A stretch of 55,273 bases of DNA from Eubacterium sp. GTDB lineage: Bacteria; Bacillota; Clostridia; Lachnospirales; Lachnospiraceae. Location: contig JAILAR010000063.1 in the NCBI GenBank assembly GCA_024681515.1, positions 1-55,273 of the forward strand. The letters run 5' to 3'. The position numbers were made by a program, and so were the translations under genes. The notes beneath the pieces are model-generated. The model saw nothing but the letters and a program-made list of their open reading frames with translations. It did not search any database and was not told the DNA's origin. Shown piece after piece: positions 1 to 55,273 of the stretch (its first letter is position 1; each line of letters opens with the position of its first letter).

Positions 1-145
1 ACTCACCCGTCCGCCACTAAGTATTCCAATTGAGTCAATCAGAAGCAAGCTTCGTCAATCCTCGGGAGGAATACTCCGTTCGACTTGCATGTGTTAAGCA
101 CGCCGCCAGCGTTTATCCTGAGCCAGGATCAAACTCTCAAAAAAA
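1..145 (-). rRNA. rrs: 16S ribosomal RNA, 5' end only (partial)
   Basis: The complement of positions 121-137 is the near-universal bacterial 16S start motif (AGAGTTTGATCCTGGCT), followed leftward by the conserved GGCGGCGTGCTTAACACATGCAAG region (in two parts here) and the variable V1 loop. The GTGGCGGACGGGTGAGT block lies at the window edge, so only about the first 145 bases of the gene are inside the window. The exact mature 5' end is placed by analogy, a few bases upstream of the motif. It is transcribed leftward out of the window from the promoter at 395-423. Confidence 0.97.
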
Positions 146-394
146 GTTTGTAATCCCTAGATCATTTCAATCGCTGTGCGATTTCGTAATCCATTCTTAC
201 TTTGTCTTACTGTGTTTGGATTGTATAATCCGAAAAATAATTTTTAAAAAGAATTTTTCGGGGTTGCTATGGTATTAAATTGTGAAAGAACGATTTTCGA
301 AAGACTCAACTTATTGTCCGTAGACAATATAAAAGCCGCCGCGTTTTGTGCCCGTCTCCGATGTCTTTTGTGTCTTTCGTGCGACAGCTTTTAC
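146..394 (-). other. rRNA operon leader (transcribed spacer)
   Basis: About 250 bases between the rRNA promoter and the 16S start; no coding potential that I trust. It is AT-rich and contains a long hairpin at 230-261, where CCGAAAAAT-type arms flank an A/T-rich centre. Such leader hairpins often take part in rRNA processing; that role is inferred. I did not find a convincing boxA. Confidence 0.6.
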
Positions 395-423
395 ATATTA
401 CCACCGAGGTTTTATAATGTCAA
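395..423 (-). promoter_or_regulatory. rRNA operon promoter
   Basis: Read on the minus strand: TTGACA (418-423), a 17-base spacer, then TAATAT (395-400). The consensus -35 box, optimal spacing and position some 250 bases upstream of 16S make this a strong sigma-A type rRNA promoter. An A/T tract lies directly upstream of the -35 box (about 424-447), as expected for an UP element. Confidence 0.85.
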
Positions 424-508
424 CCACTTTTTTAAATTTTTTTTAAGATGCCATATTTCCGGAACAAATCGCAGAAAACTGACACTCAAAAGAGAGTTTC
501 CGCAAATT

Positions 509-2521
509 TCACCAAGATCCGCCTCCGCCTCCGCCGGAACCGCCGCCGGAGAAGCCACCTCCGGAAGAGCCGCCTCCGCCGGAGCTTTCCGACGGACTGG
601 AGGTCATGGCGCGATTGGCCGTGGACATGGTCCGATCCATGGTTTCACCAAAGTCATAAACATTATAGCAGGATCCATAATACCAGTCCGGTGCCTGCAG
701 ATTGATGGCCTCAAACTTTTTGATCCATTTATCCGAAACACCCAGAACGTATGTGTATGGGAGGATCCGGTAAAAATACTGCGGATCCTGCATCACCAGC
801 TGCTCCAGCTGCTGTTTTTCCGCCACCTCGAGGAAATTCCGGAAACCTTCCAGACGTCCCAGCATTTCAATGCCATAAGGCGTCCGCTTCGGCATAAACA
901 CAAAGCAGATCAGCATTCCGGCGATACATGCAAGGCCAACAAAGAAGCCCACCATATAGAACGAATTCTCTTTCAGGAGCGGAACGATCACATAGAACAG
1001 CGGAGCTCCTCCGAAGCCGAGGCCGAAGAACACGCCGAACAACACCGCGCCCAGGTTGCCCTTCTTCATTTTCCCCTTACGGCGTCCTTTCCCCTTTCCG
1101 GCCAGGATCACGGCAAAGCAAAAGCCAAACCCGAAAACAGGAAAAACGATCACCAGAATGCTTGCGATAAAATCATAACTGAGGAGCGGCGGAAGACAGA
1201 TCAGAACCGAAGTGATCAGGATCATCAACATGATCAACGCCGCCTTCCAACCTGTTCCCTTTTCAAAGAGAAGATCTGATTTCTTCCGTTCCTTGCTCTT
1301 GATGGAATTTGTGGTTACATAGAACCTGTCATACAGCTGTCCCGCCGTAACAGTCCTGAGTTTTCCCTCTTCTTTCTTTCCGGTGAACAGTCCCTCCATG
1401 AAAGTCCGCTCATTCTCATCCGAGCCGTCATATTTTTTCAGTTCCACGATCCGGAAAGTCTTTTTCTTCTTGAAGAATCCTTTTTCTTCCGTCTCCTCCA
1501 GGCGGAGATATCCCTGATTGGCCAGATATACCAGAAGGGAAGTGACATCATTTCCTTCCACCTCTCCCTTATAGAAATATCCCGCATCCAGACTGTTGAT
1601 CCCGTTCGGCGGATAGAATTCCACCGTCTCCACCACCATGTCATCCCTTCCGTACTTAAACCAGATGAACACGGAAATGACCAGGAACAGAACAGGCAGT
1701 CCATAACAGATATAATCCAGCAACGGATTCTCAAAACCGGCGCCGACAAAATAGCCTTCCGGAAGCTCAACGCGGACCGTCAGAGCCTGCCCGGGTTCCA
1801 GGATCCCATCGTATCTTCCTTTGATCGTCCTCCCATCCACGGTCCAGCTGACCCCTGTACTGTCCGCCTTGTTCACCCAGCCGGCCGTAAAGCCCAGCAG
1901 CTTCTCATCAAAATCCTTAGGCATTTCGATGGTAAAGGTTATATTTCCGATGGGATTCGTCCACTCGCTTCCCACCAGATTGAAGTAGAATTCATCTTTC
2001 CCCTGCAGAGGATCCTTGCCCAGCGCGTAGGTATAGCTGATGGTATATTCCTTCTGCCCCGTTACCGTAACGTCGGCATCGCCGATTTTGATCTTGCAGT
2101 TTGACCCCTCGCGTTCCGTTTCATAGCTTTCATTGACGCCAATATTGCTCACCTTGGCCCGGTTTTCGTTTCTCGTTCCGTCCTGGCGGTAGACCGTATT
2201 TCTGAGCGGAATGGTCCGATAGATCCCATGACGCGGTTCATGGAACCAGACCGTCAGTTTCTCAGTGATATCCATTTCATGATTTTCTTTCAGTACCAGA
2301 TGGATATCATATGCATCGATCAGATAATCACGGTTACTGTATTTCTGCATCTTACTGGGAACCGTCTCACACCCATCTTCCGTTTCTCCTTCCGCCCGGG
2401 CGATCACCGGCGGGAGCAGAAATACAGATAATACCAAAAGAAGCGCAGCGATCCACGCCAAAAACGCACCCCTTCGAATAACGCGCCCGGTCCCTGTCCG
2501 ATATTTTAAATCCCTTCTCAT
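509..2521 (-). CDS. DUF2207 family membrane protein with Gly/Ser tail
   Basis: Protein of about 670 residues. It has an N-terminal signal or anchor segment (LAWIAALLLVLSVFLL), an extracytoplasmic DUF2207 domain (roughly residues 50-250), a membrane segment near 270-285, a cytoplasmic part with the family-typical LDAGYFYKGEV region, further hydrophobic segments around 430-520, and a glycine/serine-rich C-terminus ending in GGGSW. The family function is unknown. It lies 27 bases downstream of a lemA-like gene, a common pairing. I chose the ATG at 2521, 10 bases after AGGAGG; an in-frame TTG two codons earlier is only 4 bases from that site. Confidence 0.88.
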   Translation of the reverse strand: MRRDLKYRTGTGRVIRRGAFLAWIAALLLVLSVFLLPPVIARAEGETEDGCETVPSKMQKYSNRDYLIDAYDIHLVLKENHEMDITEKLTVWFHEPRHGIYRTIPLRNTVYRQDGTRNENRAKVSNIGVNESYETEREGSNCKIKIGDADVTVTGQKEYTISYTYALGKDPLQGKDEFYFNLVGSEWTNPIGNITFTIEMPKDFDEKLLGFTAGWVNKADSTGVSWTVDGRTIKGRYDGILEPGQALTVRVELPEGYFVGAGFENPLLDYICYGLPVLFLVISVFIWFKYGRDDMVVETVEFYPPNGINSLDAGYFYKGEVEGNDVTSLLVYLANQGYLRLEETEEKGFFKKKKTFRIVELKKYDGSDENERTFMEGLFTGKKEEGKLRTVTAGQLYDRFYVTTNSIKSKERKKSDLLFEKGTGWKAALIMLMILITSVLICLPPLLSYDFIASILVIVFPVFGFGFCFAVILAGKGKGRRKGKMKKGNLGAVLFGVFFGLGFGGAPLFYVIVPLLKENSFYMVGFFVGLACIAGMLICFVFMPKRTPYGIEMLGRLEGFRNFLEVAEKQQLEQLVMQDPQYFYRILPYTYVLGVSDKWIKKFEAINLQAPDWYYGSCYNVYDFGETMDRTMSTANRAMTSSPSESSGGGGSSGGGFSGGGSGGGGGGSW

Positions 2522-2548
2522 CCTCAAAGCCCCTCCTGCCTTTTTCAG

Positions 2549-3103
2549 TCAAATCCGTACCTGCACATCTGAGCGTTGGATTGGTGTCGCCTCATACATT
2601 TCCCTGGAATGAAATCCGAAAAGCTTCGCAAAGATCACCCCCGGAAATGTCTCCACCTTCGTATTCAGCATACGCACGGTTCCGTTGTAATACTTTCTGG
2701 ACTGAGCGATCTCATCCTCCACCTGATAGAGCACCTGGGAAAGCTGCATAAAATTAGCGCTGGCTTTCAGATCCGGATACCCTTCCACCGCCATCGCAAC
2801 CTGTCCGAGATTCTTTGACAGCGCCGTGTTCGTCCGGATCTTTTCCGAGCTGCTGAGCCCGTCATACGAAGTGTTTCGAAGCGCCGTGATCCTCTCCAGA
2901 GTATCCCTTTCGTGCGCCATATATCCCTTCACCGTATCCACCAGTTTCGGGATCAGTTCCCACCGTTTGACCAGATAGATATCCATGGTGGAAAAGGCCT
3001 CGTCCACTTTTTTGTCCAACCGGACAAAGCGATTATAATTCGCGATCAAAATGATCAGAAGAAGGAGCAATACGCCGCCCCCGATGGCAATATAGATCCA
3101 CAT
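2549..3103 (-). CDS. lemA: LemA family protein
   Basis: About 184 residues: one N-terminal membrane helix (IYIAIGGGVLLLLLIILIA), then the family signature (NRFVRLDKKVDEAFSTMDIY, LVKRWELIPKLVDTVKGYM) and helical repeats. LemA proteins are small membrane-anchored helical-bundle proteins of unsettled role. The open frame extends upstream to a GTG at 3199, but the ATG at 3103 is preceded by GGAGAGAGG at good spacing and begins right before the membrane helix. First gene of a pair with the DUF2207 gene. Confidence 0.9.
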   Translation of the reverse strand: MWIYIAIGGGVLLLLLIILIANYNRFVRLDKKVDEAFSTMDIYLVKRWELIPKLVDTVKGYMAHERDTLERITALRNTSYDGLSSSEKIRTNTALSKNLGQVAMAVEGYPDLKASANFMQLSQVLYQVEDEIAQSRKYYNGTVRMLNTKVETFPGVIFAKLFGFHSREMYEATPIQRSDVQVRI

Positions 3104-3217
3104 ATCCTGTACCTCTCTCCCGTCCGTACTCCATGATAATTTTACATCAAAAATCACGGCGGCGCCAACGTTTTCAGAACAATTTGCCTTGAATCTCACA
3201 CAAACCTGTGGATAATG

Positions 3218-3243
3218 AGAAAGGGCCGGCGATATGCCGACCC
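3218..3243 (-). terminator. Probable terminator after prfA
   Basis: On the minus strand a GC-rich hairpin GGGTCGGC / GCCGGCCC with a 5-base loop is followed by TTTCTC. The stem is strong but the T tract is poor, so the efficiency is uncertain. Confidence 0.55.
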
Positions 3244-3303
3244 GTTTTCTGATATTTGCGATTCATCTTTTGATGTGTCTTATGGCGCGTCTTCTGATAT
3301 GTC

Positions 3304-4380
3304 TTACGATGCATCCTCCATGTTTGCCAGTTTTGCAGCCTGATCTGCCGCTGTCAGCGCATCCACAAATTCATCCAGATCCCCGTTCATGACGTTCTCC
3401 AGCTGATAACTGGTCAGTTTGATCCGATGATCCGTTACACGTCCCTGCGGAAAGTTATAAGTACGGATCTTCTCAGACCGGTCACCGGTACCGATCTGGC
3501 TTCTTCTGGCCGCGGCTTCCGCATCGTGAGCCTTCTGCAGCTCAATGTCATATAACTTGGTACGCAGCAATGCAAATGCCTTCGCCCGGTTCTGGATCTG
3601 GGACTTCTCTGTCTGACTGTAGATCACGATTCCTGTGGGGATATGCGTGAGTCGTACCGCGGAATCCGTGGTGTTGACACACTGACCACCGTTTCCGGAA
3701 GCACGCATTACATCGATCCGGATATCCTTCTCATCGATCTGCACGTCCACATCCTCCGCCTCAGGCATGATGGCCACCGTAGCCGTGGATGTATGGATCC
3801 GTCCGCCGGATTCCGTTTCCGGCACTCTCTGTACACGATGAACACCGGACTCATACTTCAGTTTGGAATACGCGCCCTTTCCGGTGATCTCAAAAACAAC
3901 TTCCTTAAAACCGCCGATCCCCGTTTCCGTACCGGATGTAATATTCGTTTTCCACCGAAAATGATCCGCGTACTTCTGATACATGCGGAAGAGTTCTCCC
4001 GCAAAGAGAGCCGCCTCTTCACCGCCGGCTCCGGCACGGATCTCAACAACGACGCTCTTATCGTCATTTTCATCTTTCGGGAGCAGCAGGACTTTCAGAT
4101 CATGCTCGCAGGTCTCGATGCGCTTCTTGGCATCTGCCAGCTCCTCACGTGCCATCTCCTTCATCTCCTCATCGGATTCCTCATCGATCATAGCCAGGCT
4201 GTCTTCCACATCCTGCTTTGCCTGCTTATACTCCTGATATTTTTCAACTACCGGGGTGATATCGCTCTGTTCCTTCATCAGTTTCTTGAACCGTGCCTGG
4301 TCATTCACCACATCCGGCTGACTGAGCTCCTCCCGGATTGCTTCCAGTTTTGCCACCAATTCTTCCAAACGATCAAACAT
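3304..4380 (-). CDS. prfA: Peptide chain release factor 1
   Basis: 358 residues, full length for RF1. It recognises UAA/UAG stop codons in the ribosomal A site and triggers peptide release. Visible: the PxT-type codon-recognition motif (PET near residues 187-189, followed by ESGGRIHTS) and the GGQ catalytic motif (231-233, within [10 protein letters not shown]). ATG start preceded by AGGAGG. The upstream neighbour prmC encodes the enzyme that methylates the GGQ glutamine, the usual pairing. After the stop codon a roughly 25-base stretch is imperfectly repeated (3255-3305). Confidence 0.98.
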
Positions 4381-4417
4381 ATATATGGTCCTCCTGTATT
4401 ATCAATTATTCATATGA

Positions 4418-4497
4418 GCCATGCCGCGCTCCGTAGATTATCATTTCGCACGTATAACCTGGTTATCTACTTTCATTTATCGCTTTCGTCCGTGCGA
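4418..4497 (-). repeat. Interspersed intergenic repeat, copy E
   Basis: Minus-strand reading shares blocks with five other intergenic copies: GCACGGAC at one end, TACGTGCGAAATGAT in the middle, then CTACGGAGCGC. It overlaps the last codons of prmC and fills most of the prmC-prfA gap. See the finding on the repeat family. Confidence 0.6.
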
Positions 4498-5329
4498 AAA
4501 CCACCCGGTCCAGACCGGAATAGTCCTTTATACAAAGCACATCCAGGTATCCGCACGATTTCAGCAGTCCTGTTACGGCTTCTCCCTGATCGAATCCGAT
4601 CTCCAGAAACAGCTGCCCTCCGGGAAGCAGATGATCCTTTGCCTCCGCTGCGATCCTCCGATAAAAGGACAGCCCGTCTCCGTCATCCGTAAGCGCGATC
4701 TCCGGTTCGTGCAGCCGCACCTCCGGCATCAGGCTCTCCATTGCCGCCTTTGGGATGTAAGGTGGATTTGAGAGGATCAGATCAAATTTTCGATCTCCAA
4801 GCCCTGCAAAGAGATCCGAATACAGTACCTCCACCTCTGCTCCCAGAAGCTCTGCGTTTTCCCCGGACAGCCGAAGCGCTTCTTCGGAAATATCCGACAG
4901 GATTCCGGTGTCACGAAATCCCGCATTATTCCGTTCCAGATAAAAACTGATCCCGATGCAGCCGCTGCCGGAGCAAAGATCGAGAAACCGGACATTCTTC
5001 TGCGGCGCACTTTTCAGCGCCTGTTCCACCAGGCATTCCGTATCCGACCTGGGGATCAGCGTCCCCTTCCGTGTGCGAAACATATATCCGTAGAAACAGG
5101 TTTCCCCGACGATCTGCTGAAGAGGGATCCTCTGTCTTCTCTTCTCAAGCATTTCCAGATATGCAGTTTCCGCCTCTTTCGGCAGTACCTCTCCGGGATT
5201 CCCCAGGAGAAAGGCGAGACCACGTCCCGATGCATATTGCAGAAGCGCATTCGCATCATATTCATAGTCCGGCACATCTGCCGCCTGAAGTGTCTGCCGT
5301 CCGAAATGCAACGCTTCCAGAACCGTCAT
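4463..5329 (-). CDS. prmC: Release factor N5-glutamine methyltransferase PrmC
   Basis: About 288 residues. It transfers a methyl group from S-adenosylmethionine to the GGQ glutamine of release factors. Visible: N-terminal helical substrate domain, Rossmann SAM-binding motif (LDLCSGSGCIGIS), and the diagnostic NPPY motif (LILSNPPYIP). The ATG at 5329 has GGAGG 8 bases upstream; an upstream in-frame TTG lacks such a site. The stop of the DUF1385 gene is 19 bases upstream, so they are likely co-transcribed. The last codons (after VVFARTKA) fall inside repeat copy E, so the extreme C-terminus may be repeat-derived. Confidence 0.96.
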   Translation of the reverse strand: MTVLEALHFGRQTLQAADVPDYEYDANALLQYASGRGLAFLLGNPGEVLPKEAETAYLEMLEKRRQRIPLQQIVGETCFYGYMFRTRKGTLIPRSDTECLVEQALKSAPQKNVRFLDLCSGSGCIGISFYLERNNAGFRDTGILSDISEEALRLSGENAELLGAEVEVLYSDLFAGLGDRKFDLILSNPPYIPKAAMESLMPEVRLHEPEIALTDDGDGLSFYRRIAAEAKDHLLPGGQLFLEIGFDQGEAVTGLLKSCGYLDVLCIKDYSGLDRVVFARTKAINESR

Positions 5330-5348
5330 CTTCCGTTCCTCCAACCCG

Positions 5349-6311
5349 TCATTTCTCAAACGAATGGTTTCTCACGCACTCCAGATATTCCTGTACGTCG
5401 ATCACCTCTTCCACCGCACGGATCGCCACCTCCGCCATGGAAATGTCAGGCTCCTTGGTGGTCAGCCGCTGCACCCAAAGTCCGGGAGCAGACAGGATCC
5501 GCGAACACGCATTTTCATGACGTCCGGCATATTGCAGAACCTCGTAGGAAAGTCCCGCGATCACCGGGATCAGGAGGATCCTGGAAACCAGCCGAAGCCA
5601 CATCACATCCGTCCGGACAAACATGAACACGATGATACTGATGATCATGACGATGAAGACAAAACTGGTTCCGCATCTTTTATGGAACCGGGTATGTTTC
5701 AGAACATTCTCCGGAGTCAGATCATCCCCCGCCTCCAGGCAGTTGATGGTCTTATGCTCCGCGCCATGATACATAAATGTCCTCTTGATATCCTCCATCT
5801 TGGAAATGAGCGCGATATATACGATAAAGATCAGCAGACGAAGAATTCCTTCCGTCAGATTTGCCACCCACTGATATTCCGTTACTTTCAGAAGCAGTCC
5901 GGCCAGAAAAGACGGAAGAAGAACAAAAAGTCCGATGGCAAATGCAAGTGAAATGATCAACGTCACGACCAGATAGCCCTTTCCGCCGTCTTCTTTTTCT
6001 TCTTTTTTCTCTTTTTTTTCGGAGCTGCCGGCATTTTCTTCTTGTTCTTCTTGCCCTTCTTCATCTTCCGCAAAGTATTCCGAAGAATTCATCAGCGTTT
6101 TGATCCCGATATAGAGTGATTCCACAAAATTGACCACTCCACGGACGATGGGGATCTTATTCAGTTTCTTTCTCTCGCCAAAGGAGCGGTAGGGAGTAAC
6201 ATCCACCGCGATCTCCCCGTCCGACTTACGGACTGCCAGAGAGTAGCTGGCCGGTCCCCGCATCATGATGCCTTCAAGGACGGCCTGTCCTCCGATTCGA
6301 ACCTGTTTCAT
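5349..6311 (-). CDS. DUF1385 family membrane protein (YqhQ-like)
   Basis: 320 residues. Begins with the family signature VRIGGQAVLEGIMMRGP and contains the conserved YHGAEHKTINCLE and HTRFHKRCGTSF blocks between hydrophobic segments. An acidic/lysine-rich stretch of about 35 residues (EDEEGQEEQEE to KKEEKEDGG) precedes the first membrane segments. DUF1385 proteins are polytopic, of unknown biochemical function, and in Clostridia usually sit between rpmE and prmC/prfA, as here. ATG with AGGAAGAG upstream. Confidence 0.93.
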   Translation of the reverse strand: MKQVRIGGQAVLEGIMMRGPASYSLAVRKSDGEIAVDVTPYRSFGERKKLNKIPIVRGVVNFVESLYIGIKTLMNSSEYFAEDEEGQEEQEENAGSSEKKEKKEEKEDGGKGYLVVTLIISLAFAIGLFVLLPSFLAGLLLKVTEYQWVANLTEGILRLLIFIVYIALISKMEDIKRTFMYHGAEHKTINCLEAGDDLTPENVLKHTRFHKRCGTSFVFIVMIISIIVFMFVRTDVMWLRLVSRILLIPVIAGLSYEVLQYAGRHENACSRILSAPGLWVQRLTTKEPDISMAEVAIRAVEEVIDVQEYLECVRNHSFEK

Positions 6312-6364
6312 AATCTCTTCCTTTTTAGCTTACAGACTTACAGGCCGGTATATGGCCAAAAAGA

Positions 6365-6404
6365 CAGAAAAAGGCTGAGACATTTTGTCCCAACCTTTTT
6401 TCTG
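6365..6404 (-). terminator. Hairpin terminator after rpmE
   Basis: Minus strand: an A-rich arm leads into GGTTGGGACA, loop AAA, TGTCTCAGCC (all pairs form if G-U is allowed), followed by TTTTTCTG. The flanking A and T tracts make it look bidirectional. It probably limits read-through from rpmE into the DUF1385-prmC-prfA genes. Confidence 0.8.
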
Positions 6405-6418
6405 CAGTCTGATACTTG

Positions 6419-6619
6419 CTACTGAACGCCGTACTTCTTGTTGAACTGGTCGATACGTCCGCGCGCCTTGGTAGCCTTCTGCGTACCTGTGTAGAAGGAA
6501 TGGCACTTGGAGCAGATTTCTACGTGGATCTCTTTCTTCGTAGAACCTGTCACGAACTCATTTCCACAGTTGCAGACAACCTTTGCCTGATAATAATCCG
6601 GATGAATTCCTGTTCTCAT
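6419..6619 (-). CDS. rpmE: 50S ribosomal protein L31, zinc-binding type
   Basis: 66 residues, normal length. L31 sits in the central protuberance bridging to the small subunit. The cysteines CNC (16-18) and CSKC (37-40 region) mark the zinc-containing form. ATG preceded by AAAAGGAGAG. It has its own promoter and a structured leader of about 150 bases downstream of rho, and is closed by a terminator, so it is likely a separate, feedback-regulated unit. Confidence 0.97.
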
Positions 6620-6766
6620 CTTTTAACTCTCCTTTTCCATAAAGAGCAGCGCCCGGATCTTTCGAAGCATTCAAGCATTCAGATCCACACTGACTCCTGA
6701 TCCTATATAAGACTCTATATGCCGCACAAATGGGCATACCTCGATCCTATACCAGCAACGTTCTGT
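6620..6766 (-). promoter_or_regulatory. Long structured leader of rpmE, candidate L31 autoregulatory RNA
   Basis: About 145 untranslated bases separate the rpmE promoter from the start codon. Possible stems include GTATGCC / GGCATAT and GGATCT / AGATCC. L31 leader motifs that mediate feedback control are known in Firmicutes; whether this leader matches that family needs a covariance-model search. No alternative ORF is convincing. Confidence 0.45.
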
Positions 6767-6795
6767 ATTTTAACACAGCGTTCTTTGAAATGCAA
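6767..6795 (-). promoter_or_regulatory. Promoter for rpmE
   Basis: Minus strand: TTGCAT (6790-6795), 17-base spacer, TAAAAT (6767-6772). Located just after the rho stop codon, it drives rpmE separately from rho. Confidence 0.65.
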
Positions 6796-6815
6796 GACTT
6801 ATTTTATCCGCTCTT

Positions 6816-8396
6816 TTACCTTATATTCCGCGAAAACATCTTTCTTGCAAAGTCCAGAAATTCCATGTTGTTCCGAGTGCGGCCGAAGAGTTTGATGATC
6901 TCCTCCGTCGCCTCCTCTGCCTTAGCACCACGCAGCTGCTGGTGAAGCAGATCCAGCACCTCACGTTCATCATTTGAAAGAAGCAGATCGTCCCGCCGCG
7001 TTCCGGACTTTGCGATATCGATCGCCGGAAATACCCTCCGCTCCGAGAGGCTGCGATTCAGCACCAGTTCCATGTTACCGGTGCCCTTAAACTCCTCGAA
7101 AACCACATCGTCCATGCGGCTCCCCGTCTCGATCAGCGCAGTCGCCAGGATCGTCAGGCTTCCGCCCTCCCGCATATTCCGGGCAGCACCGAAGAATTTT
7201 TTCGGCATGTGCAGCGCCGCCGGATCCAGGCCTCCGGAAAGCGTCCGGCCACTGGGAGTGACCGTAAGGTTATAGGCCCTTGCAAGTCTGGTAAGACTGT
7301 CCAGAAGGATCACCACATCCATGCCGGATTCCACCATCCGCTTTGCACGCTCGATCACCATTTCCGAAACGCGTTTGTGATGCTCCGGAAGTTCATCAAA
7401 TGTGGAGTAGATCACTTCCGCATTCTTTGCCACAATAGACTCCTTGATATCCGTCACTTCCTCCGGCCGTTCATCGATCAGAAGCACCAGCAAATGGATG
7501 TCCGGATATGCCACACTGATCCTTCTTGCGATCTGTTTCAGCAGCGTGGTCTTCCCGGCCTTGGGCGGAGATACGATCATACCGCGCTGCCCTTTTCCGA
7601 TGGGCGAAAAAAGATCCACGATACGAAGGGACACCGGTGCACCGTTATAATCCAGCCGGATCCTGTCATCCGGGAAGATCGGTGTCAGCGCTTCAAACGT
7701 CTTTCTCTTTACGATTTCCGAAGGAACCAGTCCGTTTACGGTCTCTATATACAGCAGCGCCTGGAACTTCTCATTCGGCTGCATTCTCTTACGGACCGGT
7801 CCTACAATGATATCCCCTGTTTTTAAGCCAAATTTACGGATCTGTGCCGGCGACACATAGATATCCTTTTCACCCGGCATATAGTTATCACTCCGGATGA
7901 AACCGAACCCCTCTGCCATGACTTCCAGAATCCCGTTTGCCCGATCTCCTTCATCCAGCTGAGGATTATACTCCTGCCCGTCATATACCTGGCCTTTTTC
8001 ACTTTTTTCAGTTTTGTCTTCTTTCGCCTCCGCAGATTGAGCGTCAGCCGGCTTTTCCGTTCTGTCCTGTCTTTCCGTTTTTTCCGGTTTTTCGTTTTTT
8101 TCGAGTCTTTCCGTTTTTTCTGTCCTGCCGGGTCTTTCGGATTGGGAAGATTCTCTTCTTTCTCTTCTTACAGGCGTCTTTCTCGTCCCTTCCTCACGCG
8201 CCTGTGATCGAGACTGCCGGGAATTCGCCTGCTCCCCCGTCTGTGCATTCCCCTGCTCACGCCGCTCCGCCATCATAAGCTCCACACTTTGCACAAGCTC
8301 CACCAACTCCTGTTTTTTTAATCCGGCGATATTCCGGATTCCCCAGTTTTTGGCGATCTCACGAAGCTGCGCTATTGTTTTTTTACTATAATCCAT
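6816..8396 (-). CDS. rho: Transcription termination factor Rho
   Basis: 526 residues. RNA-dependent hexameric ATPase that terminates transcription. Visible: N-terminal Rho-N helical domain ([16 protein letters not shown]), a highly charged insertion of about 95 residues (Arg/Glu/Lys, roughly 48-140), cold-shock-like RNA-binding domain ([18 protein letters not shown]), Walker A ([12 protein letters not shown]), Walker B ([13 protein letters not shown]) and the C-terminal Q/R-loop region. The insertion makes it longer than the E. coli protein (419); such insertions occur in several bacterial lineages and often tune RNA binding. ATG after GGGAGG. Confidence 0.98.
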
Positions 8397-8607
8397 TGAT
8401 TCCTCCCGTCAGTATCCCTGTTATTCACCTGTTTTTCCTGTCAACAGACCGCTCCCGCCGTCCTGTGCATGGCTCTCATCTTCAGTTTAATAAATGTTTT
8501 ATGCTGGATAATCCGCGATATTCGCGACAATTTCGAATGAAATTGCTGATAACTGCTGACAGTATACCATATAGCCCTCGAAAAATCACGCTTTTTTCAA
8601 CGTTTTC

Positions 8608-8636
8608 TTGCTTTTTCGGTTCCGGTAATGTATCCT
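8608..8636 (+). promoter_or_regulatory. Promoter for the DUF4364 gene
   Basis: TTGCTT (8608-8613), 17-base spacer, TATCCT (8631-8636) with a TG two bases before the -10 box. It lies 52 bases before the start codon in the rho/DUF4364 divergent region. Confidence 0.5.
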
Positions 8637-8688
8637 ATTGCTACCGCTCCGTTTAAAAAACAAGCGGTTTTCAGAAAGGGATTCTTAT

Positions 8689-9249
8689 ATGGACGAAATG
8701 TTTCTCTATAAAATCATCATCCTCTACATGCTGGACCGGATCGACGAATATACATTGACAAATACACAGCTTGCCAATTTTATGCAGGGGCATGGATTAC
8801 CCAATAATTTCAATATGCATGAAGCCCTCAGCGAAATGATCGAATTGGGATTCATCTCCGTCACTACCATCCGGGACACCCAGCATTACAAGATCACGAA
8901 TCCCGGTGAGGAAGCACTGTACTACTTCGAAAATCACATCCCGAACTCAACCAAACAGGAGATCCTGGACTACTTCAAGAAAGAGCAGATCAACCTTCGA
9001 AAAGAATCCGAGATCTACGCGGACTATTATCCCGCCGACAATCAGGAATTCACAGTTGAATGCGTGATCAAAGAACGGAAAGACACTCTTATGAATCTGA
9101 AATTCAACGTTCCCACAAAAGGACTTGCCGTCTCCATCTGTGACAATTGGAGAGCCAAAAGCACCGATGTCTATAATTATCTGATGAAAGAACTTGCTGT
9201 GGCAAATCCCGACACGGAGCATCCGGAGCCCGAGTCACCGCAGCCATAA
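8689..9249 (+). CDS. DUF4364 family protein
   Basis: About 186 residues from the ATG at 8689, preceded by AGAAAGGG. The N-terminus (LYKIIILYMLDRIDEYTLTNTQLANFM) resembles a winged-helix fold, in line with DUF4364 proteins being viewed as possible DNA-binding proteins; the C-terminal half is a mixed domain of unknown role. Widely found in Clostridia. It stands alone on the plus strand, between rho and the engB terminator. Function not established. Confidence 0.85.
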   Translation: MDEMFLYKIIILYMLDRIDEYTLTNTQLANFMQGHGLPNNFNMHEALSEMIELGFISVTTIRDTQHYKITNPGEEALYYFENHIPNSTKQEILDYFKKEQINLRKESEIYADYYPADNQEFTVECVIKERKDTLMNLKFNVPTKGLAVSICDNWRAKSTDVYNYLMKELAVANPDTEHPEPESPQP

Positions 9250-9261
9250 GGCTGCGCACAT

Positions 9262-9299
9262 AAAAGACCCCATCGCATCATCCGGCGATGGGGTCTTTC
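9262..9299. terminator. Bidirectional terminator between DUF4364 and engB
   Basis: Perfect 14-base arms (AAAGACCCCATCGC and its complement) with an 8-base loop, bordered by A on the left and TTT on the right. It serves both the plus-strand gene ending at 9249 and the minus-strand operon ending at 9335. Confidence 0.88.
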
Positions 9300-9334
9300 A
9301 TATTATATGAACCGCTTCCTGTATTGATCGTCAT

Positions 9335-9973
9335 TTATCGTTTTTCATTTATTGTCTCTTCTTTTGATGTTGCTTCACCTGCCGGAACTTCATTCATCGC
9401 CTCTTCCATCAGCGACAAAATCTCTTCGCGCCCCTGCTTGGTCACTGCCGAATAAGGCACGATTTTCACCGAACTGTCGCATCCCAGGGCATTGCGGATC
9501 AGCTTCAGTTGTTTATCCTTCTGACTCCGGTTGATCTTGTCCAGTTTTGTAGCGATCACCACCGGTGTGAAACCGTTTGCCGTGATCCAGCCGTACATCT
9601 GCTTATCATTTGCTCCCGGCTCATGCCTGATATCCACCAGAAGAAAAACCAGTTTCAGTGCACTGCTCTTCGTCAGATACCGTTCGATCATCTTACCCCA
9701 TTTTGCTTTTTCCGCTTCGGAAACCTTCGCGAACCCATAGCCCGGAAGATCCACAAAATAGAATTCCTGATTGATCTTGTAAAAGTTGATCGTCTGGGTC
9801 TTCCCCGGCTGCCCCGAGGTTCTCGCCAGATTCTTTCGGTTCATGAGCCCGTTGATCAAAGAAGACTTCCCTACATTTGATTTCCCGGCAAAAGCAAACT
9901 CCGGAGCATCATGCTCCGGAAGTTTACTTGTTACGCCGCATACTGTCTCCAGTTCTGCCTGCTTTATGATCAT
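9335..9973 (-). CDS. engB: Ribosome biogenesis GTP-binding protein EngB (YsxC/YihA)
   Basis: 212 residues. GTPase of the TRAFAC class needed for large-subunit assembly. Visible: G1 (GKSNVGKSSLI), G3 (DLPGYG), G4 (ATKLDK) and the family region NRKNLARTSGQPGKTQTINFY. The start ATG follows the clpX stop after a single base, so translation is probably coupled. In many relatives a lon protease gene lies between clpX and engB; it is absent here. The last residues (TINEKR) are followed by a near-repeat of their own coding sequence. Confidence 0.96.
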   Translation of the reverse strand: MIIKQAELETVCGVTSKLPEHDAPEFAFAGKSNVGKSSLINGLMNRKNLARTSGQPGKTQTINFYKINQEFYFVDLPGYGFAKVSEAEKAKWGKMIERYLTKSSALKLVFLLVDIRHEPGANDKQMYGWITANGFTPVVIATKLDKINRSQKDKQLKLIRNALGCDSSVKIVPYSAVTKQGREEILSLMEEAMNEVPAGEATSKEETINEKR

Positions 9974-9974
9974 G

Positions 9975-11258
9975 TTATGCTTTCCTCTTGGACGGATCTG
10001 CCTGACGGATCCTGCTTCTGTGGGTCCGCGGCTGACTTCTCTGTGTCACCTCAGGATCTGCACCCTCGGTAATGGTCTCTTTCGTAATGAGGCAGCTCTG
10101 GATCATATCATCCGAAGGAATCTCATACATCAGATTCATCATTGCCTTTTCCAGGATCGCACGAAGTCCGCGGGCACCGGTGTTCCGGGCCATTGCTTCT
10201 TTCGCGATCTCCCGAAGCGCATCCTCGGTAAAATGAAGTTCTACGTCATCCAGCTCAAACAGCTTTTGATACTGTTTTGTGATGGCACTCTTCGGCTTGG
10301 TCAGGATGTTTACCAACGCCTCCTCATCCAGCTGATCCAGTGTTACGATCACCGGCACACGGCCGACAAACTCAGGAATGATACCGTATTTTACGAAATC
10401 CTGAGGCTGGACTTCCTTGAAGATATCACCGGTATCTCCCAGCTTCTTATCTTCAATATCCGCATTAAATCCTATGGATTTCTTTCCGATCCGGTTTTCG
10501 ATCACCTTATCCAATCCGTCAAATGCGCCGCCGCAGATGAACAGGATATTTGTGGTATCGATCTGGATCAGTTCCTGCTGCGGATGCTTACGTCCGCCCT
10601 GCGGCGGAACCGATGCCATGGTTCCCTCAATGATCTTCAGGAGCGCCTGCTGTACGCCTTCACCGGAAACATCACGGGTAATGGAGACATTTTCGCTCTT
10701 CTTCGTGATCTTGTCGATCTCATCAATATAGACGATGCCCTTCTCTGCGCGCTCAATATCATAATCAGCCGCCTGGATCAGTTTCAGAAGAATGTTCTCC
10801 ACATCTTCACCGACATAGCCGGCCTCCGTAAGCGTCGTTGCATCTGCGATCGCAAACGGTACATTCAGAAGCTTTGCAAGCGTCTGAGCCAGATAGGTCT
10901 TACCGGATCCGGTAGGTCCTGCCATGATGATGTTGCTTTTCTGCAGCTCCACATCAAATGTCCGTCCGGAAAGAACACGCTTGTAATGATTGTAAACCGC
11001 AACCGAAAGCGCTTTTTTTGCTTCTTCCTGTCCGATAACATACTCATCCAGAAACGCCTTGATCTCCTTCGGTTTCAGAAGGTTTATCTCTCCGCTGTCG
11101 ATATCCTTTGCGTTGTCATCTTCGATGATCTCCATACAAATGTCAACGCACTCGTCACAGATATATACGCCCGGACCTGCAATCAGCTTCCGAACCTGGT
11201 TCTGTGATTTGTTGCAGAAGGAACATCTGACCAACTTCTCTTCATTTCGATTTGCCAC
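9975..11258 (-). CDS. clpX: ATP-dependent Clp protease ATP-binding subunit ClpX
   Basis: 427 residues. Hexameric AAA+ unfoldase that feeds ClpP. Visible: N-terminal C4 zinc finger (CSFC near 12-15 and CDEC near 34-37), Walker A ([12 protein letters not shown]), Walker B ([11 protein letters not shown]), the IGF-type ClpP-docking loop (KKSIGFNAD) and sensor regions. The start is GTG with only a weak upstream ACGGGG, but the N-terminal sequence MANRNEEK matches the family start. Downstream of clpP with an 82-base AT-rich gap. Confidence 0.98.
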
Positions 11259-11340
11259 TGGTTTTACCCCGTATTCTATTCTCTACTCTAATTATGATTC
11301 TGCTTATGCTTATGATTATGATTTATAACCCGCGTCAGTA

Positions 11341-11925
11341 TTATTTACGGTTTGTAACCACTTTGTCGATCAACCCGTAAGCACAGGCTTCTTCTGCCGT
11401 CTTCCAGTTGTCACGTTCGCAGTCCGCAGCCATTTCCTCCACGGTTTTACCGCAGTTCTCTGCCATGATCCGGTACAGGTTCTGCTTGGTCCGCAAAATG
11501 TGTTCTGCAGCGATCTGCATATCCGTCGCCTGTCCCTGCATACCGCCCAGGGGCTGATGGATCATGATCTCCGCATTCGGAAGCGCAAACCTTTTACCCT
11601 TTGCACCGCCGGAAAGCAGGAACGCGCCCATGCTCGCAGCCATACCCACACAGATGGTAGATACGTCACATTTAATATAATTCATGGTGTCATAGATCGC
11701 CATACCCGCGGTCACGGAACCACCTGGGCTGTTGATATACAGATTGATGTCCTTCGTGGAATCCTCAGACTCCAGGAACAGCAGCTGAGCCACAACCAGA
11801 CTCGCGGTCACATCATTGACCTCGTCTCCGAGGAAAATGATACGTTCCTTCAAAAGTCTCGAATAAATGTCATACGCCCGCTCCCCACGACTGCTGGTCT
11901 CTATGACGGTAGGTACTAATGCCAT
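11341..11925 (-). CDS. clpP: ATP-dependent Clp protease proteolytic subunit ClpP
   Basis: About 194 residues from ATG 11925 (AAAGGGG upstream). Serine peptidase forming the tetradecameric chamber that works with ClpX. Catalytic serine in GMAASMGAF, histidine in MIHQPLGG, and the downstream Asp region (CERDNW) are visible. Part of tig-clpP-clpX-engB, coupling nascent-chain folding with degradation. Confidence 0.98.
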
Positions 11926-11954
11926 ATTATAACCCCTTTCTAAGTTCAATTCTT

Positions 11955-12030
11955 TCGGCGCTCCGCAACGAATCATATTTCGCGTATCTACTGATCACAC
12001 GCCTTACTGTTCGTTATCAGCCCGTGCTCT
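11955..12030 (-). repeat. Interspersed intergenic repeat, copy F
   Basis: Fills the tig-clpP gap. Minus-strand blocks shared with other copies: GAGCACGG at the tig stop codon, GATAACGAACAGTA, GATACG-CGAAATATGATTC and GCGGAGCGCCG. More diverged than copies A-C. Confidence 0.5.
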
Positions 12031-13345
12031 ACTCCTCTGTCTTCTCTTCTGCCTTGGGCTCAACCTCTACTGCATTTTCAGCCAGGAACTTTACAGCCTT
12101 CCGGTTCTTAAGGTCACGGCGTACGGAATCCAGTTCCTTCTCGCCCATAAGCTCCTTAAGCTTATCGACTTCCATCTGGTAAGCCTCAGCCATCTTCTTC
12201 ATCTCTTCGTCAACTTCTTCATCAGTCACTTCGAAGTTCTCAGCTTCAGCAACTGCCTCAACCACCAGACTGGACTTAATACGTGTGATTGCTTCCGGCT
12301 TCATCTGCTCCTTCATATCCTCACGGGTCTGCTTTGTGATCTGCAGATACTGCTCAAGCTTCAGACCCTGATAGGAAAGACGCATTCCGAAGTCTTCCAG
12401 GATACGCTCCTGCTGCATGTCGATCATGGGTTCCGGAATCTCCATCTCGGAAATCTCAATCAGCTTCTCGATGCATTTGCTTTCCTTCTCACGCTCTGCC
12501 TGATCCTTCTTGCGGAGCTCCAAAGTTTTCCTTGTATCTTCCTCGTACTCTGCAAATGTATCAAATGCAGAGACATCGCTTGCAAAATCATCATCCAGCT
12601 CCGGCAGCTGTGTCTCGGTAATGCTGAGCAGCTTTACCTTGAAAACAGCCGGCTTACCTGCAAGATTCTCCGCCTGGTAGTTCTCCGGGAAGGTTACATT
12701 TACATCGAACTCATCGCCCACATTCTTGCCGACGATCTGATCTTCGAAAGTATCGATAAAGGAATGAGAACCAAGCTTCAGAGCATAGTCCTCGCCCTTG
12801 CCGCCCTCAAATGCAACGCCGTCAATAAAGCCCTCGAAGTTGATCTTTACATCATCATCCAGCTGAGCTGCACGGTCAGTCACCTCTACCTTACGGCCGT
12901 TTTCCTTACGGGTCTTCTCGATCTCAGATTTTACCTCTTCATCGGTAACGGTGATATCAGCCTTCTCAACTTCCAGGCCCTTGTACTCACCCAGTTTCAC
13001 TTCCGGACGTGTAGCGACCTTAGCCACATAAATGAAATCCTTGCCCTTCTCGATCTGGGTAACGGAGATCTCCGGACGGGAAACGATATCCAGGTCGCAG
13101 TTTTCAACCTCTTCCGGATATGTCTTGTTGATCAGGTCGTTGGCAGCGTCCTCATAGAACACCTCCGGGCCATACATCTTCTCGATATAAGCCATGGGAA
13201 CATGTCCCTTGCGGAATCCGGCCATCTGGAACTTACCCTTGCTCTTATTGTAAGCCGTCTTCAGAGCCTTCACAAAATCCTCAGCCGGTACGGTGATCGT
13301 CAGATCCGCCATGCTGCCTTCCAACTTCTCAACTGATAAACTCAT
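12029..13345 (-). CDS. tig: Trigger factor
   Basis: About 438 residues. Ribosome-associated chaperone and peptidyl-prolyl isomerase that binds nascent chains at the exit tunnel. Visible: N-terminal ribosome-binding signature (GFRKGHVPMAYIEKMYG), FKBP-like domain (from VTDRAAQLDDDVKINFEGF), and a long C-terminal helical domain with an acidic tail. ATG at 13345 has AGGAGG 9 bases upstream; the longer frame has no such site. First gene of the tig-clpP-clpX-engB run. Confidence 0.97.
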   Translation of the reverse strand: MSLSVEKLEGSMADLTITVPAEDFVKALKTAYNKSKGKFQMAGFRKGHVPMAYIEKMYGPEVFYEDAANDLINKTYPEEVENCDLDIVSRPEISVTQIEKGKDFIYVAKVATRPEVKLGEYKGLEVEKADITVTDEEVKSEIEKTRKENGRKVEVTDRAAQLDDDVKINFEGFIDGVAFEGGKGEDYALKLGSHSFIDTFEDQIVGKNVGDEFDVNVTFPENYQAENLAGKPAVFKVKLLSITETQLPELDDDFASDVSAFDTFAEYEEDTRKTLELRKKDQAEREKESKCIEKLIEISEMEIPEPMIDMQQERILEDFGMRLSYQGLKLEQYLQITKQTREDMKEQMKPEAITRIKSSLVVEAVAEAENFEVTDEEVDEEMKKMAEAYQMEVDKLKELMGEKELDSVRRDLKNRKAVKFLAENAVEVEPKAEEKTEE

Positions 13346-13462
13346 TTTTTGTTTCCTCCTATAATTTCGCGTTATGTCCGGGACTCGGTTCAAATGTTAC
13401 GAGTCCCCCGGCATTCGCTTAAACTCGTAATACGGAGCGGGTATTTGCCCACTAACCACGAA

Positions 13463-13473
13463 ATTATAGCATA
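13463..13473 (-). promoter_or_regulatory. Extended -10 promoter element for tig
   Basis: Minus strand TATGCTATAAT, an extended -10 (TGC-TATAAT). No good -35 box lies 17 bases upstream; a TTGACA is present but only 7 bases away. About 120 bases upstream of tig. The same 11 bases occur at the thl promoter. Confidence 0.55.
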
Positions 13474-13515
13474 CCTGTCAATGGAAGTCTACCTCTTTTT
13501 CTATGTCTCGTAGTA

Positions 13516-13550
13516 TAAAAAAAGCTGCCGCATCCAAAGATACGGCAGCC
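13516..13550 (-). terminator. Terminator of the butyrate operon (after etfA)
   Basis: Minus strand: GCTGCCGTATC, short loop, GATGCGGCAGC, then TTTTTTT. A strong intrinsic terminator 18 bases after the etfA stop that separates the operon from tig. Confidence 0.93.
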
Positions 13551-13567
13551 GATTCTGTCATCTTATA

Positions 13568-14617
13568 TTAGTTAGCCTTTGCAGCCTTTGCTTCCAGGAT
13601 CTTCTTGGTCAGATCCGGAACGATCTTGTTCAGATCACCGACTACACCGTAGTCAGCAACATCGAAGATCGGAGCTGTCTCATCCTTATTGATGGCAATG
13701 ATGATATCAGACTCTTCCATACCGGCTACGTGCTGGATCGCACCGGAGATACCGATAGCGAAGTATACATGCGGACGAACGGTCTTACCGGTCTGTCCTA
13801 CCTGCAGCTCCTTCGGCTTCCAGCCGGAATCAACAACCGCACGAGAGCAGGAAACCTGTCCGCCCAGTGCTGCTGCCAGCTCCTCAAGGATCTTGAAGTT
13901 CTCCGGAGAACCTACTCCACGGCCGCCGGATACCAGGATCTTAGCATCCTGAATATCTACTACGTCACTGACAGCCTTAACGATGTCAAGGATCTCAACA
14001 TAGTTCTTGTTCGGTGTGAAGCCCGGATTGAACTCTACTACATTTGCCTTAGCGCCTTTTACCTTATCCTTCTTCTGCATAACGCCCGGACGAACGGTAG
14101 CCATCTGCGGACGGAAGTCCGGACAAGCGATGGTTGCGATGGTATTTCCGCCAAATGCCGGACGGGTCATAAGCAGCTGATTGTGCTTCTGCTCCTTGCC
14201 CGGGATAGCAACCAGCGGGAAATCTCCGATATCCAGCTGTGTACAGTCAGCGGTCAGACCGGTGTGGATACGAGCGCAGACACGCGGACCCAGGTCACGG
14301 CCGATTGCCGTAGCACCGATCAGGAAGATGTCCGGCTTAAACTCCTGAATAACGGAAGCCAGAGCATGTGTGTAAGGCTCTGTACGGTACTCCTTCAGTT
14401 CCGGATCATCTACAACGATGACGCGGTCTGCACCGTACTCTGCCAGTGAATCTGCCAGTCCCTTAACATCGGAACCAACCAGGACAGCCGTTACCTCGGT
14501 CTGAAGGTCTGCTGCGAGATCCTTCGCCTTACCGAGTAATTCATATGCAATGTTGCTGATCTGGTTATCTACCTGCTGAGCGAAGATAAATACGCCCTTG
14601 TATTCTTCTAATGCCAT
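13568..14617 (-). CDS. etfA: Electron transfer flavoprotein alpha subunit
   Basis: 349 residues. With EtfB it forms the flavoprotein partner of butyryl-CoA dehydrogenase; in butyrate-forming Clostridia this complex couples crotonyl-CoA reduction by NADH to ferredoxin reduction. The FAD-binding C-terminal domain is clear (GRGVGSPENFK, CSRAVVDSGW, VGQTGKTVRP, AIGISGAIQH). ATG after GGAGGG. Last gene of the operon, followed by a strong terminator. Confidence 0.97.
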   Translation of the reverse strand: MALEEYKGVFIFAQQVDNQISNIAYELLGKAKDLAADLQTEVTAVLVGSDVKGLADSLAEYGADRVIVVDDPELKEYRTEPYTHALASVIQEFKPDIFLIGATAIGRDLGPRVCARIHTGLTADCTQLDIGDFPLVAIPGKEQKHNQLLMTRPAFGGNTIATIACPDFRPQMATVRPGVMQKKDKVKGAKANVVEFNPGFTPNKNYVEILDIVKAVSDVVDIQDAKILVSGGRGVGSPENFKILEELAAALGGQVSCSRAVVDSGWKPKELQVGQTGKTVRPHVYFAIGISGAIQHVAGMEESDIIIAINKDETAPIFDVADYGVVGDLNKIVPDLTKKILEAKAAKAN

Positions 14618-14637
14618 TTTGAATTACCCTCCTTCGA

Positions 14638-15423
14638 TTAGATAACGAACTTTTCCTGAAGCTTGGAAACGATGTAGTCAGCGGACTCATCCGGTGTGTC
14701 CAGGGTAACCTTCTCGCCTGCGCCCTTCCGTACCTTGTCGGAAGCCTTGGCGATCTGTGTCGGTGAACCCTTCAGACCCAGATTGGAATCCTCTACGTCT
14801 ACTAAGTTCGCTCTGCCCCAAACGGTGATCTCTGCATCATATGCATCGAAGATTCCGCCCGGTGTCATGTAACGGGGCTCATTCAGCTCGGAAAGAGCGG
14901 TAATGAGGCACGGCATCTGAGCCTTCAGCATATGATAACGATCATCATACTGACGCTTTACGATGACGCTGTCGCCGTCGATCTTGATCTCCTCTGCATA
15001 GGAGATTACCGGAATTCCGAGGTGCTCGGAGATCTGCGGACCAACCTGTGCGGTATCACCATCGATTGCCTGACGGCCGGTGATGATCAGATCATACTCC
15101 AGATTGCGGATGGCACCTGCCAGTGTCTGGGAAGTAGCCCAGGTATCAGCACCGCCGAGTACACGGTCGGTAACAAGGATACCCTTATCTGCACCCATTG
15201 CGATAGCCTCGCGAAGAACTTCCTCAGCCTTCGGAAGACCCATGGTAACCACAGTAACCTCAGCGCCATACTCGTCCTTCAGACGAAGAGCTGCCTCAAG
15301 TCCTGCCTTATCATCCGGATTCATGATCGTCAGCATGGCGCCACGATCCAGTGTTCCGTCCGGTTTAAACTTAACTCCGCCTTTTGTATCAGGTACCTGC
15401 TTTACACATACAACAACTTTCAC
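14638..15423 (-). CDS. etfB: Electron transfer flavoprotein beta subunit
   Basis: 261 residues; the start is GTG with GGAGGG 7 bases upstream. Signature regions: VVCVKQVPDT at the N-terminus and the nucleotide-binding segment DLIITGRQAIDGDTAQVGP. Together with EtfA and Bcd it makes up the electron-bifurcating step of the butyrate pathway (family knowledge). Spaced 20 bases before etfA and 13 bases after bcd. Confidence 0.97.
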   Translation of the reverse strand: MKVVVCVKQVPDTKGGVKFKPDGTLDRGAMLTIMNPDDKAGLEAALRLKDEYGAEVTVVTMGLPKAEEVLREAIAMGADKGILVTDRVLGGADTWATSQTLAGAIRNLEYDLIITGRQAIDGDTAQVGPQISEHLGIPVISYAEEIKIDGDSVIVKRQYDDRYHMLKAQMPCLITALSELNEPRYMTPGGIFDAYDAEITVWGRANLVDVEDSNLGLKGSPTQIAKASDKVRKGAGEKVTLDTPDESADYIVSKLQEKFVI

Positions 15424-15436
15424 GTTCGTACCCTCC

Positions 15437-16609
15437 TTACTTTAACAGATTTGCAGAGATTACCATACGCTGAACTTCAGAAGTTCCTTCGTAGATCTCT
15501 GTGATCTTAGCGTCACGCATCATACGCTCTACTTCGTACTCACGGATATAACCGTAACCACCGTGGAGCTGTACTGCCTTGGTTGTTACTTCCATAGCAA
15601 CCTCTGCCGCATACAGCTTTGCCATAGCAGCTTCTACGCTGTAGGAGGTTGTGTGATCCTTTGTATACTGATCCTTGGTCATAGCTGCCTTGTAAACCAG
15701 GTTCTTTGCAGCTTCAACCTTGGTAGCCATGTCAGCCAGCTGGAACTGTGTGTTCTGGAACTGAGCGATGGAACGGCCGAACTGCTTTCTCTCCTTGGTG
15801 TAGTTGATGGTGCGCTCCAGAGCGCCCTCAGCGATACCAAGTGCCTGTGCAGCGATACCGATACGTCCGCCGTCCAGAGTGTGCATGGCGATGTTGAAGC
15901 CCTTGCCCTTCTGACCCAGCAGTGCATCCTTCGGGATACGGCAGTCAGAGAAGATCAGCTCATAAGTGGAAGAACCACAGATACCCATCTTGTTCTCTTT
16001 TGTACCGAAGGTGAAGCCCGGTGTACCCTTCTCTACGATAAATGCAGAGATCTCTTTCATCTTCTTACCACGCTTCTCAACGATACCGGTAACTGCGATA
16101 ACGATATATACATCTGCTTCCTTACCGTTTGTGATGAAGCACTTGGAACCGTTCAGGATCCACTCGCCTGCTTCCTCATCCAGAACAGCCTTGGTCTGCT
16201 GTCCCTGTGCGTCAGTACCTGCGCCCGGCTCGGTCAGACCGAATGCACCCAGCTTCTTACCGGAAGCCAGATCCGGAAGATACTTCTGCTTCTGCTCTTC
16301 CGTACCGTAGGTCAGGATCGGATCTACGCAAAGAGATGTATGTGCGGATACGATAACACCTGTGGTACCACATACCTTGGAAAGTTCCTCAACACACATA
16401 ACGTATGTCAGGATATCGCAGCCCTGTCCGCCGTACTGCTTCGGAACCGGAATTCCGAGGAAGCCGTACTTAGCCATCTTGTCCACGGTCTCACGCGGGA
16501 ATCTGTGCTGCTCATCGATCTCCTGTGCCAGCGGCTTTGCTTCTGCTTCTGCAAAGTCATGGAACAGGGTTCTCGCCATTTCATGCTTCTTGTCTAACGA
16601 AAAGTCCAT
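15437..16609 (-). CDS. bcd: Butyryl-CoA dehydrogenase (short-chain acyl-CoA dehydrogenase)
   Basis: 390 residues. FAD enzyme reducing crotonyl-CoA to butyryl-CoA together with Etf. Visible: GLTEPGAGTDA substrate/FAD region, the YTKERKQFGRSIAQFQ signature, and the C-terminal QLHGGYGYIREYEVER...IYEGTSEVQR segment holding the catalytic glutamate in YEGT. ATG after GGAGGAC. Separated from hbd by a 247-base structured island, the only large gap in the operon. Confidence 0.96.
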   Translation of the reverse strand: MDFSLDKKHEMARTLFHDFAEAEAKPLAQEIDEQHRFPRETVDKMAKYGFLGIPVPKQYGGQGCDILTYVMCVEELSKVCGTTGVIVSAHTSLCVDPILTYGTEEQKQKYLPDLASGKKLGAFGLTEPGAGTDAQGQQTKAVLDEEAGEWILNGSKCFITNGKEADVYIVIAVTGIVEKRGKKMKEISAFIVEKGTPGFTFGTKENKMGICGSSTYELIFSDCRIPKDALLGQKGKGFNIAMHTLDGGRIGIAAQALGIAEGALERTINYTKERKQFGRSIAQFQNTQFQLADMATKVEAAKNLVYKAAMTKDQYTKDHTTSYSVEAAMAKLYAAEVAMEVTTKAVQLHGGYGYIREYEVERMMRDAKITEIYEGTSEVQRMVISANLLK

Positions 16610-16856
16610 GAATTTTGTCCTCCAATTTAAAATTAAAATATATGTGTATGAAATACGGATTGCTCTGCAATCGCTTCATCCCTTTACGGAAGAAATACGG
16701 ATTGCTCCGCTGCTTCGCAGCTCCCGCAATCCTGACACCCCTTCGCACTCCCGCGGTGACTTCGTCACCGCTTCGCGCTCGGGTTGTTTTGCCCGATAAG
16801 CTCCCTGCCGCCAGCCCGCAAGCGGGCGCGGCTGGAGCTTCCGGGCTTATTTCATC
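16610..16856 (-). other. Hairpin-rich island inside the butyrate operon
   Basis: No coding potential. Contains three strong hairpins: 16699-16732 (GGATTGC / GCAATCC around an inner GCTGC-GCAGC stem), 16753-16771 (GCGGTGAC / GTCACCGC) and 16791-16846 (GCCCG, AGCTCCC-type outer arms around an inner CCCGC-GCGGG hairpin). A 16-base direct repeat starts at 16650 and 16692. It may be an inserted palindromic element, or a processing or stability signal that sets bcd-etf levels apart from thl-crt-hbd. No poly-T follows the last stem, so a simple terminator is unlikely. Confidence 0.7.
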
Positions 16857-17699
16857 CTACTTCTTAGAATAATCGTAGAATCCGATACCGGTCTTGCGTC
16901 CGAGCTTGCCTGCACGAACCATTTTACGGAGCAGCGGATGCGGACGATACTTGGAATCGCCGGTCTCTGCCTGCAGAACTTCCATGATAGCCAGGACGAT
17001 GTCCAGACCTACCAGATCACCCAGTGCAAGGGGACCCATCGGATGAGATGCACCCAGCATCATAGCGGTATCGATATCCTCTACGGAAGCGATGCCCTCA
17101 GCGTAGATACCGACAGCCTCGTTGATCATCGGGATCAGGATGCGGTTAACTACGAAGCCCGGAGCCTCAGCTACCTGTACCGGAGTCTTGCCGATATCGG
17201 TTGCGATCTTCTTGATGGTTTCTACCAGCTCGTCCGGTGTATTTCCACCTGCGATCACTTCAACCAGCTTCATACGATCTGCCGGATTGAAGAAATGCAT
17301 ACCGATCAGAGGACGATCCAGTCCTGCACCGATCTCGGTAATGGACAGAGAGGATGTGTTGGAAGCGAAGATGCAGTTCGCCGGAACGATACCCTGCAGC
17401 TCCTTGAATGTATCCTTCTTGATGGCCATAACTTCGGGGCAAACCTCGATGACCAGATCGCAGTCACTGCAGATATCCTTCAGGCCGGTCTTCACCTTGC
17501 CCAGCACCTCATCTGCCTTCTCCTGTGTGATCTTCTCCTTACCAACCAGGAACTTCATGTTCTTCTCGATCTTGGCCTTGCCGCCATCTGCAAATTCCTG
17601 CTTGATATCGCAAAGACGAACTTCATAACCGTCTGTCATTGCGAATGCCTGTGCGATACCGGAACCCATGGTTCCTGCGCCTACAACACCTACTACCAT
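16857..17699 (-). CDS. hbd: 3-hydroxybutyryl-CoA dehydrogenase
   Basis: 280 residues. NAD(P)H-dependent reduction of acetoacetyl-CoA to 3-hydroxybutyryl-CoA. Visible: Rossmann motif [14 protein letters not shown] at the N-terminus, the catalytic HFFNP region ([16 protein letters not shown]) and the C-terminal helical domain ([18 protein letters not shown]). ATG after AGGAGG. Third gene of the operon. Confidence 0.97.
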
Positions 17700-17761
17700 A
17701 TATGCATCCTCCTAAATATTTATTCAAGGTACAGTGTACCATTTGATACTTAAAATAATGA

Positions 17762-18556
17762 TTACTTATTGTTAAACGGAACTACCTTAAGTTTCTTCTC
17801 TTTGTCCTTCTCAAGGAAGTTTGCCATAGCGGACAGCTGATCCTCGGTCTCGAAGCAGTATCCGAAGAGACGCTCCTCAACCTTAATAGCCTTATCCATA
17901 TCCTCTTCGTCCATACCTTCATTGATCGCCTGCTTGCAGTTGCGAACCGCGATCGGTGCCTGTGCTGCGATGGTCTCAGCCAGCTTCATTGCCTGATCCA
18001 TCAGTTCTGCCTGCGGATAAACCGCATTTACAAGACCGATCCGATATGCCTCATCCGCCTTGATGTTCTTTGCGGTATAGATCAGCTGCTTTGCGATTCC
18101 CGCACCTACCAGGCGAGCCAGACGCTGTGTTCCGCCGAAGCCCGGTGTAATTCCCAGGCCAACCTCCGGCTGTCCGAAGATTGCATTGTCGGAGCAGATC
18201 CGAATGTCGCAGCTCATTGCCAGCTCATTACCGCCGCCCAGAGCAAATCCGTTAACCGCAGCGATCACAGGGATCGGGAACGTCTCGATCATACGGAACA
18301 CGTCATTTCCCTTCTTACCGAAAGCTTCACCCTGCTTCTGTGTCAGAGCCGACATCTCTCCGATATCTGCGCCCGCAACAAAGGATTTCTGTCCTGCACC
18401 GGTCAGAACAACGGCGCGGATCTTATCCGTATCAATGATGGAAAATACCTGTTCCAGTGCCTCCAGCACCTGGCTGTTCAGTGCATTCAGTGCCTTCGGA
18501 CGGTTAATGGTAACGATTGCCACATAGCCTTTTTCTTTATAGGTAACAAATGCCAT
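17762..18556 (-). CDS. crt: Crotonase (3-hydroxybutyryl-CoA dehydratase)
   Basis: 264 residues. Dehydrates 3-hydroxybutyryl-CoA to crotonyl-CoA. Visible: oxyanion-hole strands (FVAGADIGEM and FALGGGNELAMSCD) with the catalytic glutamate of GGGNELA and the later glutamate in QPEVGLGITPGFGGTQRL. ATG after AGGAGG. Lies between thl and hbd in the usual gene order. Confidence 0.96.
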   Translation of the reverse strand: MAFVTYKEKGYVAIVTINRPKALNALNSQVLEALEQVFSIIDTDKIRAVVLTGAGQKSFVAGADIGEMSALTQKQGEAFGKKGNDVFRMIETFPIPVIAAVNGFALGGGNELAMSCDIRICSDNAIFGQPEVGLGITPGFGGTQRLARLVGAGIAKQLIYTAKNIKADEAYRIGLVNAVYPQAELMDQAMKLAETIAAQAPIAVRNCKQAINEGMDEEDMDKAIKVEERLFGYCFETEDQLSAMANFLEKDKEKKLKVVPFNNK

Positions 18557-18641
18557 GGTTTCCCCTCCTAATGAATAAATAATCTAAACGAACGATACTG
18601 CAGACACAAAATGCACCTGCAGTACCGATCAATCTCTGAAA

Positions 18642-19823
18642 TTAGTCTCTCTCAACGATGGTTGCGCATCCCATACCACCGCCGATGCAGAGGGTAGCCA
18701 GACCCTTCTTCAGATCCTTATCCTCCATCTCATGAAGCAGTGTAACCAGGATACGCGCTCCGGAAGCACCTACCGGATGGCCCAGTGCGATAGCACCACC
18801 ACGCGGATTCAGCTGCTTGTCAACATCAATTCCAAGATCCTTGCCGACTGCTACGGACTGAGCTGCAAATGCCTCATTTGCCTCGATCACGTCGAAGTCT
18901 TCGATCTTGTAGCCGGCCTTAGCCATAACCTTCCTGGTTGCAGCAACAGGTCCGATACCCATGATGGACGGATCAACGCCTGCCAGCGCGCCTGCTACGA
19001 AAGTAGCCATCGGCTTAACACCCAGCTCTTTTGCCTTCTCCTCGGACATAACAACGATTGCTGCTGCACCGTCATTGATACCGGAAGCGTTACCTGCGGT
19101 TACGAATCCGTCCGGGTTGATAGGGCGAAGACGTGCAAGAACCTCAGGAGAAGAGCCTTCACGCGGGCCCTCATCGGTATCGAAGATGATGGTCTCTTTC
19201 TTCTTCTTAACTTCTACCGGAACGATCTCACGCTTGAACTCGCCGTTTGATCTTGCTGCACAAGCCTTGTTCTGGCTCTTTGCAGAGAACTCATCCAGTT
19301 CTTCACGGGTCAGACCCCACTGCTCAGCGATGTTGTCAGCGGTCTTGATCATATGATAGTCATTAAATGCATCCCACAGAGCATCCTTGATCATGGTATC
19401 AACGAGCTTACCGTCGTTCATACGATAACCGTAACGACCCTGCATAACGGCATACGGAGCCATGGACATGTTCTCCATACCACCTGCTACTACGATGTCA
19501 GCATCACCTGCCTGAATCATCTGAGCAGCCATATTTACACAGTTCAGACCGGAACCGCAAACAACATTTACGGTAACTGCCGGAACCTCAATGGGAAGGC
19601 CTGCCTTGATGGATGCCTGACGAGCTACATTCTGGCCCTGGCCTGCCTGAATAACACAGCCCATGTAGACCTGATCCACAGCAGCCGGATCAACCCCTGC
19701 TCTCTTGAGAGCCTCCTTGATAACGATCGCACCGAGTTCTGCTGCCGGAGTCGTGCTGAGTGTTCCTCCCATTGTTCCGATTGCTGTACGGCATGCACCT
19801 GCCAGGACAACCTTCTTTGCCAT
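18642..19823 (-). CDS. thlA: Acetyl-CoA acetyltransferase (thiolase)
   Basis: About 393 residues. Condenses two acetyl-CoA into acetoacetyl-CoA, the entry step to butyrate. Visible: nucleophilic cysteine in [12 protein letters not shown], catalytic histidine in [11 protein letters not shown], second cysteine in [10 protein letters not shown]. The ATG at 19823 has GGAGG 8 bases upstream; an upstream in-frame start is less good. First gene of the butyrate operon, about 107 bases downstream of the -10 box. Confidence 0.97.
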
Positions 19824-19929
19824 AAACCTATCCTCCATTTCGTAAATTAATAAGATTTTTTATAAAAACCGTCCGTTTTGGCGAGCCATGCAGGCTCTCG
19901 AGCGGTTGCGCCCAAAGTCAAGCCATGTG

Positions 19930-19958
19930 ATTATAGCATAGTTTCCCTGTTCCCGCAA
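19930..19958 (-). promoter_or_regulatory. Promoter of the butyrate operon
   Basis: Minus strand: TTGCGG (19953-19958), 17-base spacer ending TATGC, TATAAT (19930-19935), giving an extended -10. The leader of about 100 bases contains GAGCCTGCATGGCTC and a short stem before TTTTTATAAAAAA that could act as an attenuator; that part is weak. Confidence 0.75.
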
Positions 19959-20035
19959 TTCCTTTTCCGTAATTCCCTCGGGATTCTTTTGGTTTTTTGT
20001 ATGATTCCTGTATTTCGCGCACCTGATCCGTCTGT

Positions 20036-21043
20036 TTAATCCGTGCGTTTGTCCTCATCCTGGATCATGATGTATTCTCCGGCCATTCCGGCCCCGGCAG
20101 CAACCACATTCTCCGGTTCATCCCCGGGAACCACCTTGACGCCCGTTTTTTCCTGCAGCAGACGTGCCATGCCGTAAAGCTGGCTTCCTCCGCCGGAAAG
20201 AAAGATCCCTTCCTTTGCCACATCAGATATCAGTTCCGCAGGAGCCGTCTCCAGAATACCGGTGATCGCCGTAACGATCTGATTCGTCTGCTCTTCAAAC
20301 GCCTCAACCGTCTCATTCGCCGAGAGCTCCAGCCTGACCGGAAGTCCGCTGAGCAGATTCTTTCCTTTCACCTCATAGGTAATATCCTGCTTCCGCTTCA
20401 TCACGGACCCGATCTCCACCTTCGCATCTTCCGCAGAAAGGCGACCCAGTTCCACATTGTACTTGCGTTTCACATATCTGGCAAGTGCCTCGGTATATGC
20501 CCCGCCTGCACACTTCACACTGGTCCCCGCCGCAATATTTCCCGCAGAAATGACAGCGATATCCGTGGTTCCTTCTCCGATATCCACTACCATATGTCCC
20601 AGCGTTTCCATGATATCCGCGCCGGTTCCGATTGCGGCCGCGATGGACGACTCCAGCACAAAGACCTGTCTTGCACCTGTACGAACCACTGCATCTTCCA
20701 CCGCACGGCGTTCCACCTCCGTGATACCGGTAGGTGTACATACGCAGATATTCGGTCTGCCCCAGATCTTCCGTTTTTTCAAAGCATTTTTTACAAACGC
20801 CTTGATCATCCGTTCCGCCAGTGTGTAATTTGAGATCACCCCGCCGGACAAAGGATACTCCACCTCGATCCCTTCCGGAGTTTTCCCCAGCATACGTTTT
20901 GCCTTGGAGCCGACTGCCAGGATCTTCTTCTCTTTCGGCTGGTAAGCAACTACTGCCGGCTGGTTGATCACGATCCCCTTATCCCGCATATAGATACAGA
21001 CATTTGCAGTTCCGAGATCAATTCCCATATCGATCCGATACAT
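20036..21043 (-). CDS. MreB/Mbl-like rod-shape actin homologue
   Basis: 335 residues. Bacterial actin of the MreB family: ATP-binding fold with phosphate-1 loop (DMGIDLGTANVCIY), connecting region, phosphate-2 loop (MVVDIGEGTTDIAVIS) and adenosine motif (GIFLSGGGSQLYGM). MreB polymers organise wall synthesis along the cell. There are no mreC/mreD genes beside it; instead it ends a four-gene block with two coiled-coil/repeat proteins and a YbjQ-like protein, suggesting an Mbl-type paralogue with a dedicated partner set (inference). ATG after AAAGGTGG. Confidence 0.93.
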   Translation of the reverse strand: MYRIDMGIDLGTANVCIYMRDKGIVINQPAVVAYQPKEKKILAVGSKAKRMLGKTPEGIEVEYPLSGGVISNYTLAERMIKAFVKNALKKRKIWGRPNICVCTPTGITEVERRAVEDAVVRTGARQVFVLESSIAAAIGTGADIMETLGHMVVDIGEGTTDIAVISAGNIAAGTSVKCAGGAYTEALARYVKRKYNVELGRLSAEDAKVEIGSVMKRKQDITYEVKGKNLLSGLPVRLELSANETVEAFEEQTNQIVTAITGILETAPAELISDVAKEGIFLSGGGSQLYGMARLLQEKTGVKVVPGDEPENVVAAGAGMAGEYIMIQDEDKRTD

Positions 21044-21139
21044 ATTACCACCTTTGTTATCTACCGTACTCGGCGTTTATCCATTTTCCGTAATACATAT
21101 CCGAAAACGAACGACACCTGTGCCGGTCTCCTACACAGA

Positions 21140-21173
21140 TTCACCCCGAGCGACAATGCCGCATCGGGGTGAA
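21140..21173 (-). other. Strong intergenic hairpin before the mreB-like gene
   Basis: Perfect 10-base arms (TTCACCCCGA and complement) with a 14-base loop, in the 203-base gap between the large coiled-coil gene and the mreB-like gene. No T tract follows, so it looks like an mRNA processing or stability element rather than a terminator. Confidence 0.6.
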
Positions 21174-21246
21174 CATCCGTGCTTTGCAAAGGCCATACGG
21201 TATGTCCGTCCCTGACGGGCGGCCTCTGCCCCACAGCTTTCAGTCT

Positions 21247-24200
21247 CTACTGGAAATCCTCCGCCAGTAGAACCTTCTTATTCGTATTTCCGTCTGCCTT
21301 CTCACGGATATCGCAACGTTCGATCGCGTCATCCACTGCCTTCAGCAAACGATCCAGGTTTCCGGTTTCCATTGCAAGGAACATGTTGCGAAGTTTGGCT
21401 TCGATGTTCTCAATTCCGGTATATCCTCTCTGAAGGATATAACCAAATGCAACGGTAAACATCTCATCATTTGTGATCTCTGAAAGATCGATCAGATAGC
21501 TGAATTCCGGAACCACGGACTTGCAGTCGGCAAACAGTTTGGAGATAGAATCGATCTCTCCTGTCAGTGCCAGTGCATAATCATGCTTATCCTTCTTTCC
21601 AAGCTCTACGATCTTTTTCAGGCGCTCAGGAGCGAGAAGCCCGGCATTTTCAACAACTATGCAGCCGCCGGCAAGTTTTGCCATATTTGCTTCCAGCTTG
21701 TCATCCGCCCACTTATTAAGACCCTTTGCGCCGATCTTCGCGATAACCTTGGAACTGCTGAGCCCCATGTCGTGATAACTTCTCGCATAATCCTCGCCGA
21801 CACAAACCGAGCCGAAGCCGTACTTTCCTAAGATCACAATATTTCTTGATTTTTCCGGTGCGGCAGCAATGGCATTGAAGGATTCAACGATTGCTTCGGA
21901 TGCATTATCGATACCGAGGTATTTTTCAAGATAATATGCAGCCAGCGGAAGGGTTCCCTCTTCAGTCGGCTGAGTCAGATCAATATCGATCTGGTCTGCT
22001 TCCTGCGCTCTCTTATTTGCCTCTTCCTCTGCCTTCTTTGCGTTCTCAAGAACCTTACGTGCCTCATCCGCCTTCTTCGAAGCTTCCGCTGCTTTCTGTA
22101 CCGCTGCCTCCCAGGCTTTCTTACGTGCCGTGGATGCTTCTTTCTGTTTAGCGATATCATCCGCTTTCTTCTTCTCTGCCGCTTTGATCTTATCCGCGGT
22201 TGCACGGACTGCCTTTGCGATCAGTTCTTCAACGGATTTCTTATGCGCTTCTGCTTCCGACTTTCTCTTCTCTGCTGCCGCAGCCTTCCGTGTTACCGCT
22301 TCGGCTTCACGATGCTTCTTCTCATCAGCTGCTTTCTTTGCAGCAGATTCCAGAGCCTTCTTCCGTACTTCCTCTTCTGCCGCTCTCTTTGCAGCCTCGG
22401 CAGCCGCCTTCTTGTCTTCTTCCGCGTATCGTTTTGCAGCTTCCTCGATGTCTTTCTTCTTCACATCGATGGCCTGCTTTGCAGCTGTTTCGGCTTTCTT
22501 TGCATCATCGAGACTCTTTGCCGCCTCAGCAACATGCTTTTCTGCCTCAACGACCTGCTTCTTGGCCTCTTCAACCTTGGCCTTTGCTTCGTCGACCTTG
22601 GCCTTTGCTTCGGTAACTTTGCCTTCCGCCGCCTCTACGCCTGCATGCGCCTCAGTTGCAGCAGCCTCAGCAGCCTTTACTGCCTCACGCCGCTGCGCTT
22701 CTTCCTCCTTGCGCTTTGCTGCGATCTCTTCTTTTTTCTTTGCTTCCTCTGCCTTCTTTGCTTCCGCTTCAGCTTCTTTCTTCTTAGCCTCTTCTTCCGC
22801 CTTCTTTGCAGCTTCCTCTTCCGCTTTCCGCTCCGCTTCCTGCTGAGCCTTTTCCTTCTCAGCCTCCTCGGCAAGACGCTTAGCTTCGTTCTCCTGGAAG
22901 AGCTTCTCGTCATCTTCGATCTTCTTCTTTGCAGCCTCTTCCTCTGCCTTTGCAGTTTCGATAGCTTTCTGAAGTTCTACGTCAACGCCTTTGATGATCT
23001 CCTCATCCTTCTGCTTTGCCTGAAGACCTTCCTCGGTAAGTCTTCTTACTTCTTCTTCAGCCTCCGCAACAGAAGCAATGATACGTTCTGCTTCTTCCGC
23101 CTGTCTGCGAGCCTCTTCCGCATCCTTCAGCGCTTTTTCCTTTGCAGCGATCCGAACCTCTTCTGCTTTCTTCTTTCTCGCCTCTTCCGCCGCTTTCTTT
23201 CTCTCTTCTTCAAGCGCTTTTCTCTTTGCTTCGTCTTCAGCTTTCTTCTTTGCAGCCTCTTCAGCACGCTTCTTCTTCGCTTCTTCCGAACGGATCCTGG
23301 ACTCTTCAAGCCGTTTCTGTTCTTCTTCCGCCTTCTTACGTGCCTCTTCTTCTGCCTTGCGGCGAAGTTCTTCTTCCGCCTTCTTCTTTGCCTCTTCCGC
23401 AGCCTTCTTTGCGTTTTCCTCTGCGTGTTTTGCATCTTCTTCAGCCTTCTTCTTGGCTGCTGCTTTCTCACGCGCTTCCGCAAGACGTCTCTGCTGCTCG
23501 TCGATATCACTGGTAGCCTTCTTCTTCGGCTTATCCTTCTTATCGCCTGCAGCCTGTTCCTGCTCCGGAGCCTCTTCCTTCTTCTCCTCACCCGCAGGAG
23601 CGTGATCCGCCACTTCTTTCAGCTGAGCATCGAATGCATCGTCATCATCATCGATGTCATACATGCTGTCCACGTCATTGGTCGGAGTCTTACGATTTGT
23701 CGGGAGAATGCTGTCCATTTCCGTCGGTTTTGCCGATTTGGACGCACCCTTTTCCCACTTTGCATCGCTTCCGTTAACAACCTTGGTTCCGTCAGCAGAA
23801 AACTTTGCGGTTTCCTTTCCTTTGGAGCCGCCGGTCTTTCCGCTTACGACCTTCACTTTGTCATCTTTGTCAGATGCTTTTTCCGGTTCCAGATTCAGGC
23901 CAAGACCACCTCCGGACGGCCTGGATCCAAGTCCTCCGGACTCCTTCTCTTTTCCACCAAGGCCGCCGCCAAGGCCACCCAAACCGCCGAGGCCGCCGCC
24001 AAGGCCGCCTCCGAGACCACCAAGGCCACCGCCGAGGCCGCCTCCGGTAAGTACTTCCGTCTCGCCGACATCATCATCCGGCTCGTCATTTCCTGCCGCT
24101 TCCGAGGTCGCTTCTTCCGGTTTTGTCTCGTCTTCCGGCTCGTACGGGATACCGAGTTCTTCCGCTCTCTTTTTGCGCTTCCGTTCCTCGATCTTGGCAA

Positions 24201-24384
24201 GTTCTTCCGGAGTCAGCGTCTTATATTTCGGCTTTCCACCCGCTTCTTCTTTTTTTGCCGCTGCACCTCTCTGGAGTGCACGCGCCTCCTGTTCCTTCTT
24301 CAGCTTTGCAGCCTTTTCCGCCTTCTCCTTCTCAACCTGCGCACGTACCGCAGCTATGAGCGCTTCTCTTTGGTCGATTGCCAC
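21247..24384 (-). CDS. Large Lys/Glu/Ala coiled-coil protein with C-terminal degenerate AAA domain
   Basis: 1045 residues; GTG start with GGAGG 8 bases upstream. Order: a short basic helix; an acidic stretch; a Gly-Leu tract (GGLGG units, about residues 114-145); an Asp-rich stretch (YDIDDDDDAFD); about 500 residues of uninterrupted Ala/Glu/Lys heptad-like helix (about 290-810); then a 230-residue globular domain. That domain resembles the CbbX/SpoVK group of AAA ATPases, but its Walker A is GKYGFGSVCVG (no GKT) and Walker B is GCIVVENAG (Asn for Asp/Glu), so ATP hydrolysis is unlikely. No signal or membrane segment: probably cytoplasmic. A scaffold role beside the MreB-like filament is inference. 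KEA-rich repeats may have low-complexity errors. Confidence 0.85.
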   Translation of the reverse strand: MAIDQREALIAAVRAQVEKEKAEKAAKLKKEQEARALQRGAAAKKEEAGGKPKYKTLTPEELAKIEERKRKKRAEELGIPYEPEDETKPEEATSEAAGNDEPDDDVGETEVLTGGGLGGGLGGLGGGLGGGLGGLGGLGGGLGGKEKESGGLGSRPSGGGLGLNLEPEKASDKDDKVKVVSGKTGGSKGKETAKFSADGTKVVNGSDAKWEKGASKSAKPTEMDSILPTNRKTPTNDVDSMYDIDDDDDAFDAQLKEVADHAPAGEEKKEEAPEQEQAAGDKKDKPKKKATSDIDEQQRRLAEAREKAAAKKKAEEDAKHAEENAKKAAEEAKKKAEEELRRKAEEEARKKAEEEQKRLEESRIRSEEAKKKRAEEAAKKKAEDEAKRKALEEERKKAAEEARKKKAEEVRIAAKEKALKDAEEARRQAEEAERIIASVAEAEEEVRRLTEEGLQAKQKDEEIIKGVDVELQKAIETAKAEEEAAKKKIEDDEKLFQENEAKRLAEEAEKEKAQQEAERKAEEEAAKKAEEEAKKKEAEAEAKKAEEAKKKEEIAAKRKEEEAQRREAVKAAEAAATEAHAGVEAAEGKVTEAKAKVDEAKAKVEEAKKQVVEAEKHVAEAAKSLDDAKKAETAAKQAIDVKKKDIEEAAKRYAEEDKKAAAEAAKRAAEEEVRKKALESAAKKAADEKKHREAEAVTRKAAAAEKRKSEAEAHKKSVEELIAKAVRATADKIKAAEKKKADDIAKQKEASTARKKAWEAAVQKAAEASKKADEARKVLENAKKAEEEANKRAQEADQIDIDLTQPTEEGTLPLAAYYLEKYLGIDNASEAIVESFNAIAAAPEKSRNIVILGKYGFGSVCVGEDYARSYHDMGLSSSKVIAKIGAKGLNKWADDKLEANMAKLAGGCIVVENAGLLAPERLKKIVELGKKDKHDYALALTGEIDSISKLFADCKSVVPEFSYLIDLSEITNDEMFTVAFGYILQRGYTGIENIEAKLRNMFLAMETGNLDRLLKAVDDAIERCDIREKADGNTNKKVLLAEDFQ

Positions 24385-24451
24385 TGATGTTACCTCCTTC
24401 TCATTCTGAATATTCAGACTGATTCCCCATTATAGTTTCCCAAAATTCTAT

Positions 24452-26461
24452 CTACAACTTGATGCCCAGAGATGCCAGCAAAGCTTCCGCTTCCCTTTGA
24501 AGCCGTTCTTCTTCCAACAGTCCCTCATCAAGTTTTTCATTTTCCGCCAGTGCATCCACTGTGGTTTTTTCCGTCTCCGCAGCTTTCTCGGCGATCGGTT
24601 CCGGTTCTTCTTCTGCAGTCGGTTCCGGTTCTTCCTCTGCGATCGGTTCCGGTTCCTCCTCGGTGGTCGGTTCCGGTTCCGCCTCGGCGATCGGTTCCGG
24701 TTCTTCTTCAACGATCGGTTCCCGTTCCTCTTTTGCGATCGGTTCCGGCTCTGCCTCGGCGATCGGTTCCGGTTCTTCCTCTGCGATCGGTTCCGGTTCT
24801 TCTTCTGCGATCGGTTCCGGCTCTTCTTCTACGATCGGTTCCGGTTCTTCTTCTACGATCGGTTCCGGTTCCTCCTCTGTGGTCTGGATTTCGGTCTCTT
24901 CCCAGGAGATCGGCTCCTCATCCCCGAACCCTTCCTCCGGCTCTTCATCAATGATCAGCCCGGGTTCCGGTTCTGTCACGGCTTCCGGTTCTTCCGGAGC
25001 CACAGCTTCCGGCTCTTCCTCGGCCACAGCTTCCGGTTCTTCCTCAGCCAAGGCTTCCGGTTCTTCCTCAGTCACAACCTGCTCTTCCTGTCGGATCGCA
25101 GCGCACAGATTTAAAATGCTCAGCGGACTCTGATCAGCCTCTTCTTCCACTTCATCCAGAGCGGAAATGTCATCCGTCTCCGCTGCGAATCCGTCATCAA
25201 AATCAACGCTGATCATCTGCTCCAGCCTTGCCTGAGCTTCTGCATCAGGATCTTTTTCCGGTTCCGTTTTCAATTCGGGCGCTGTTGATCCATCCGTTTT
25301 TCCGGCCGTACCGGCAGATGTTTCGTCCTTCGGAACACTTTCCGAATCAGGTTCCGGCTTCACACTTGAATCCGCACCGGATGTTGCTTCCCCGGCGGAA
25401 CCCTCTCCCTGATCCGTCATTTTTTTATCCGTGTCTTTATCCGACTCTTTATCAGCCGGCATTGTATCTGCCGCGCCGTCCTTTATTTCAGCATCCTGTT
25501 CTCCGGAATTCCCGTTATCGGCCGATTCCTGAACGGCAGATTCCTGAGCCTCCGAACCGTCTCCGGAGCCTTCCTGCTGATCAGACACCTCACCGTCAGA
25601 AGCTTTGCCGTCCGTTTCCTCTGCGTCTGCCTCATCCGCATTCTTTTTGCGGAACTTCCGCTTCAGGAAGGATTTAAATTTCTTCTCTGCTCCCGACTCT
25701 TCCAGAATTTCAGCCGTCTCTGAGTCAACTCCCGGATCAGAAACCGTATCTGCCTGTTCCTCTTCCAATGCCGCAGGATGAAGCCGCAGATAATCTTTTT
25801 TCAGCTGCTCCTTCTCCAGAGTTCGGATTTCTTCCTCCTCAGAACGATTGTCTGCCCGTTTCTCCTTTGCGTAGATCCAGAACAGATCCTCCGCCTTTTT
25901 CTTTCCACCGGTGACATCCTGAATATCATCCAGACGGTTGCTTCTTCGGAAAGTAGCTTTATAATCCGCCGCCAGTATTTCCGTATCCTCACCCTGCATC
26001 GTCATCAGCAGGAACAGTTCAAAACTCCACTCTTCGTCCAACGCATGGGTGTAATAAGGTTCCAGAAGCCCCCTCAGTTCATCCAGTCCGGCATGCCGTG
26101 ACTTCTGGATCACATATGTAAGCTTACTGATCTCCTGCTCATTTCCCTTTGCGTTTGCTATGTACTGCTCCTGATACTGCTCTGCCAGATCAAAATACCC
26201 TTGTTTCAGGTAAAATGTGATAATGGAGAACAGGATCCGGTTGGATTCCGGCCCCATGATATGTGCCTTCACATACATGTTTCTCGCATCCGCGAGGCGC
26301 CCTACATTTTCATAAATCTCGCCGCACACCCGCAAAAACTGCGGATTCAGGGATTTCTCCAGATTCTGGGAATCCAGGATCTCCACGGCCAGACTGTACT
26401 CTCTTGCTTCCGCCAGCTCCTTTATTTTGTTTACACTCGTCATACTCAGACCGGAGCTCAA
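24452..26461 (-). CDS. Helical-repeat-like protein with Glu-Pro repeat tail
   Basis: About 669 residues if started at the TTG at 26461, which has GAGGTG 7 bases upstream; the first ATG (26443) lacks a good site. Residues 1-150 form helical repeats of TPR type (LAVEILDSQNLEKSLNPQFLRVCGEIYENVG, in parts). Then a basic segment (KKFKSFLKRKFRKKN), a long acidic Ser/Asp/Glu region, an 8-residue Glu-Glu-Glu-Pro-Glu-Pro-Ile-Ala repeat (12 units) preceded by four EEPEAV units, and a C-terminal amphipathic helix ending LLASLGIKL. Function unknown; intrinsically disordered linker between two binding ends is a reasonable reading. Between the YbjQ-like and coiled-coil genes. Confidence 0.82.
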   Translation of the reverse strand: MSSGLSMTSVNKIKELAEAREYSLAVEILDSQNLEKSLNPQFLRVCGEIYENVGRLADARNMYVKAHIMGPESNRILFSIITFYLKQGYFDLAEQYQEQYIANAKGNEQEISKLTYVIQKSRHAGLDELRGLLEPYYTHALDEEWSFELFLLMTMQGEDTEILAADYKATFRRSNRLDDIQDVTGGKKKAEDLFWIYAKEKRADNRSEEEEIRTLEKEQLKKDYLRLHPAALEEEQADTVSDPGVDSETAEILEESGAEKKFKSFLKRKFRKKNADEADAEETDGKASDGEVSDQQEGSGDGSEAQESAVQESADNGNSGEQDAEIKDGAADTMPADKESDKDTDKKMTDQGEGSAGEATSGADSSVKPEPDSESVPKDETSAGTAGKTDGSTAPELKTEPEKDPDAEAQARLEQMISVDFDDGFAAETDDISALDEVEEEADQSPLSILNLCAAIRQEEQVVTEEEPEALAEEEPEAVAEEEPEAVAPEEPEAVTEPEPGLIIDEEPEEGFGDEEPISWEETEIQTTEEEPEPIVEEEPEPIVEEEPEPIAEEEPEPIAEEEPEPIAEAEPEPIAKEEREPIVEEEPEPIAEAEPEPTTEEEPEPIAEEEPEPTAEEEPEPIAEKAAETEKTTVDALAENEKLDEGLLEEERLQREAEALLASLGIKL
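24590..24885 (-). repeat. 24-base in-frame tandem repeats encoding the Glu-Pro tail
   Basis: About 12 imperfect 24-base units, each coding for an EEEPEPIA-type octapeptide with variants (V, T, K, R substitutions). The unit length is a multiple of three, so gain or loss of units would keep the reading frame. A second set of four shorter EEPEAV-type units lies at about 24976-25080. Confidence 0.9.
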
Positions 26462-26512
26462 GTTACTTCACCTCAAATCTTTGAAACTTAATTTGAATAT
26501 TTATGAAAAATC

Positions 26513-27604
26513 TTAATGATCTTCTTCCTCAAATACCTTTTCAACCTTCTCGATCACGGTATCCTTCATGTTGCCGCGCGTCTTTTCGTACTGCAGGCCG
26601 GACTCCATGATCTCAAGAAGCTGAAGACGATGCTTGGGTTCAATGGACTTGATATAATCCATCAGCACATCCTTGATCTCAATGACATACTCTTTCTCAC
26701 GCATCCGCTCGATCATCTCTTCATAATTGAAGGTGGTCGTGATCCGGATATCGTCATGCTTCCGTCCGCATACAATACATTCATCCGTACCCGCTTCGTT
26801 CACATGACCGCAGTTGCAGGTCCAGATCATGCCGTCGGTCTGATACTTTTCAACCGCATCGATCCCTCGTTTCTGTTTCAGGGATTCCAGACGATGCGCC
26901 GACATGGAGACATTGATCGGTGTATCATTGCATGCATAGATCGCACGCGGCGTTGCATATTTGCTGACGATCACCTTTGCCTCTTTCAGAAGACGGACAT
27001 CATTGGCGGAGATCTGTGCCGGAACCAGTCCGGATTCGATCTGCTGCACATTTCCTTTATCGAATACAAAATCGATATCCTTGATCACCAGACGTTCATC
27101 ATAGACGTTGGTCAGTTCTACACTGGCGCGGATCGCCAGGATATCATCCTTATTGTAGTTAAAGAACAGCACCTTCATGTTGATATTGTCCTTATCGCCT
27201 TCCAATGTCACACGCACCGGACGCGGAACCAGCCGCTCATAATAGTTCATAACCACCAGTTCCTTGTGTACCGGCGGCTCCGGCTTCGGAAGCTCCCGAA
27301 GCGTAACTGCGGTTCCGTAGATCACCGCACCAAAAGAACCACCCTCAAGAGTTGTATAGATCGCCTGTACTCCGAGAATGGCATTTGCTTTCTTCTTCTT
27401 TGCAGCCTTGATCAGAAGCTTCTCGGCATCCTCTCTGGCTTTTTCAACTTTTACGAGATCCTGCTCGGATGCATTCGTCATACTTGCGGCGAAACCTTTG
27501 ATAAAATTGGATCCCAGGATTGCTTCCCCGCATACGACCCCAAGATACTCTGCAACTTCATACCCCTCAAAGCCCGTTCCTGTAGTCAGCATTATGTCAG
27601 ACAT
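26513..27604 (-). CDS. YbjQ-like (heavy-metal-binding domain) protein with C-terminal zinc ribbon
   Basis: 363 residues. N-terminal domain of the YbjQ/UPF0145 type (TGTGFEGYEVAEYLGVVCGEAILGSN in parts, then KKKKANAILGVQAIYTTLE), which usually forms pentamers; a middle domain of unknown type (residues about 125-250); a four-cysteine zinc ribbon (CNCGHVNEAG...CIVCGR); and a helical C-terminus. Biochemical role unknown. It is the promoter-proximal gene of the four-gene block. ATG with GGAGG 11 bases upstream; an extended -10 (TATGC-TATACT) lies at about 27706-27716. Confidence 0.85.
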   Translation of the reverse strand: MSDIMLTTGTGFEGYEVAEYLGVVCGEAILGSNFIKGFAASMTNASEQDLVKVEKAREDAEKLLIKAAKKKKANAILGVQAIYTTLEGGSFGAVIYGTAVTLRELPKPEPPVHKELVVMNYYERLVPRPVRVTLEGDKDNINMKVLFFNYNKDDILAIRASVELTNVYDERLVIKDIDFVFDKGNVQQIESGLVPAQISANDVRLLKEAKVIVSKYATPRAIYACNDTPINVSMSAHRLESLKQKRGIDAVEKYQTDGMIWTCNCGHVNEAGTDECIVCGRKHDDIRITTTFNYEEMIERMREKEYVIEIKDVLMDYIKSIEPKHRLQLLEIMESGLQYEKTRGNMKDTVIEKVEKVFEEEDH

Positions 27605-27772
27605 GTTTTTCTGTTCCTCCCATTAAGTAACAAATTTCCAGGTAGTATGGTGCAGAATCAATAAAATTCCGCCCTTCTCCTGCACTTTGCACGTACACTT
27701 CTAAAGTATAGCATAGAATCCACGCAAATGAAACCAAAAAATAAAACAAAACGCCGCACCTGTGTGTGTTTT

Positions 27773-28279
27773 TCAGGCAAGAGGAAGCGGATTCTTGTTT
27801 ACATAAGTCTGATAACAGTATTCTATGGAGAAATACGTCTCCTCTTCCTCTTCTTCCACCAGTTCCCAATCCGAAAGCGTATCCAGTTTCGGGAAAAATG
27901 CATCGGCCTGATAACTGTAATTGATCTTTGTGATCAACGCCTTTTCGCAGTACGGAACCAGCATTTCATAAATGCTCGCGCCGCCGATCACATAGATCTC
28001 ATTTGTGTCATACCCGGAAAGCTCCCGAAACAGTTCCTCCCGGTCATGTACCACGATCCCGCCCCGAACCGTAAATTGCTTTTTTCTGCTCAGGATGATA
28101 TTCGTCCGCTGCGCCAGCGGAAGACCGTTCGGGAAGCCCGCCAGGGTCTTTCTTCCCAAAACCACCACATGGTTCAGCGTATGTTTCCGAAACCTCTTCA
28201 TATCCTCCGGAATATGGATCAGAAGCTGGTTCTGAAATCCGATGGCCCAGTTGTTATCTACGGCAGCGATAGCGATCAT
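27773..28279 (-). CDS. folA: Dihydrofolate reductase
   Basis: 168 residues. Reduces dihydrofolate to tetrahydrofolate using NADPH. Visible: AAVDNNWAIGFQNQLLIHIPEDMKRF (in parts) with the catalytic acidic residue in PEDM, cofactor region VVLGRKTLAGFP, and IYVIGGASIYEML. ATG after AAAAGGAG. Downstream of thyA by 65 bases: the pair recycles the dihydrofolate made by thymidylate synthase. Confidence 0.97.
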   Translation of the reverse strand: MIAIAAVDNNWAIGFQNQLLIHIPEDMKRFRKHTLNHVVVLGRKTLAGFPNGLPLAQRTNIILSRKKQFTVRGGIVVHDREELFRELSGYDTNEIYVIGGASIYEMLVPYCEKALITKINYSYQADAFFPKLDTLSDWELVEEEEEETYFSIEYCYQTYVNKNPLPLA

Positions 28280-28344
28280 GACAGGTTCTCCTTTTCGAGT
28301 CTATTTGATTCTTAACGATCTCTCTTTTCGAATAACGCGTGATT

Positions 28345-29175
28345 TCAGACGGCGATGGGGATATTTTTCACCTGCGGTCCGGTCTGATAGTCCTCCACCA
28401 CAAAATCTTCCGGCGTAAACTGGTAAAAATCCTTTATCTCCGGATTCAAAGTCACCTTCGGTGCCGGGAACGTGGGACGTTGGATCAGTTCCTCAACGAT
28501 TGGGATATGCCGGTCATAAATATGTGCATCTGCGATAACATGAACCAGTTCTCCCGGTTTAAAGCCCGTCACCTGTGCGATCATCATAAGCAGGGCACTA
28601 TACTGCACCACATTCCAGTTGTTTGCAGCCAGCACATCCTGAGATCGCTGGTTCAGGACCGCATTCAGACGGTCCCCGGTCACATTGAAGGTCATGCTGT
28701 ACGCACACGGATAAAGATGCATTTCCGAAAGATCCTGATGCACATACATATTTGTCATGATCCGACGGCTGTAGGGATTTGCTTTCAGATCGTAAAGCAC
28801 CCGGTCCACCTGGTCAAAATCCCCTTCCTTGTAATGGTGTTTTACACCCATCTGGTAGCCGTACGCCTTTCCGATGGAACCCGTTTCATCTGCCCATTCA
28901 TCCCAAATGTGACTCTTTAAGTCGTGGACATTATTGGATTTCTTCTGCCAGATCCAGAGAACCTCATCAATGGCAGATTTGATATAGGTCTTCCGGAGCG
29001 TGATTGCCGGAAACTCCTCTGCCAGATCATAGCGATTTACCACACCGAACCGCTTGATCGTGTACGCATAGCTGCCGTCCTCCCATTTCGGACGGACTTT
29101 CTCGCCTTCCGTACTGAAACCGTTATCGATAATATCCCTGCACATATTGATAAACAGATCATCCGCTCTGCTCAT
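28345..29175 (-). CDS. thyA: Thymidylate synthase (ThyA type)
   Basis: About 276 residues. Converts dUMP to dTMP with methylene-tetrahydrofolate. Visible: catalytic cysteine in LYPCAYSMTFNV, the RSQDVLAANNWNVVQYSALL nucleotide-binding region and the C-terminal IPIAV. The ATG at 29175 follows GGAATGGAGG, a stretch that is part of or abuts intergenic repeat copy A. Upstream of folA in the same direction. Confidence 0.97.
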   Translation of the reverse strand: MSRADDLFINMCRDIIDNGFSTEGEKVRPKWEDGSYAYTIKRFGVVNRYDLAEEFPAITLRKTYIKSAIDEVLWIWQKKSNNVHDLKSHIWDEWADETGSIGKAYGYQMGVKHHYKEGDFDQVDRVLYDLKANPYSRRIMTNMYVHQDLSEMHLYPCAYSMTFNVTGDRLNAVLNQRSQDVLAANNWNVVQYSALLMMIAQVTGFKPGELVHVIADAHIYDRHIPIVEELIQRPTFPAPKVTLNPEIKDFYQFTPEDFVVEDYQTGPQVKNIPIAV

Positions 29176-29189
29176 ATTAGTAGACCTCC

Positions 29190-29260
29190 ATTCCGCACTT
29201 CGCATGTATTTATCGCATTTATGCTTTTATTCTTTGTTCAAGTCCGTGCTCCGATGATTT
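29190..29260 (-). repeat. Interspersed intergenic repeat, copy A
   Basis: Lies just upstream of the thyA ribosome-binding site. Minus strand: ATCATCGGAGCACGGACTTG, a variable A/T middle with AGAATAAAAGCATAAATGCGA, then CATGCGAAGTGCGGAATGG. Closest to copy B in length. Confidence 0.7.
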
Positions 29261-29340
29261 GTTCCATTCTTTGCATTTAAACCCCCTATCGGGGGCGTTC
29301 GAATCACAAAAACATCCCAGGTCACTTTGCCAAAAACGTC

Positions 29341-29361
29341 AACGGAACGCGGATCCGTTCC
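29341..29361. promoter_or_regulatory. Palindrome in the thyA / HTH-gene divergent region
   Basis: GGAACG-CGGATC-CGTTCC is an inverted repeat about 95 bases before the HTH gene. A CCCCC-TATC-GGGGG hairpin lies nearby (29282-29295). Either could be an operator for the neighbouring HTH regulator; there is no direct evidence. Confidence 0.4.
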
Positions 29362-29455
29362 ATATAAACCAAATCATACACCCAGACCCTCTGCATATAG
29401 TACCATAAAAATCCCAACTAATACACTGTTTTTTCAGAGAAAAGGAGGTACCGCC

Positions 29456-29986
29456 ATGTTTCCTGTAGTTTACTGGGGTCCCCTGCTTCGGCAGCTTCGA
29501 GACTCCTACAAAATCTCGCAAAAGCAACTGGCACCTGTCCTGCACTGCACGCCGCAAAATATCAGCAGTGTGGAGACAGGGCGCACACAACCCTCCGCGG
29601 AGGAGATCGCAGCTCTGTCCTATATCTATCGGATCAACCTGCTGGAATACGTCTACCGATGTCTGCCCGCGGAATACCTGGAGGAGCAACAGCGATTTCG
29701 CAAGGAATATATCCTGAGGCCCTCCAAAGGCAGCAAAACCGGCAGCGATGTCAAAACCGAAGCTTCTTCAAGCGCTCCGGAAAGCGGAATCCCCGACAAT
29801 TCCCGGATCCTGTACCAGCCGGATACAGCCATGGATCCGCTGCGGCATCTGCAAAGCGGACCTGTCCATCTGGTGGCGGATGTGCATCCCTATTACGGGA
29901 AATCCCCCCGAAAGCCGGACACGAAATCCGATCCGAAATCCGATCCGAAATCCGACCGGAAATCCGATCCGAAGACGGAATCCTGA
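29456..29986 (+). CDS. HTH (XRE/Cro-C1) regulator with SDPK-repeat tail
   Basis: 176 residues; ATG after AAAGGAGG. N-terminal helix-turn-helix (LLRQLRDSYKISQKQLAPVL, then CTPQNISSVETGRTQPSAEEIAALS). The middle is charged and of no known type; the C-terminus is a run of Lys-Ser-Asp-Pro/Arg units (five near-copies, 29933-29980), probably disordered. One of the few plus-strand genes, convergent with the pseudo-receiver gene and closed by a hairpin. Targets unknown. Confidence 0.8.
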   Translation: MFPVVYWGPLLRQLRDSYKISQKQLAPVLHCTPQNISSVETGRTQPSAEEIAALSYIYRINLLEYVYRCLPAEYLEEQQRFRKEYILRPSKGSKTGSDVKTEASSSAPESGIPDNSRILYQPDTAMDPLRHLQSGPVHLVADVHPYYGKSPRKPDTKSDPKSDPKSDRKSDPKTES

Positions 29987-30009
29987 TCTTCGTCCGCAAA
30001 AAAACAACA

Positions 30010-30040
30010 GAAAATGAGCGGTGGTCCACCGCTCATTTTC
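30010..30040. terminator. Bidirectional hairpin terminator
   Basis: Perfect 15-base arms (GAAAATGAGCGGTGG and its complement) around a single-base centre, with A tract on the left and TTTTC on the right. Separates the plus-strand HTH gene from the convergent minus-strand gene ending at 30066. Confidence 0.85.
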
Positions 30041-30065
30041 TCATTCATATCATATCAAAGCACTC

Positions 30066-31220
30066 TCATGACAGGATCACCGTCAGAGCCTCCTTCGCAC
30101 CTGCCACATCTCCCCGATTGAGGGCCCGGCTGGCCTTCAGGATCTTCAGTCTGGAAGTTTCCGACATGTCATAGGTCTGGAGTCGGTCCATGCTTGCAAC
30201 CGCATCCTCCACCTCGGACTCGTTCAGAAGATCCAGCACATCCTTCGCCATCGCTTCCACATCTCCCCAATGCAGATAGATGCCGTTGGTCCTGGCCTTC
30301 TTCGTCATGGTCGCAACCAGTTCCACATTTCTGCCGAGATACATGGCCACACCGGAAACCACACGTTCCCAGGTAAGCAGCGTCCGTCCCCAGATGTGTT
30401 CCGCCACATCCAGGCTGTCATCCTTGCTCATATTCACATGATCGTCAAATACATCCGCCAGATATCTGGCACCGATCACTCTCGCAGACTCCCGCACCTC
30501 ACGGGCGCTTTCCATATAGGAATTCACATCGTTTCCGAACACATACAGGGACAGCTTGCCACGGTATTCCTCATACAGATCGCAGAACCTGCCCATCTGA
30601 ACCTTATACTCTGCCATGTCTCCGCCATTCGCAGCCAGTCCGTCTGTGAAAGAGATCCCACATGGCTGCAGGGCCTTGGCCGCACCTGCGCGTTCCTCGA
30701 TCTGTGCGATGAGGCGCGGATCCTGAGGAAGCATTTTCTGAGGCAGATTATCCAGAAGGACTTTGCAAAACAGCGATTCATCCACCGGCATGCGAAGCAC
30801 ACCCTTGAATCCGTTTTTCAGGATCTCCTCCTCCGGAGTCCGGTCCGTCGGATCCACCAGTGCATAGATCTTGGAATCACGACACTTGCTTTCTTTTGTG
30901 GAGCGAATGTTTCTGAGGGTCTGTGCGCCGTCCATCAGCGGCAGATCCTTTGCGATACAGATGATATCGTATTTATCCTTGAGCACCCGCTCCATACACG
31001 CCATACCGGTATGCGAAACCGTCGTGATGCACCCCAGCTTGTCCGACAGTTTCTTCAGTTCGATCAGGTCGTCTCCTTTTTTGTCGATCAGAAGCACATA
31101 GCACTTGCCCATGTTCTGATCCAGCTTAAACTCCGGAATCGGTTCCTCTTCCGGTTCCTCTTCGATCCCGCGGATCTGATTTAATTTCTTTAATGCACTT
31201 TCTTTCAGATTCTCGAGCAT
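30066..31220 (-). CDS. Pseudo-receiver plus pseudo-HPt domain protein
   Basis: 384 residues. Residues about 38-160 have the response-regulator fold (YVLLIDKKGDDLIELKKL, DIICIAKDLPLMDGAQTL, GFKGVLRMPVDES), but the position of the phosphoacceptor Asp, four before the Pro of PLMDG, is Ala, and the usual Lys-Pro is Met-Pro. Residues about 185-300 look like a histidine phosphotransfer domain (GISFTDGLAANGGDMAEYKVQM in parts; SAREVRESARVIGARYL), where the expected His is Arg. Both phosphorylation sites therefore appear lost. A C-terminal helical region follows. It may act as a phosphorylation-independent adaptor. ATG after GAGGAACAGG; tyrS lies upstream. Confidence 0.75.
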   Translation of the reverse strand: MLENLKESALKKLNQIRGIEEEPEEEPIPEFKLDQNMGKCYVLLIDKKGDDLIELKKLSDKLGCITTVSHTGMACMERVLKDKYDIICIAKDLPLMDGAQTLRNIRSTKESKCRDSKIYALVDPTDRTPEEEILKNGFKGVLRMPVDESLFCKVLLDNLPQKMLPQDPRLIAQIEERAGAAKALQPCGISFTDGLAANGGDMAEYKVQMGRFCDLYEEYRGKLSLYVFGNDVNSYMESAREVRESARVIGARYLADVFDDHVNMSKDDSLDVAEHIWGRTLLTWERVVSGVAMYLGRNVELVATMTKKARTNGIYLHWGDVEAMAKDVLDLLNESEVEDAVASMDRLQTYDMSETSRLKILKASRALNRGDVAGAKEALTVILS

Positions 31221-31280
31221 TTCCTGTTCCTCATCTTTCCAATTCCTGCATTCGGAATGATCTGCGACTTATTTCAAAAC

Positions 31281-32510
31281 TTATTTCAAAACCACTTTGC
31301 GGAAGTTCTTCTTTCCTCTCTGGATGATGAATTCCTCAGCAAAAGCATCTTTTGTATAACTCTGCTTCACATCCGCCACCTTCTCGCCGTTGACCATGAC
31401 GCCGCCCTGTTCGATGGCTCTGCGTCCGTCACTGCGGGTCTTCACCAGTCCGGTAGCCACCATGATCTGAATGGCATCGATGACTCCGTCCCTGAAATCC
31501 GCATCGGTGATCTCTGCCTCCGGCATGTCAGCCGCGCTTCCGCCGCCGAAGAACGCCTTTGCACCGGCCTCTGCCTTCTTTGCCTCTTCCTCTCCGTGAA
31601 CCATGGTGGTAAGCTCCATGGCCAGGATCTCTTTTGCACGGTTCAGCTGCGCATCCTTCCAGGTCTCCATCTCCCGGATCTGCTCCATGGGAAGGAAGGT
31701 CAGAAGCTTCAGGCACTTGATGACATCTTCGTCGGAAACATTTCTCCAGTACTGGTAAAACTCATACGGAGAGGTCTTCTCCGCATCCAGCCATACCGCA
31801 CCCTTTGCGGTCTTGCCCATCTTCTTGCCTTCGGAATTCAGCAGCAGTGTGATGGTCATGGCATAGGCATCCTTGCCCAGTTTCTTACGGATCAGCTCGG
31901 TTCCGCCCAGCATATTGGACCACTGGTCATCACCGCCGAACTGCATGTTGCAGCCATACTTCTGATACAGCATCAGGAAGTCATAGCTCTGCATCAGCAT
32001 ATAGTTAAACTCCAGGAAGTTCAGGCCCCGCTCCAGACGCTGCTTGTAGCACTCCGCTGCCAGCATCTTATTTACGCTGAACTGGGAGCCGATATCCCTG
32101 ATAAAATCGATATAGTTAAGATCCAGAAGCCAGTCTGCATTATTCACCATGATGGCCTTTCCCTCACCAAAATCGATGAAGCGGCTCATCTGCTTACGGA
32201 AACACTCGCAGTTATGCTGGATGGTCTCCTTCGTCATCATCTGACGCATATCCGTACGCCCCGTCGGATCACCGATCATTGCCGTTCCTCCGCCCACCAG
32301 CGCGATCGGCTTATTTCCAGCCATCTGCAGACGTTTCATCAGGCACATGGCCATGAAATGTCCCACATGCAGGGAATCCGCAGTCGGATCAAAGCCGATA
32401 TAAAATACCGCCTTTCCACTGTTCACCAGTTCACGGATCTCATCTTCATCTGTTGTCTGAGCGATCAGTCCACGCTCGATCAGTTCCTCATATACACCCA
32501 TTTCTGCCAT
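31281..32510 (-). CDS. tyrS: Tyrosyl-tRNA synthetase
   Basis: 409 residues. Charges tRNA-Tyr. Visible: class I HIGH-like motif ([11 protein letters not shown]), tyrosine/tRNA pocket ([12 protein letters not shown]), KMSKS-like loop (KMGKTAKGA) and a C-terminal S4 domain ([19 protein letters not shown]). ATG with GGAG upstream. No T-box leader is visible in the 87 bases before it. A 12-base tandem duplication (GTTTTGAAATAA, twice) spans the stop codon. Confidence 0.97.
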
Positions 32511-32596
32511 TCAAAGGTAACTCCTTATCATAAAATTTCTCTAAAAATGGATTGTATCATATTCTTTCCGCTTTTTGAATAGAAAGTTAGTATAGT

Positions 32597-33121
32597 TTAC
32601 GAATCATAGAAATGCTGTCCGTCATCGGTCACCAGACGCTCCGCCTTCGGGTACTCAAAGATGGCACTGTTATCCGCATTCGCCTCGAGATACGCAGCGA
32701 ACTCATTGGCATACCATTTTGCCATTTCAAGATTGTGCATACGGTAGTATCCGCAGTTTTCCGCAGTGGTACCGGGAACCTCCTGTACCTCATTTACGTA
32801 CTTAAAGGATCTCAGCAGCAGGTCATAAATCTGTCGCGGAGCACGGTTCCCTTTGAGGATGAGATAAAAACCCGTAAGGCAGCCCATGGGCCCCCAGTAG
32901 ATCACCTCATCCTTCCAGTCCGGATCGTTGCGAAGGAACGTAGCGATAATGTGCTCCAGCGAGTGCATGGCCAGAACATCGATGACCGGCTCCCTGTTCG
33001 GCCTTTTCAACCTTATATCATAGGTCGTTACAGCATAGTCGCCTAAATGATCGACTCTGCTTTCAAATATTCCGGGTACGATCCGCATATGATCTACTGA
33101 AAAGCTTTTGATCAATTCCAT
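32597..33121 (-). CDS. luxS: S-ribosylhomocysteine lyase
   Basis: 174 residues. Cleaves S-ribosylhomocysteine to homocysteine and the autoinducer-2 precursor. The metal-binding HSLEH motif (AMHSLEHIIATF) and the later Cys/His region (GPMGCLTGFY, TTAENCGYYRMHNLEMAK) are intact. ATG after AAAGGAG. Upstream gap holds repeat copy B. Confidence 0.97.
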   Translation of the reverse strand: MELIKSFSVDHMRIVPGIFESRVDHLGDYAVTTYDIRLKRPNREPVIDVLAMHSLEHIIATFLRNDPDWKDEVIYWGPMGCLTGFYLILKGNRAPRQIYDLLLRSFKYVNEVQEVPGTTAENCGYYRMHNLEMAKWYANEFAAYLEANADNSAIFEYPKAERLVTDDGQHFYDS

Positions 33122-33138
33122 ATTCTTAATCTCCTTTT

Positions 33139-33211
33139 ATTCCATACTTCGCACGTATTAGCATATTATTCGCTTTACTCTATTATTTGAGTCCTTGCTC
33201 GTGATGATTTC
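33139..33211 (-). repeat. Interspersed intergenic repeat, copy B
   Basis: Between the phosphatase gene and luxS. Minus strand: ATCATCACGAGCAAGGACTC, AGAGTAAAGCGAATAATATG, TACGTGCGAAGTATGGAAT, directly followed by the luxS ribosome-binding site. Confidence 0.7.
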
Positions 33212-33217
33212 TTTATA

Positions 33218-34687
33218 TTACTCTGCCGCCGGCTCTCTTCCCACATACTCAAGGCAGAGCATGGTCAGGTCATCAAACTGGGGCGCCTCCTTAACAAAAC
33301 TGTTCACTGCCGCATGTACCATCTCCAGCACATCCTTCGGCGTATCCTCTTCGGCCAGCCGCAGCGCATCCACCATCCGGTCCGTTCCGAAGAGCTCGTT
33401 TTCCGCATTTGTCGCTTCCGCCACACCGTCCGTATATAGGAACAGCTTCGCACCCGGATCCATCTGAAGCTCATATTGGCTGTACTTCACACCCTCCATA
33501 CCGCCGATCACAAATCCGTGCTTGTCGTGGATCAGTTCGAAATGCCCACCCGGCTTCTTCAATACCGGATACTCGTGCCCCGCATTTGCAGCCACCAGCT
33601 TTCCGTTTCTGAGATCCAGGGAACCGAACCATACGGTTACAAACATTTCCTCCCGATTGTTGAGACAGATCTGACGGTTTGCATTTTCCAGAACCTGTTT
33701 CGGCTCCAGTCCCATGGACGCATAATTCTGGACCAGGATCTTCGATATCATCATAAACAGCGCGGCCGGGACACCCTTTCCGGACACATCCGCCATAACG
33801 ATCCCCAGATGATCCTCATCGATCAGGAAGAAATCATAGAAATCTCCACCAACTTCCTTCGCCGGATTCATGGATGCATAGATATTGAAGTCATCTCTAT
33901 CCGGAAATGCAGGGAAGATATTCGGAAGTGTATCTGCCTGGATCCGGGTCGCCATGGAAAGCTCCGTCTCGAGACGGCTCGCCTCCTTCTGCTGTGCCTC
34001 GTAACGCTCCGTCTGTTCCCGAATGATGGCCGAATACATGTAAACCGCAGCTCCCACCGTTGCAAGTATGATAAACTGGATACCGCTCATCATCGCCTGG
34101 AGCCCGATGGCCACCAGCGGTGCCAGGATGTAGATCCAGAACGCAATCAGGATCCTTCTCGGGATATTCTCCCGGTAACGGATCAGCAGCACCAGATTGG
34201 AAACCAGCAGCAGGATCGGCGCCAGATTGGACAGGATATATCCTGACCCTCTGTGATAGGTATTGACCGAATCAAAATAATAGAAAAGATCCGTAAACTG
34301 AGAAATGATCAACAGCACCGCATGAAGGATCAGCAGTGCCAGATAGTACTTCTCGATCCCCTTCTTATGCTCCGGCGGATTCGCCACAAAAAGGATCAGC
34401 ATGGAGATCATATAGGTCATAAAACCGGACACCAGAAATTCAATAAAGGTTACGGTCATGATCGCCACATGGATCCCCTGTCCGCTCTGCCCGTCCATCA
34501 TCTGTCTGGTCAGATGCATGGAAATGTAAATGATGATCATACTGAAGAACAGCTGAAAATACTTTTTCACCTCGGGCCGGATGTGGATCCCGGAGCCGAC
34601 CTGCATAACACTGAGGCCGCAAACGCCGATACCCACCGCGATAATGATCACATTTATAAAGTTCCCCCATGTCATGGTTACATCCAT
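33218..34687 (-). CDS. Membrane-bound PP2C/SpoIIE-type serine phosphatase
   Basis: 489 residues. About seven N-terminal membrane helices (residues 8-235), then a coiled-coil linker (REQTERYEAQQKEASRLETELSMA in parts) and a SpoIIE/RsbU-type phosphatase domain: RIQADTLPNIFP, EVGGDFYDFF with the metal-binding Asp, VMADVSGKGVPAALFM, NAGHEYP and FLYTDGVAEA, with a final QFDDLTML. Such proteins dephosphorylate anti-sigma-factor antagonists; no partner genes are adjacent. ATG after AGGAAGG. Confidence 0.93.
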   Translation of the reverse strand: MDVTMTWGNFINVIIIAVGIGVCGLSVMQVGSGIHIRPEVKKYFQLFFSMIIIYISMHLTRQMMDGQSGQGIHVAIMTVTFIEFLVSGFMTYMISMLILFVANPPEHKKGIEKYYLALLILHAVLLIISQFTDLFYYFDSVNTYHRGSGYILSNLAPILLLVSNLVLLIRYRENIPRRILIAFWIYILAPLVAIGLQAMMSGIQFIILATVGAAVYMYSAIIREQTERYEAQQKEASRLETELSMATRIQADTLPNIFPAFPDRDDFNIYASMNPAKEVGGDFYDFFLIDEDHLGIVMADVSGKGVPAALFMMISKILVQNYASMGLEPKQVLENANRQICLNNREEMFVTVWFGSLDLRNGKLVAANAGHEYPVLKKPGGHFELIHDKHGFVIGGMEGVKYSQYELQMDPGAKLFLYTDGVAEATNAENELFGTDRMVDALRLAEEDTPKDVLEMVHAAVNSFVKEAPQFDDLTMLCLEYVGREPAAE

Positions 34688-34721
34688 AGGCAGTTTCCTT
34701 CCTCATTCCGTTATTTTGTTA

Positions 34722-35615
34722 TTACATCCCCAGCCACTGAATGAATGCGGTCTTATCACTGCTGTTATAACCTGCCTTTTCATAGAAATGCAGCGTCTCC
34801 GGTTTCTTTGATCCGGTCAGCAGCATCATTTTATAACAATTTTCCTGCTCTGCCAGTTCTCTTGCAAATGCCAGGCACTCTCCGGCATACCCATGTCCTC
34901 TGTGATCCCCATGCGTCACCACATTCTCCACAAAGGCGTACGGCCGGACATTTCTGGTCAGATTCGGGATGATCACGCAGACACAGGAGGATATGATCCT
35001 TCCACCAATCTCATTCACGATCAGATGATGATTCGGATCTCCGATGATCTGATCCCAGGTTTTGGTGAGATGATCACTCTGCTCCGGAATACTGTCCTCA
35101 TGCAGGAACAGATATAGTTCCAGAAGCTGCGCAAGGTCTTCTTTTCTTGCCTCCCGTATCATATTGTTTCCTCCGATCGCTGTCGCATTTGTAATCTCAA
35201 AACCTGTTTTACGGTATAAAATGATCGCCTTCCTGTTCCAGCCAGCCACGTGCAGAAAAACAGGCACCGGCTTCATATGCTCCAACGCCCAGAGCAGGAT
35301 CTGCCTTCCAACTCCCTGTCTCTGATACGCTTTCCTTACGATCAGGTCATCGATCTCACTCTCCTTCAGGGTCACACTGCCGATCAGGTCCCCGTCCTCC
35401 ACCAGAAGAAACACCCCGTCCATGCCTGATTCAAAAAACGAATCATCCTGTATAAAGTCGTAGGGCTGAATACGCAAAGCCTCTCTCATCTCATGATAAC
35501 ATTCATTATACATCGTTTTGTATGCTTCCTGAAACCCGGAAGAATACGGACGCATATAAACAGATGATCTTTCCTGCGTCGGATGCGTATATTTCATCTC
35601 ATATGCCAGGTTCAT
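34722..35615 (-). CDS. Tandem GNAT acetyltransferase
   Basis: 297 residues with two GNAT-type halves. The first (about residues 20-145) has the acetyl-CoA loop RKAYQRQGVGRQILLWAL; the second (about 150-297) starts MIREARKEDLAQLLELY and has VVTHGDHRGHGYAGECL. Both keep an acetyl-CoA-type loop (QRQGVG, DHRGHGYA). The substrate is unknown. ATG after AAAGGGG; 34 bases upstream of the phosphatase gene. Confidence 0.88.
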   Translation of the reverse strand: MNLAYEMKYTHPTQERSSVYMRPYSSGFQEAYKTMYNECYHEMREALRIQPYDFIQDDSFFESGMDGVFLLVEDGDLIGSVTLKESEIDDLIVRKAYQRQGVGRQILLWALEHMKPVPVFLHVAGWNRKAIILYRKTGFEITNATAIGGNNMIREARKEDLAQLLELYLFLHEDSIPEQSDHLTKTWDQIIGDPNHHLIVNEIGGRIISSCVCVIIPNLTRNVRPYAFVENVVTHGDHRGHGYAGECLAFARELAEQENCYKMMLLTGSKKPETLHFYEKAGYNSSDKTAFIQWLGM

Positions 35616-35702
35616 GATTCAGATCCCCTTTGCCCTATTCAATAATTTCTCGCATTTTTCGCCCAAAGCGCCGCAGAGCCCGATCTTTCATCTATCTCCC
35701 CC

Positions 35703-36377
35703 TCACCGCCGGCACATGGCGATCAGAGTCACGATCCGTTGCCCCCATTTGTTAAGAAGCTGCATGAGACATGCAATTCCCCAGTTCATCAGAAAGATAA
35801 ATCCGAAGATCAGAAAGCCCATGGGATAACCCCAGGAGAGGAACCCGTACCAGTCATTCGTATTCGGCCACTCCCCTTTCCCGTTGATCAGAACGTTAAT
35901 GAGATATCCCAGGCCATAGACCGCCGACGGAAGCGCCGCGACCAGGGTTTTCTTCACAGGAAGCTTCTCCGTATCAAGGATCAGGAATTCGATCATCGCC
36001 GTTACCGGAACGATCAGATGGAACCAGAAATTTCCGCCCTGATACAGGTTCATATGCGGATTCATGGGTGCCAGAAAGAACGCCACAACGGCAAATGTCA
36101 GCCCCACCGAGGCAACCGCCATCAGCTTCAGGAGCGGGGAAAACCTCTTCCCACGGATATTCTGCACGATCCAGAGGATCGACACGATCCCGCAGAACTC
36201 ATTAGACAGGGCGGTAAAATAGCGCAGATTCCTCCACCCTCTGGAAGCAAGCACCTCGCCCTCAGCAGATACCCGCGGCGAAAGCATCACAACCGTTCCC
36301 GTCACTACGAACGCAATGATCAGACAATTAAGAAGGATGGATACGACCTGTCGTTTGGATATTACGTACTTTTTCAT
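35703..36377 (-). CDS. Polytopic membrane protein, possibly Pr6Pr-like
   Basis: 224 residues with about six hydrophobic helices. Features: RYFTALSNEFCGIVSILWIVQ, a conserved-looking NFWFHLIVPVTAMIEFLILD, and a tryptophan/tyrosine-rich loop (GEWPNTNDWYGFLSWGYP). The YFTxLSN and H-L-x-x-P pattern recalls the Pr6Pr/FAR-17a-like membrane family, but I am not certain. Weak ribosome-binding site. Confidence 0.7.
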   Translation of the reverse strand: MKKYVISKRQVVSILLNCLIIAFVVTGTVVMLSPRVSAEGEVLASRGWRNLRYFTALSNEFCGIVSILWIVQNIRGKRFSPLLKLMAVASVGLTFAVVAFFLAPMNPHMNLYQGGNFWFHLIVPVTAMIEFLILDTEKLPVKKTLVAALPSAVYGLGYLINVLINGKGEWPNTNDWYGFLSWGYPMGFLIFGFIFLMNWGIACLMQLLNKWGQRIVTLIAMCRR

Positions 36378-36463
36378 TTAGGGTGTTACCTGTCCTTTAT
36401 TTCCTCCGTTTTCATCCCACAACTCTACTATATAGCATTCTTTTATTCCGTGCAACGTAAAAT

Positions 36464-36495
36464 GGCAGACAGTGTTCAAAGTTCCACTGCCTGCC
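36464..36495 (-). terminator. Probable terminator after the XRE/desulfoferrodoxin-like regulator
   Basis: Minus strand: GGCAG-GCAGTG, 10-base loop, CACTG-CTGCC with one mismatch or bulge, followed by ATTTTAC. Moderate strength. Confidence 0.6.
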
Positions 36496-36507
36496 ATCTG
36501 ATGCATT

Positions 36508-37179
36508 CTACCCAAACAGCATATCCGCCGTCTTCTCCAGCTCTCTTCTTTCCTGCGAGTCGTCGTAGCCGCTCTCCTTATCATCGATACCCTTCACCGG
36601 ATCGATGGAAAAGAGGCCGTCCCGGTTGCAGTAAAAGAAGATTCTTCTGACTCCTCTGATCTTAAACCTCGCCTCTGCGCTTCCTTCCGGATAAAGCTTG
36701 CGCATCTGCATATCATCGGTCGATGCCGCCGCAATAAACGAAATGTAATGCTCCTTCGTCATGCCATGATCGATCCGAACATAATACTCATCCTCGATGC
36801 GTTCGATCAGGATCATGTGATGCTCATCTGTCGGCTCCGCAAAAAGCGGTGTAAGCTGTATTCCGTGGCAATGAATGGCCGCCTCGCCCATGCTGTGGAT
36901 CACATTTCCGCAAACCGGGCAGACATAGAACTTCGACCGCATCATATTCGCCGATACATTTTCGTTGTGGATCGTGTTGCCCGAGATCAGCTCCGTGACC
37001 GAGATCCGAAACGCCTCCGCGATGGGTTCCAGCAGAGTGATATCCGGATACCCCTTGCCGGTTTCCCATTTTGAAACCGTCTTGTCGCTGACGCCCAGCT
37101 GCTCTGCGAGCTGCAGCTGCGTCAACTTCCTCTGTTCCCGCAATTCCTTAATGATAGTTCCTGTAACATACTGATTCAT
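36508..37179 (-). CDS. XRE-family regulator with desulfoferrodoxin-like metal-binding domain
   Basis: 223 residues. N-terminal HTH (IIKELREQRKLTQLQLAEQL, GVSDKTVSKWETGKGYPDI). Then a CPVCGNVIHS Cys pair and a domain resembling the iron-binding part of desulfoferrodoxin (AAIHCHGIQLTPL, DEHHMILIERI, HGMTKEHYISFIAAAS), with conserved His and Cys. This combination is common among Firmicutes regulators; a redox- or metal-sensing role is inferred. ATG after AGGAGG. Confidence 0.88.
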   Translation of the reverse strand: MNQYVTGTIIKELREQRKLTQLQLAEQLGVSDKTVSKWETGKGYPDITLLEPIAEAFRISVTELISGNTIHNENVSANMMRSKFYVCPVCGNVIHSMGEAAIHCHGIQLTPLFAEPTDEHHMILIERIEDEYYVRIDHGMTKEHYISFIAAASTDDMQMRKLYPEGSAEARFKIRGVRRIFFYCNRDGLFSIDPVKGIDDKESGYDDSQERRELEKTADMLFG

Positions 37180-37536
37180 CAGCTTTTCCTCCTGAAATAA
37201 TATTCCTTCGAATTGCTTCGGAAAAAGTGTCCCCGGCAGAGCAGGTCCTCAGCGGACATTTCCCGAAAATTCATCTCGCAACACATTATTTATATTACAA
37301 CGACAGCCCTCATGCCAACCTACGGAAAGTAGAGCCGGTCGTTCTTCTCTTATCCATGTTCACAAATCACAGAACTCCTGAACTCGACGAAGTAAAGTGA
37401 AGCTCTTAGCGAAGTAGAGCGTTGTTCAGTGAAGTTTTTAGTGAAGTGAAGTGAAGTTTCTCTTTACAACTTCACTTCATTATACTAAAGGTATCAAAAG
37501 TGTAAAATCCGCTTGTACAAGGGGGGGAGGATTCTT
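37180..37536. other. Gene-free region with GAAGT repeats and an inverted repeat
   Basis: About 355 bases without a credible gene. From 37390 on, the plus strand is rich in GTGAAG/GAAGT units, with three direct AGTGA-type copies at 37439-37457. A perfect 12-base inverted repeat (TGAAGTGAAGTT, 9-base loop) at 37447-37479 is followed by TATACT, a plausible -10 box for the plus-strand gene. The repeats could be an operator or a junction of an inserted segment. Confidence 0.6.
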
Positions 37537-38994
37537 ATGCAGCTTGAGGAACTGATACCGGGAATCAATCTGGAAACAAAAGAACCCGAGTTTAAAGGAA
37601 TCATAGAAGAAGGATCGACTAAAAATGAGAAGAAGAAGGAAATCGGATGGTTGAAAACCTTTGTGGCATATGCCAATACAGATGGCGGAGCATTATATAT
37701 CGGCGTGGATAATAAAACGCATAAGCTAGTTTCACTTACACATGACAAGGCAGATCAGGTAGTATTACTGATCCATCGACTTGTGCGTGAGAAAGTGTCT
37801 CCGACAATTCATTATGATATTATTTCTCACCCGGTTCCCAACACTACCCCAATTCGATATGTGTTGGAAGTTCGAGTGGAGAAGAATCGAAACCTTCCGG
37901 TGGTATTGCATGAAGACGGATTGCTGGGTATCTATATTCGCGAATTCGGACAGACACGGCTTGCAACACATGAGGAGATCCGGGATATGGTTCTCCTTAG
38001 TGAAAATGTTCCTTTTGATAAACCATTTACGCAACGGTTATACAAAAAATCAGATTTCCGAAAGTTTTACGATATGGCAGAGGAGCACGGGGCGAAAATC
38101 ACCGAGAAAGCTCTGATCTCCGTTGGCTTTATGTCAGCTGATAAATATTTGTCGGAGGGTGCACTCCTTTTCGCGGATGATTATTCTGAGAGCCGAACCT
38201 TGACTGTAGCCGCCAAATGGCCGGGGTTGGACAAGGGAAGCGCGATAGTGGAAGCAGATGAAATTTATAGCGGAAACCTGATCGATATCATAAGGAATAC
38301 AACCGCATTCATTCGGAATCGTTCGTCCAATGGGTACAAAAAAGAGGAAGATGGCAGGCAAGATTACATATCCTATCCGATGCGTTCCGTCACAGAAGGA
38401 ATTGTAAATGCTATCGGTCACCGAAATTATTTCATATCCGGTTCACAGATTGAGATTAACCTCTTTCGAGACCGTCTTGAGATTCAATCCCCCGGTTCTC
38501 TCCTGGGAGTTCGGGAGCTTAGAAAAGAGAAAAATATCGCTTCGATAATTCCCAGGAGACGGAATGAGGTGATCTGCAGCATACTGTCCATGCTGAAACT
38601 AATGGAGAATAAAGGCTCAGGGTTTGATACCATCGAAAAGGAGTATTCTCCGTATGGCGAGGCTTACTCTCCATATGTATCATCGGATGCAACTTCTTTC
38701 ACACTTTGCCTGCCGGACCTTACTATTAAAGGCGGAGTCGTGGATGAGAATACAGAGATTGCACATGTATATGTAGATGGCATATTGACAGGAAAAAATG
38801 ATCATCGAATCCTTGCTTTCTGTTATGCACAACCAAAAGATGCGAAAGAGATCGCTGAGAAGATCGGAATCACACCATCTACATATTTTCGGAATGAAGT
38901 ACTGAAGCGCCTGGAATCAGAAGGGTATCTGATCGCGGTGAAAGAAGGACGAAAGGTACTCTATATGGCGAATCATAAGAATGTCCATTTGTGA
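37537..38994 (+). CDS. AlbA_2/Schlafen-type putative DNA-binding, ATP-binding protein
   Basis: 485 residues; ATG after GGGGGGAGG. N-terminal AlbA_2 domain (EFKGIIEEGSTKNEKKKEI in parts, TFVAYANTDGGALYIGVDN, and YIREFGQTRLATHEEI). The middle has the ATPase-like C-domain of this family (MRSVTEGIVNAIGHRNYFIS, SQIEINLFRDRLEIQSPGSL, MENKGSGFDTIEKEY). The C-terminus is a winged helix (AKEIAEKIGITPSTYFRNEVL). Related proteins are regulators or part of mobile or defence islands. It runs against its neighbours, has visibly more AT-rich codons, and borders repeat copy D: signs of insertion. Confidence 0.88.
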   Translation: MQLEELIPGINLETKEPEFKGIIEEGSTKNEKKKEIGWLKTFVAYANTDGGALYIGVDNKTHKLVSLTHDKADQVVLLIHRLVREKVSPTIHYDIISHPVPNTTPIRYVLEVRVEKNRNLPVVLHEDGLLGIYIREFGQTRLATHEEIRDMVLLSENVPFDKPFTQRLYKKSDFRKFYDMAEEHGAKITEKALISVGFMSADKYLSEGALLFADDYSESRTLTVAAKWPGLDKGSAIVEADEIYSGNLIDIIRNTTAFIRNRSSNGYKKEEDGRQDYISYPMRSVTEGIVNAIGHRNYFISGSQIEINLFRDRLEIQSPGSLLGVRELRKEKNIASIIPRRRNEVICSILSMLKLMENKGSGFDTIEKEYSPYGEAYSPYVSSDATSFTLCLPDLTIKGGVVDENTEIAHVYVDGILTGKNDHRILAFCYAQPKDAKEIAEKIGITPSTYFRNEVLKRLESEGYLIAVKEGRKVLYMANHKNVHL

Positions 38995-39034
38995 CGATAT
39001 TTCTAACTTAAATGGTTCATAATTTCTTACCTCC

Positions 39035-39081
39035 ATTCCACACTTCGCGCCTACCCACGCTCCGTGATCATGATTCTGAAA
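39035..39081 (-). repeat. Interspersed intergenic repeat, copy D (partial)
   Basis: Minus strand: GATCACGGAGCG, a short spacer, GGCGCGAAGTGTGGAATGGAGG. It keeps the gene-proximal half, including a ribosome-binding site and an ATG at 39017, but the frame behind it closes after five codons. It looks like the front of a gene that was lost. Confidence 0.65.
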
Positions 39082-39160
39082 TGGAGTATAGATCATTTTC
39101 GGAGTATATGGTACCTACGCAGAGTAGGGTGCCCTCTCCTGCCGGTTTACGGTTCTTTGA

Positions 39161-40315
39161 TCACACTAAAAAGTCAGCATCTGCCCTGATCATTTCAAAC
39201 ATCCGGACTGCGCCTTCAAAATAAAATTCTTCCGCCCGGCTCATGACTTCTTCCCACGGAACACTCGTGTTCGTTGTCGTCAGGAGCGTCGTGATCCCAA
39301 ATTTCAGCAATTCCTCGTGGCCCTCGCCCAAAGAGCCGCAGAGACCGATCACAGGGATATTCATGGCTTTGGCCTGTCGGCCTACGCCCTGCATCACCTT
39401 TCCGTAACAGCTCTGTCTGTCCGCACAGCCCTCTCCGGTGATCACCAGATCCACGCCGGAAAGCCGTTTCTTAAAATGTACCAGATCAAGTACCGTTTCT
39501 ATGCCGGAGCGCATGTTCCCTCCCGGGAAGATCGCCAGCGCCGCGCCGAGTCCGCCGGCCGCGCCGCTTCCGGGGATCCTGTCAGCATCCACGCCCGTCT
39601 CCCGGAGCACCGCCTCCCGGAAATTACACATCCCCGCCTCCAGCCGTTCCAGCATCTCAGGCGTGCCGCCCTTCTGTTTTCCATAGGTCATGGTGGCACC
39701 GGTCGGCCCGGTAAGCGGATTTGTCACATCACACATCACCGTGATATGAGCCTCCTTTACCCGTGGATCCAGACCGCTTCGGTCAATGCTGCACACCTTT
39801 TCCAGATCCTCACCTCTGCCCTCCAAAGGATTTCCGCCCTGGTCAAGGAACCGGATCCCCAGTGCGCGGAGGCATCCCATACCACCGTCATTTGTTGCAC
39901 TGCCTCCGATAGCGACTGAGATATCACGGATTCCCCGGTCCAGTGCGTCGCGGATCATTTCCCCGGTTCCGTAACTGGATGTAAGAAGCGGATTCCTCTG
40001 CTCGGTCGGAACCAGCGGGAGTCCGGAGGCTGCGGACATTTCGATCACCGCCCGCTCGCTGCCGATCATCCCATAGAATGCTTCCCGCTTCTTCATCAGC
40101 GGATCATGGGCAAGAACCTTCACCCTCTTTCCACCCTCCGCAGCAAGCACAGCATCCACCGTACCCTCTCCGCCGTCGGCCACAGGCACGCCCTCACATT
40201 CCGCATCCGGAAAAACCTGCTTTGCCGCCTTCGTTAACAGTCGAATCGTATCCTGACAGGAGAGCGTTCCCTTGAAAGAATCTGATGCAAATAAAAAATG
40301 ATATTTATCTTTCAT
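39161..40315 (-). CDS. glxK: Glycerate kinase
   Basis: 384 residues. Phosphorylates D-glycerate; GckA/GlxK type I family. Visible: ASDSFKGTLSCQDTI at the N-terminus, VPVADGGEGTVDAV, GGSATNDGGMGCLRALG, GSGAAGGLGAAL and DLVITGEGCADRQS. ATG two bases after the stop of the upstream M24 gene, so translation is likely coupled. Full length. Confidence 0.95.
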   Translation of the reverse strand: MKDKYHFLFASDSFKGTLSCQDTIRLLTKAAKQVFPDAECEGVPVADGGEGTVDAVLAAEGGKRVKVLAHDPLMKKREAFYGMIGSERAVIEMSAASGLPLVPTEQRNPLLTSSYGTGEMIRDALDRGIRDISVAIGGSATNDGGMGCLRALGIRFLDQGGNPLEGRGEDLEKVCSIDRSGLDPRVKEAHITVMCDVTNPLTGPTGATMTYGKQKGGTPEMLERLEAGMCNFREAVLRETGVDADRIPGSGAAGGLGAALAIFPGGNMRSGIETVLDLVHFKKRLSGVDLVITGEGCADRQSCYGKVMQGVGRQAKAMNIPVIGLCGSLGEGHEELLKFGITTLLTTTNTSVPWEEVMSRAEEFYFEGAVRMFEMIRADADFLV

Positions 40316-40317
40316 TT

Positions 40318-41013
40318 TTACAGTTCCCTGATTGATCCTTCATCAAAGTAGTAGATGTTCTCCATCTTATACCCATATTTCGAGCCGCTGACACTGATAT
40401 GCGGCTCAAAGGTAAAGAAGCTGACATCGCCGAGTTTTGCGTTGTTCCCCTTTTCAATGTAGATCCGATCCTCTTTCCTGCGAACGATGGAATGACCAAG
40501 ATTTCCCAGGAAGTCCAGGTTGATATATCCCTCCGCTTTGATGAATTCATTCATCCGATAATAGAGCTCTTCAAATGTCATCTGCGGACTCACGATCTGT
40601 GTCATCGTATCATGAAGCTTCTTCTCCATTAGCACGCCGCTGCGCCACTCATCGTTTTTTATCTCATCAACGGACTGCACAACCTTGCCGTCTTCCACAA
40701 TGACAGTCCTTGCGTAATCCCCCCAGGTATCCCCAACCTGCGGACTGAGATCAATGGTGATGATATCATCGGATCCGATCACTCTGTCCGAAGCGGAATA
40801 CTCGCGCCCGGACACGGAAACGGTGGTCTCATCTCCCGAAAAAACAAAGGCTCCGATATCGTAGTACCAGAAGGAGTCCGCTCCAAGGTTTTTCAGCTTA
40901 TCTTCACATAACCGGCGTACCTCCAAGAGAGGCATACCCGTGGTGATCCTGGTTTTGATATATTCTATGGTCTCTTTTGCGTAACTCTGTACAGCTTTAT
41001 ATTCAGATAACAT
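40318..41013 (-). CDS. M24-family metallopeptidase-like protein
   Basis: 231 residues: only the creatinase/aminopeptidase-type domain, without the N-terminal domain of Xaa-Pro peptidases. Metal ligands appear present: ITIDLSPQVGDTWGDYAR (two Asp), NLGHSIVR (His), FFTFEPHIS (Glu) and MENIYYF (Glu). A cytosolic peptidase or hydrolase role is likely; the substrate is unknown. ATG after AAAGGGGG. Overlap-like spacing to glycerate kinase suggests an operon with radical SAM upstream. Confidence 0.85.
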   Translation of the reverse strand: MLSEYKAVQSYAKETIEYIKTRITTGMPLLEVRRLCEDKLKNLGADSFWYYDIGAFVFSGDETTVSVSGREYSASDRVIGSDDIITIDLSPQVGDTWGDYARTVIVEDGKVVQSVDEIKNDEWRSGVLMEKKLHDTMTQIVSPQMTFEELYYRMNEFIKAEGYINLDFLGNLGHSIVRRKEDRIYIEKGNNAKLGDVSFFTFEPHISVSGSKYGYKMENIYYFDEGSIREL

Positions 41014-41025
41014 TTTATTCCCCCT

Positions 41026-41904
41026 TTACAGATCAAATATGCTCATCTGCGGATACTTGTCCGGCAATTCCCGCATATAATTGAAACACGCATCCGGAGT
41101 CGACAGGATCCCATTCTCCTTACAGATTCTCTGAAATATCCCCAGCAACTCCTTTGCATTCGGGCTTGGCAGTTCATACGAATTCCCGTACCTCTTAATG
41201 TACCGCTCCTTCATTCCCGGAAAATGCCTGTCCAGAGCCGCATAATAGTATTCCCGATCACCCTCCCGAAGTGTAAGTCCCATGCCGAAATCAATAACAC
41301 CCTTTACGCCGACTCTGACACACTCATTCAGAATGGCCGTGATATTCTCCTCTGTGTCATTGATAAACGGCAGGATCGGCGTAAGCCAGACGATGGTCGG
41401 AATGCCCCTTCTCTGCATTTCTTCCAGCACTTCGATCCGGCGCTTCGTATTGCAGACATTCGGTTCCAATATCCGGCACAGGTCATCGTCATAGGTTGTA
41501 AGCGTCATCTGGACCACGCATTTTGTGGATCGGTTGATCTCCGACAGCAAGTCGATATCCCGAAGGATCCGGTCGGACTTTGTCTGGATCGCAATTCCAA
41601 ATCCGTATTTCAGAACGATCTCCAGGCACCGCCTTGTCAGTTTTAGCTCTTCTTCGCAGTGCATATACGGATCCGACATCGCACCGGTTCCGATCATGCA
41701 CTTCTTTCGCTTCGACCTCAGAGCCTTTTCCAACAGTTCCGGTGCGTTCTGCTTCACCTCAATATCTTCAAAGGGATGCGTGAACTGATAACACCTGCTC
41801 CTGCTGTCGCAGTAGATACAGCCATGCGTACATCCACGATATATATTCATTCCAAAGTATCCGCCGCTGCCGGTCAGGATCCCTTTTGCATCTACAAAGT
41901 GCAT
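41026..41904 (-). CDS. Radical SAM protein, SPL-like family
   Basis: 292 residues from ATG 41904, which has GAGGAG 8 bases upstream. The CTHGCIYCDSRS motif binds the 4Fe-4S cluster (CxxxCxxC). Other family regions: GTGAMSDPYMHCEEEL and VWLTPILPFINDTEENI. The general fold matches the spore photoproduct lyase-related radical SAM group found singly in many Firmicutes; the substrate is unknown. First gene of a likely operon with the M24 and glycerate kinase genes. Confidence 0.9.
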   Translation of the reverse strand: MHFVDAKGILTGSGGYFGMNIYRGCTHGCIYCDSRSRCYQFTHPFEDIEVKQNAPELLEKALRSKRKKCMIGTGAMSDPYMHCEEELKLTRRCLEIVLKYGFGIAIQTKSDRILRDIDLLSEINRSTKCVVQMTLTTYDDDLCRILEPNVCNTKRRIEVLEEMQRRGIPTIVWLTPILPFINDTEENITAILNECVRVGVKGVIDFGMGLTLREGDREYYYAALDRHFPGMKERYIKRYGNSYELPSPNAKELLGIFQRICKENGILSTPDACFNYMRELPDKYPQMSIFDL

Positions 41905-41983
41905 ATTATCAGCTCCTCGCAGTTTTCTCTCGCGTTCCATATGTATCATACCAGATCAAATATGTCATCTGTATGTCATATTT

Positions 41984-42012
41984 ATTATAACCATTCATCT
42001 TTTTCATTCCAA
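41984..42012 (-). promoter_or_regulatory. Promoter for the radical SAM operon
   Basis: Minus strand: TTGGAA (42007-42012), 17-base spacer, TATAAT (41984-41989), 80 bases before the start codon. Confidence 0.75.
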
Positions 42013-42077
42013 GAGGAGAAAGCAATTTGCCGAACAAAAAACGTTCCATATTGGCACATCCACGCCACACCACGCTC

Positions 42078-42106
42078 TTCCAAAGTATGGTTGCTTCGTT
42101 TATAAT
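42078..42106 (+). promoter_or_regulatory. Promoter for the LD-carboxypeptidase gene
   Basis: TTCCAA (42078-42083), 17-base spacer, TATAAT (42101-42106). The -10 box is consensus, the -35 weak; 48 bases before the ATG. Confidence 0.55.
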
Positions 42107-42154
42107 CAGATGTGTGATCGATGTAAACGTAATAATAAACGTAGGAGCAGAATA

Positions 42155-43298
42155 ATGCGAATAAAAATGCAAACAAAAATGAAATTCAGAAAGATACTTG
42201 CGGTCACTGTTTCGGCAGCGCTGGTCTGCGGCATGCTTTCCGGGTGCATGAGAAAAGAGGAAAAAGCAGCAGAGCCTGCGGATACGCAGGCCGAAGGCGA
42301 AGCACGCCTGTTCTCCGAAGGAGTGGATACTGTCATTGAGATAACAGGATTTAAAAAGTATACCGGAGCGGATGCAGAGTGCTTTCTGAAAGCCGGAGAT
42401 AAGGTGGCAGTGATCTCTCCGTCATCTCTCCCTACCAGAGAGCAGGCGGATGCCACGATACGGGGGCTTACGGAATGGGGCTATGTTCCGGTAGAGGGGA
42501 AATATGTCTGTACAGTGGATCGTACACTGGATAACTGCCGGGAGGATCTGGAATGGGCTCTCTCGGATCCTGAGATTAAAGCAGTTTTCTGCGTGCGGGG
42601 CGGATATGCCTCCTGCGAGGTTATGGAAGTGGCGGACCGGAAACTAATCACAGAGGCCCGAAAACCCATCATCGGGTTCAGCGACATCACGGCCTGTCAT
42701 TCAACCTGGACCAGAGCAGGGGTTCCTTCCATACACGCATCCATGAGCGCCGCATTTACCGATCTTCCGAAGGATTGTGCAGACACGGAAAGAAACATGC
42801 TGCGCGGAGAGATACCGACCTATAAATGCGCAGGCAGCGAGTATGACAGACAGGGCACTGCAGAGGGAATTCTGATCGGCGGAAATCTGACCATCATGAC
42901 CACCGTTGCCAATACCGAATATGACAGCACGAAGTTGGATCAGCCTTACATCCTCTTCCTGGAGGACTGCGAATGTGATTACCACCAGGTACATTACAGC
43001 ATGACGGTCCTGAAGAACAACGGTGTTCTGGATCATGCAGCCGGGATAATTTTGGGAGAATGGACGGATACGGATCCGATGCCCGGCGATTACGTGGGGG
43101 ATTCCAGAGGCGGAAAGTTTAGCGGTGTATATGATATGATCTACCGGCAATTCCTGAAGGATCTGGATGTCCCTGTCGCATATGGATTCCCCGCAGGTCA
43201 TGGGGGGAAATAATTACCCCCTGCTGATGGGTGAGAAGGCACGTCTCACTGTCACACAGGATAGCTATACACTGGAGTGGACAGACACAGGAAACTGA
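42155..43298 (+). pseudogene. S66 LD-carboxypeptidase lipoprotein with 3' frameshift
   Basis: ATG 42155 after TAGGAG. Lipoprotein signal with lipobox LSGC (about residues 26-29), then an S66-family (LdcA/MccF) domain: VAVISPSSLP, AVFCVRGGYAS, the serine nucleophile in IIGFSDIT, the Glu region (FLEDCECDY) and the His in FPAGHGG. The frame breaks at a run of six G at 43201-43206 and stops at 43213; removing one G restores NNYPLLMGEKARLTV and a normal end at 43298. Catalytic residues lie before the break; about 30 residues are lost. It may be a true mutation, phase-variable tract, or sequencing error. Confidence 0.8.
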
Positions 43299-43380
43299 CC
43301 TCCATCATCGTATTCCAATCGAGCAGACCAATAACGAAGCAATGCCATCCGACACCACACATCTGCATAAAGAGAAACAA

Positions 43381-43416
43381 AAAGGCAGCCGTCAGATCAT
43401 CACATCTGACGGCTGC
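43381..43416 (-). terminator. Terminator after the GyrI-like gene
   Basis: Minus strand: GCAGCCGTCAGAT, 6-base loop, ATCTGACGGCTGC, then CTTTTTGTTTC. Strong stem with a T tract; A tract on the other side could also serve the convergent LD-carboxypeptidase gene. Confidence 0.88.
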
Positions 43417-43428
43417 TCACGTCTTCCC

Positions 43429-43905
43429 TTATTTCTTCTTCACCGGGATCCAAATCTCACAGTAGTAGTTTTCGTCCTGCGTTCCCTTCTCGTACTTTGA
43501 CGGGTCATCGTAATACTCCACGCAGTATCCGGCAGCGAACTCATACTCTTTAAGCGCCGGCAGCCACTCCGTAAAGATCCTGGTGTTCACATCCTGCAAA
43601 GCGTTGGGCATCGCTCCCTTGCAGGGGAATACCGCCCAGTCAAAGGAAGGTATCGTCCTGGTAACCAGTGTTTTCGGTACTTCCACACGCGGATTGTAGG
43701 GATCAGCGATCAGATACTCAAAATTTTCCTTTCCCATATCCGCATCAATATTGATTCCGTACATACCCATAACGTACCTGCCGAGCCCCGCCTGATAATG
43801 CTCCTGCCAGAACTTCGGGACACTTTCCTTCGCGCCTTCGTAAGAGAATGTCTTCGCGTTCGCGATCACTGTAAATGCTTCCTTTTTGACGATCCTGTAA
43901 TCCAT
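43429..43905 (-). CDS. GyrI-like / AraC effector-binding domain protein
   Basis: About 158 residues from ATG 43905 (MDYRIVKKEAFTVIANAKTF), preceded by GGAGG at 7 bases. The C-terminal part ends VEYYDDPSKYEKGT...YCEIWIPVKKK, the usual finish of the small-molecule-binding domain of AraC regulators. In a full-length AraC protein this ATG would be an internal methionine; here the DNA-binding part is lost upstream, so the domain may be expressed alone. Confidence 0.8.
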   Translation of the reverse strand: MDYRIVKKEAFTVIANAKTFSYEGAKESVPKFWQEHYQAGLGRYVMGMYGINIDADMGKENFEYLIADPYNPRVEVPKTLVTRTIPSFDWAVFPCKGAMPNALQDVNTRIFTEWLPALKEYEFAAGYCVEYYDDPSKYEKGTQDENYYCEIWIPVKKK

Positions 43906-44016
43906 GAGATAGCCTCCTTCTAATGAAATCTTCAGTTTCAGCGGAGCAAAGGTTTTCAGAAGTACCCCATCTTTCCGAACAGAAGACGGAGACACGCCAT
44001 GGAATCCGGTCATTCC
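43906..44016 (-). pseudogene. Remnant of the AraC-type DNA-binding part
   Basis: In frame with the GyrI-like domain: HGVSPSSVRKDGVLLKTFAP followed by LKLKISLEGGYL matches the typical end of the second AraC helix-turn-helix and linker. Further upstream the sequence no longer looks like AraC and runs into the CAT-like gene. It therefore seems a 5'-truncated regulator. Confidence 0.65.
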
Positions 44017-44137
44017 ATGTTGCTTACTCCCTTCGCCTGCTGTGCCCCTATCTAATCTCATGGAAATTGTTCCTGCCCGACTTTTCTTGTCTTTATTTGT
44101 CCGTTTGTAACTATTCACGTGAATACCCTCATCCCAC

Positions 44138-44785
44138 TCATCTCGTCCACGTCGAAATTTCACGTTCCAACATCCTGTAAACATTTGCCACCAGGAAACC
44201 ATCTGCTATGGCATGGTTCAGTCGGACGCTCACCGGCATCATCAGTCTGCCGCCTTCCTCCCGGTATTTTCCCCAGTTAATGATGGGCGGAAAATGTAAG
44301 TATCCGTCCGGCAGCTCGACATTCAGGGAATCGTAGGACAGCCAGGAGATGTACGATGCATCAAACCAGTTGGGATGATTCATCAGATCCAGCCCGTATT
44401 CCCTTGTCTTCTTTGCGTTCTCCACATCGCTTACGGCGTTTCGGTAGAACTCTTCATAATCCTCATAATACGTCGTATACACCGGCGTGCAGGTTTCCGT
44501 ATCCTCATGAAAGATATACTGGATCGGATTGATGCTGTCATAGCAGATCAGCTCCCCAGACTGCCAGAGATATCCCATTTTATAGTCGTCTCTTGAATTC
44601 AGCACCTTTGAAAGCACATACAGAAAATTGATGTAGAATTTGGTCCCTGTCCGCCCTGAATACTCCACCAGATCCGTAACATCGATCCTCGCCGTCATGG
44701 AAGTGGAGCATTTGCAATCCTCCGTAAAATGGCGGTATACACCGCTCCGGTAATACTTCTCTTTATCTATAACACGATAATTCAT
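44138..44785 (-). CDS. Chloramphenicol acetyltransferase-like protein (CAT type A family)
   Basis: About 215 residues from ATG 44785 (MNYRVIDKEKYYR), normal for the CAT family. Visible: FYINFLYVLSKVLN, TCTPVYTTYYEDYEEFY and the active-site region VRLNHAIADGFLVANVYRML: the catalytic His and structural Asp of HHxxxDG are kept, with Asn for the first His. Related chromosomal proteins need not confer chloramphenicol resistance. Ribosome-binding site is weak. Confidence 0.85.
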   Translation of the reverse strand: MNYRVIDKEKYYRSGVYRHFTEDCKCSTSMTARIDVTDLVEYSGRTGTKFYINFLYVLSKVLNSRDDYKMGYLWQSGELICYDSINPIQYIFHEDTETCTPVYTTYYEDYEEFYRNAVSDVENAKKTREYGLDLMNHPNWFDASYISWLSYDSLNVELPDGYLHFPPIINWGKYREEGGRLMMPVSVRLNHAIADGFLVANVYRMLEREISTWTR

Positions 44786-44884
44786 TTTTGTTTTTGTTTT
44801 CCAATTATCGATGGATGATCGGATTTTCCTTTCTCCCGGGTTCTGCCGGGTCACTCAAGCTCAACTCTTTTAAGCACCGACAGA

Positions 44885-45379
44885 TCATACAATCTCCATA
44901 TCGATGCAGGTCCAGGTTCCGATGGGCATCTCGCATTCCCTCCGGGCATACTCCCGAAAGCCTATCGCTTCATAACAACGCTTTGCCGCCTCGTTATTCT
45001 CAAATACGCCCAGATCGATCCTTGACGCAAGTTGTTTCTCCCTTACATACTTGATTCCGAGCTGAAGCATTTTCTTTCCGTATCCCTTTCCCCTCAGCGA
45101 AGGATCCACGATAACAAAGCCGAAACGTACCGAGCTGTCATCATCCACTCTCGGATATCTTATGATGAAATGTCCTGACACATCACCATTATCATCCACC
45201 AACGTAAGAGGAAAGAACCGGCCGGATTCAATCTGCGGTGTATAGCTTTCGTTGATATCCTCTCCCGAAAGCGGATATTTATTAAACCTGTCGGCAGACC
45301 ATCTGTATAATTCTTCTTCCGTCCGAAGCCATCCGGCTATGATTGCGGCATCTTCCTGTTTAAAGTCTCTCAGTCTCAT
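44885..45379 (-). CDS. GNAT family N-acetyltransferase
   Basis: 164 residues. Acetyl-CoA site VDPSLRGKGYGKKMLQLGI and C-terminal NNEAAKRCYEAIGFREYA are characteristic. ATG 45379 has GGAGG 5 bases upstream; a slightly earlier ATG contains that site and lacks its own. Substrate unknown; 15 bases downstream of the DinB-like gene. Confidence 0.9.
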   Translation of the reverse strand: MRLRDFKQEDAAIIAGWLRTEEELYRWSADRFNKYPLSGEDINESYTPQIESGRFFPLTLVDDNGDVSGHFIIRYPRVDDDSSVRFGFVIVDPSLRGKGYGKKMLQLGIKYVREKQLASRIDLGVFENNEAAKRCYEAIGFREYARRECEMPIGTWTCIDMEIV

Positions 45380-45394
45380 AATGTCCTCCATCAG

Positions 45395-46450
45395 TTAAAT
45401 CTCTTCCAGGATCCGCAGTCCCTCTTCATAATCCTGTCCCAGGATCTCCTGGGTCTTCTGAAACTCATATTTCTCATGCAGCCTGTCTTGAAGCTTAAGA
45501 AAAGCTTTCTTCCCATACTTCCGGATATACAGTGCCTGAGCCTTGGCTGCGTTGGCGCCGTCATTCGAGGGGATATAGAACCCTTTCTCACAGGTCTCCA
45601 TGTCCTCGCATTCATAACATCCATCGATACCCTTTTCCTTGCAGCACTTCACATTCGGACAGATCCTGTCCTCTGAACAAGTAGCAAAGGAACAGGTGTT
45701 ATACTCGGTCCTGCAGGATCCGCACCATTCTGCAAGGAAACAGTGATTGCAGGAGAAACCGCAGTAGGCGATGGGATCCACGCCCTTCCGCGCCAACTTA
45801 CAGAGTTTATTCTTGATCCGGCGCATGGCTTCGATATGCATGATCCAATGTCTGCTGAAAGGCATCTGGATCAAACCTTTTACATCCTTACCGCACCAGT
45901 AATCGATGAGCCAAAATGCATTTTCATCCTCACTTACACACTTGCTGCGGATCAGCTTCTCCCTCACATCCTCTCCGTATTTCTGTTTCAATTCTTTGAA
46001 AGTCAGATGCTGCAGGATCTGATCCGTAGACTCCGTCACTGCCTTTGCATAGAGATATAGTTCCCGGATATTTAACTGTTTCGAGAACTCCACGATCCCA
46101 TCCTCCTGTAATTCATTACCGGTGGTAATGATTGGAGAACCGATACGACCCATGAAACCCTGCGCAAAAAGCACCTGATCATCGCCTGCGATCATCTCAT
46201 GGGCCACGATATCCTCGATCCGGTAAATGTGCCAGATGGAATACGCAAGGGTTTTACTATGATATCCATCTGCCCCCGCAAAGGGCATCTCGGAAAAAGC
46301 CTTCTTCGGATACCCGTTCACGATCTGCGTGATCTGTTCAAACATTTCCGCACGGAAGTTTGCAAGCTTTTGGATCGCCTCATCGAAGGTTGCTTCCTTC
46401 GCCAGCAGCTTTTGTACTTCTTTATTCTTTTCTGACCAGCCTTTATCCAT
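45395..46450 (-). CDS. DinB-like plus cysteine-rich DUF3795 protein
   Basis: 351 residues. N-terminal part (about 1-215) is a DinB/YfiT-like four-helix bundle (SIWHIYRIEDIVAHEMIAGD; PFSRHWIMHIEAMRRI, with His that could bind metal). The C-terminus (about 225-330) is a cysteine-rich DUF3795 domain (YCGFSCNHCFLAEWCGSC, CPNVKCC, CYECEDMETCEKGFY). Fusion of the two is less common than each alone. Function unknown. ATG after GGAGAGG. Confidence 0.85.
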   Translation of the reverse strand: MDKGWSEKNKEVQKLLAKEATFDEAIQKLANFRAEMFEQITQIVNGYPKKAFSEMPFAGADGYHSKTLAYSIWHIYRIEDIVAHEMIAGDDQVLFAQGFMGRIGSPIITTGNELQEDGIVEFSKQLNIRELYLYAKAVTESTDQILQHLTFKELKQKYGEDVREKLIRSKCVSEDENAFWLIDYWCGKDVKGLIQMPFSRHWIMHIEAMRRIKNKLCKLARKGVDPIAYCGFSCNHCFLAEWCGSCRTEYNTCSFATCSEDRICPNVKCCKEKGIDGCYECEDMETCEKGFYIPSNDGANAAKAQALYIRKYGKKAFLKLQDRLHEKYEFQKTQEILGQDYEEGLRILEEI

Positions 46451-46481
46451 ATCAACCCTCTCCTTAACTTTTTAACTCCCT

Positions 46482-47108
46482 TTACCCCTTTATCGTTTCA
46501 TATCCAAGCCGCGTAGGAAGGTCTTTCCATAGCTCTTCTCTGGAATCGTGTGATCTCAGCGTCCGTACCACCTCTGTATCCGGATCCGGATATATAACGA
46601 AATTATCGGCTTCACCCTTTTCAGGACGTATCGGAAATGCCAGCTGTTCAAAATCCACGGAAAACCGGGCATCCACTCCGGGCTTATTTCCTCTTGCATC
46701 CAGGCGTATCCACTTCTCATATTCCCTGAGATATACCCCACTTAGACCATGATAGATCAGAACCGGTGCCGTCTCATCATCCAGGATCAGCTTCTGATAA
46801 CAGAAGCCCGCAGGAACGGACTTACTTCGAAGAATGGCCGCAAGCAGATGTGACTTTGCAAAGCATATCCCATGCCCGGCACCGAGAACCTCCGAGGCTG
46901 CGCAGGTTACGGAATCCTCACCTGCATCCGCAGAATGAGATATCCTGTCCCTGACATATTCGTACGATCTTCGGATAAAATCCGTTTCATTCTCTGATTC
47001 GTCATATAACTGATCCGCCAGCCTGCTGACCGACGGATGATCAAAATCAACCACCGCGTTACATTTGAGATATTCGCTGATGTCATTCATGTATATCGAT
47101 ACTTTCAT
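46482..47108 (-). CDS. Transglutaminase-like cysteine protease-fold protein
   Basis: 208 residues. The Cys-His-Asp triad is visible: GAGHGICFAKSHLLAAILRS, LIYHGLSGVYL and WIRLDARGN. No signal peptide, so cytosolic. Such small proteins are widespread; their substrates are mostly unknown. ATG 47108 with GAAGGGG upstream. Downstream of tetR in the same direction. Confidence 0.88.
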   Translation of the reverse strand: MKVSIYMNDISEYLKCNAVVDFDHPSVSRLADQLYDESENETDFIRRSYEYVRDRISHSADAGEDSVTCAASEVLGAGHGICFAKSHLLAAILRSKSVPAGFCYQKLILDDETAPVLIYHGLSGVYLREYEKWIRLDARGNKPGVDARFSVDFEQLAFPIRPEKGEADNFVIYPDPDTEVVRTLRSHDSREELWKDLPTRLGYETIKG

Positions 47109-47203
47109 CAAATCATCATCCCCTTCAATTCCACTTAGCCATATCCTGTCATATCACAATTCCCGAGGCACATGGGCTCAACCATGCATTATCATTGTCC
47201 GGC

Positions 47204-47791
47204 TCATTTCTTCATATACACGCCGCAGAAATGCCGGATATGTTTCTCGATATTCCCCATGACTTCATCCTCAAGCTGAGGCTGCCTGTCCGACTGGGCG
47301 ATCCAGAGAACTGCAGGGGCTGTAAGCTCTACCGCAAGCAGTGCCGGATCATCCTTTTTGAACATGCCTTCCGCCATCATTCCTTCGATGATCTTCGCGA
47401 ACATCCGCTGGATCCCGTCCAGCTGATGCCTGGTAGTCACTTCGGAGATACGTTCATTCCGGAACTGTTCCTGCACAAGGAACATCCGTGTCTTCCGGAT
47501 GACCGGATCCTTAATGGTGAATGCGATCCTTCCCATAGTCACCTGTATAAATTCTTCCCCGCTCTGAGGAACTTTCCCGATATTTTTCTCAGAGCCGAAC
47601 AATTCCTCATATCGCGCCTCCGCAGAATCGATTAAGGCATTCAGGATGTCCTCCTTGCCCTTATAATGCTTGTAAAGAGAAGGAGCTTTGATCCCGACTT
47701 CAGTCGCGATCTGCTCCACACTTGTTCCGTCGTACCCATTCTCTGCAAACAGCGTTAATGCTGCGTCCAGTATCTTTTCTTTTGTAGACAT
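47204..47791 (-). CDS. TetR/AcrR family transcriptional regulator
   Basis: 195 residues. HTH near the N-terminus (ILDAALTLFAENGYDGTSVE, QIATEVGIKAPSLYKHYKGK) and a divergent ligand-binding domain. The promoter carries two identical-pattern operators, so it is most likely autorepressed; the transglutaminase-like gene downstream may be in the same transcript. ATG with GGAGGG very close (3 bases). Confidence 0.94.
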   Translation of the reverse strand: MSTKEKILDAALTLFAENGYDGTSVEQIATEVGIKAPSLYKHYKGKEDILNALIDSAEARYEELFGSEKNIGKVPQSGEEFIQVTMGRIAFTIKDPVIRKTRMFLVQEQFRNERISEVTTRHQLDGIQRMFAKIIEGMMAEGMFKKDDPALLAVELTAPAVLWIAQSDRQPQLEDEVMGNIEKHIRHFCGVYMKK

Positions 47792-47811
47792 GATCCCTCC
47801 TTATGTATATC

Positions 47812-47868
47812 GCTAATGATTGTTAGCCTTGTTACAGCTATTATAGCTAACATGTATTAGCCTGTCAA
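47812..47868 (-). promoter_or_regulatory. tetR promoter with twin palindromic operators
   Basis: Minus strand: TTGACA (47863-47868), 17-base spacer, TATAAT (47840-47845): a full consensus promoter. The spacer is occupied by GCTAA-N6-TTAGC (47846-47861), and a second GCTAA-N6-TTAGC lies at 47812-47827 between the -10 box and the gene. Repressor binding at both would block RNA polymerase. Confidence 0.88.
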
Positions 47869-47892
47869 CTCATAAAAAATAGGGATGAAACC

Positions 47893-48360
47893 TCAGTCCT
47901 TCTCGTAGAAGACGATATCCATCCTGTCATTGATCCGCTCTACCCTGCCGGTCTGATGATAACCCATTTTCTCGTACAGATACAGATTCCCCTTCTCCTG
48001 AAGGATCGTATCCAGGCACCAGTTGTATGGACCATGGAGTTCCTCTGCTTTCCGTATTGCCTGCTGTGCATAGCCGTGCCCCCGGTATGCGGGCATGATC
48101 CAGATGGGAGAGATCCTTTTCCTGCTCCCGTCCCTCCTGTCAATGACGCGGATCACACCGACCTTTTCTTCCCCGTCCATGATGAAATAATAAACCGACC
48201 CCGGCTGCTCATACCTTTCCAGAAGCCGCTCCGCGCTCTCAGCCGCAGGATTCGTATCATGATCCTGATACCTTTCCAACAACCCCTGAAAGGCCTCCAC
48301 CTGCATCCTCCATATTTCTTCCATATCCTGTTTTTCCGCAGGAACCAATTCGATCCTCAT
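47893..48360 (-). CDS. GNAT family N-acetyltransferase
   Basis: 155 residues. Acetyl-CoA site IMPAYRGHGYAQQAIRKAE and C-terminal NLYLYEKMGYHQTGR. ATG after GGAGGG at 7 bases. Sits just upstream of the TetR promoter region. Substrate unknown. Confidence 0.9.
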   Translation of the reverse strand: MRIELVPAEKQDMEEIWRMQVEAFQGLLERYQDHDTNPAAESAERLLERYEQPGSVYYFIMDGEEKVGVIRVIDRRDGSRKRISPIWIMPAYRGHGYAQQAIRKAEELHGPYNWCLDTILQEKGNLYLYEKMGYHQTGRVERINDRMDIVFYEKD

Positions 48361-48436
48361 CGCTCTTCCCTCCGATCCTCTTCCATTCTATCACAGACCC
48401 TCTGCTCATTCCATATGATCGAAAGGGATCAAAACT

Positions 48437-48479
48437 AAAAAAGCAGCCGGCCAGGGATCTCTCCTCGACCGGCTGCTTT
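48437..48479 (-). terminator. Strong terminator after the 31-residue ORF
   Basis: Minus strand: AAAGCAGCCGG, 18-base loop, CCGGCTGCTTT and then TTTAGTTTT. It closes a unit holding only the small ORF at 48506-48601 (and possibly genes upstream of it). Confidence 0.88.
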
Positions 48480-48505
48480 CATCTGAGCCTGTAAATTACT
48501 TCTTT

Positions 48506-48601
48506 TTACTGGAACGGATTTCCATTGAAATAAACATATCCCAGGAATCCAACATTTGTCAGCAATATGCCTCCGCCGACGACCAGAAACGCTGTAAACA
48601 T
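48506..48601 (-). CDS. Small hydrophobic peptide, single membrane segment
   Basis: 31 codons, too short for usual gene finders. ATG at 48601 after AAAGGAGAG at 7 bases. The peptide begins MFTAFLVVGGGILLTNVG and ends YVYFNGNPFQ: one membrane-spanning helix with a glycine-rich core, and a short polar tail. It is followed 27 bases later by a strong terminator. No family recognised; the sequence fits a membrane microprotein. A coincidental ORF is possible but the ribosome-binding site and terminator argue against it. Confidence 0.65.
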   Translation of the reverse strand: MFTAFLVVGGGILLTNVGFLGYVYFNGNPFQ

Positions 48602-48709
48602 GTGATCTCTCTCCTTTCTTCTCCCATATGGGAAATAGCGTTTGTTTTTATGTTTCTGATCGCAGTATAACAACGTCTCTACATCAACACTACAACAGCC
48701 CTGCTTTGG

Positions 48710-49243
48710 CTACTGGATCACGACCTCTTCTTCCTTTCGGAATGCCGCGATCACCCTTACGATCGCAGTGTGGATCAGTCCTGCGGCAAAGATGAGTGCC
48801 ATGGTGTTCTCCTGACGGATGAAGAAGATGCAGGCAACGGAGATCGCCAGATTAACCAGTGCATTCAGCAACTTGAATCTCCATGCGGAGGTCTCATACT
48901 TCTTCGCCTCAAATGCCCTAAGAAGCTGCACCACGCCGTAGAAAGCGTGCATTCCCACCAGATAGAGCAGAATCAGCCGCTGGGATTTCTGCAGAACCAA
49001 GCCACTCAGGATTGAAACATCCAGCATGATCAGGCCGATATAAAAGAGTGCTCTTCCGCCTACCATATGTCTTGCCAGCGTAAAATACATCACCATATAC
49101 CGGACTCCTGCCACAAAAAGCAGCAGGCTGATGATCACTGCGACGTCCTCCAGAGCCCCCTTCGGAGCCAGGATCAGGATCAGCGCTACAAGAATGATCC
49201 CGGCCGAAATGACGATCTGAATGATCTTTTTCATCAAACTCAT
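48710..49243 (-). CDS. Polytopic membrane protein, DUF308-like
   Basis: 177 residues with about six hydrophobic helices in pairs (ISAGIILVALILILAPKG, VIISLLLFVAGVRYMV, ALFYIGLIMLDVSILSGL and others), the arrangement seen in HdeD/DUF308 proteins. The ATG overlaps the stop of the upstream DUF6765 gene (ATGA), so translation is coupled. Function unknown. Confidence 0.75.
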   Translation of the reverse strand: MSLMKKIIQIVISAGIILVALILILAPKGALEDVAVIISLLLFVAGVRYMVMYFTLARHMVGGRALFYIGLIMLDVSILSGLVLQKSQRLILLYLVGMHAFYGVVQLLRAFEAKKYETSAWRFKLLNALVNLAISVACIFFIRQENTMALIFAAGLIHTAIVRVIAAFRKEEEVVIQ

Positions 49244-50346
49244 GCCCTGTCTCCTTTCCTTTTCTTTGTTTTAAGGATCCGGCTGCCGGAGGCCTTGATC
49301 TCTTCAACCACCATCCCCTTCTGCCGGATGGCTGCTCTGAAGAACCTGCCCAAAACCGTCTGTTCCTTCGCTTCCTGCCCGGCCTTTAGATACTCCTCCC
49401 GCCAGGTATCGGTCAGGAACTCCGGAATCTCCTGTCCTGACAGCCGCCCTCCCAGGACCTTCCACCCGAGATCCGCTGCTACATTTCGCTTAGTCAGGAT
49501 CTTTTGGATCTCCTCTTCGTAAGGCTCCACAGCTTCCGTGTCATAGGTGTCCTTCTCAAAGACTGCATCCTGCGCCCGCAGGCATTTCAGTGCATAGACC
49601 ATCTGACAGAATGCGTGATGGAAATCCTCAGGATTGTTCTTCACAATCTCCCTGTAATCCGCCCAGGCCGGCAGATACCGGTACACGGCATAACCGTAAT
49701 CCGGCAGATGTCCCGCCCGTCCGTGTCCCAGATTCATAACGGAATTCTCGGAGCCTCTGTAGATGGTATTCGTATAAATGCTCTTCTCCGGATCATCCTT
49801 TGCCTTGGGATTATGACGGAAGGTGATAAGCCGGTCCACGGTTTTGTCCCCCTCCGGAACCCGTTCATAGAAGCTGTAATTGATGTTGTTGATCACCAGT
49901 GACGGCGTTCCCGCAAAATAGCGGTGCGCCCAGGTATCCGCGAGAATATGCATGGCCACTCCCACGGCCTGCAGGCTTTCTCCGCGGGCCAGCTCCACGG
50001 TCTTCACCAGAAGATCACTGTTCACATTGCAGATCAGCCGGTATTTGTCCTTGTAACGACGTCCGCCCTTTCCCGGTTCCGCATAGAGATCTCCGGGCAG
50101 AAAATGGAAGGAGGACCAAATCTCCGTGATCCTGGTGCGCCCGAACCAGTCCGTCTTCGTATCCACCATTTCCAGCTGAAGCTGTGTGGTCGCAGCCGTG
50201 GCCGGTGCGGAAAGCTCCGCCAGAAAATCATCGGAACAAAAATCCACCAGGGCAGCACTGTATGCGATCTGAAGGCTGTCCTCATGGGAATATCCCGCAA
50301 GATACGCCGCACAGTAGGTGGCGTAGTAATGAAAATCTTTCTGCAT
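49240..50346 (-). CDS. DUF6765 family protein, phospholipase C/nuclease-like fold
   Basis: 368 residues; ATG after GAGGAGG. The start MQKDFHYYATYCAAYLAGYS and the block GVAMHILADTWAHRYFAG, with His and Asp residues, match DUF6765, which may share the metal-binding helical fold of phospholipase C/P1 nuclease. No signal peptide. It starts a likely two-gene unit with the DUF308-like protein. Confidence 0.8.
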   Translation of the reverse strand: MQKDFHYYATYCAAYLAGYSHEDSLQIAYSAALVDFCSDDFLAELSAPATAATTQLQLEMVDTKTDWFGRTRITEIWSSFHFLPGDLYAEPGKGGRRYKDKYRLICNVNSDLLVKTVELARGESLQAVGVAMHILADTWAHRYFAGTPSLVINNINYSFYERVPEGDKTVDRLITFRHNPKAKDDPEKSIYTNTIYRGSENSVMNLGHGRAGHLPDYGYAVYRYLPAWADYREIVKNNPEDFHHAFCQMVYALKCLRAQDAVFEKDTYDTEAVEPYEEEIQKILTKRNVAADLGWKVLGGRLSGQEIPEFLTDTWREEYLKAGQEAKEQTVLGRFFRAAIRQKGMVVEEIKASGSRILKTKKRKGDRA

Positions 50347-50360
50347 TCTATGTGCCTCCT

Positions 50361-50927
50361 CTACTGTTTCTTTTTGATTCCGAGATCTTTTTCAGGTTTT
50401 TTTTCGATCTCTATTCCAAGCTCTTTCCTGTACTTCTTGACACGGATCGCCGTGGTAACCGTTTCGGCAAAAACCGCAAGTACCGTAATATCTATGATCG
50501 CCGTCACGGTTGCAGAAAAGGCGTCCTCCGCCACAAAGATGTCCGTTATACTGTTGATAGTTCCCAGCGCCTGCGGGATCAACATGATCATGGCCAGAAC
50601 GATGTATGCCTTTCGCGACTTCCTGCGCCGTCCCTCATCCCTCGCAGCCTTCGCCACATAGAGCGACGGTAACGCGACGATCGCAAGGAGGATGACAACG
50701 ACCAGAAGCACCAGAGAAAACGGAATATCATCTCCGTCCCAGTCATCCTGCTGCCGCATCAGTTCCATCAATTCATCCCGAAATGTATACACGAAAAGAA
50801 GGACCCGGATGAAACTCCATACCGTAAAGGCCATAAGTCCCGTTCCGGAGATCACCAGATTGTTCTCCAATCTCCGAAGCTTCTGCTTCATGCTGTTTTC
50901 AGGCAAGTTTTCCGCCATGTTCTCCAT
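50361..50927 (-). CDS. Hypothetical membrane protein with four helices
   Basis: About 188 residues from ATG 50927, GGGG at 8 bases. Four hydrophobic segments (VISGTGLMAFTVWSFIRVLL; FSLVLLVVVILLAIVALPSL; AYIVLAMIMLIPQALG; IIDITVLAVFAETVTT) and basic termini. No family recognised. Repeat copy C is immediately upstream. Confidence 0.72.
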   Translation of the reverse strand: MENMAENLPENSMKQKLRRLENNLVISGTGLMAFTVWSFIRVLLFVYTFRDELMELMRQQDDWDGDDIPFSLVLLVVVILLAIVALPSLYVAKAARDEGRRRKSRKAYIVLAMIMLIPQALGTINSITDIFVAEDAFSATVTAIIDITVLAVFAETVTTAIRVKKYRKELGIEIEKKPEKDLGIKKKQ

Positions 50928-50940
50928 ACGCTTTTCCCCT

Positions 50941-51047
50941 ATTCCACACTTCGCGCCTTCCGGCGCTCCGTGAATCATCACTACGCACGTAACTGTTCGC
51001 TATATGCTTTATTCTACCAATCGAGTCCGTGCTCTGTGATGATCACC
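50941..51047 (-). repeat. Interspersed intergenic repeat, copy C (longest)
   Basis: Minus strand: ATCATCACAGAGCACGGACTC, AGAATAAAGCATATAGCGAACAG (first parts), TTACGTGCGTAGTGATGATTC, ACGGAGCGCCGGAAGGCGC (a hairpin), GAAGTGTGGAAT. It contains both halves found separately in other copies, and ends at the ribosome-binding site of the gene at 50927. Confidence 0.75.
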
Positions 51048-51049
51048 TT

Positions 51050-51928
51050 TTAATCGATCAGTTTCTCATCCAGATTTTTATCCTCATCCAGGGTAAGCCG
51101 GATCCTGTGCGTATTTCCTTCTCCGTCTGTCAGCACAAGGACACCTGTTCCGGCCTTTTTGTAATGCACCATCACGATTATTTCTCCGTCAGGATGGGTA
51201 AATATCTCCGCCGTGGCAAAGTCCTCATCCTCCATGGATGCACTCCAGCTGCTGTCAATGTCATAGGTTTCAGAGGCTAGCAGTACATTTGCGGAAAGGG
51301 ACAACGAACCACCGGCGTTCCATTTAAGGATGAACAGCGTGATGATCGCTGCGATACCTATGGCAAGGGAAAGCAGGATCGGTTTCTTATTGGTAAATAT
51401 CCCGAAGACCAGAACGGGGATCATCACAAAGCAGAAAATGGCAGAGATCAAATGGTGCGGGAATTCATGCCGAAGGGTGATCGTATAGGCTAATCCGTGA
51501 TAAGCCAGCAATACCAGCATGGGAGACAGGATCAGCGCTGCAATAATGTTATTCTTCTTCACATACCAGCCGATAAAAGCCGCCGGCAATGTACAAAGCG
51601 TAATGTAAAACCAGTAACGGTAGTACCCGAACAGTCCCCATCCCAAGTCACTGAAGGGAACCTGGATCAGATACACCAGCGGCTGTGAGATCAGAAAGAA
51701 GACGAAGGTCTTCAGCGCCGATTCCAGCGGTCCCTTGCAATTCACCATGACAATGAGTGCCAGCGGGATCCACGCCTCCACCGTAACAGCGATGTCATGG
51801 AAGGAGCAGGACGCCGGAACCCACAAAGCCATCAGCGCGGTATAAACACCTGCAGCAATGGCAAAAATGATCACCTTCGGCCAGGTCATATTCAGGCCTC
51901 CGAATAACTTATGAAGCAGTTTACCCAT
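51050..51928 (-). CDS. Hypothetical multi-pass membrane protein
   Basis: 292 residues; ATG after AAAGGAG. About seven or eight hydrophobic helices (from residue 15 to about 205) followed by a soluble C-terminal domain of about 85 residues (YDIDSSWSASMEDEDFATAE in part) rich in acidic residues. No family recognised with confidence. Confidence 0.75.
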   Translation of the reverse strand: MGKLLHKLFGGLNMTWPKVIIFAIAAGVYTALMALWVPASCSFHDIAVTVEAWIPLALIVMVNCKGPLESALKTFVFFLISQPLVYLIQVPFSDLGWGLFGYYRYWFYITLCTLPAAFIGWYVKKNNIIAALILSPMLVLLAYHGLAYTITLRHEFPHHLISAIFCFVMIPVLVFGIFTNKKPILLSLAIGIAAIITLFILKWNAGGSLSLSANVLLASETYDIDSSWSASMEDEDFATAEIFTHPDGEIIVMVHYKKAGTGVLVLTDGEGNTHRIRLTLDEDKNLDEKLID

Positions 51929-51961
51929 TATAAGTCTCCTTTATCCGAAAACCGATCGCGT

Positions 51962-51999
51962 AAAAAACAGTAATGCGGCAATTCATACAATTGCCGCAT
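51962..51999 (-). terminator. Terminator after the hypothetical gene 52025-52531
   Basis: Minus strand: ATGCGGCAATT, 5-base loop, AATTGCCGCAT, followed by TACTGTTTTTT. Perfect 11-base arms. Confidence 0.9.
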
Positions 52000-52024
52000 C
52001 GCTGCCAAATAGGTTTTACCGGAC

Positions 52025-52531
52025 TTAGCCTTCGAAGCTGATGGACTCATAGAGTTCTTCCAGAAGCTTCTCGCTCTCTTCCTTCATAGCCTCGCGGTAA
52101 TATGTATGGAAGAAGTAACAGGTCTTTCCCCTCTTAACCACAATACTGTCCCCGCACATGGCAACGCCTTCTGTCTCATAACCGAAGGGATAACCGTAAG
52201 CCTTTTCACCGCCGATCATGATCTGGCGGATCTCACCGAAGGTGTAACCTGCGCCCTCAGCTACTTCTCCGTACCGCTTCTTCATATTCTTTGCCATGTC
52301 CTTGGATCCGAGCATTAATGATGCAAGAGAAGGAAGCTTCTTCCAGGATACAGAGAACAGGATATGCCTTTCTTTATCTGCCATAACCCATTCCGGTGCC
52401 GTCTGCCCTTTGCTGATGGAGTTTCTTTCCTCGTCACTCATTACGTAGAAGCCTTCCGGAAGAGGAATCCGCATCTCATCATTTAATACATTTTCCGATA
52501 CATTTTCCAATACATTTTCATTTTCGCCCAT
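52025..52531 (-). CDS. Hypothetical soluble protein
   Basis: 168 residues; ATG after AAGGAAA. Starts with ENVLENVSENVL, three near-identical units encoded by a short tandem DNA repeat (52482-52523), then a mixed domain with no signal or membrane segment. No family recognised. It is a single-gene unit closed by a strong terminator. Confidence 0.75.
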   Translation of the reverse strand: MGENENVLENVSENVLNDEMRIPLPEGFYVMSDEERNSISKGQTAPEWVMADKERHILFSVSWKKLPSLASLMLGSKDMAKNMKKRYGEVAEGAGYTFGEIRQIMIGGEKAYGYPFGYETEGVAMCGDSIVVKRGKTCYFFHTYYREAMKEESEKLLEELYESISFEG

Positions 52532-52908
52532 AACAATTTTCCTTCTTTTTTGAATTGATCAGGTCCCTGCCCGATCATCCTCTTTATGATAACACATTTA
52601 GTGCCACAATACCATCAAAATAAAGCACTACTCCCCTGTCATCAGCTTCTTCAGTTCCTCCGCCTTCAGCTCCATATTGAGATCAGTATTTTATTCTTCA
52701 CCTTACTAAATCTTTCCTTTATCGAACGTCCCTTTCTCAAAAAAGCTCCGGACCAGCCATTATACGGCCGGGCCCGAAGCCTTTCTTTAGTCTGAAATGT
52801 CAAGATAAAAAATTTCGCCCTGCAAGCATTTTGCAAGGATGAGGGTCGTATTATACGTTTCAGAAGCAAAGAAACAAAAGAAACAACAACCACGAAAGGA
52901 GCAAAGCT
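52532..52908. other. Gene-poor region with a terminator-like hairpin
   Basis: No convincing gene longer than 20 codons. A GC-rich hairpin at 52739-52780 (GCTTCGGGCCCGGCC against GGCTGGTCCGGAGC) is followed on the minus strand by TTTTTT, yet no minus-strand gene ends there; a minus-strand frame ending KAEELKKLMTGE at about 52631 could be a remnant. The part nearest 52908 is the leader of the small ORF that follows. Confidence 0.5.
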
Positions 52909-52977
52909 ATGGGAACAAATAATGGAGTAAAGCCCGGAGATATATGGTTTCCCTTCTTCGGATGGATCTTTGGCTGA
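52909..52977 (+). CDS. 22-residue aromatic, glycine-rich peptide
   Basis: 22 codons, ATG after GAAAGGAG at 7 bases. N-terminal half MGTNNGVKPG, C-terminal half DIWFPFFGWIFG: six aromatics and one lysine, no leader-like cleavage pattern. Untranslated leader is A-rich. Resembles a short secreted or membrane-active peptide, but no family is recognised. It may also be spurious; the strong ribosome-binding site is the main support. Confidence 0.45.
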   Translation: MGTNNGVKPGDIWFPFFGWIFG

Positions 52978-53032
52978 ACGATCAGTCAGCGTACCGATAT
53001 CTGTTGTTCCAGGGCGGTCCTTTGCAGTGGAC

Positions 53033-53071
53033 AAAAAAGACGGAACAGAGGGATGGTCCCTCTGTTCCGCC
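53033..53071 (-). terminator. Terminator after the S41 peptidase remnant
   Basis: Perfect 13-base arms (CGGAACAGAGGGA and complement), loop of 3, followed on the minus strand by TCTTTTTTG. Confidence 0.9.
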
Positions 53072-53092
53072 TTGTCGCACGAAGTGGTCCGC

Positions 53093-53881
53093 TTATTTGG
53101 TTACCAGGTAGCCCCTGGTGTCAAAGCTGTAGGCCTTTCCGTCGATCGTATAGGTACTGTTCTTCGCGTACCAGCCGTTCTTCTTTCTGTACCAGCTGCC
53201 GTTGATCTTCTTCCAGATATTCTTCAGGTAGGAGGAGCTCTTGTTCAGGGCGAAATACCATCCCTCTTCATCCTGGATCCAGCCGCTGACTTTGCCTTTT
53301 CCATCCCAGGCACCGTTCTTCTGCAGATAGTAGCCGCTGCGGTAGGCATCCTTTTCCATGATTCCCTTCTTGTCGAACCATCTGCCGCTTACCCATTCGG
53401 AGGAGCAATCGCCGTAGAATTCATGGATCTTGGCGCTTACGGAAGCAAGATCATAGAGTCGTTCATAGTTGATGGCCTCGACGTTGAGATAGCCCTCCTG
53501 CGCCATCTCTGCCGTTGCTTTCTCATCCTTATCCGCAAGGTGGTAGTCTACGGCTGCCCCTTTATCTACATCGATCCCGTCTCCCATATAGAGCTTGGAT
53601 GCGGAGGACAGATTGAAGTAGCGGTTGTCCGCGGTGTAGCCCTTCTCAACGACACAGCACCCGCCGCCGCTGCGTTCACCCAGCAGAACGATGCCGTTCT
53701 TCTCGGCGATGAAGGGGAAGAGATTTCCGCAGGAGTAGGAATTTCGTGTGATCATGACTGCATAGTTGAAGTCATAGGATACTTTCTTATCCGCACTGTC
53801 GAACTTTCCGTCCAGATTCAGATCAAAGGTGTTATTTGTCCGGGTGATCACGCCGTTTACCGTGCTGGTGCAGTCGATATA
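53093..53881 (-). pseudogene. 5'-truncated S41 family peptidase with cell-wall-binding-like repeats
   Basis: Reading frame open from YIDCTSTVNG, through VMITRNSYSCGNLFPF (the likely catalytic Ser region of S41 peptidases) and GERSGGGCCVVEKGY, to a C-terminal part with repeated GWYxK-type units (SGWIQDEEGWYFALNK, NGSWYRKKNGWYAKN), as in choline/cell-wall-binding repeats. The N-terminal half and signal peptide are missing; the frame starts inside the end of the fic-like gene. No ribosome-binding site precedes the first possible start (GTG 53851). Likely non-functional. Confidence 0.75.
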
Positions 53882-54993
53882 TACAGGGCGCCGTTGTAGC
53901 TGAGGCTGAAGAGATCGTTCAGTGTGGCAAGGGGGAGATAGGACTTCCCGTTTGCTTCAAGAAGGTCGATCCCGTAGTCCTTCAGGATGGTATCTGCATA
54001 AAGGCGTCCGGTTCTTCCGTTGGCAGCCGCGAACACATGCTCCGACACCAGCATCTGATAGGAAAATGCGGCAAGCTGGATTGCCCGGGTCTTACGAAGA
54101 GCCGGATCCTCCACTTTCTTTATCTGATTGATCCCGTCCGCAATTTGGGACAGGGTTTTATATACATTTACAGGCGCAGCAAATGTACCGGAACCGATCA
54201 CATCATTGGAAGTAATACCAAAGCCCCGAAGCTTTCCGCCCTGCGGATCATTCGTCATAACCACTTTATTCAGCCTGGTGAGGGTTTCAAAAAGATCTCC
54301 GAAGCTGACCTCTGCCTTATTTCGAAGCTCCACTGAGCGCCCCCTGGCGGTCTCTCCGCCAATGATAAGACCTGCCATTTTCTCCTGATACCCCTCTTTG
54401 GCAGGATTCAGGGTCCCGGAATTTCCCGCACGCCCGCCGTATAAAGCGGCTACACTGTCCTTCGCCGGATCATACTCTTCGATCTCCTCGATCCCGTCCA
54501 GAGGCTCCGTTACAAACCGGAACGCACTTTCCGTCCGCGTATACCCGGCATCCGTATCCTTTGCTCCTATCTTCATTTCCTGTTTATTCGGATATTCCCG
54601 GGCAAGATTGCCGTCACCCCATTCAGAAGCTTCATAGTTAAGAAATGAATCAACTGCCACAGAAATACCAAGCTGATTCATATCCTCCTGACGAAGCTGC
54701 TCCACAATTTCCCGGGAAATACCGGAATAGACCTCTTTGATCAGGTCGGGAACCTTGATCTTCCGGTTTCCTTCCCTTGCAGCATTGATCTTCTCCGACA
54801 AGTGATCCACACCATTCCTGAAATGCTGCAGGATCCTGTCATAGAATGCCGGATCCTCTGCACGGGCTGCTGCTGTTCTCTGCCACTCAGTCAGATGATA
54901 GATATGATTTTCCAGGGACCCCCTAAGCATTTCGGTAAGGAACCCGATATCCTCTTCCTTTATTACTTTTCCATTCAGACCAATGATCGGCAT
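53857..54993 (-). CDS. Fic-domain-like protein with degenerate motif
   Basis: 378 residues; ATG 54993 with AAGGAGG 7 bases upstream. The C-terminal third has a Fic fold pattern (FSYQMLVSEHVFAAANGRTG, then RLYADTIL): the motif is H-V-F-A-A-A-N-G-R, so His and the phosphate-binding NGR are kept but the metal-binding Asp/Glu is Ala, about residues 319-330. The last 40 residues (GIDLLEANGKSYLPLATL and after) look more like the N-terminal domain of S41 peptidases than Fic, suggesting a chimera. N-terminal 200 residues: no family recognised. AMPylation activity doubtful. Confidence 0.7.
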   Translation of the reverse strand: MPIIGLNGKVIKEEDIGFLTEMLRGSLENHIYHLTEWQRTAAARAEDPAFYDRILQHFRNGVDHLSEKINAAREGNRKIKVPDLIKEVYSGISREIVEQLRQEDMNQLGISVAVDSFLNYEASEWGDGNLAREYPNKQEMKIGAKDTDAGYTRTESAFRFVTEPLDGIEEIEEYDPAKDSVAALYGGRAGNSGTLNPAKEGYQEKMAGLIIGGETARGRSVELRNKAEVSFGDLFETLTRLNKVVMTNDPQGGKLRGFGITSNDVIGSGTFAAPVNVYKTLSQIADGINQIKKVEDPALRKTRAIQLAAFSYQMLVSEHVFAAANGRTGRLYADTILKDYGIDLLEANGKSYLPLATLNDLFSLSYNGALYISTAPAR

Positions 54994-55077
54994 ATCATCA
55001 CCTCCTTCGGTACGCAACCAGAAACACCTGATAAGCGCCTTATACTTACATTTCCGAGCATATCACAGATCGGATAA

Positions 55078-55273
55078 CAAAAGCGCTACACGAATCCGAA
55101 AATATCCGAAAATGTTCCGCTGGATTCCATCCTGAAGGAAAGGGAACTGGCGCGCTGGGCATTTGTAAAGGGAATCCCTACAGCGATCCCCTTTGATATC
55201 GTGCGTGTCGGTGACAGATACGGAACCGTATTTGAACATCTGAATGCAGAGTCCGCATCAGATTATATCAAAC
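55078..55273 (+). pseudogene. 5'-truncated kinase/phosphotransferase-like gene, runs off the window
   Basis: Plus-strand frame with NVPLDSILKERELARW, AFVKGIPTAIPFDIVRVGDR and YGTVFEHLNA, resembling the TIGR02172-type phosphotransferase family after the ATP-binding lysine. The frame opens at a stop codon (55075) and has no start codon before this region, so the beginning is missing. The remainder lies outside the window. Confidence 0.65.

Follow-up and report, generated by a model that had tools for sequence, protein, structure and literature searches.

A second MreB encoded in a conserved four-gene block with a YbjQ-like protein and a split TPR/AAA-like protein in Lachnospiraceae

Introduction

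The solved relatives of YbjQ (DUF74) proteins form pentamers, and EccA of type VII secretion has a TPR-like front. Bacterial actins of the MreB/Mbl family belong to the mreBCD elongasome. According to published work, E140 of C. crescentus MreB is catalytic and positions, together with T167, the attacking water (PMC4051119), the corresponding mutation in Spiroplasma MreB5 leaves a protein that is deficient in ATPase activity and altered in its dynamics, which are impaired, and in its binding to membranes, but still able to assemble (PMC9195046), and the MreB paralogs of B. subtilis co-polymerise (PMC7641798).

Here, we describe a block of four genes, the parts of which belong to known superfamilies, in a window of 55,273 nt (the whole stretch of DNA analysed) from a Eubacterium sp. 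Its actin, in the following called MreB2, matches the MreB_Mbl family and keeps the water-coordinating Thr. Unlike in the mreBCD elongasome, its gene is not located beside mreC or mreD, the catalytic Glu is replaced by Ser, and the neighbors are YbjQ, TPR and AAA-like genes. MreB2 resembles the operonic MreB of other Lachnospiraceae, which likewise accompanies a canonical MreB in the cell and also lacks the catalytic Glu; the operonic MreB differs in adjoining mreC, in its distant position in the phylogenetic tree and in having Lys or Arg where MreB2 has Ser, Ala or Thr.

The AAA-like domain of the block has the fold and sequence family of CbbX/SpoVK AAA+ proteins and also matches EccA1. In contrast to CbbX and SpoVK, it lacks the P-loop Lys and the second Walker-B acid and carries a long arm that resembles a helix, to which the fused relatives add a TPR. 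In contrast to EccA, the block has a long acidic or helical linker, a split gene, a dead active site and an MreB neighbor; a TPR and a CbbX-type AAA domain in one chain, as in EccA, are found in the fused relatives and not in the window, where they are encoded by two genes. The fourth protein (YbjQL) shares its N-terminal domain with YbjQ/DUF74 proteins by Pfam and fold, to which it adds a beta domain, a zinc ribbon and a helical tail.

We propose, with slightly less than even confidence, that the block supplies the wall cytoskeleton with a non-hydrolysing MreB partner, an inert AAA scaffold and further non-enzymatic partners.

Results

Gene arrangement of the block

The window is contig C186 of an assembly (genome G000) of 3.13 Mb in 197 contigs. 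As described in a first-pass annotation, four open reading frames run head to tail on one strand, the minus strand, to which all feature positions below refer. The first gene, ybjQL (26513..27604; 363 aa), encodes a YbjQ (DUF74) domain, a beta-rich middle domain, a C-x-C...C-x2-C zinc ribbon and a helical tail. The TPR/Glu-Pro gene (24452..26461; 669 aa, TTG start) follows after 51 bases and encodes an N-terminal TPR domain with an acidic Glu-Pro repeat tail. After another 67 bases follows the coiled-coil/AAA gene (21247..24384; 1045 aa, GTG start), the Ala/Glu/Lys-rich product of which ends in a CbbX-type AAA-like domain, and after 203 bases mreB2 (20036..21043; 335 aa). Stretches resembling ribosome-binding sites precede all four starts, as judged by eye. 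Upstream of the block lie thyA and dfrA and downstream thl-crt-hbd-bcd-etfB-etfA; among these names only dfrA was confirmed by Pfam, the others were assigned by sequence reading. Neither mreC nor mreD is found nearby, again as annotated before: mreC is located on contig C4. This anatomy of the block is well supported.

The match of YbjQL to the YbjQ fold, also part of the earlier reading, is real (Pfam YbjQ_1, E 1.9e-15), and the N-terminal domain of its structural model (pLDDT 80, pTM 0.49) matches 1y2i and 1vr4. The zinc-ribbon cysteines C263, C265, C276 and C279 (26768..26818) are conserved without exception both in an alignment of 12 sequences and in one of 41. In a structure search with the model, no solved structure was prominent for the middle domain, beyond the YbjQ part. 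At an e-value of at most 1e-100, YbjQL was identified in 9 of 200 family genomes, namely the eight block genomes and genome G002; at 1e-10 its profile matched in 37 of the 200, mostly across the YbjQ domain only.

Two of the four proteins correspond to halves of one chain

The Glu-Pro protein has a weak Pfam TPR match (E 0.011), and up to 41 of 44 aligned members match TPR models (E ≤ 0.05). Its EEEPEP repeats span residues 529–622 (24590..24877). The giant protein of 1045 aa yielded no Pfam match at E ≤ 0.1. Its middle part of 540 residues, from residue 250 to the AAA domain (22015..23634), consists of 25% Ala, 23% Glu and 21% Lys and may form a long helix. The 500-residue coiled coil suggested previously is retained as this Ala/Glu/Lys-rich region; it is a reading from composition and not a prediction, and no run without Pro or Gly exceeds 217 residues. 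An identity as TolA was dismissed: the NCBIfam match (E 0.00047 vs. a 213-bit cut-off) reflects composition.

In other Lachnospiraceae, the front and the tail occur together. Using a codon-usage gene caller on the fetched loci, we found the TPR front (the first 190 residues of the Glu-Pro protein) in the same open reading frame as the AAA tail in 33 of 34 loci, the exception being L043; for two of the loci, L060 and L063, detection of the AAA tail required the profile instead of the single sequence. These fused frames span 534 to 1656 aa, mostly 800–1000. The AAA domain profile matched 90 of 120 family genomes at E ≤ 1.3e-35, five of them split-type (hand count from the listing). When matches as weak as 1e-8 are counted, 119 of the 120 genomes have one, but other CbbX-like proteins are then included. 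Among 291 Clostridia genomes, nine had the domain at E ≤ 1e-30, all nine from the own or the same family. One genome, G131, encodes a single protein of 1108 aa. Its TPR is followed by a motif (REELIAAVRAQVERERAAKG) that resembles how the split AAA protein begins (REALIAAVRAQVEKEKAEKA), then by an Ala/Glu repeat and finally by the AAA domain. In the phylogenetic tree of the AAA domain, 26 split forms and the G131 protein are set apart from 17 sampled fused forms (100/99); the fused G131 protein may be either ancestral or a re-fusion. At the level of sequence, the TPR/Glu-Pro protein and the coiled-coil/AAA giant are the N- and C-terminal halves of a chain that is single in other Lachnospiraceae. 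The earlier description of four separate parts applies to the genes, which are real; two of the products are halves of one protein.

The fused ortholog has a frequent neighbor of its own. In 16 of the 34 loci the next gene downstream, on the same strand, is glgB (15 loci) or an amylase gene (one locus). The median gap is 53 bases, and none of the 16 gaps contains an extended −10 box (shuffled mean 1.45). Pfam confirmed the amylase and one glgB. This arrangement is the strongest competing clue. It would fit a TPR/AAA protein that organises polyglucan or glycogen, such that the block links storage-carbohydrate enzymes, and not the wall, to an actin-like scaffold. We consider this improbable: glgB was not matched in the ten block loci examined, and ksgA lies directly downstream in six other fused loci and directly upstream in three loci that keep glgB, so an old gene order may explain the presence of glgB.

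A CbbX-type AAA-like domain with a degenerate active site

The AAA-like domain covers 21250..22014. The four best PDB hits of its model (pLDDT 91) are CbbX structures (3zuh, E 1.6e-9, TM about 0.5), and the family profile matched CbbX 3zuh with E 2.7e-22 and EccA1 9lur with 2.7e-13. The NCBIfam models for SpoVK and CbbX were matched by 45 and 44 of 46 members, respectively (E ≤ 0.05, best 1.2e-12), all under the curated cut-offs shown, and the window sequence itself matched SpoVK at 0.016 only. The AAA assignment of the giant rests on the profile matches of its relatives and on the fold.

The description of this domain as degenerate was confirmed. Its P-loop reads GKYGFGSV, with a Ser at the place of the lysine (21808..21810). 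This lysine is found in none of the 69 split-type proteins, a set with the window and two solo paralogs among its members, and in 28 of the 34 fused ones. The second Walker-B position is occupied by Asn in all 69 split forms, and the acid is kept in five of 34 fused members. As judged from the alignments, the domain belongs to the CbbX/SpoVK type and lacks both the P-loop lysine and the second Walker-B acid.

A remodelling factor similar to EccA, in which TPR and CbbX-type AAA domains act as an ATP-driven chaperone for secretion or for an enzyme complex, would be in line with the profile matches to CbbX and EccA1 and with the Walker A motif kept in most fused members. We regard it as very improbable, given that both active-site residues are missing from every split-type protein and that Walker A and the second acid occur together in just four of the 34 fused members, one of these with the full Asp-Glu pair. 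An inert AAA scaffold, as proposed above, is the reading we follow for this domain.

Conservation of the gene set and transcription

By scanning named genomes, we collected 69 loci with the AAA-like domain. Most of their titles refer to Lachnospiraceae or Eubacterium, a few to Clostridium, Clostridiaceae, Clostridiales or Eubacteriales, and two to Bacteroides or Bacteroidales. An MreB gene lies at most two genes downstream of the AAA gene in 65 of the 69 loci, a recurrence that exceeds chance. The four loci without it are two short solo paralogs (L149 and L150), the locus of the fused G131 protein (L176) and L177. For the TPR/Glu-Pro gene, 68 non-fused loci were considered, of which 24 with less than 2.5 kb before the AAA gene were set aside. 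Among the 44 judged, the gene lies at most two genes before the AAA gene in 42, and both misses are the solo paralogs. YbjQL is encoded upstream in 41 of the 42 loci with TPR and AAA genes; the exception, L177, reaches the contig end. Directly adjacent pairs were always on the same strand (ybjQL/TPR 29/29, TPR/AAA 39/39, AAA/mreB2 64/64); the gaps between them had medians of 27, 39 and 109 bases, respectively. Outside the block, the neighbor thl was found at most two genes from MreB2 in 39 of 50 judged loci.

Within 397 family genomes, ten encode the AAA type of the block (E ≤ 1e-25), one of them (G131) in the fused form, and twelve encode YbjQL (E ≤ 1e-30). Nine genomes have both; all nine also have an MreB2-type gene, which adjoins the pair in eight. 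The exceptions are G131, without YbjQL at E ≤ 1e-30, and G330 and G157, which have a distant YbjQL only. A further exception is G334, a fragmented assembly in which locus L082 joins ybjQL, a phosphatase-like gene, a rhomboid gene, the TPR gene and the beginning of the AAA gene. The linkage is not obligatory, since G002 has its MreB2-type gene beside ygiQ on a separate contig. On this genomic evidence, a tightly conserved four-gene block belongs to one branch of rumen and gut Lachnospiraceae, and the constant partner set sought in this neighborhood survey held up there, the genes being regularly rather than rarely together.

We searched for boxes resembling TGN-TATAAT around directly adjacent gene pairs, in a stretch comprising the gap, 30 bases of the preceding gene and 60 bases of the following gene, and compared them with 20 rounds of shuffling that preserved single-base content only. 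In the window, extended −10 boxes lie between dfrA and ybjQL (TGC-TATACT, 27705..27713) and at the downstream end of the block between mreB2 and thl (TGC-TATAAT, 19930..19938). Of the homologous gaps, 29 of 32 (shuffled mean 4.75) and 22 of 23 (shuffled mean 4.8), respectively, contain such a box. Within the block, the numbers are close to the shuffled level, with 3/29 (2.5) for ybjQL-TPR, 3/39 (2.75) for TPR-AAA and 15/64 (10.65) for AAA-mreB2. A consensus promoter and terminator scan was uninformative, with 13 promoter-like sites vs. 7.6 expected. Boxes at both ends and near-shuffled levels inside fit co-transcription, and the block is probably one transcription unit.

MreB2 might instead be a replacement actin of the elongasome that happens to lie beside an unrelated operon of TPR, AAA and YbjQ genes, with transcription perhaps shared and a complex not. 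The separate location of the G002 gene is consistent with this, as are the AAA-mreB2 gap, which is the longest in the block and has the box count just given, and the fused ortholog, which has no mre neighbor in the loci examined. On the other side stand the more regular placement of MreB2 after the AAA gene (65/69) than of thl near MreB2 (39/50) and the nine of ten genomes with the AAA type that also hold YbjQL and an MreB2-type gene. We take the replacement reading as possible, on the doubtful side. The lack of mre neighbors around the fused ortholog, together with the glgB or amylase gene directly after it, also speaks against the wall cytoskeleton function that we prefer.

MreB2 is a second MreB related to the canonical one

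The actin of the window is a real MreB: it matched Pfam MreB_Mbl with E 3.3e-110 (368 bits vs. a 27-bit cut-off) and NCBIfam NF010539 above its cut-off (363 vs. 293), and reached 332 with TIGR00904, under the cut-off of 366. The earlier reading of an MreB-like actin is changed in two respects. The genome encodes two MreBs at E ≤ 1e-40, MreB2 being the second beside a canonical one (present in all genomes with MreB2 but G002), and the mreC operon does not include an mreB. In a tree of 56 rows with 17 sampled MreB2, built with a quick method and supported by SH-aLRT only, MreB2 and the G002 gene form a group (93) next to that of canonical MreB (94). Operonic MreB stands apart (100, branch 1.54), its exact place being unsure on account of several long branches. 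We also considered MreB2 as a relocated operonic mreB and rejected this, as the same tree, with its warning about long operonic branches, groups MreB2 with canonical MreB.

We found mreC in 13 of 13 genomes checked. In all 11 branch genomes (G000, G160, G070, G002, G188, G040, G106, G129, G180, G334 and G131), no mreB was found beside it. An mreB does adjoin mreC in G157 and G330, the two genomes with a distant YbjQL, and, as regards other family genomes, at 28 of the 30 mreC loci with the highest scores (the best 30 of 94, from 100 family genomes of which 94 have mreC, not a random draw). Canonical MreB and mreC are both present in the genomes with MreB2, except for canonical MreB in G002. 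By phylogeny and gene neighborhood, MreB2 is a sister of canonical MreB in genomes whose mreC locus has no adjoining mreB. Some genomes weigh against our proposal. In G131, which encodes the nearest fused protein and also lacks an mreB next to mreC, neither MreB2 nor YbjQL was found, and G048 and G019, two of the 30 comparison genomes, lack an mreB beside mreC without the block being seen there.

The place of the catalytic glutamate was mapped by alignment to 4czf, the start of the construct being taken as M-I9 per PMC4051119. MreB2 of the window has Ser132 (20648..20650) at the position of C. crescentus E140. Among 66 distinct MreB2 proteins, 37 have Glu, 23 Ser, five Ala and one Thr, i.e., 29 lack Glu; the water-coordinating Thr is kept in all 66. 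In the MreB2 tree, the loss of Glu is a single change on a branch with support 99 that includes the window. Canonical MreB has Glu in 22 of 22 cases, and operonic MreB has Lys in 22 and Arg in eight, so that 30 of 30 lack Glu. Judging from these alignments, MreB2 of the window's branch has lost the catalytic glutamate, which is also missing from the checked operonic MreBs of other Lachnospiraceae. A dead actin as a property of the whole system was ruled out by the 37 MreB2 proteins that retain Glu, and these weigh against our preferred explanation.

In the alignment to T. maritima MreB 1jce, Ile93-Trp94 (20762..20767) occupy the place of the membrane-inserting hydrophobic loop. A hydrophobic pair is found there in 61 of 66 MreB2 proteins, but in 3 of 16 other MreBs in the same alignment, in which the loop aligns shifted, making this column a weak test. 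Because of the pair in the 61 proteins, a membrane-side place of MreB2 may be more likely than a purely cytoplasmic one. The claim that all four proteins look cytoplasmic stands insofar as a simple hydropathy scan of the block proteins found no transmembrane-like stretch (largest 19-residue mean 1.45); for MreB2 the hydrophobic pair may favor the membrane side.

Possible function and significance

The lost residues in the actin and the AAA half of the window hint at a part of the cytoskeleton that may work without fuel. Following the reading of a non-hydrolysing MreB partner with an inert scaffold, MreB2 may have taken over the place of an ATPase-dead operonic MreB. Under the membrane, it could form joint polymers with the canonical, hydrolysing MreB or run alongside it, which would result in long-lived filaments. 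The AAA-like domain would serve as an oligomeric hub rather than a motor. The long helix of the giant would act as its spacer arm, the TPR half would bind clients as another arm, and YbjQL would be an additional adaptor. Jointly, these proteins might keep the elongation cytoskeleton in place or spaced without turning over ATP. We infer this function, including a physical complex, a filament and a role at the wall, from the gene pattern observed. The intracellular scaffold or shape system envisaged initially remains plausible and unproven; its purely cytoplasmic placement may be less likely than one at the membrane.

A more far-reaching version, which we put forward tentatively and consider rather unlikely as a whole, describes a module of two dead ATPases, a non-hydrolysing MreB and a CbbX-type pseudo-AAA hub with long helical arms. 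Its origin would lie in the split of a TPR-AAA protein found across the family and in the loss of the catalytic Glu for a second time, independently of the earlier loss in operonic MreB, and the wall cytoskeleton of Lachnospiraceae would be based on a pair of actins, one hydrolysing and one not.

In open-licence PMC text, a search that was not aimed at the operonic-MreB pattern listed no paper on the gene set, on the split pseudo-AAA protein or on a catalytic MreB paired with a non-catalytic one. Outside the mreBCD system, the block would represent a set of constant partners for a bacterial actin and the first cytoskeletal link for a large uncharacterised Lachnospiraceae family of proteins with TPR, linker and CbbX-type AAA domain. 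One catalytic MreB accompanied by one without the catalytic glutamate was the pattern in every operonic MreB checked. A new MreB gained, the old one absent and the same residue lost again would make the purpose of ATP hydrolysis by MreB testable in cultured species, e.g., Eubacterium ruminantium. The genomes with the AAA-like domain include E. ruminantium ATCC 17233 and FB3002 as well as Lachnospiraceae AC2029, AC2031, NE2001, LC2019 and C6A11.

MreB proteins encoded beside mreC

In all 30 mreC-adjoining MreBs checked in other Lachnospiraceae (loci L199-L218, L221-L228, L187 and L196), the catalytic glutamate site, corresponding to E140 of Caulobacter crescentus MreB, is occupied by Lys or Arg. 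Several of these proteins form long branches in the tree. This pseudo-MreB may occur family-wide in Lachnospiraceae.

The genome G131 (L079, L195) encodes a fused TPR-AAA protein, a single chain in place of the separate TPR/Glu-Pro and AAA-like proteins of the split type, and of the fused forms this is the one closest to the split proteins. At E≤1e-20 a single MreB was detected in this genome, YbjQL was not found at E≤1e-30, and the mreC locus has no adjoining mreB.

Variants and neighbours of the AAA-like gene

The split AAA protein also has short paralogs that stand alone; they are some 370-440 amino acids long and are encoded at L035 (8546-9811; contig C111 of the window's own genome, G000), L084 (9402-10661; contig C1 of G160), L149 and L150. 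MreB, TPR and YbjQL neighbours were not found within the stretches examined around them. In genome G129 the AAA gene is present as two ORFs (L076, 11546-14498), which may reflect an assembly fault or a true break.

A receiver-like domain protein is encoded at 30066-31220 of the window (Response_reg, E 7e-6, below the cut-off). A relative of this protein lies upstream of thyA in 17 of the 69 loci with the AAA-like domain; many of the remaining loci were too short to judge.

Among 34 loci with the fused TPR-AAA gene (for example L046, L047, L054, L069 and L074), the gene directly 3′ of it is glgB or one for an amylase in 16 and ksgA in six. Separately, a large gene with partners, one of them DUF6063, lies at most four genes from the fused gene in 4 of the 34 loci (L040, L050, L059 and L074; ~1470-1490 amino acids in three). 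The large protein had no match in the Pfam search; the genes are perhaps an SMC-like MksB/E/F set.
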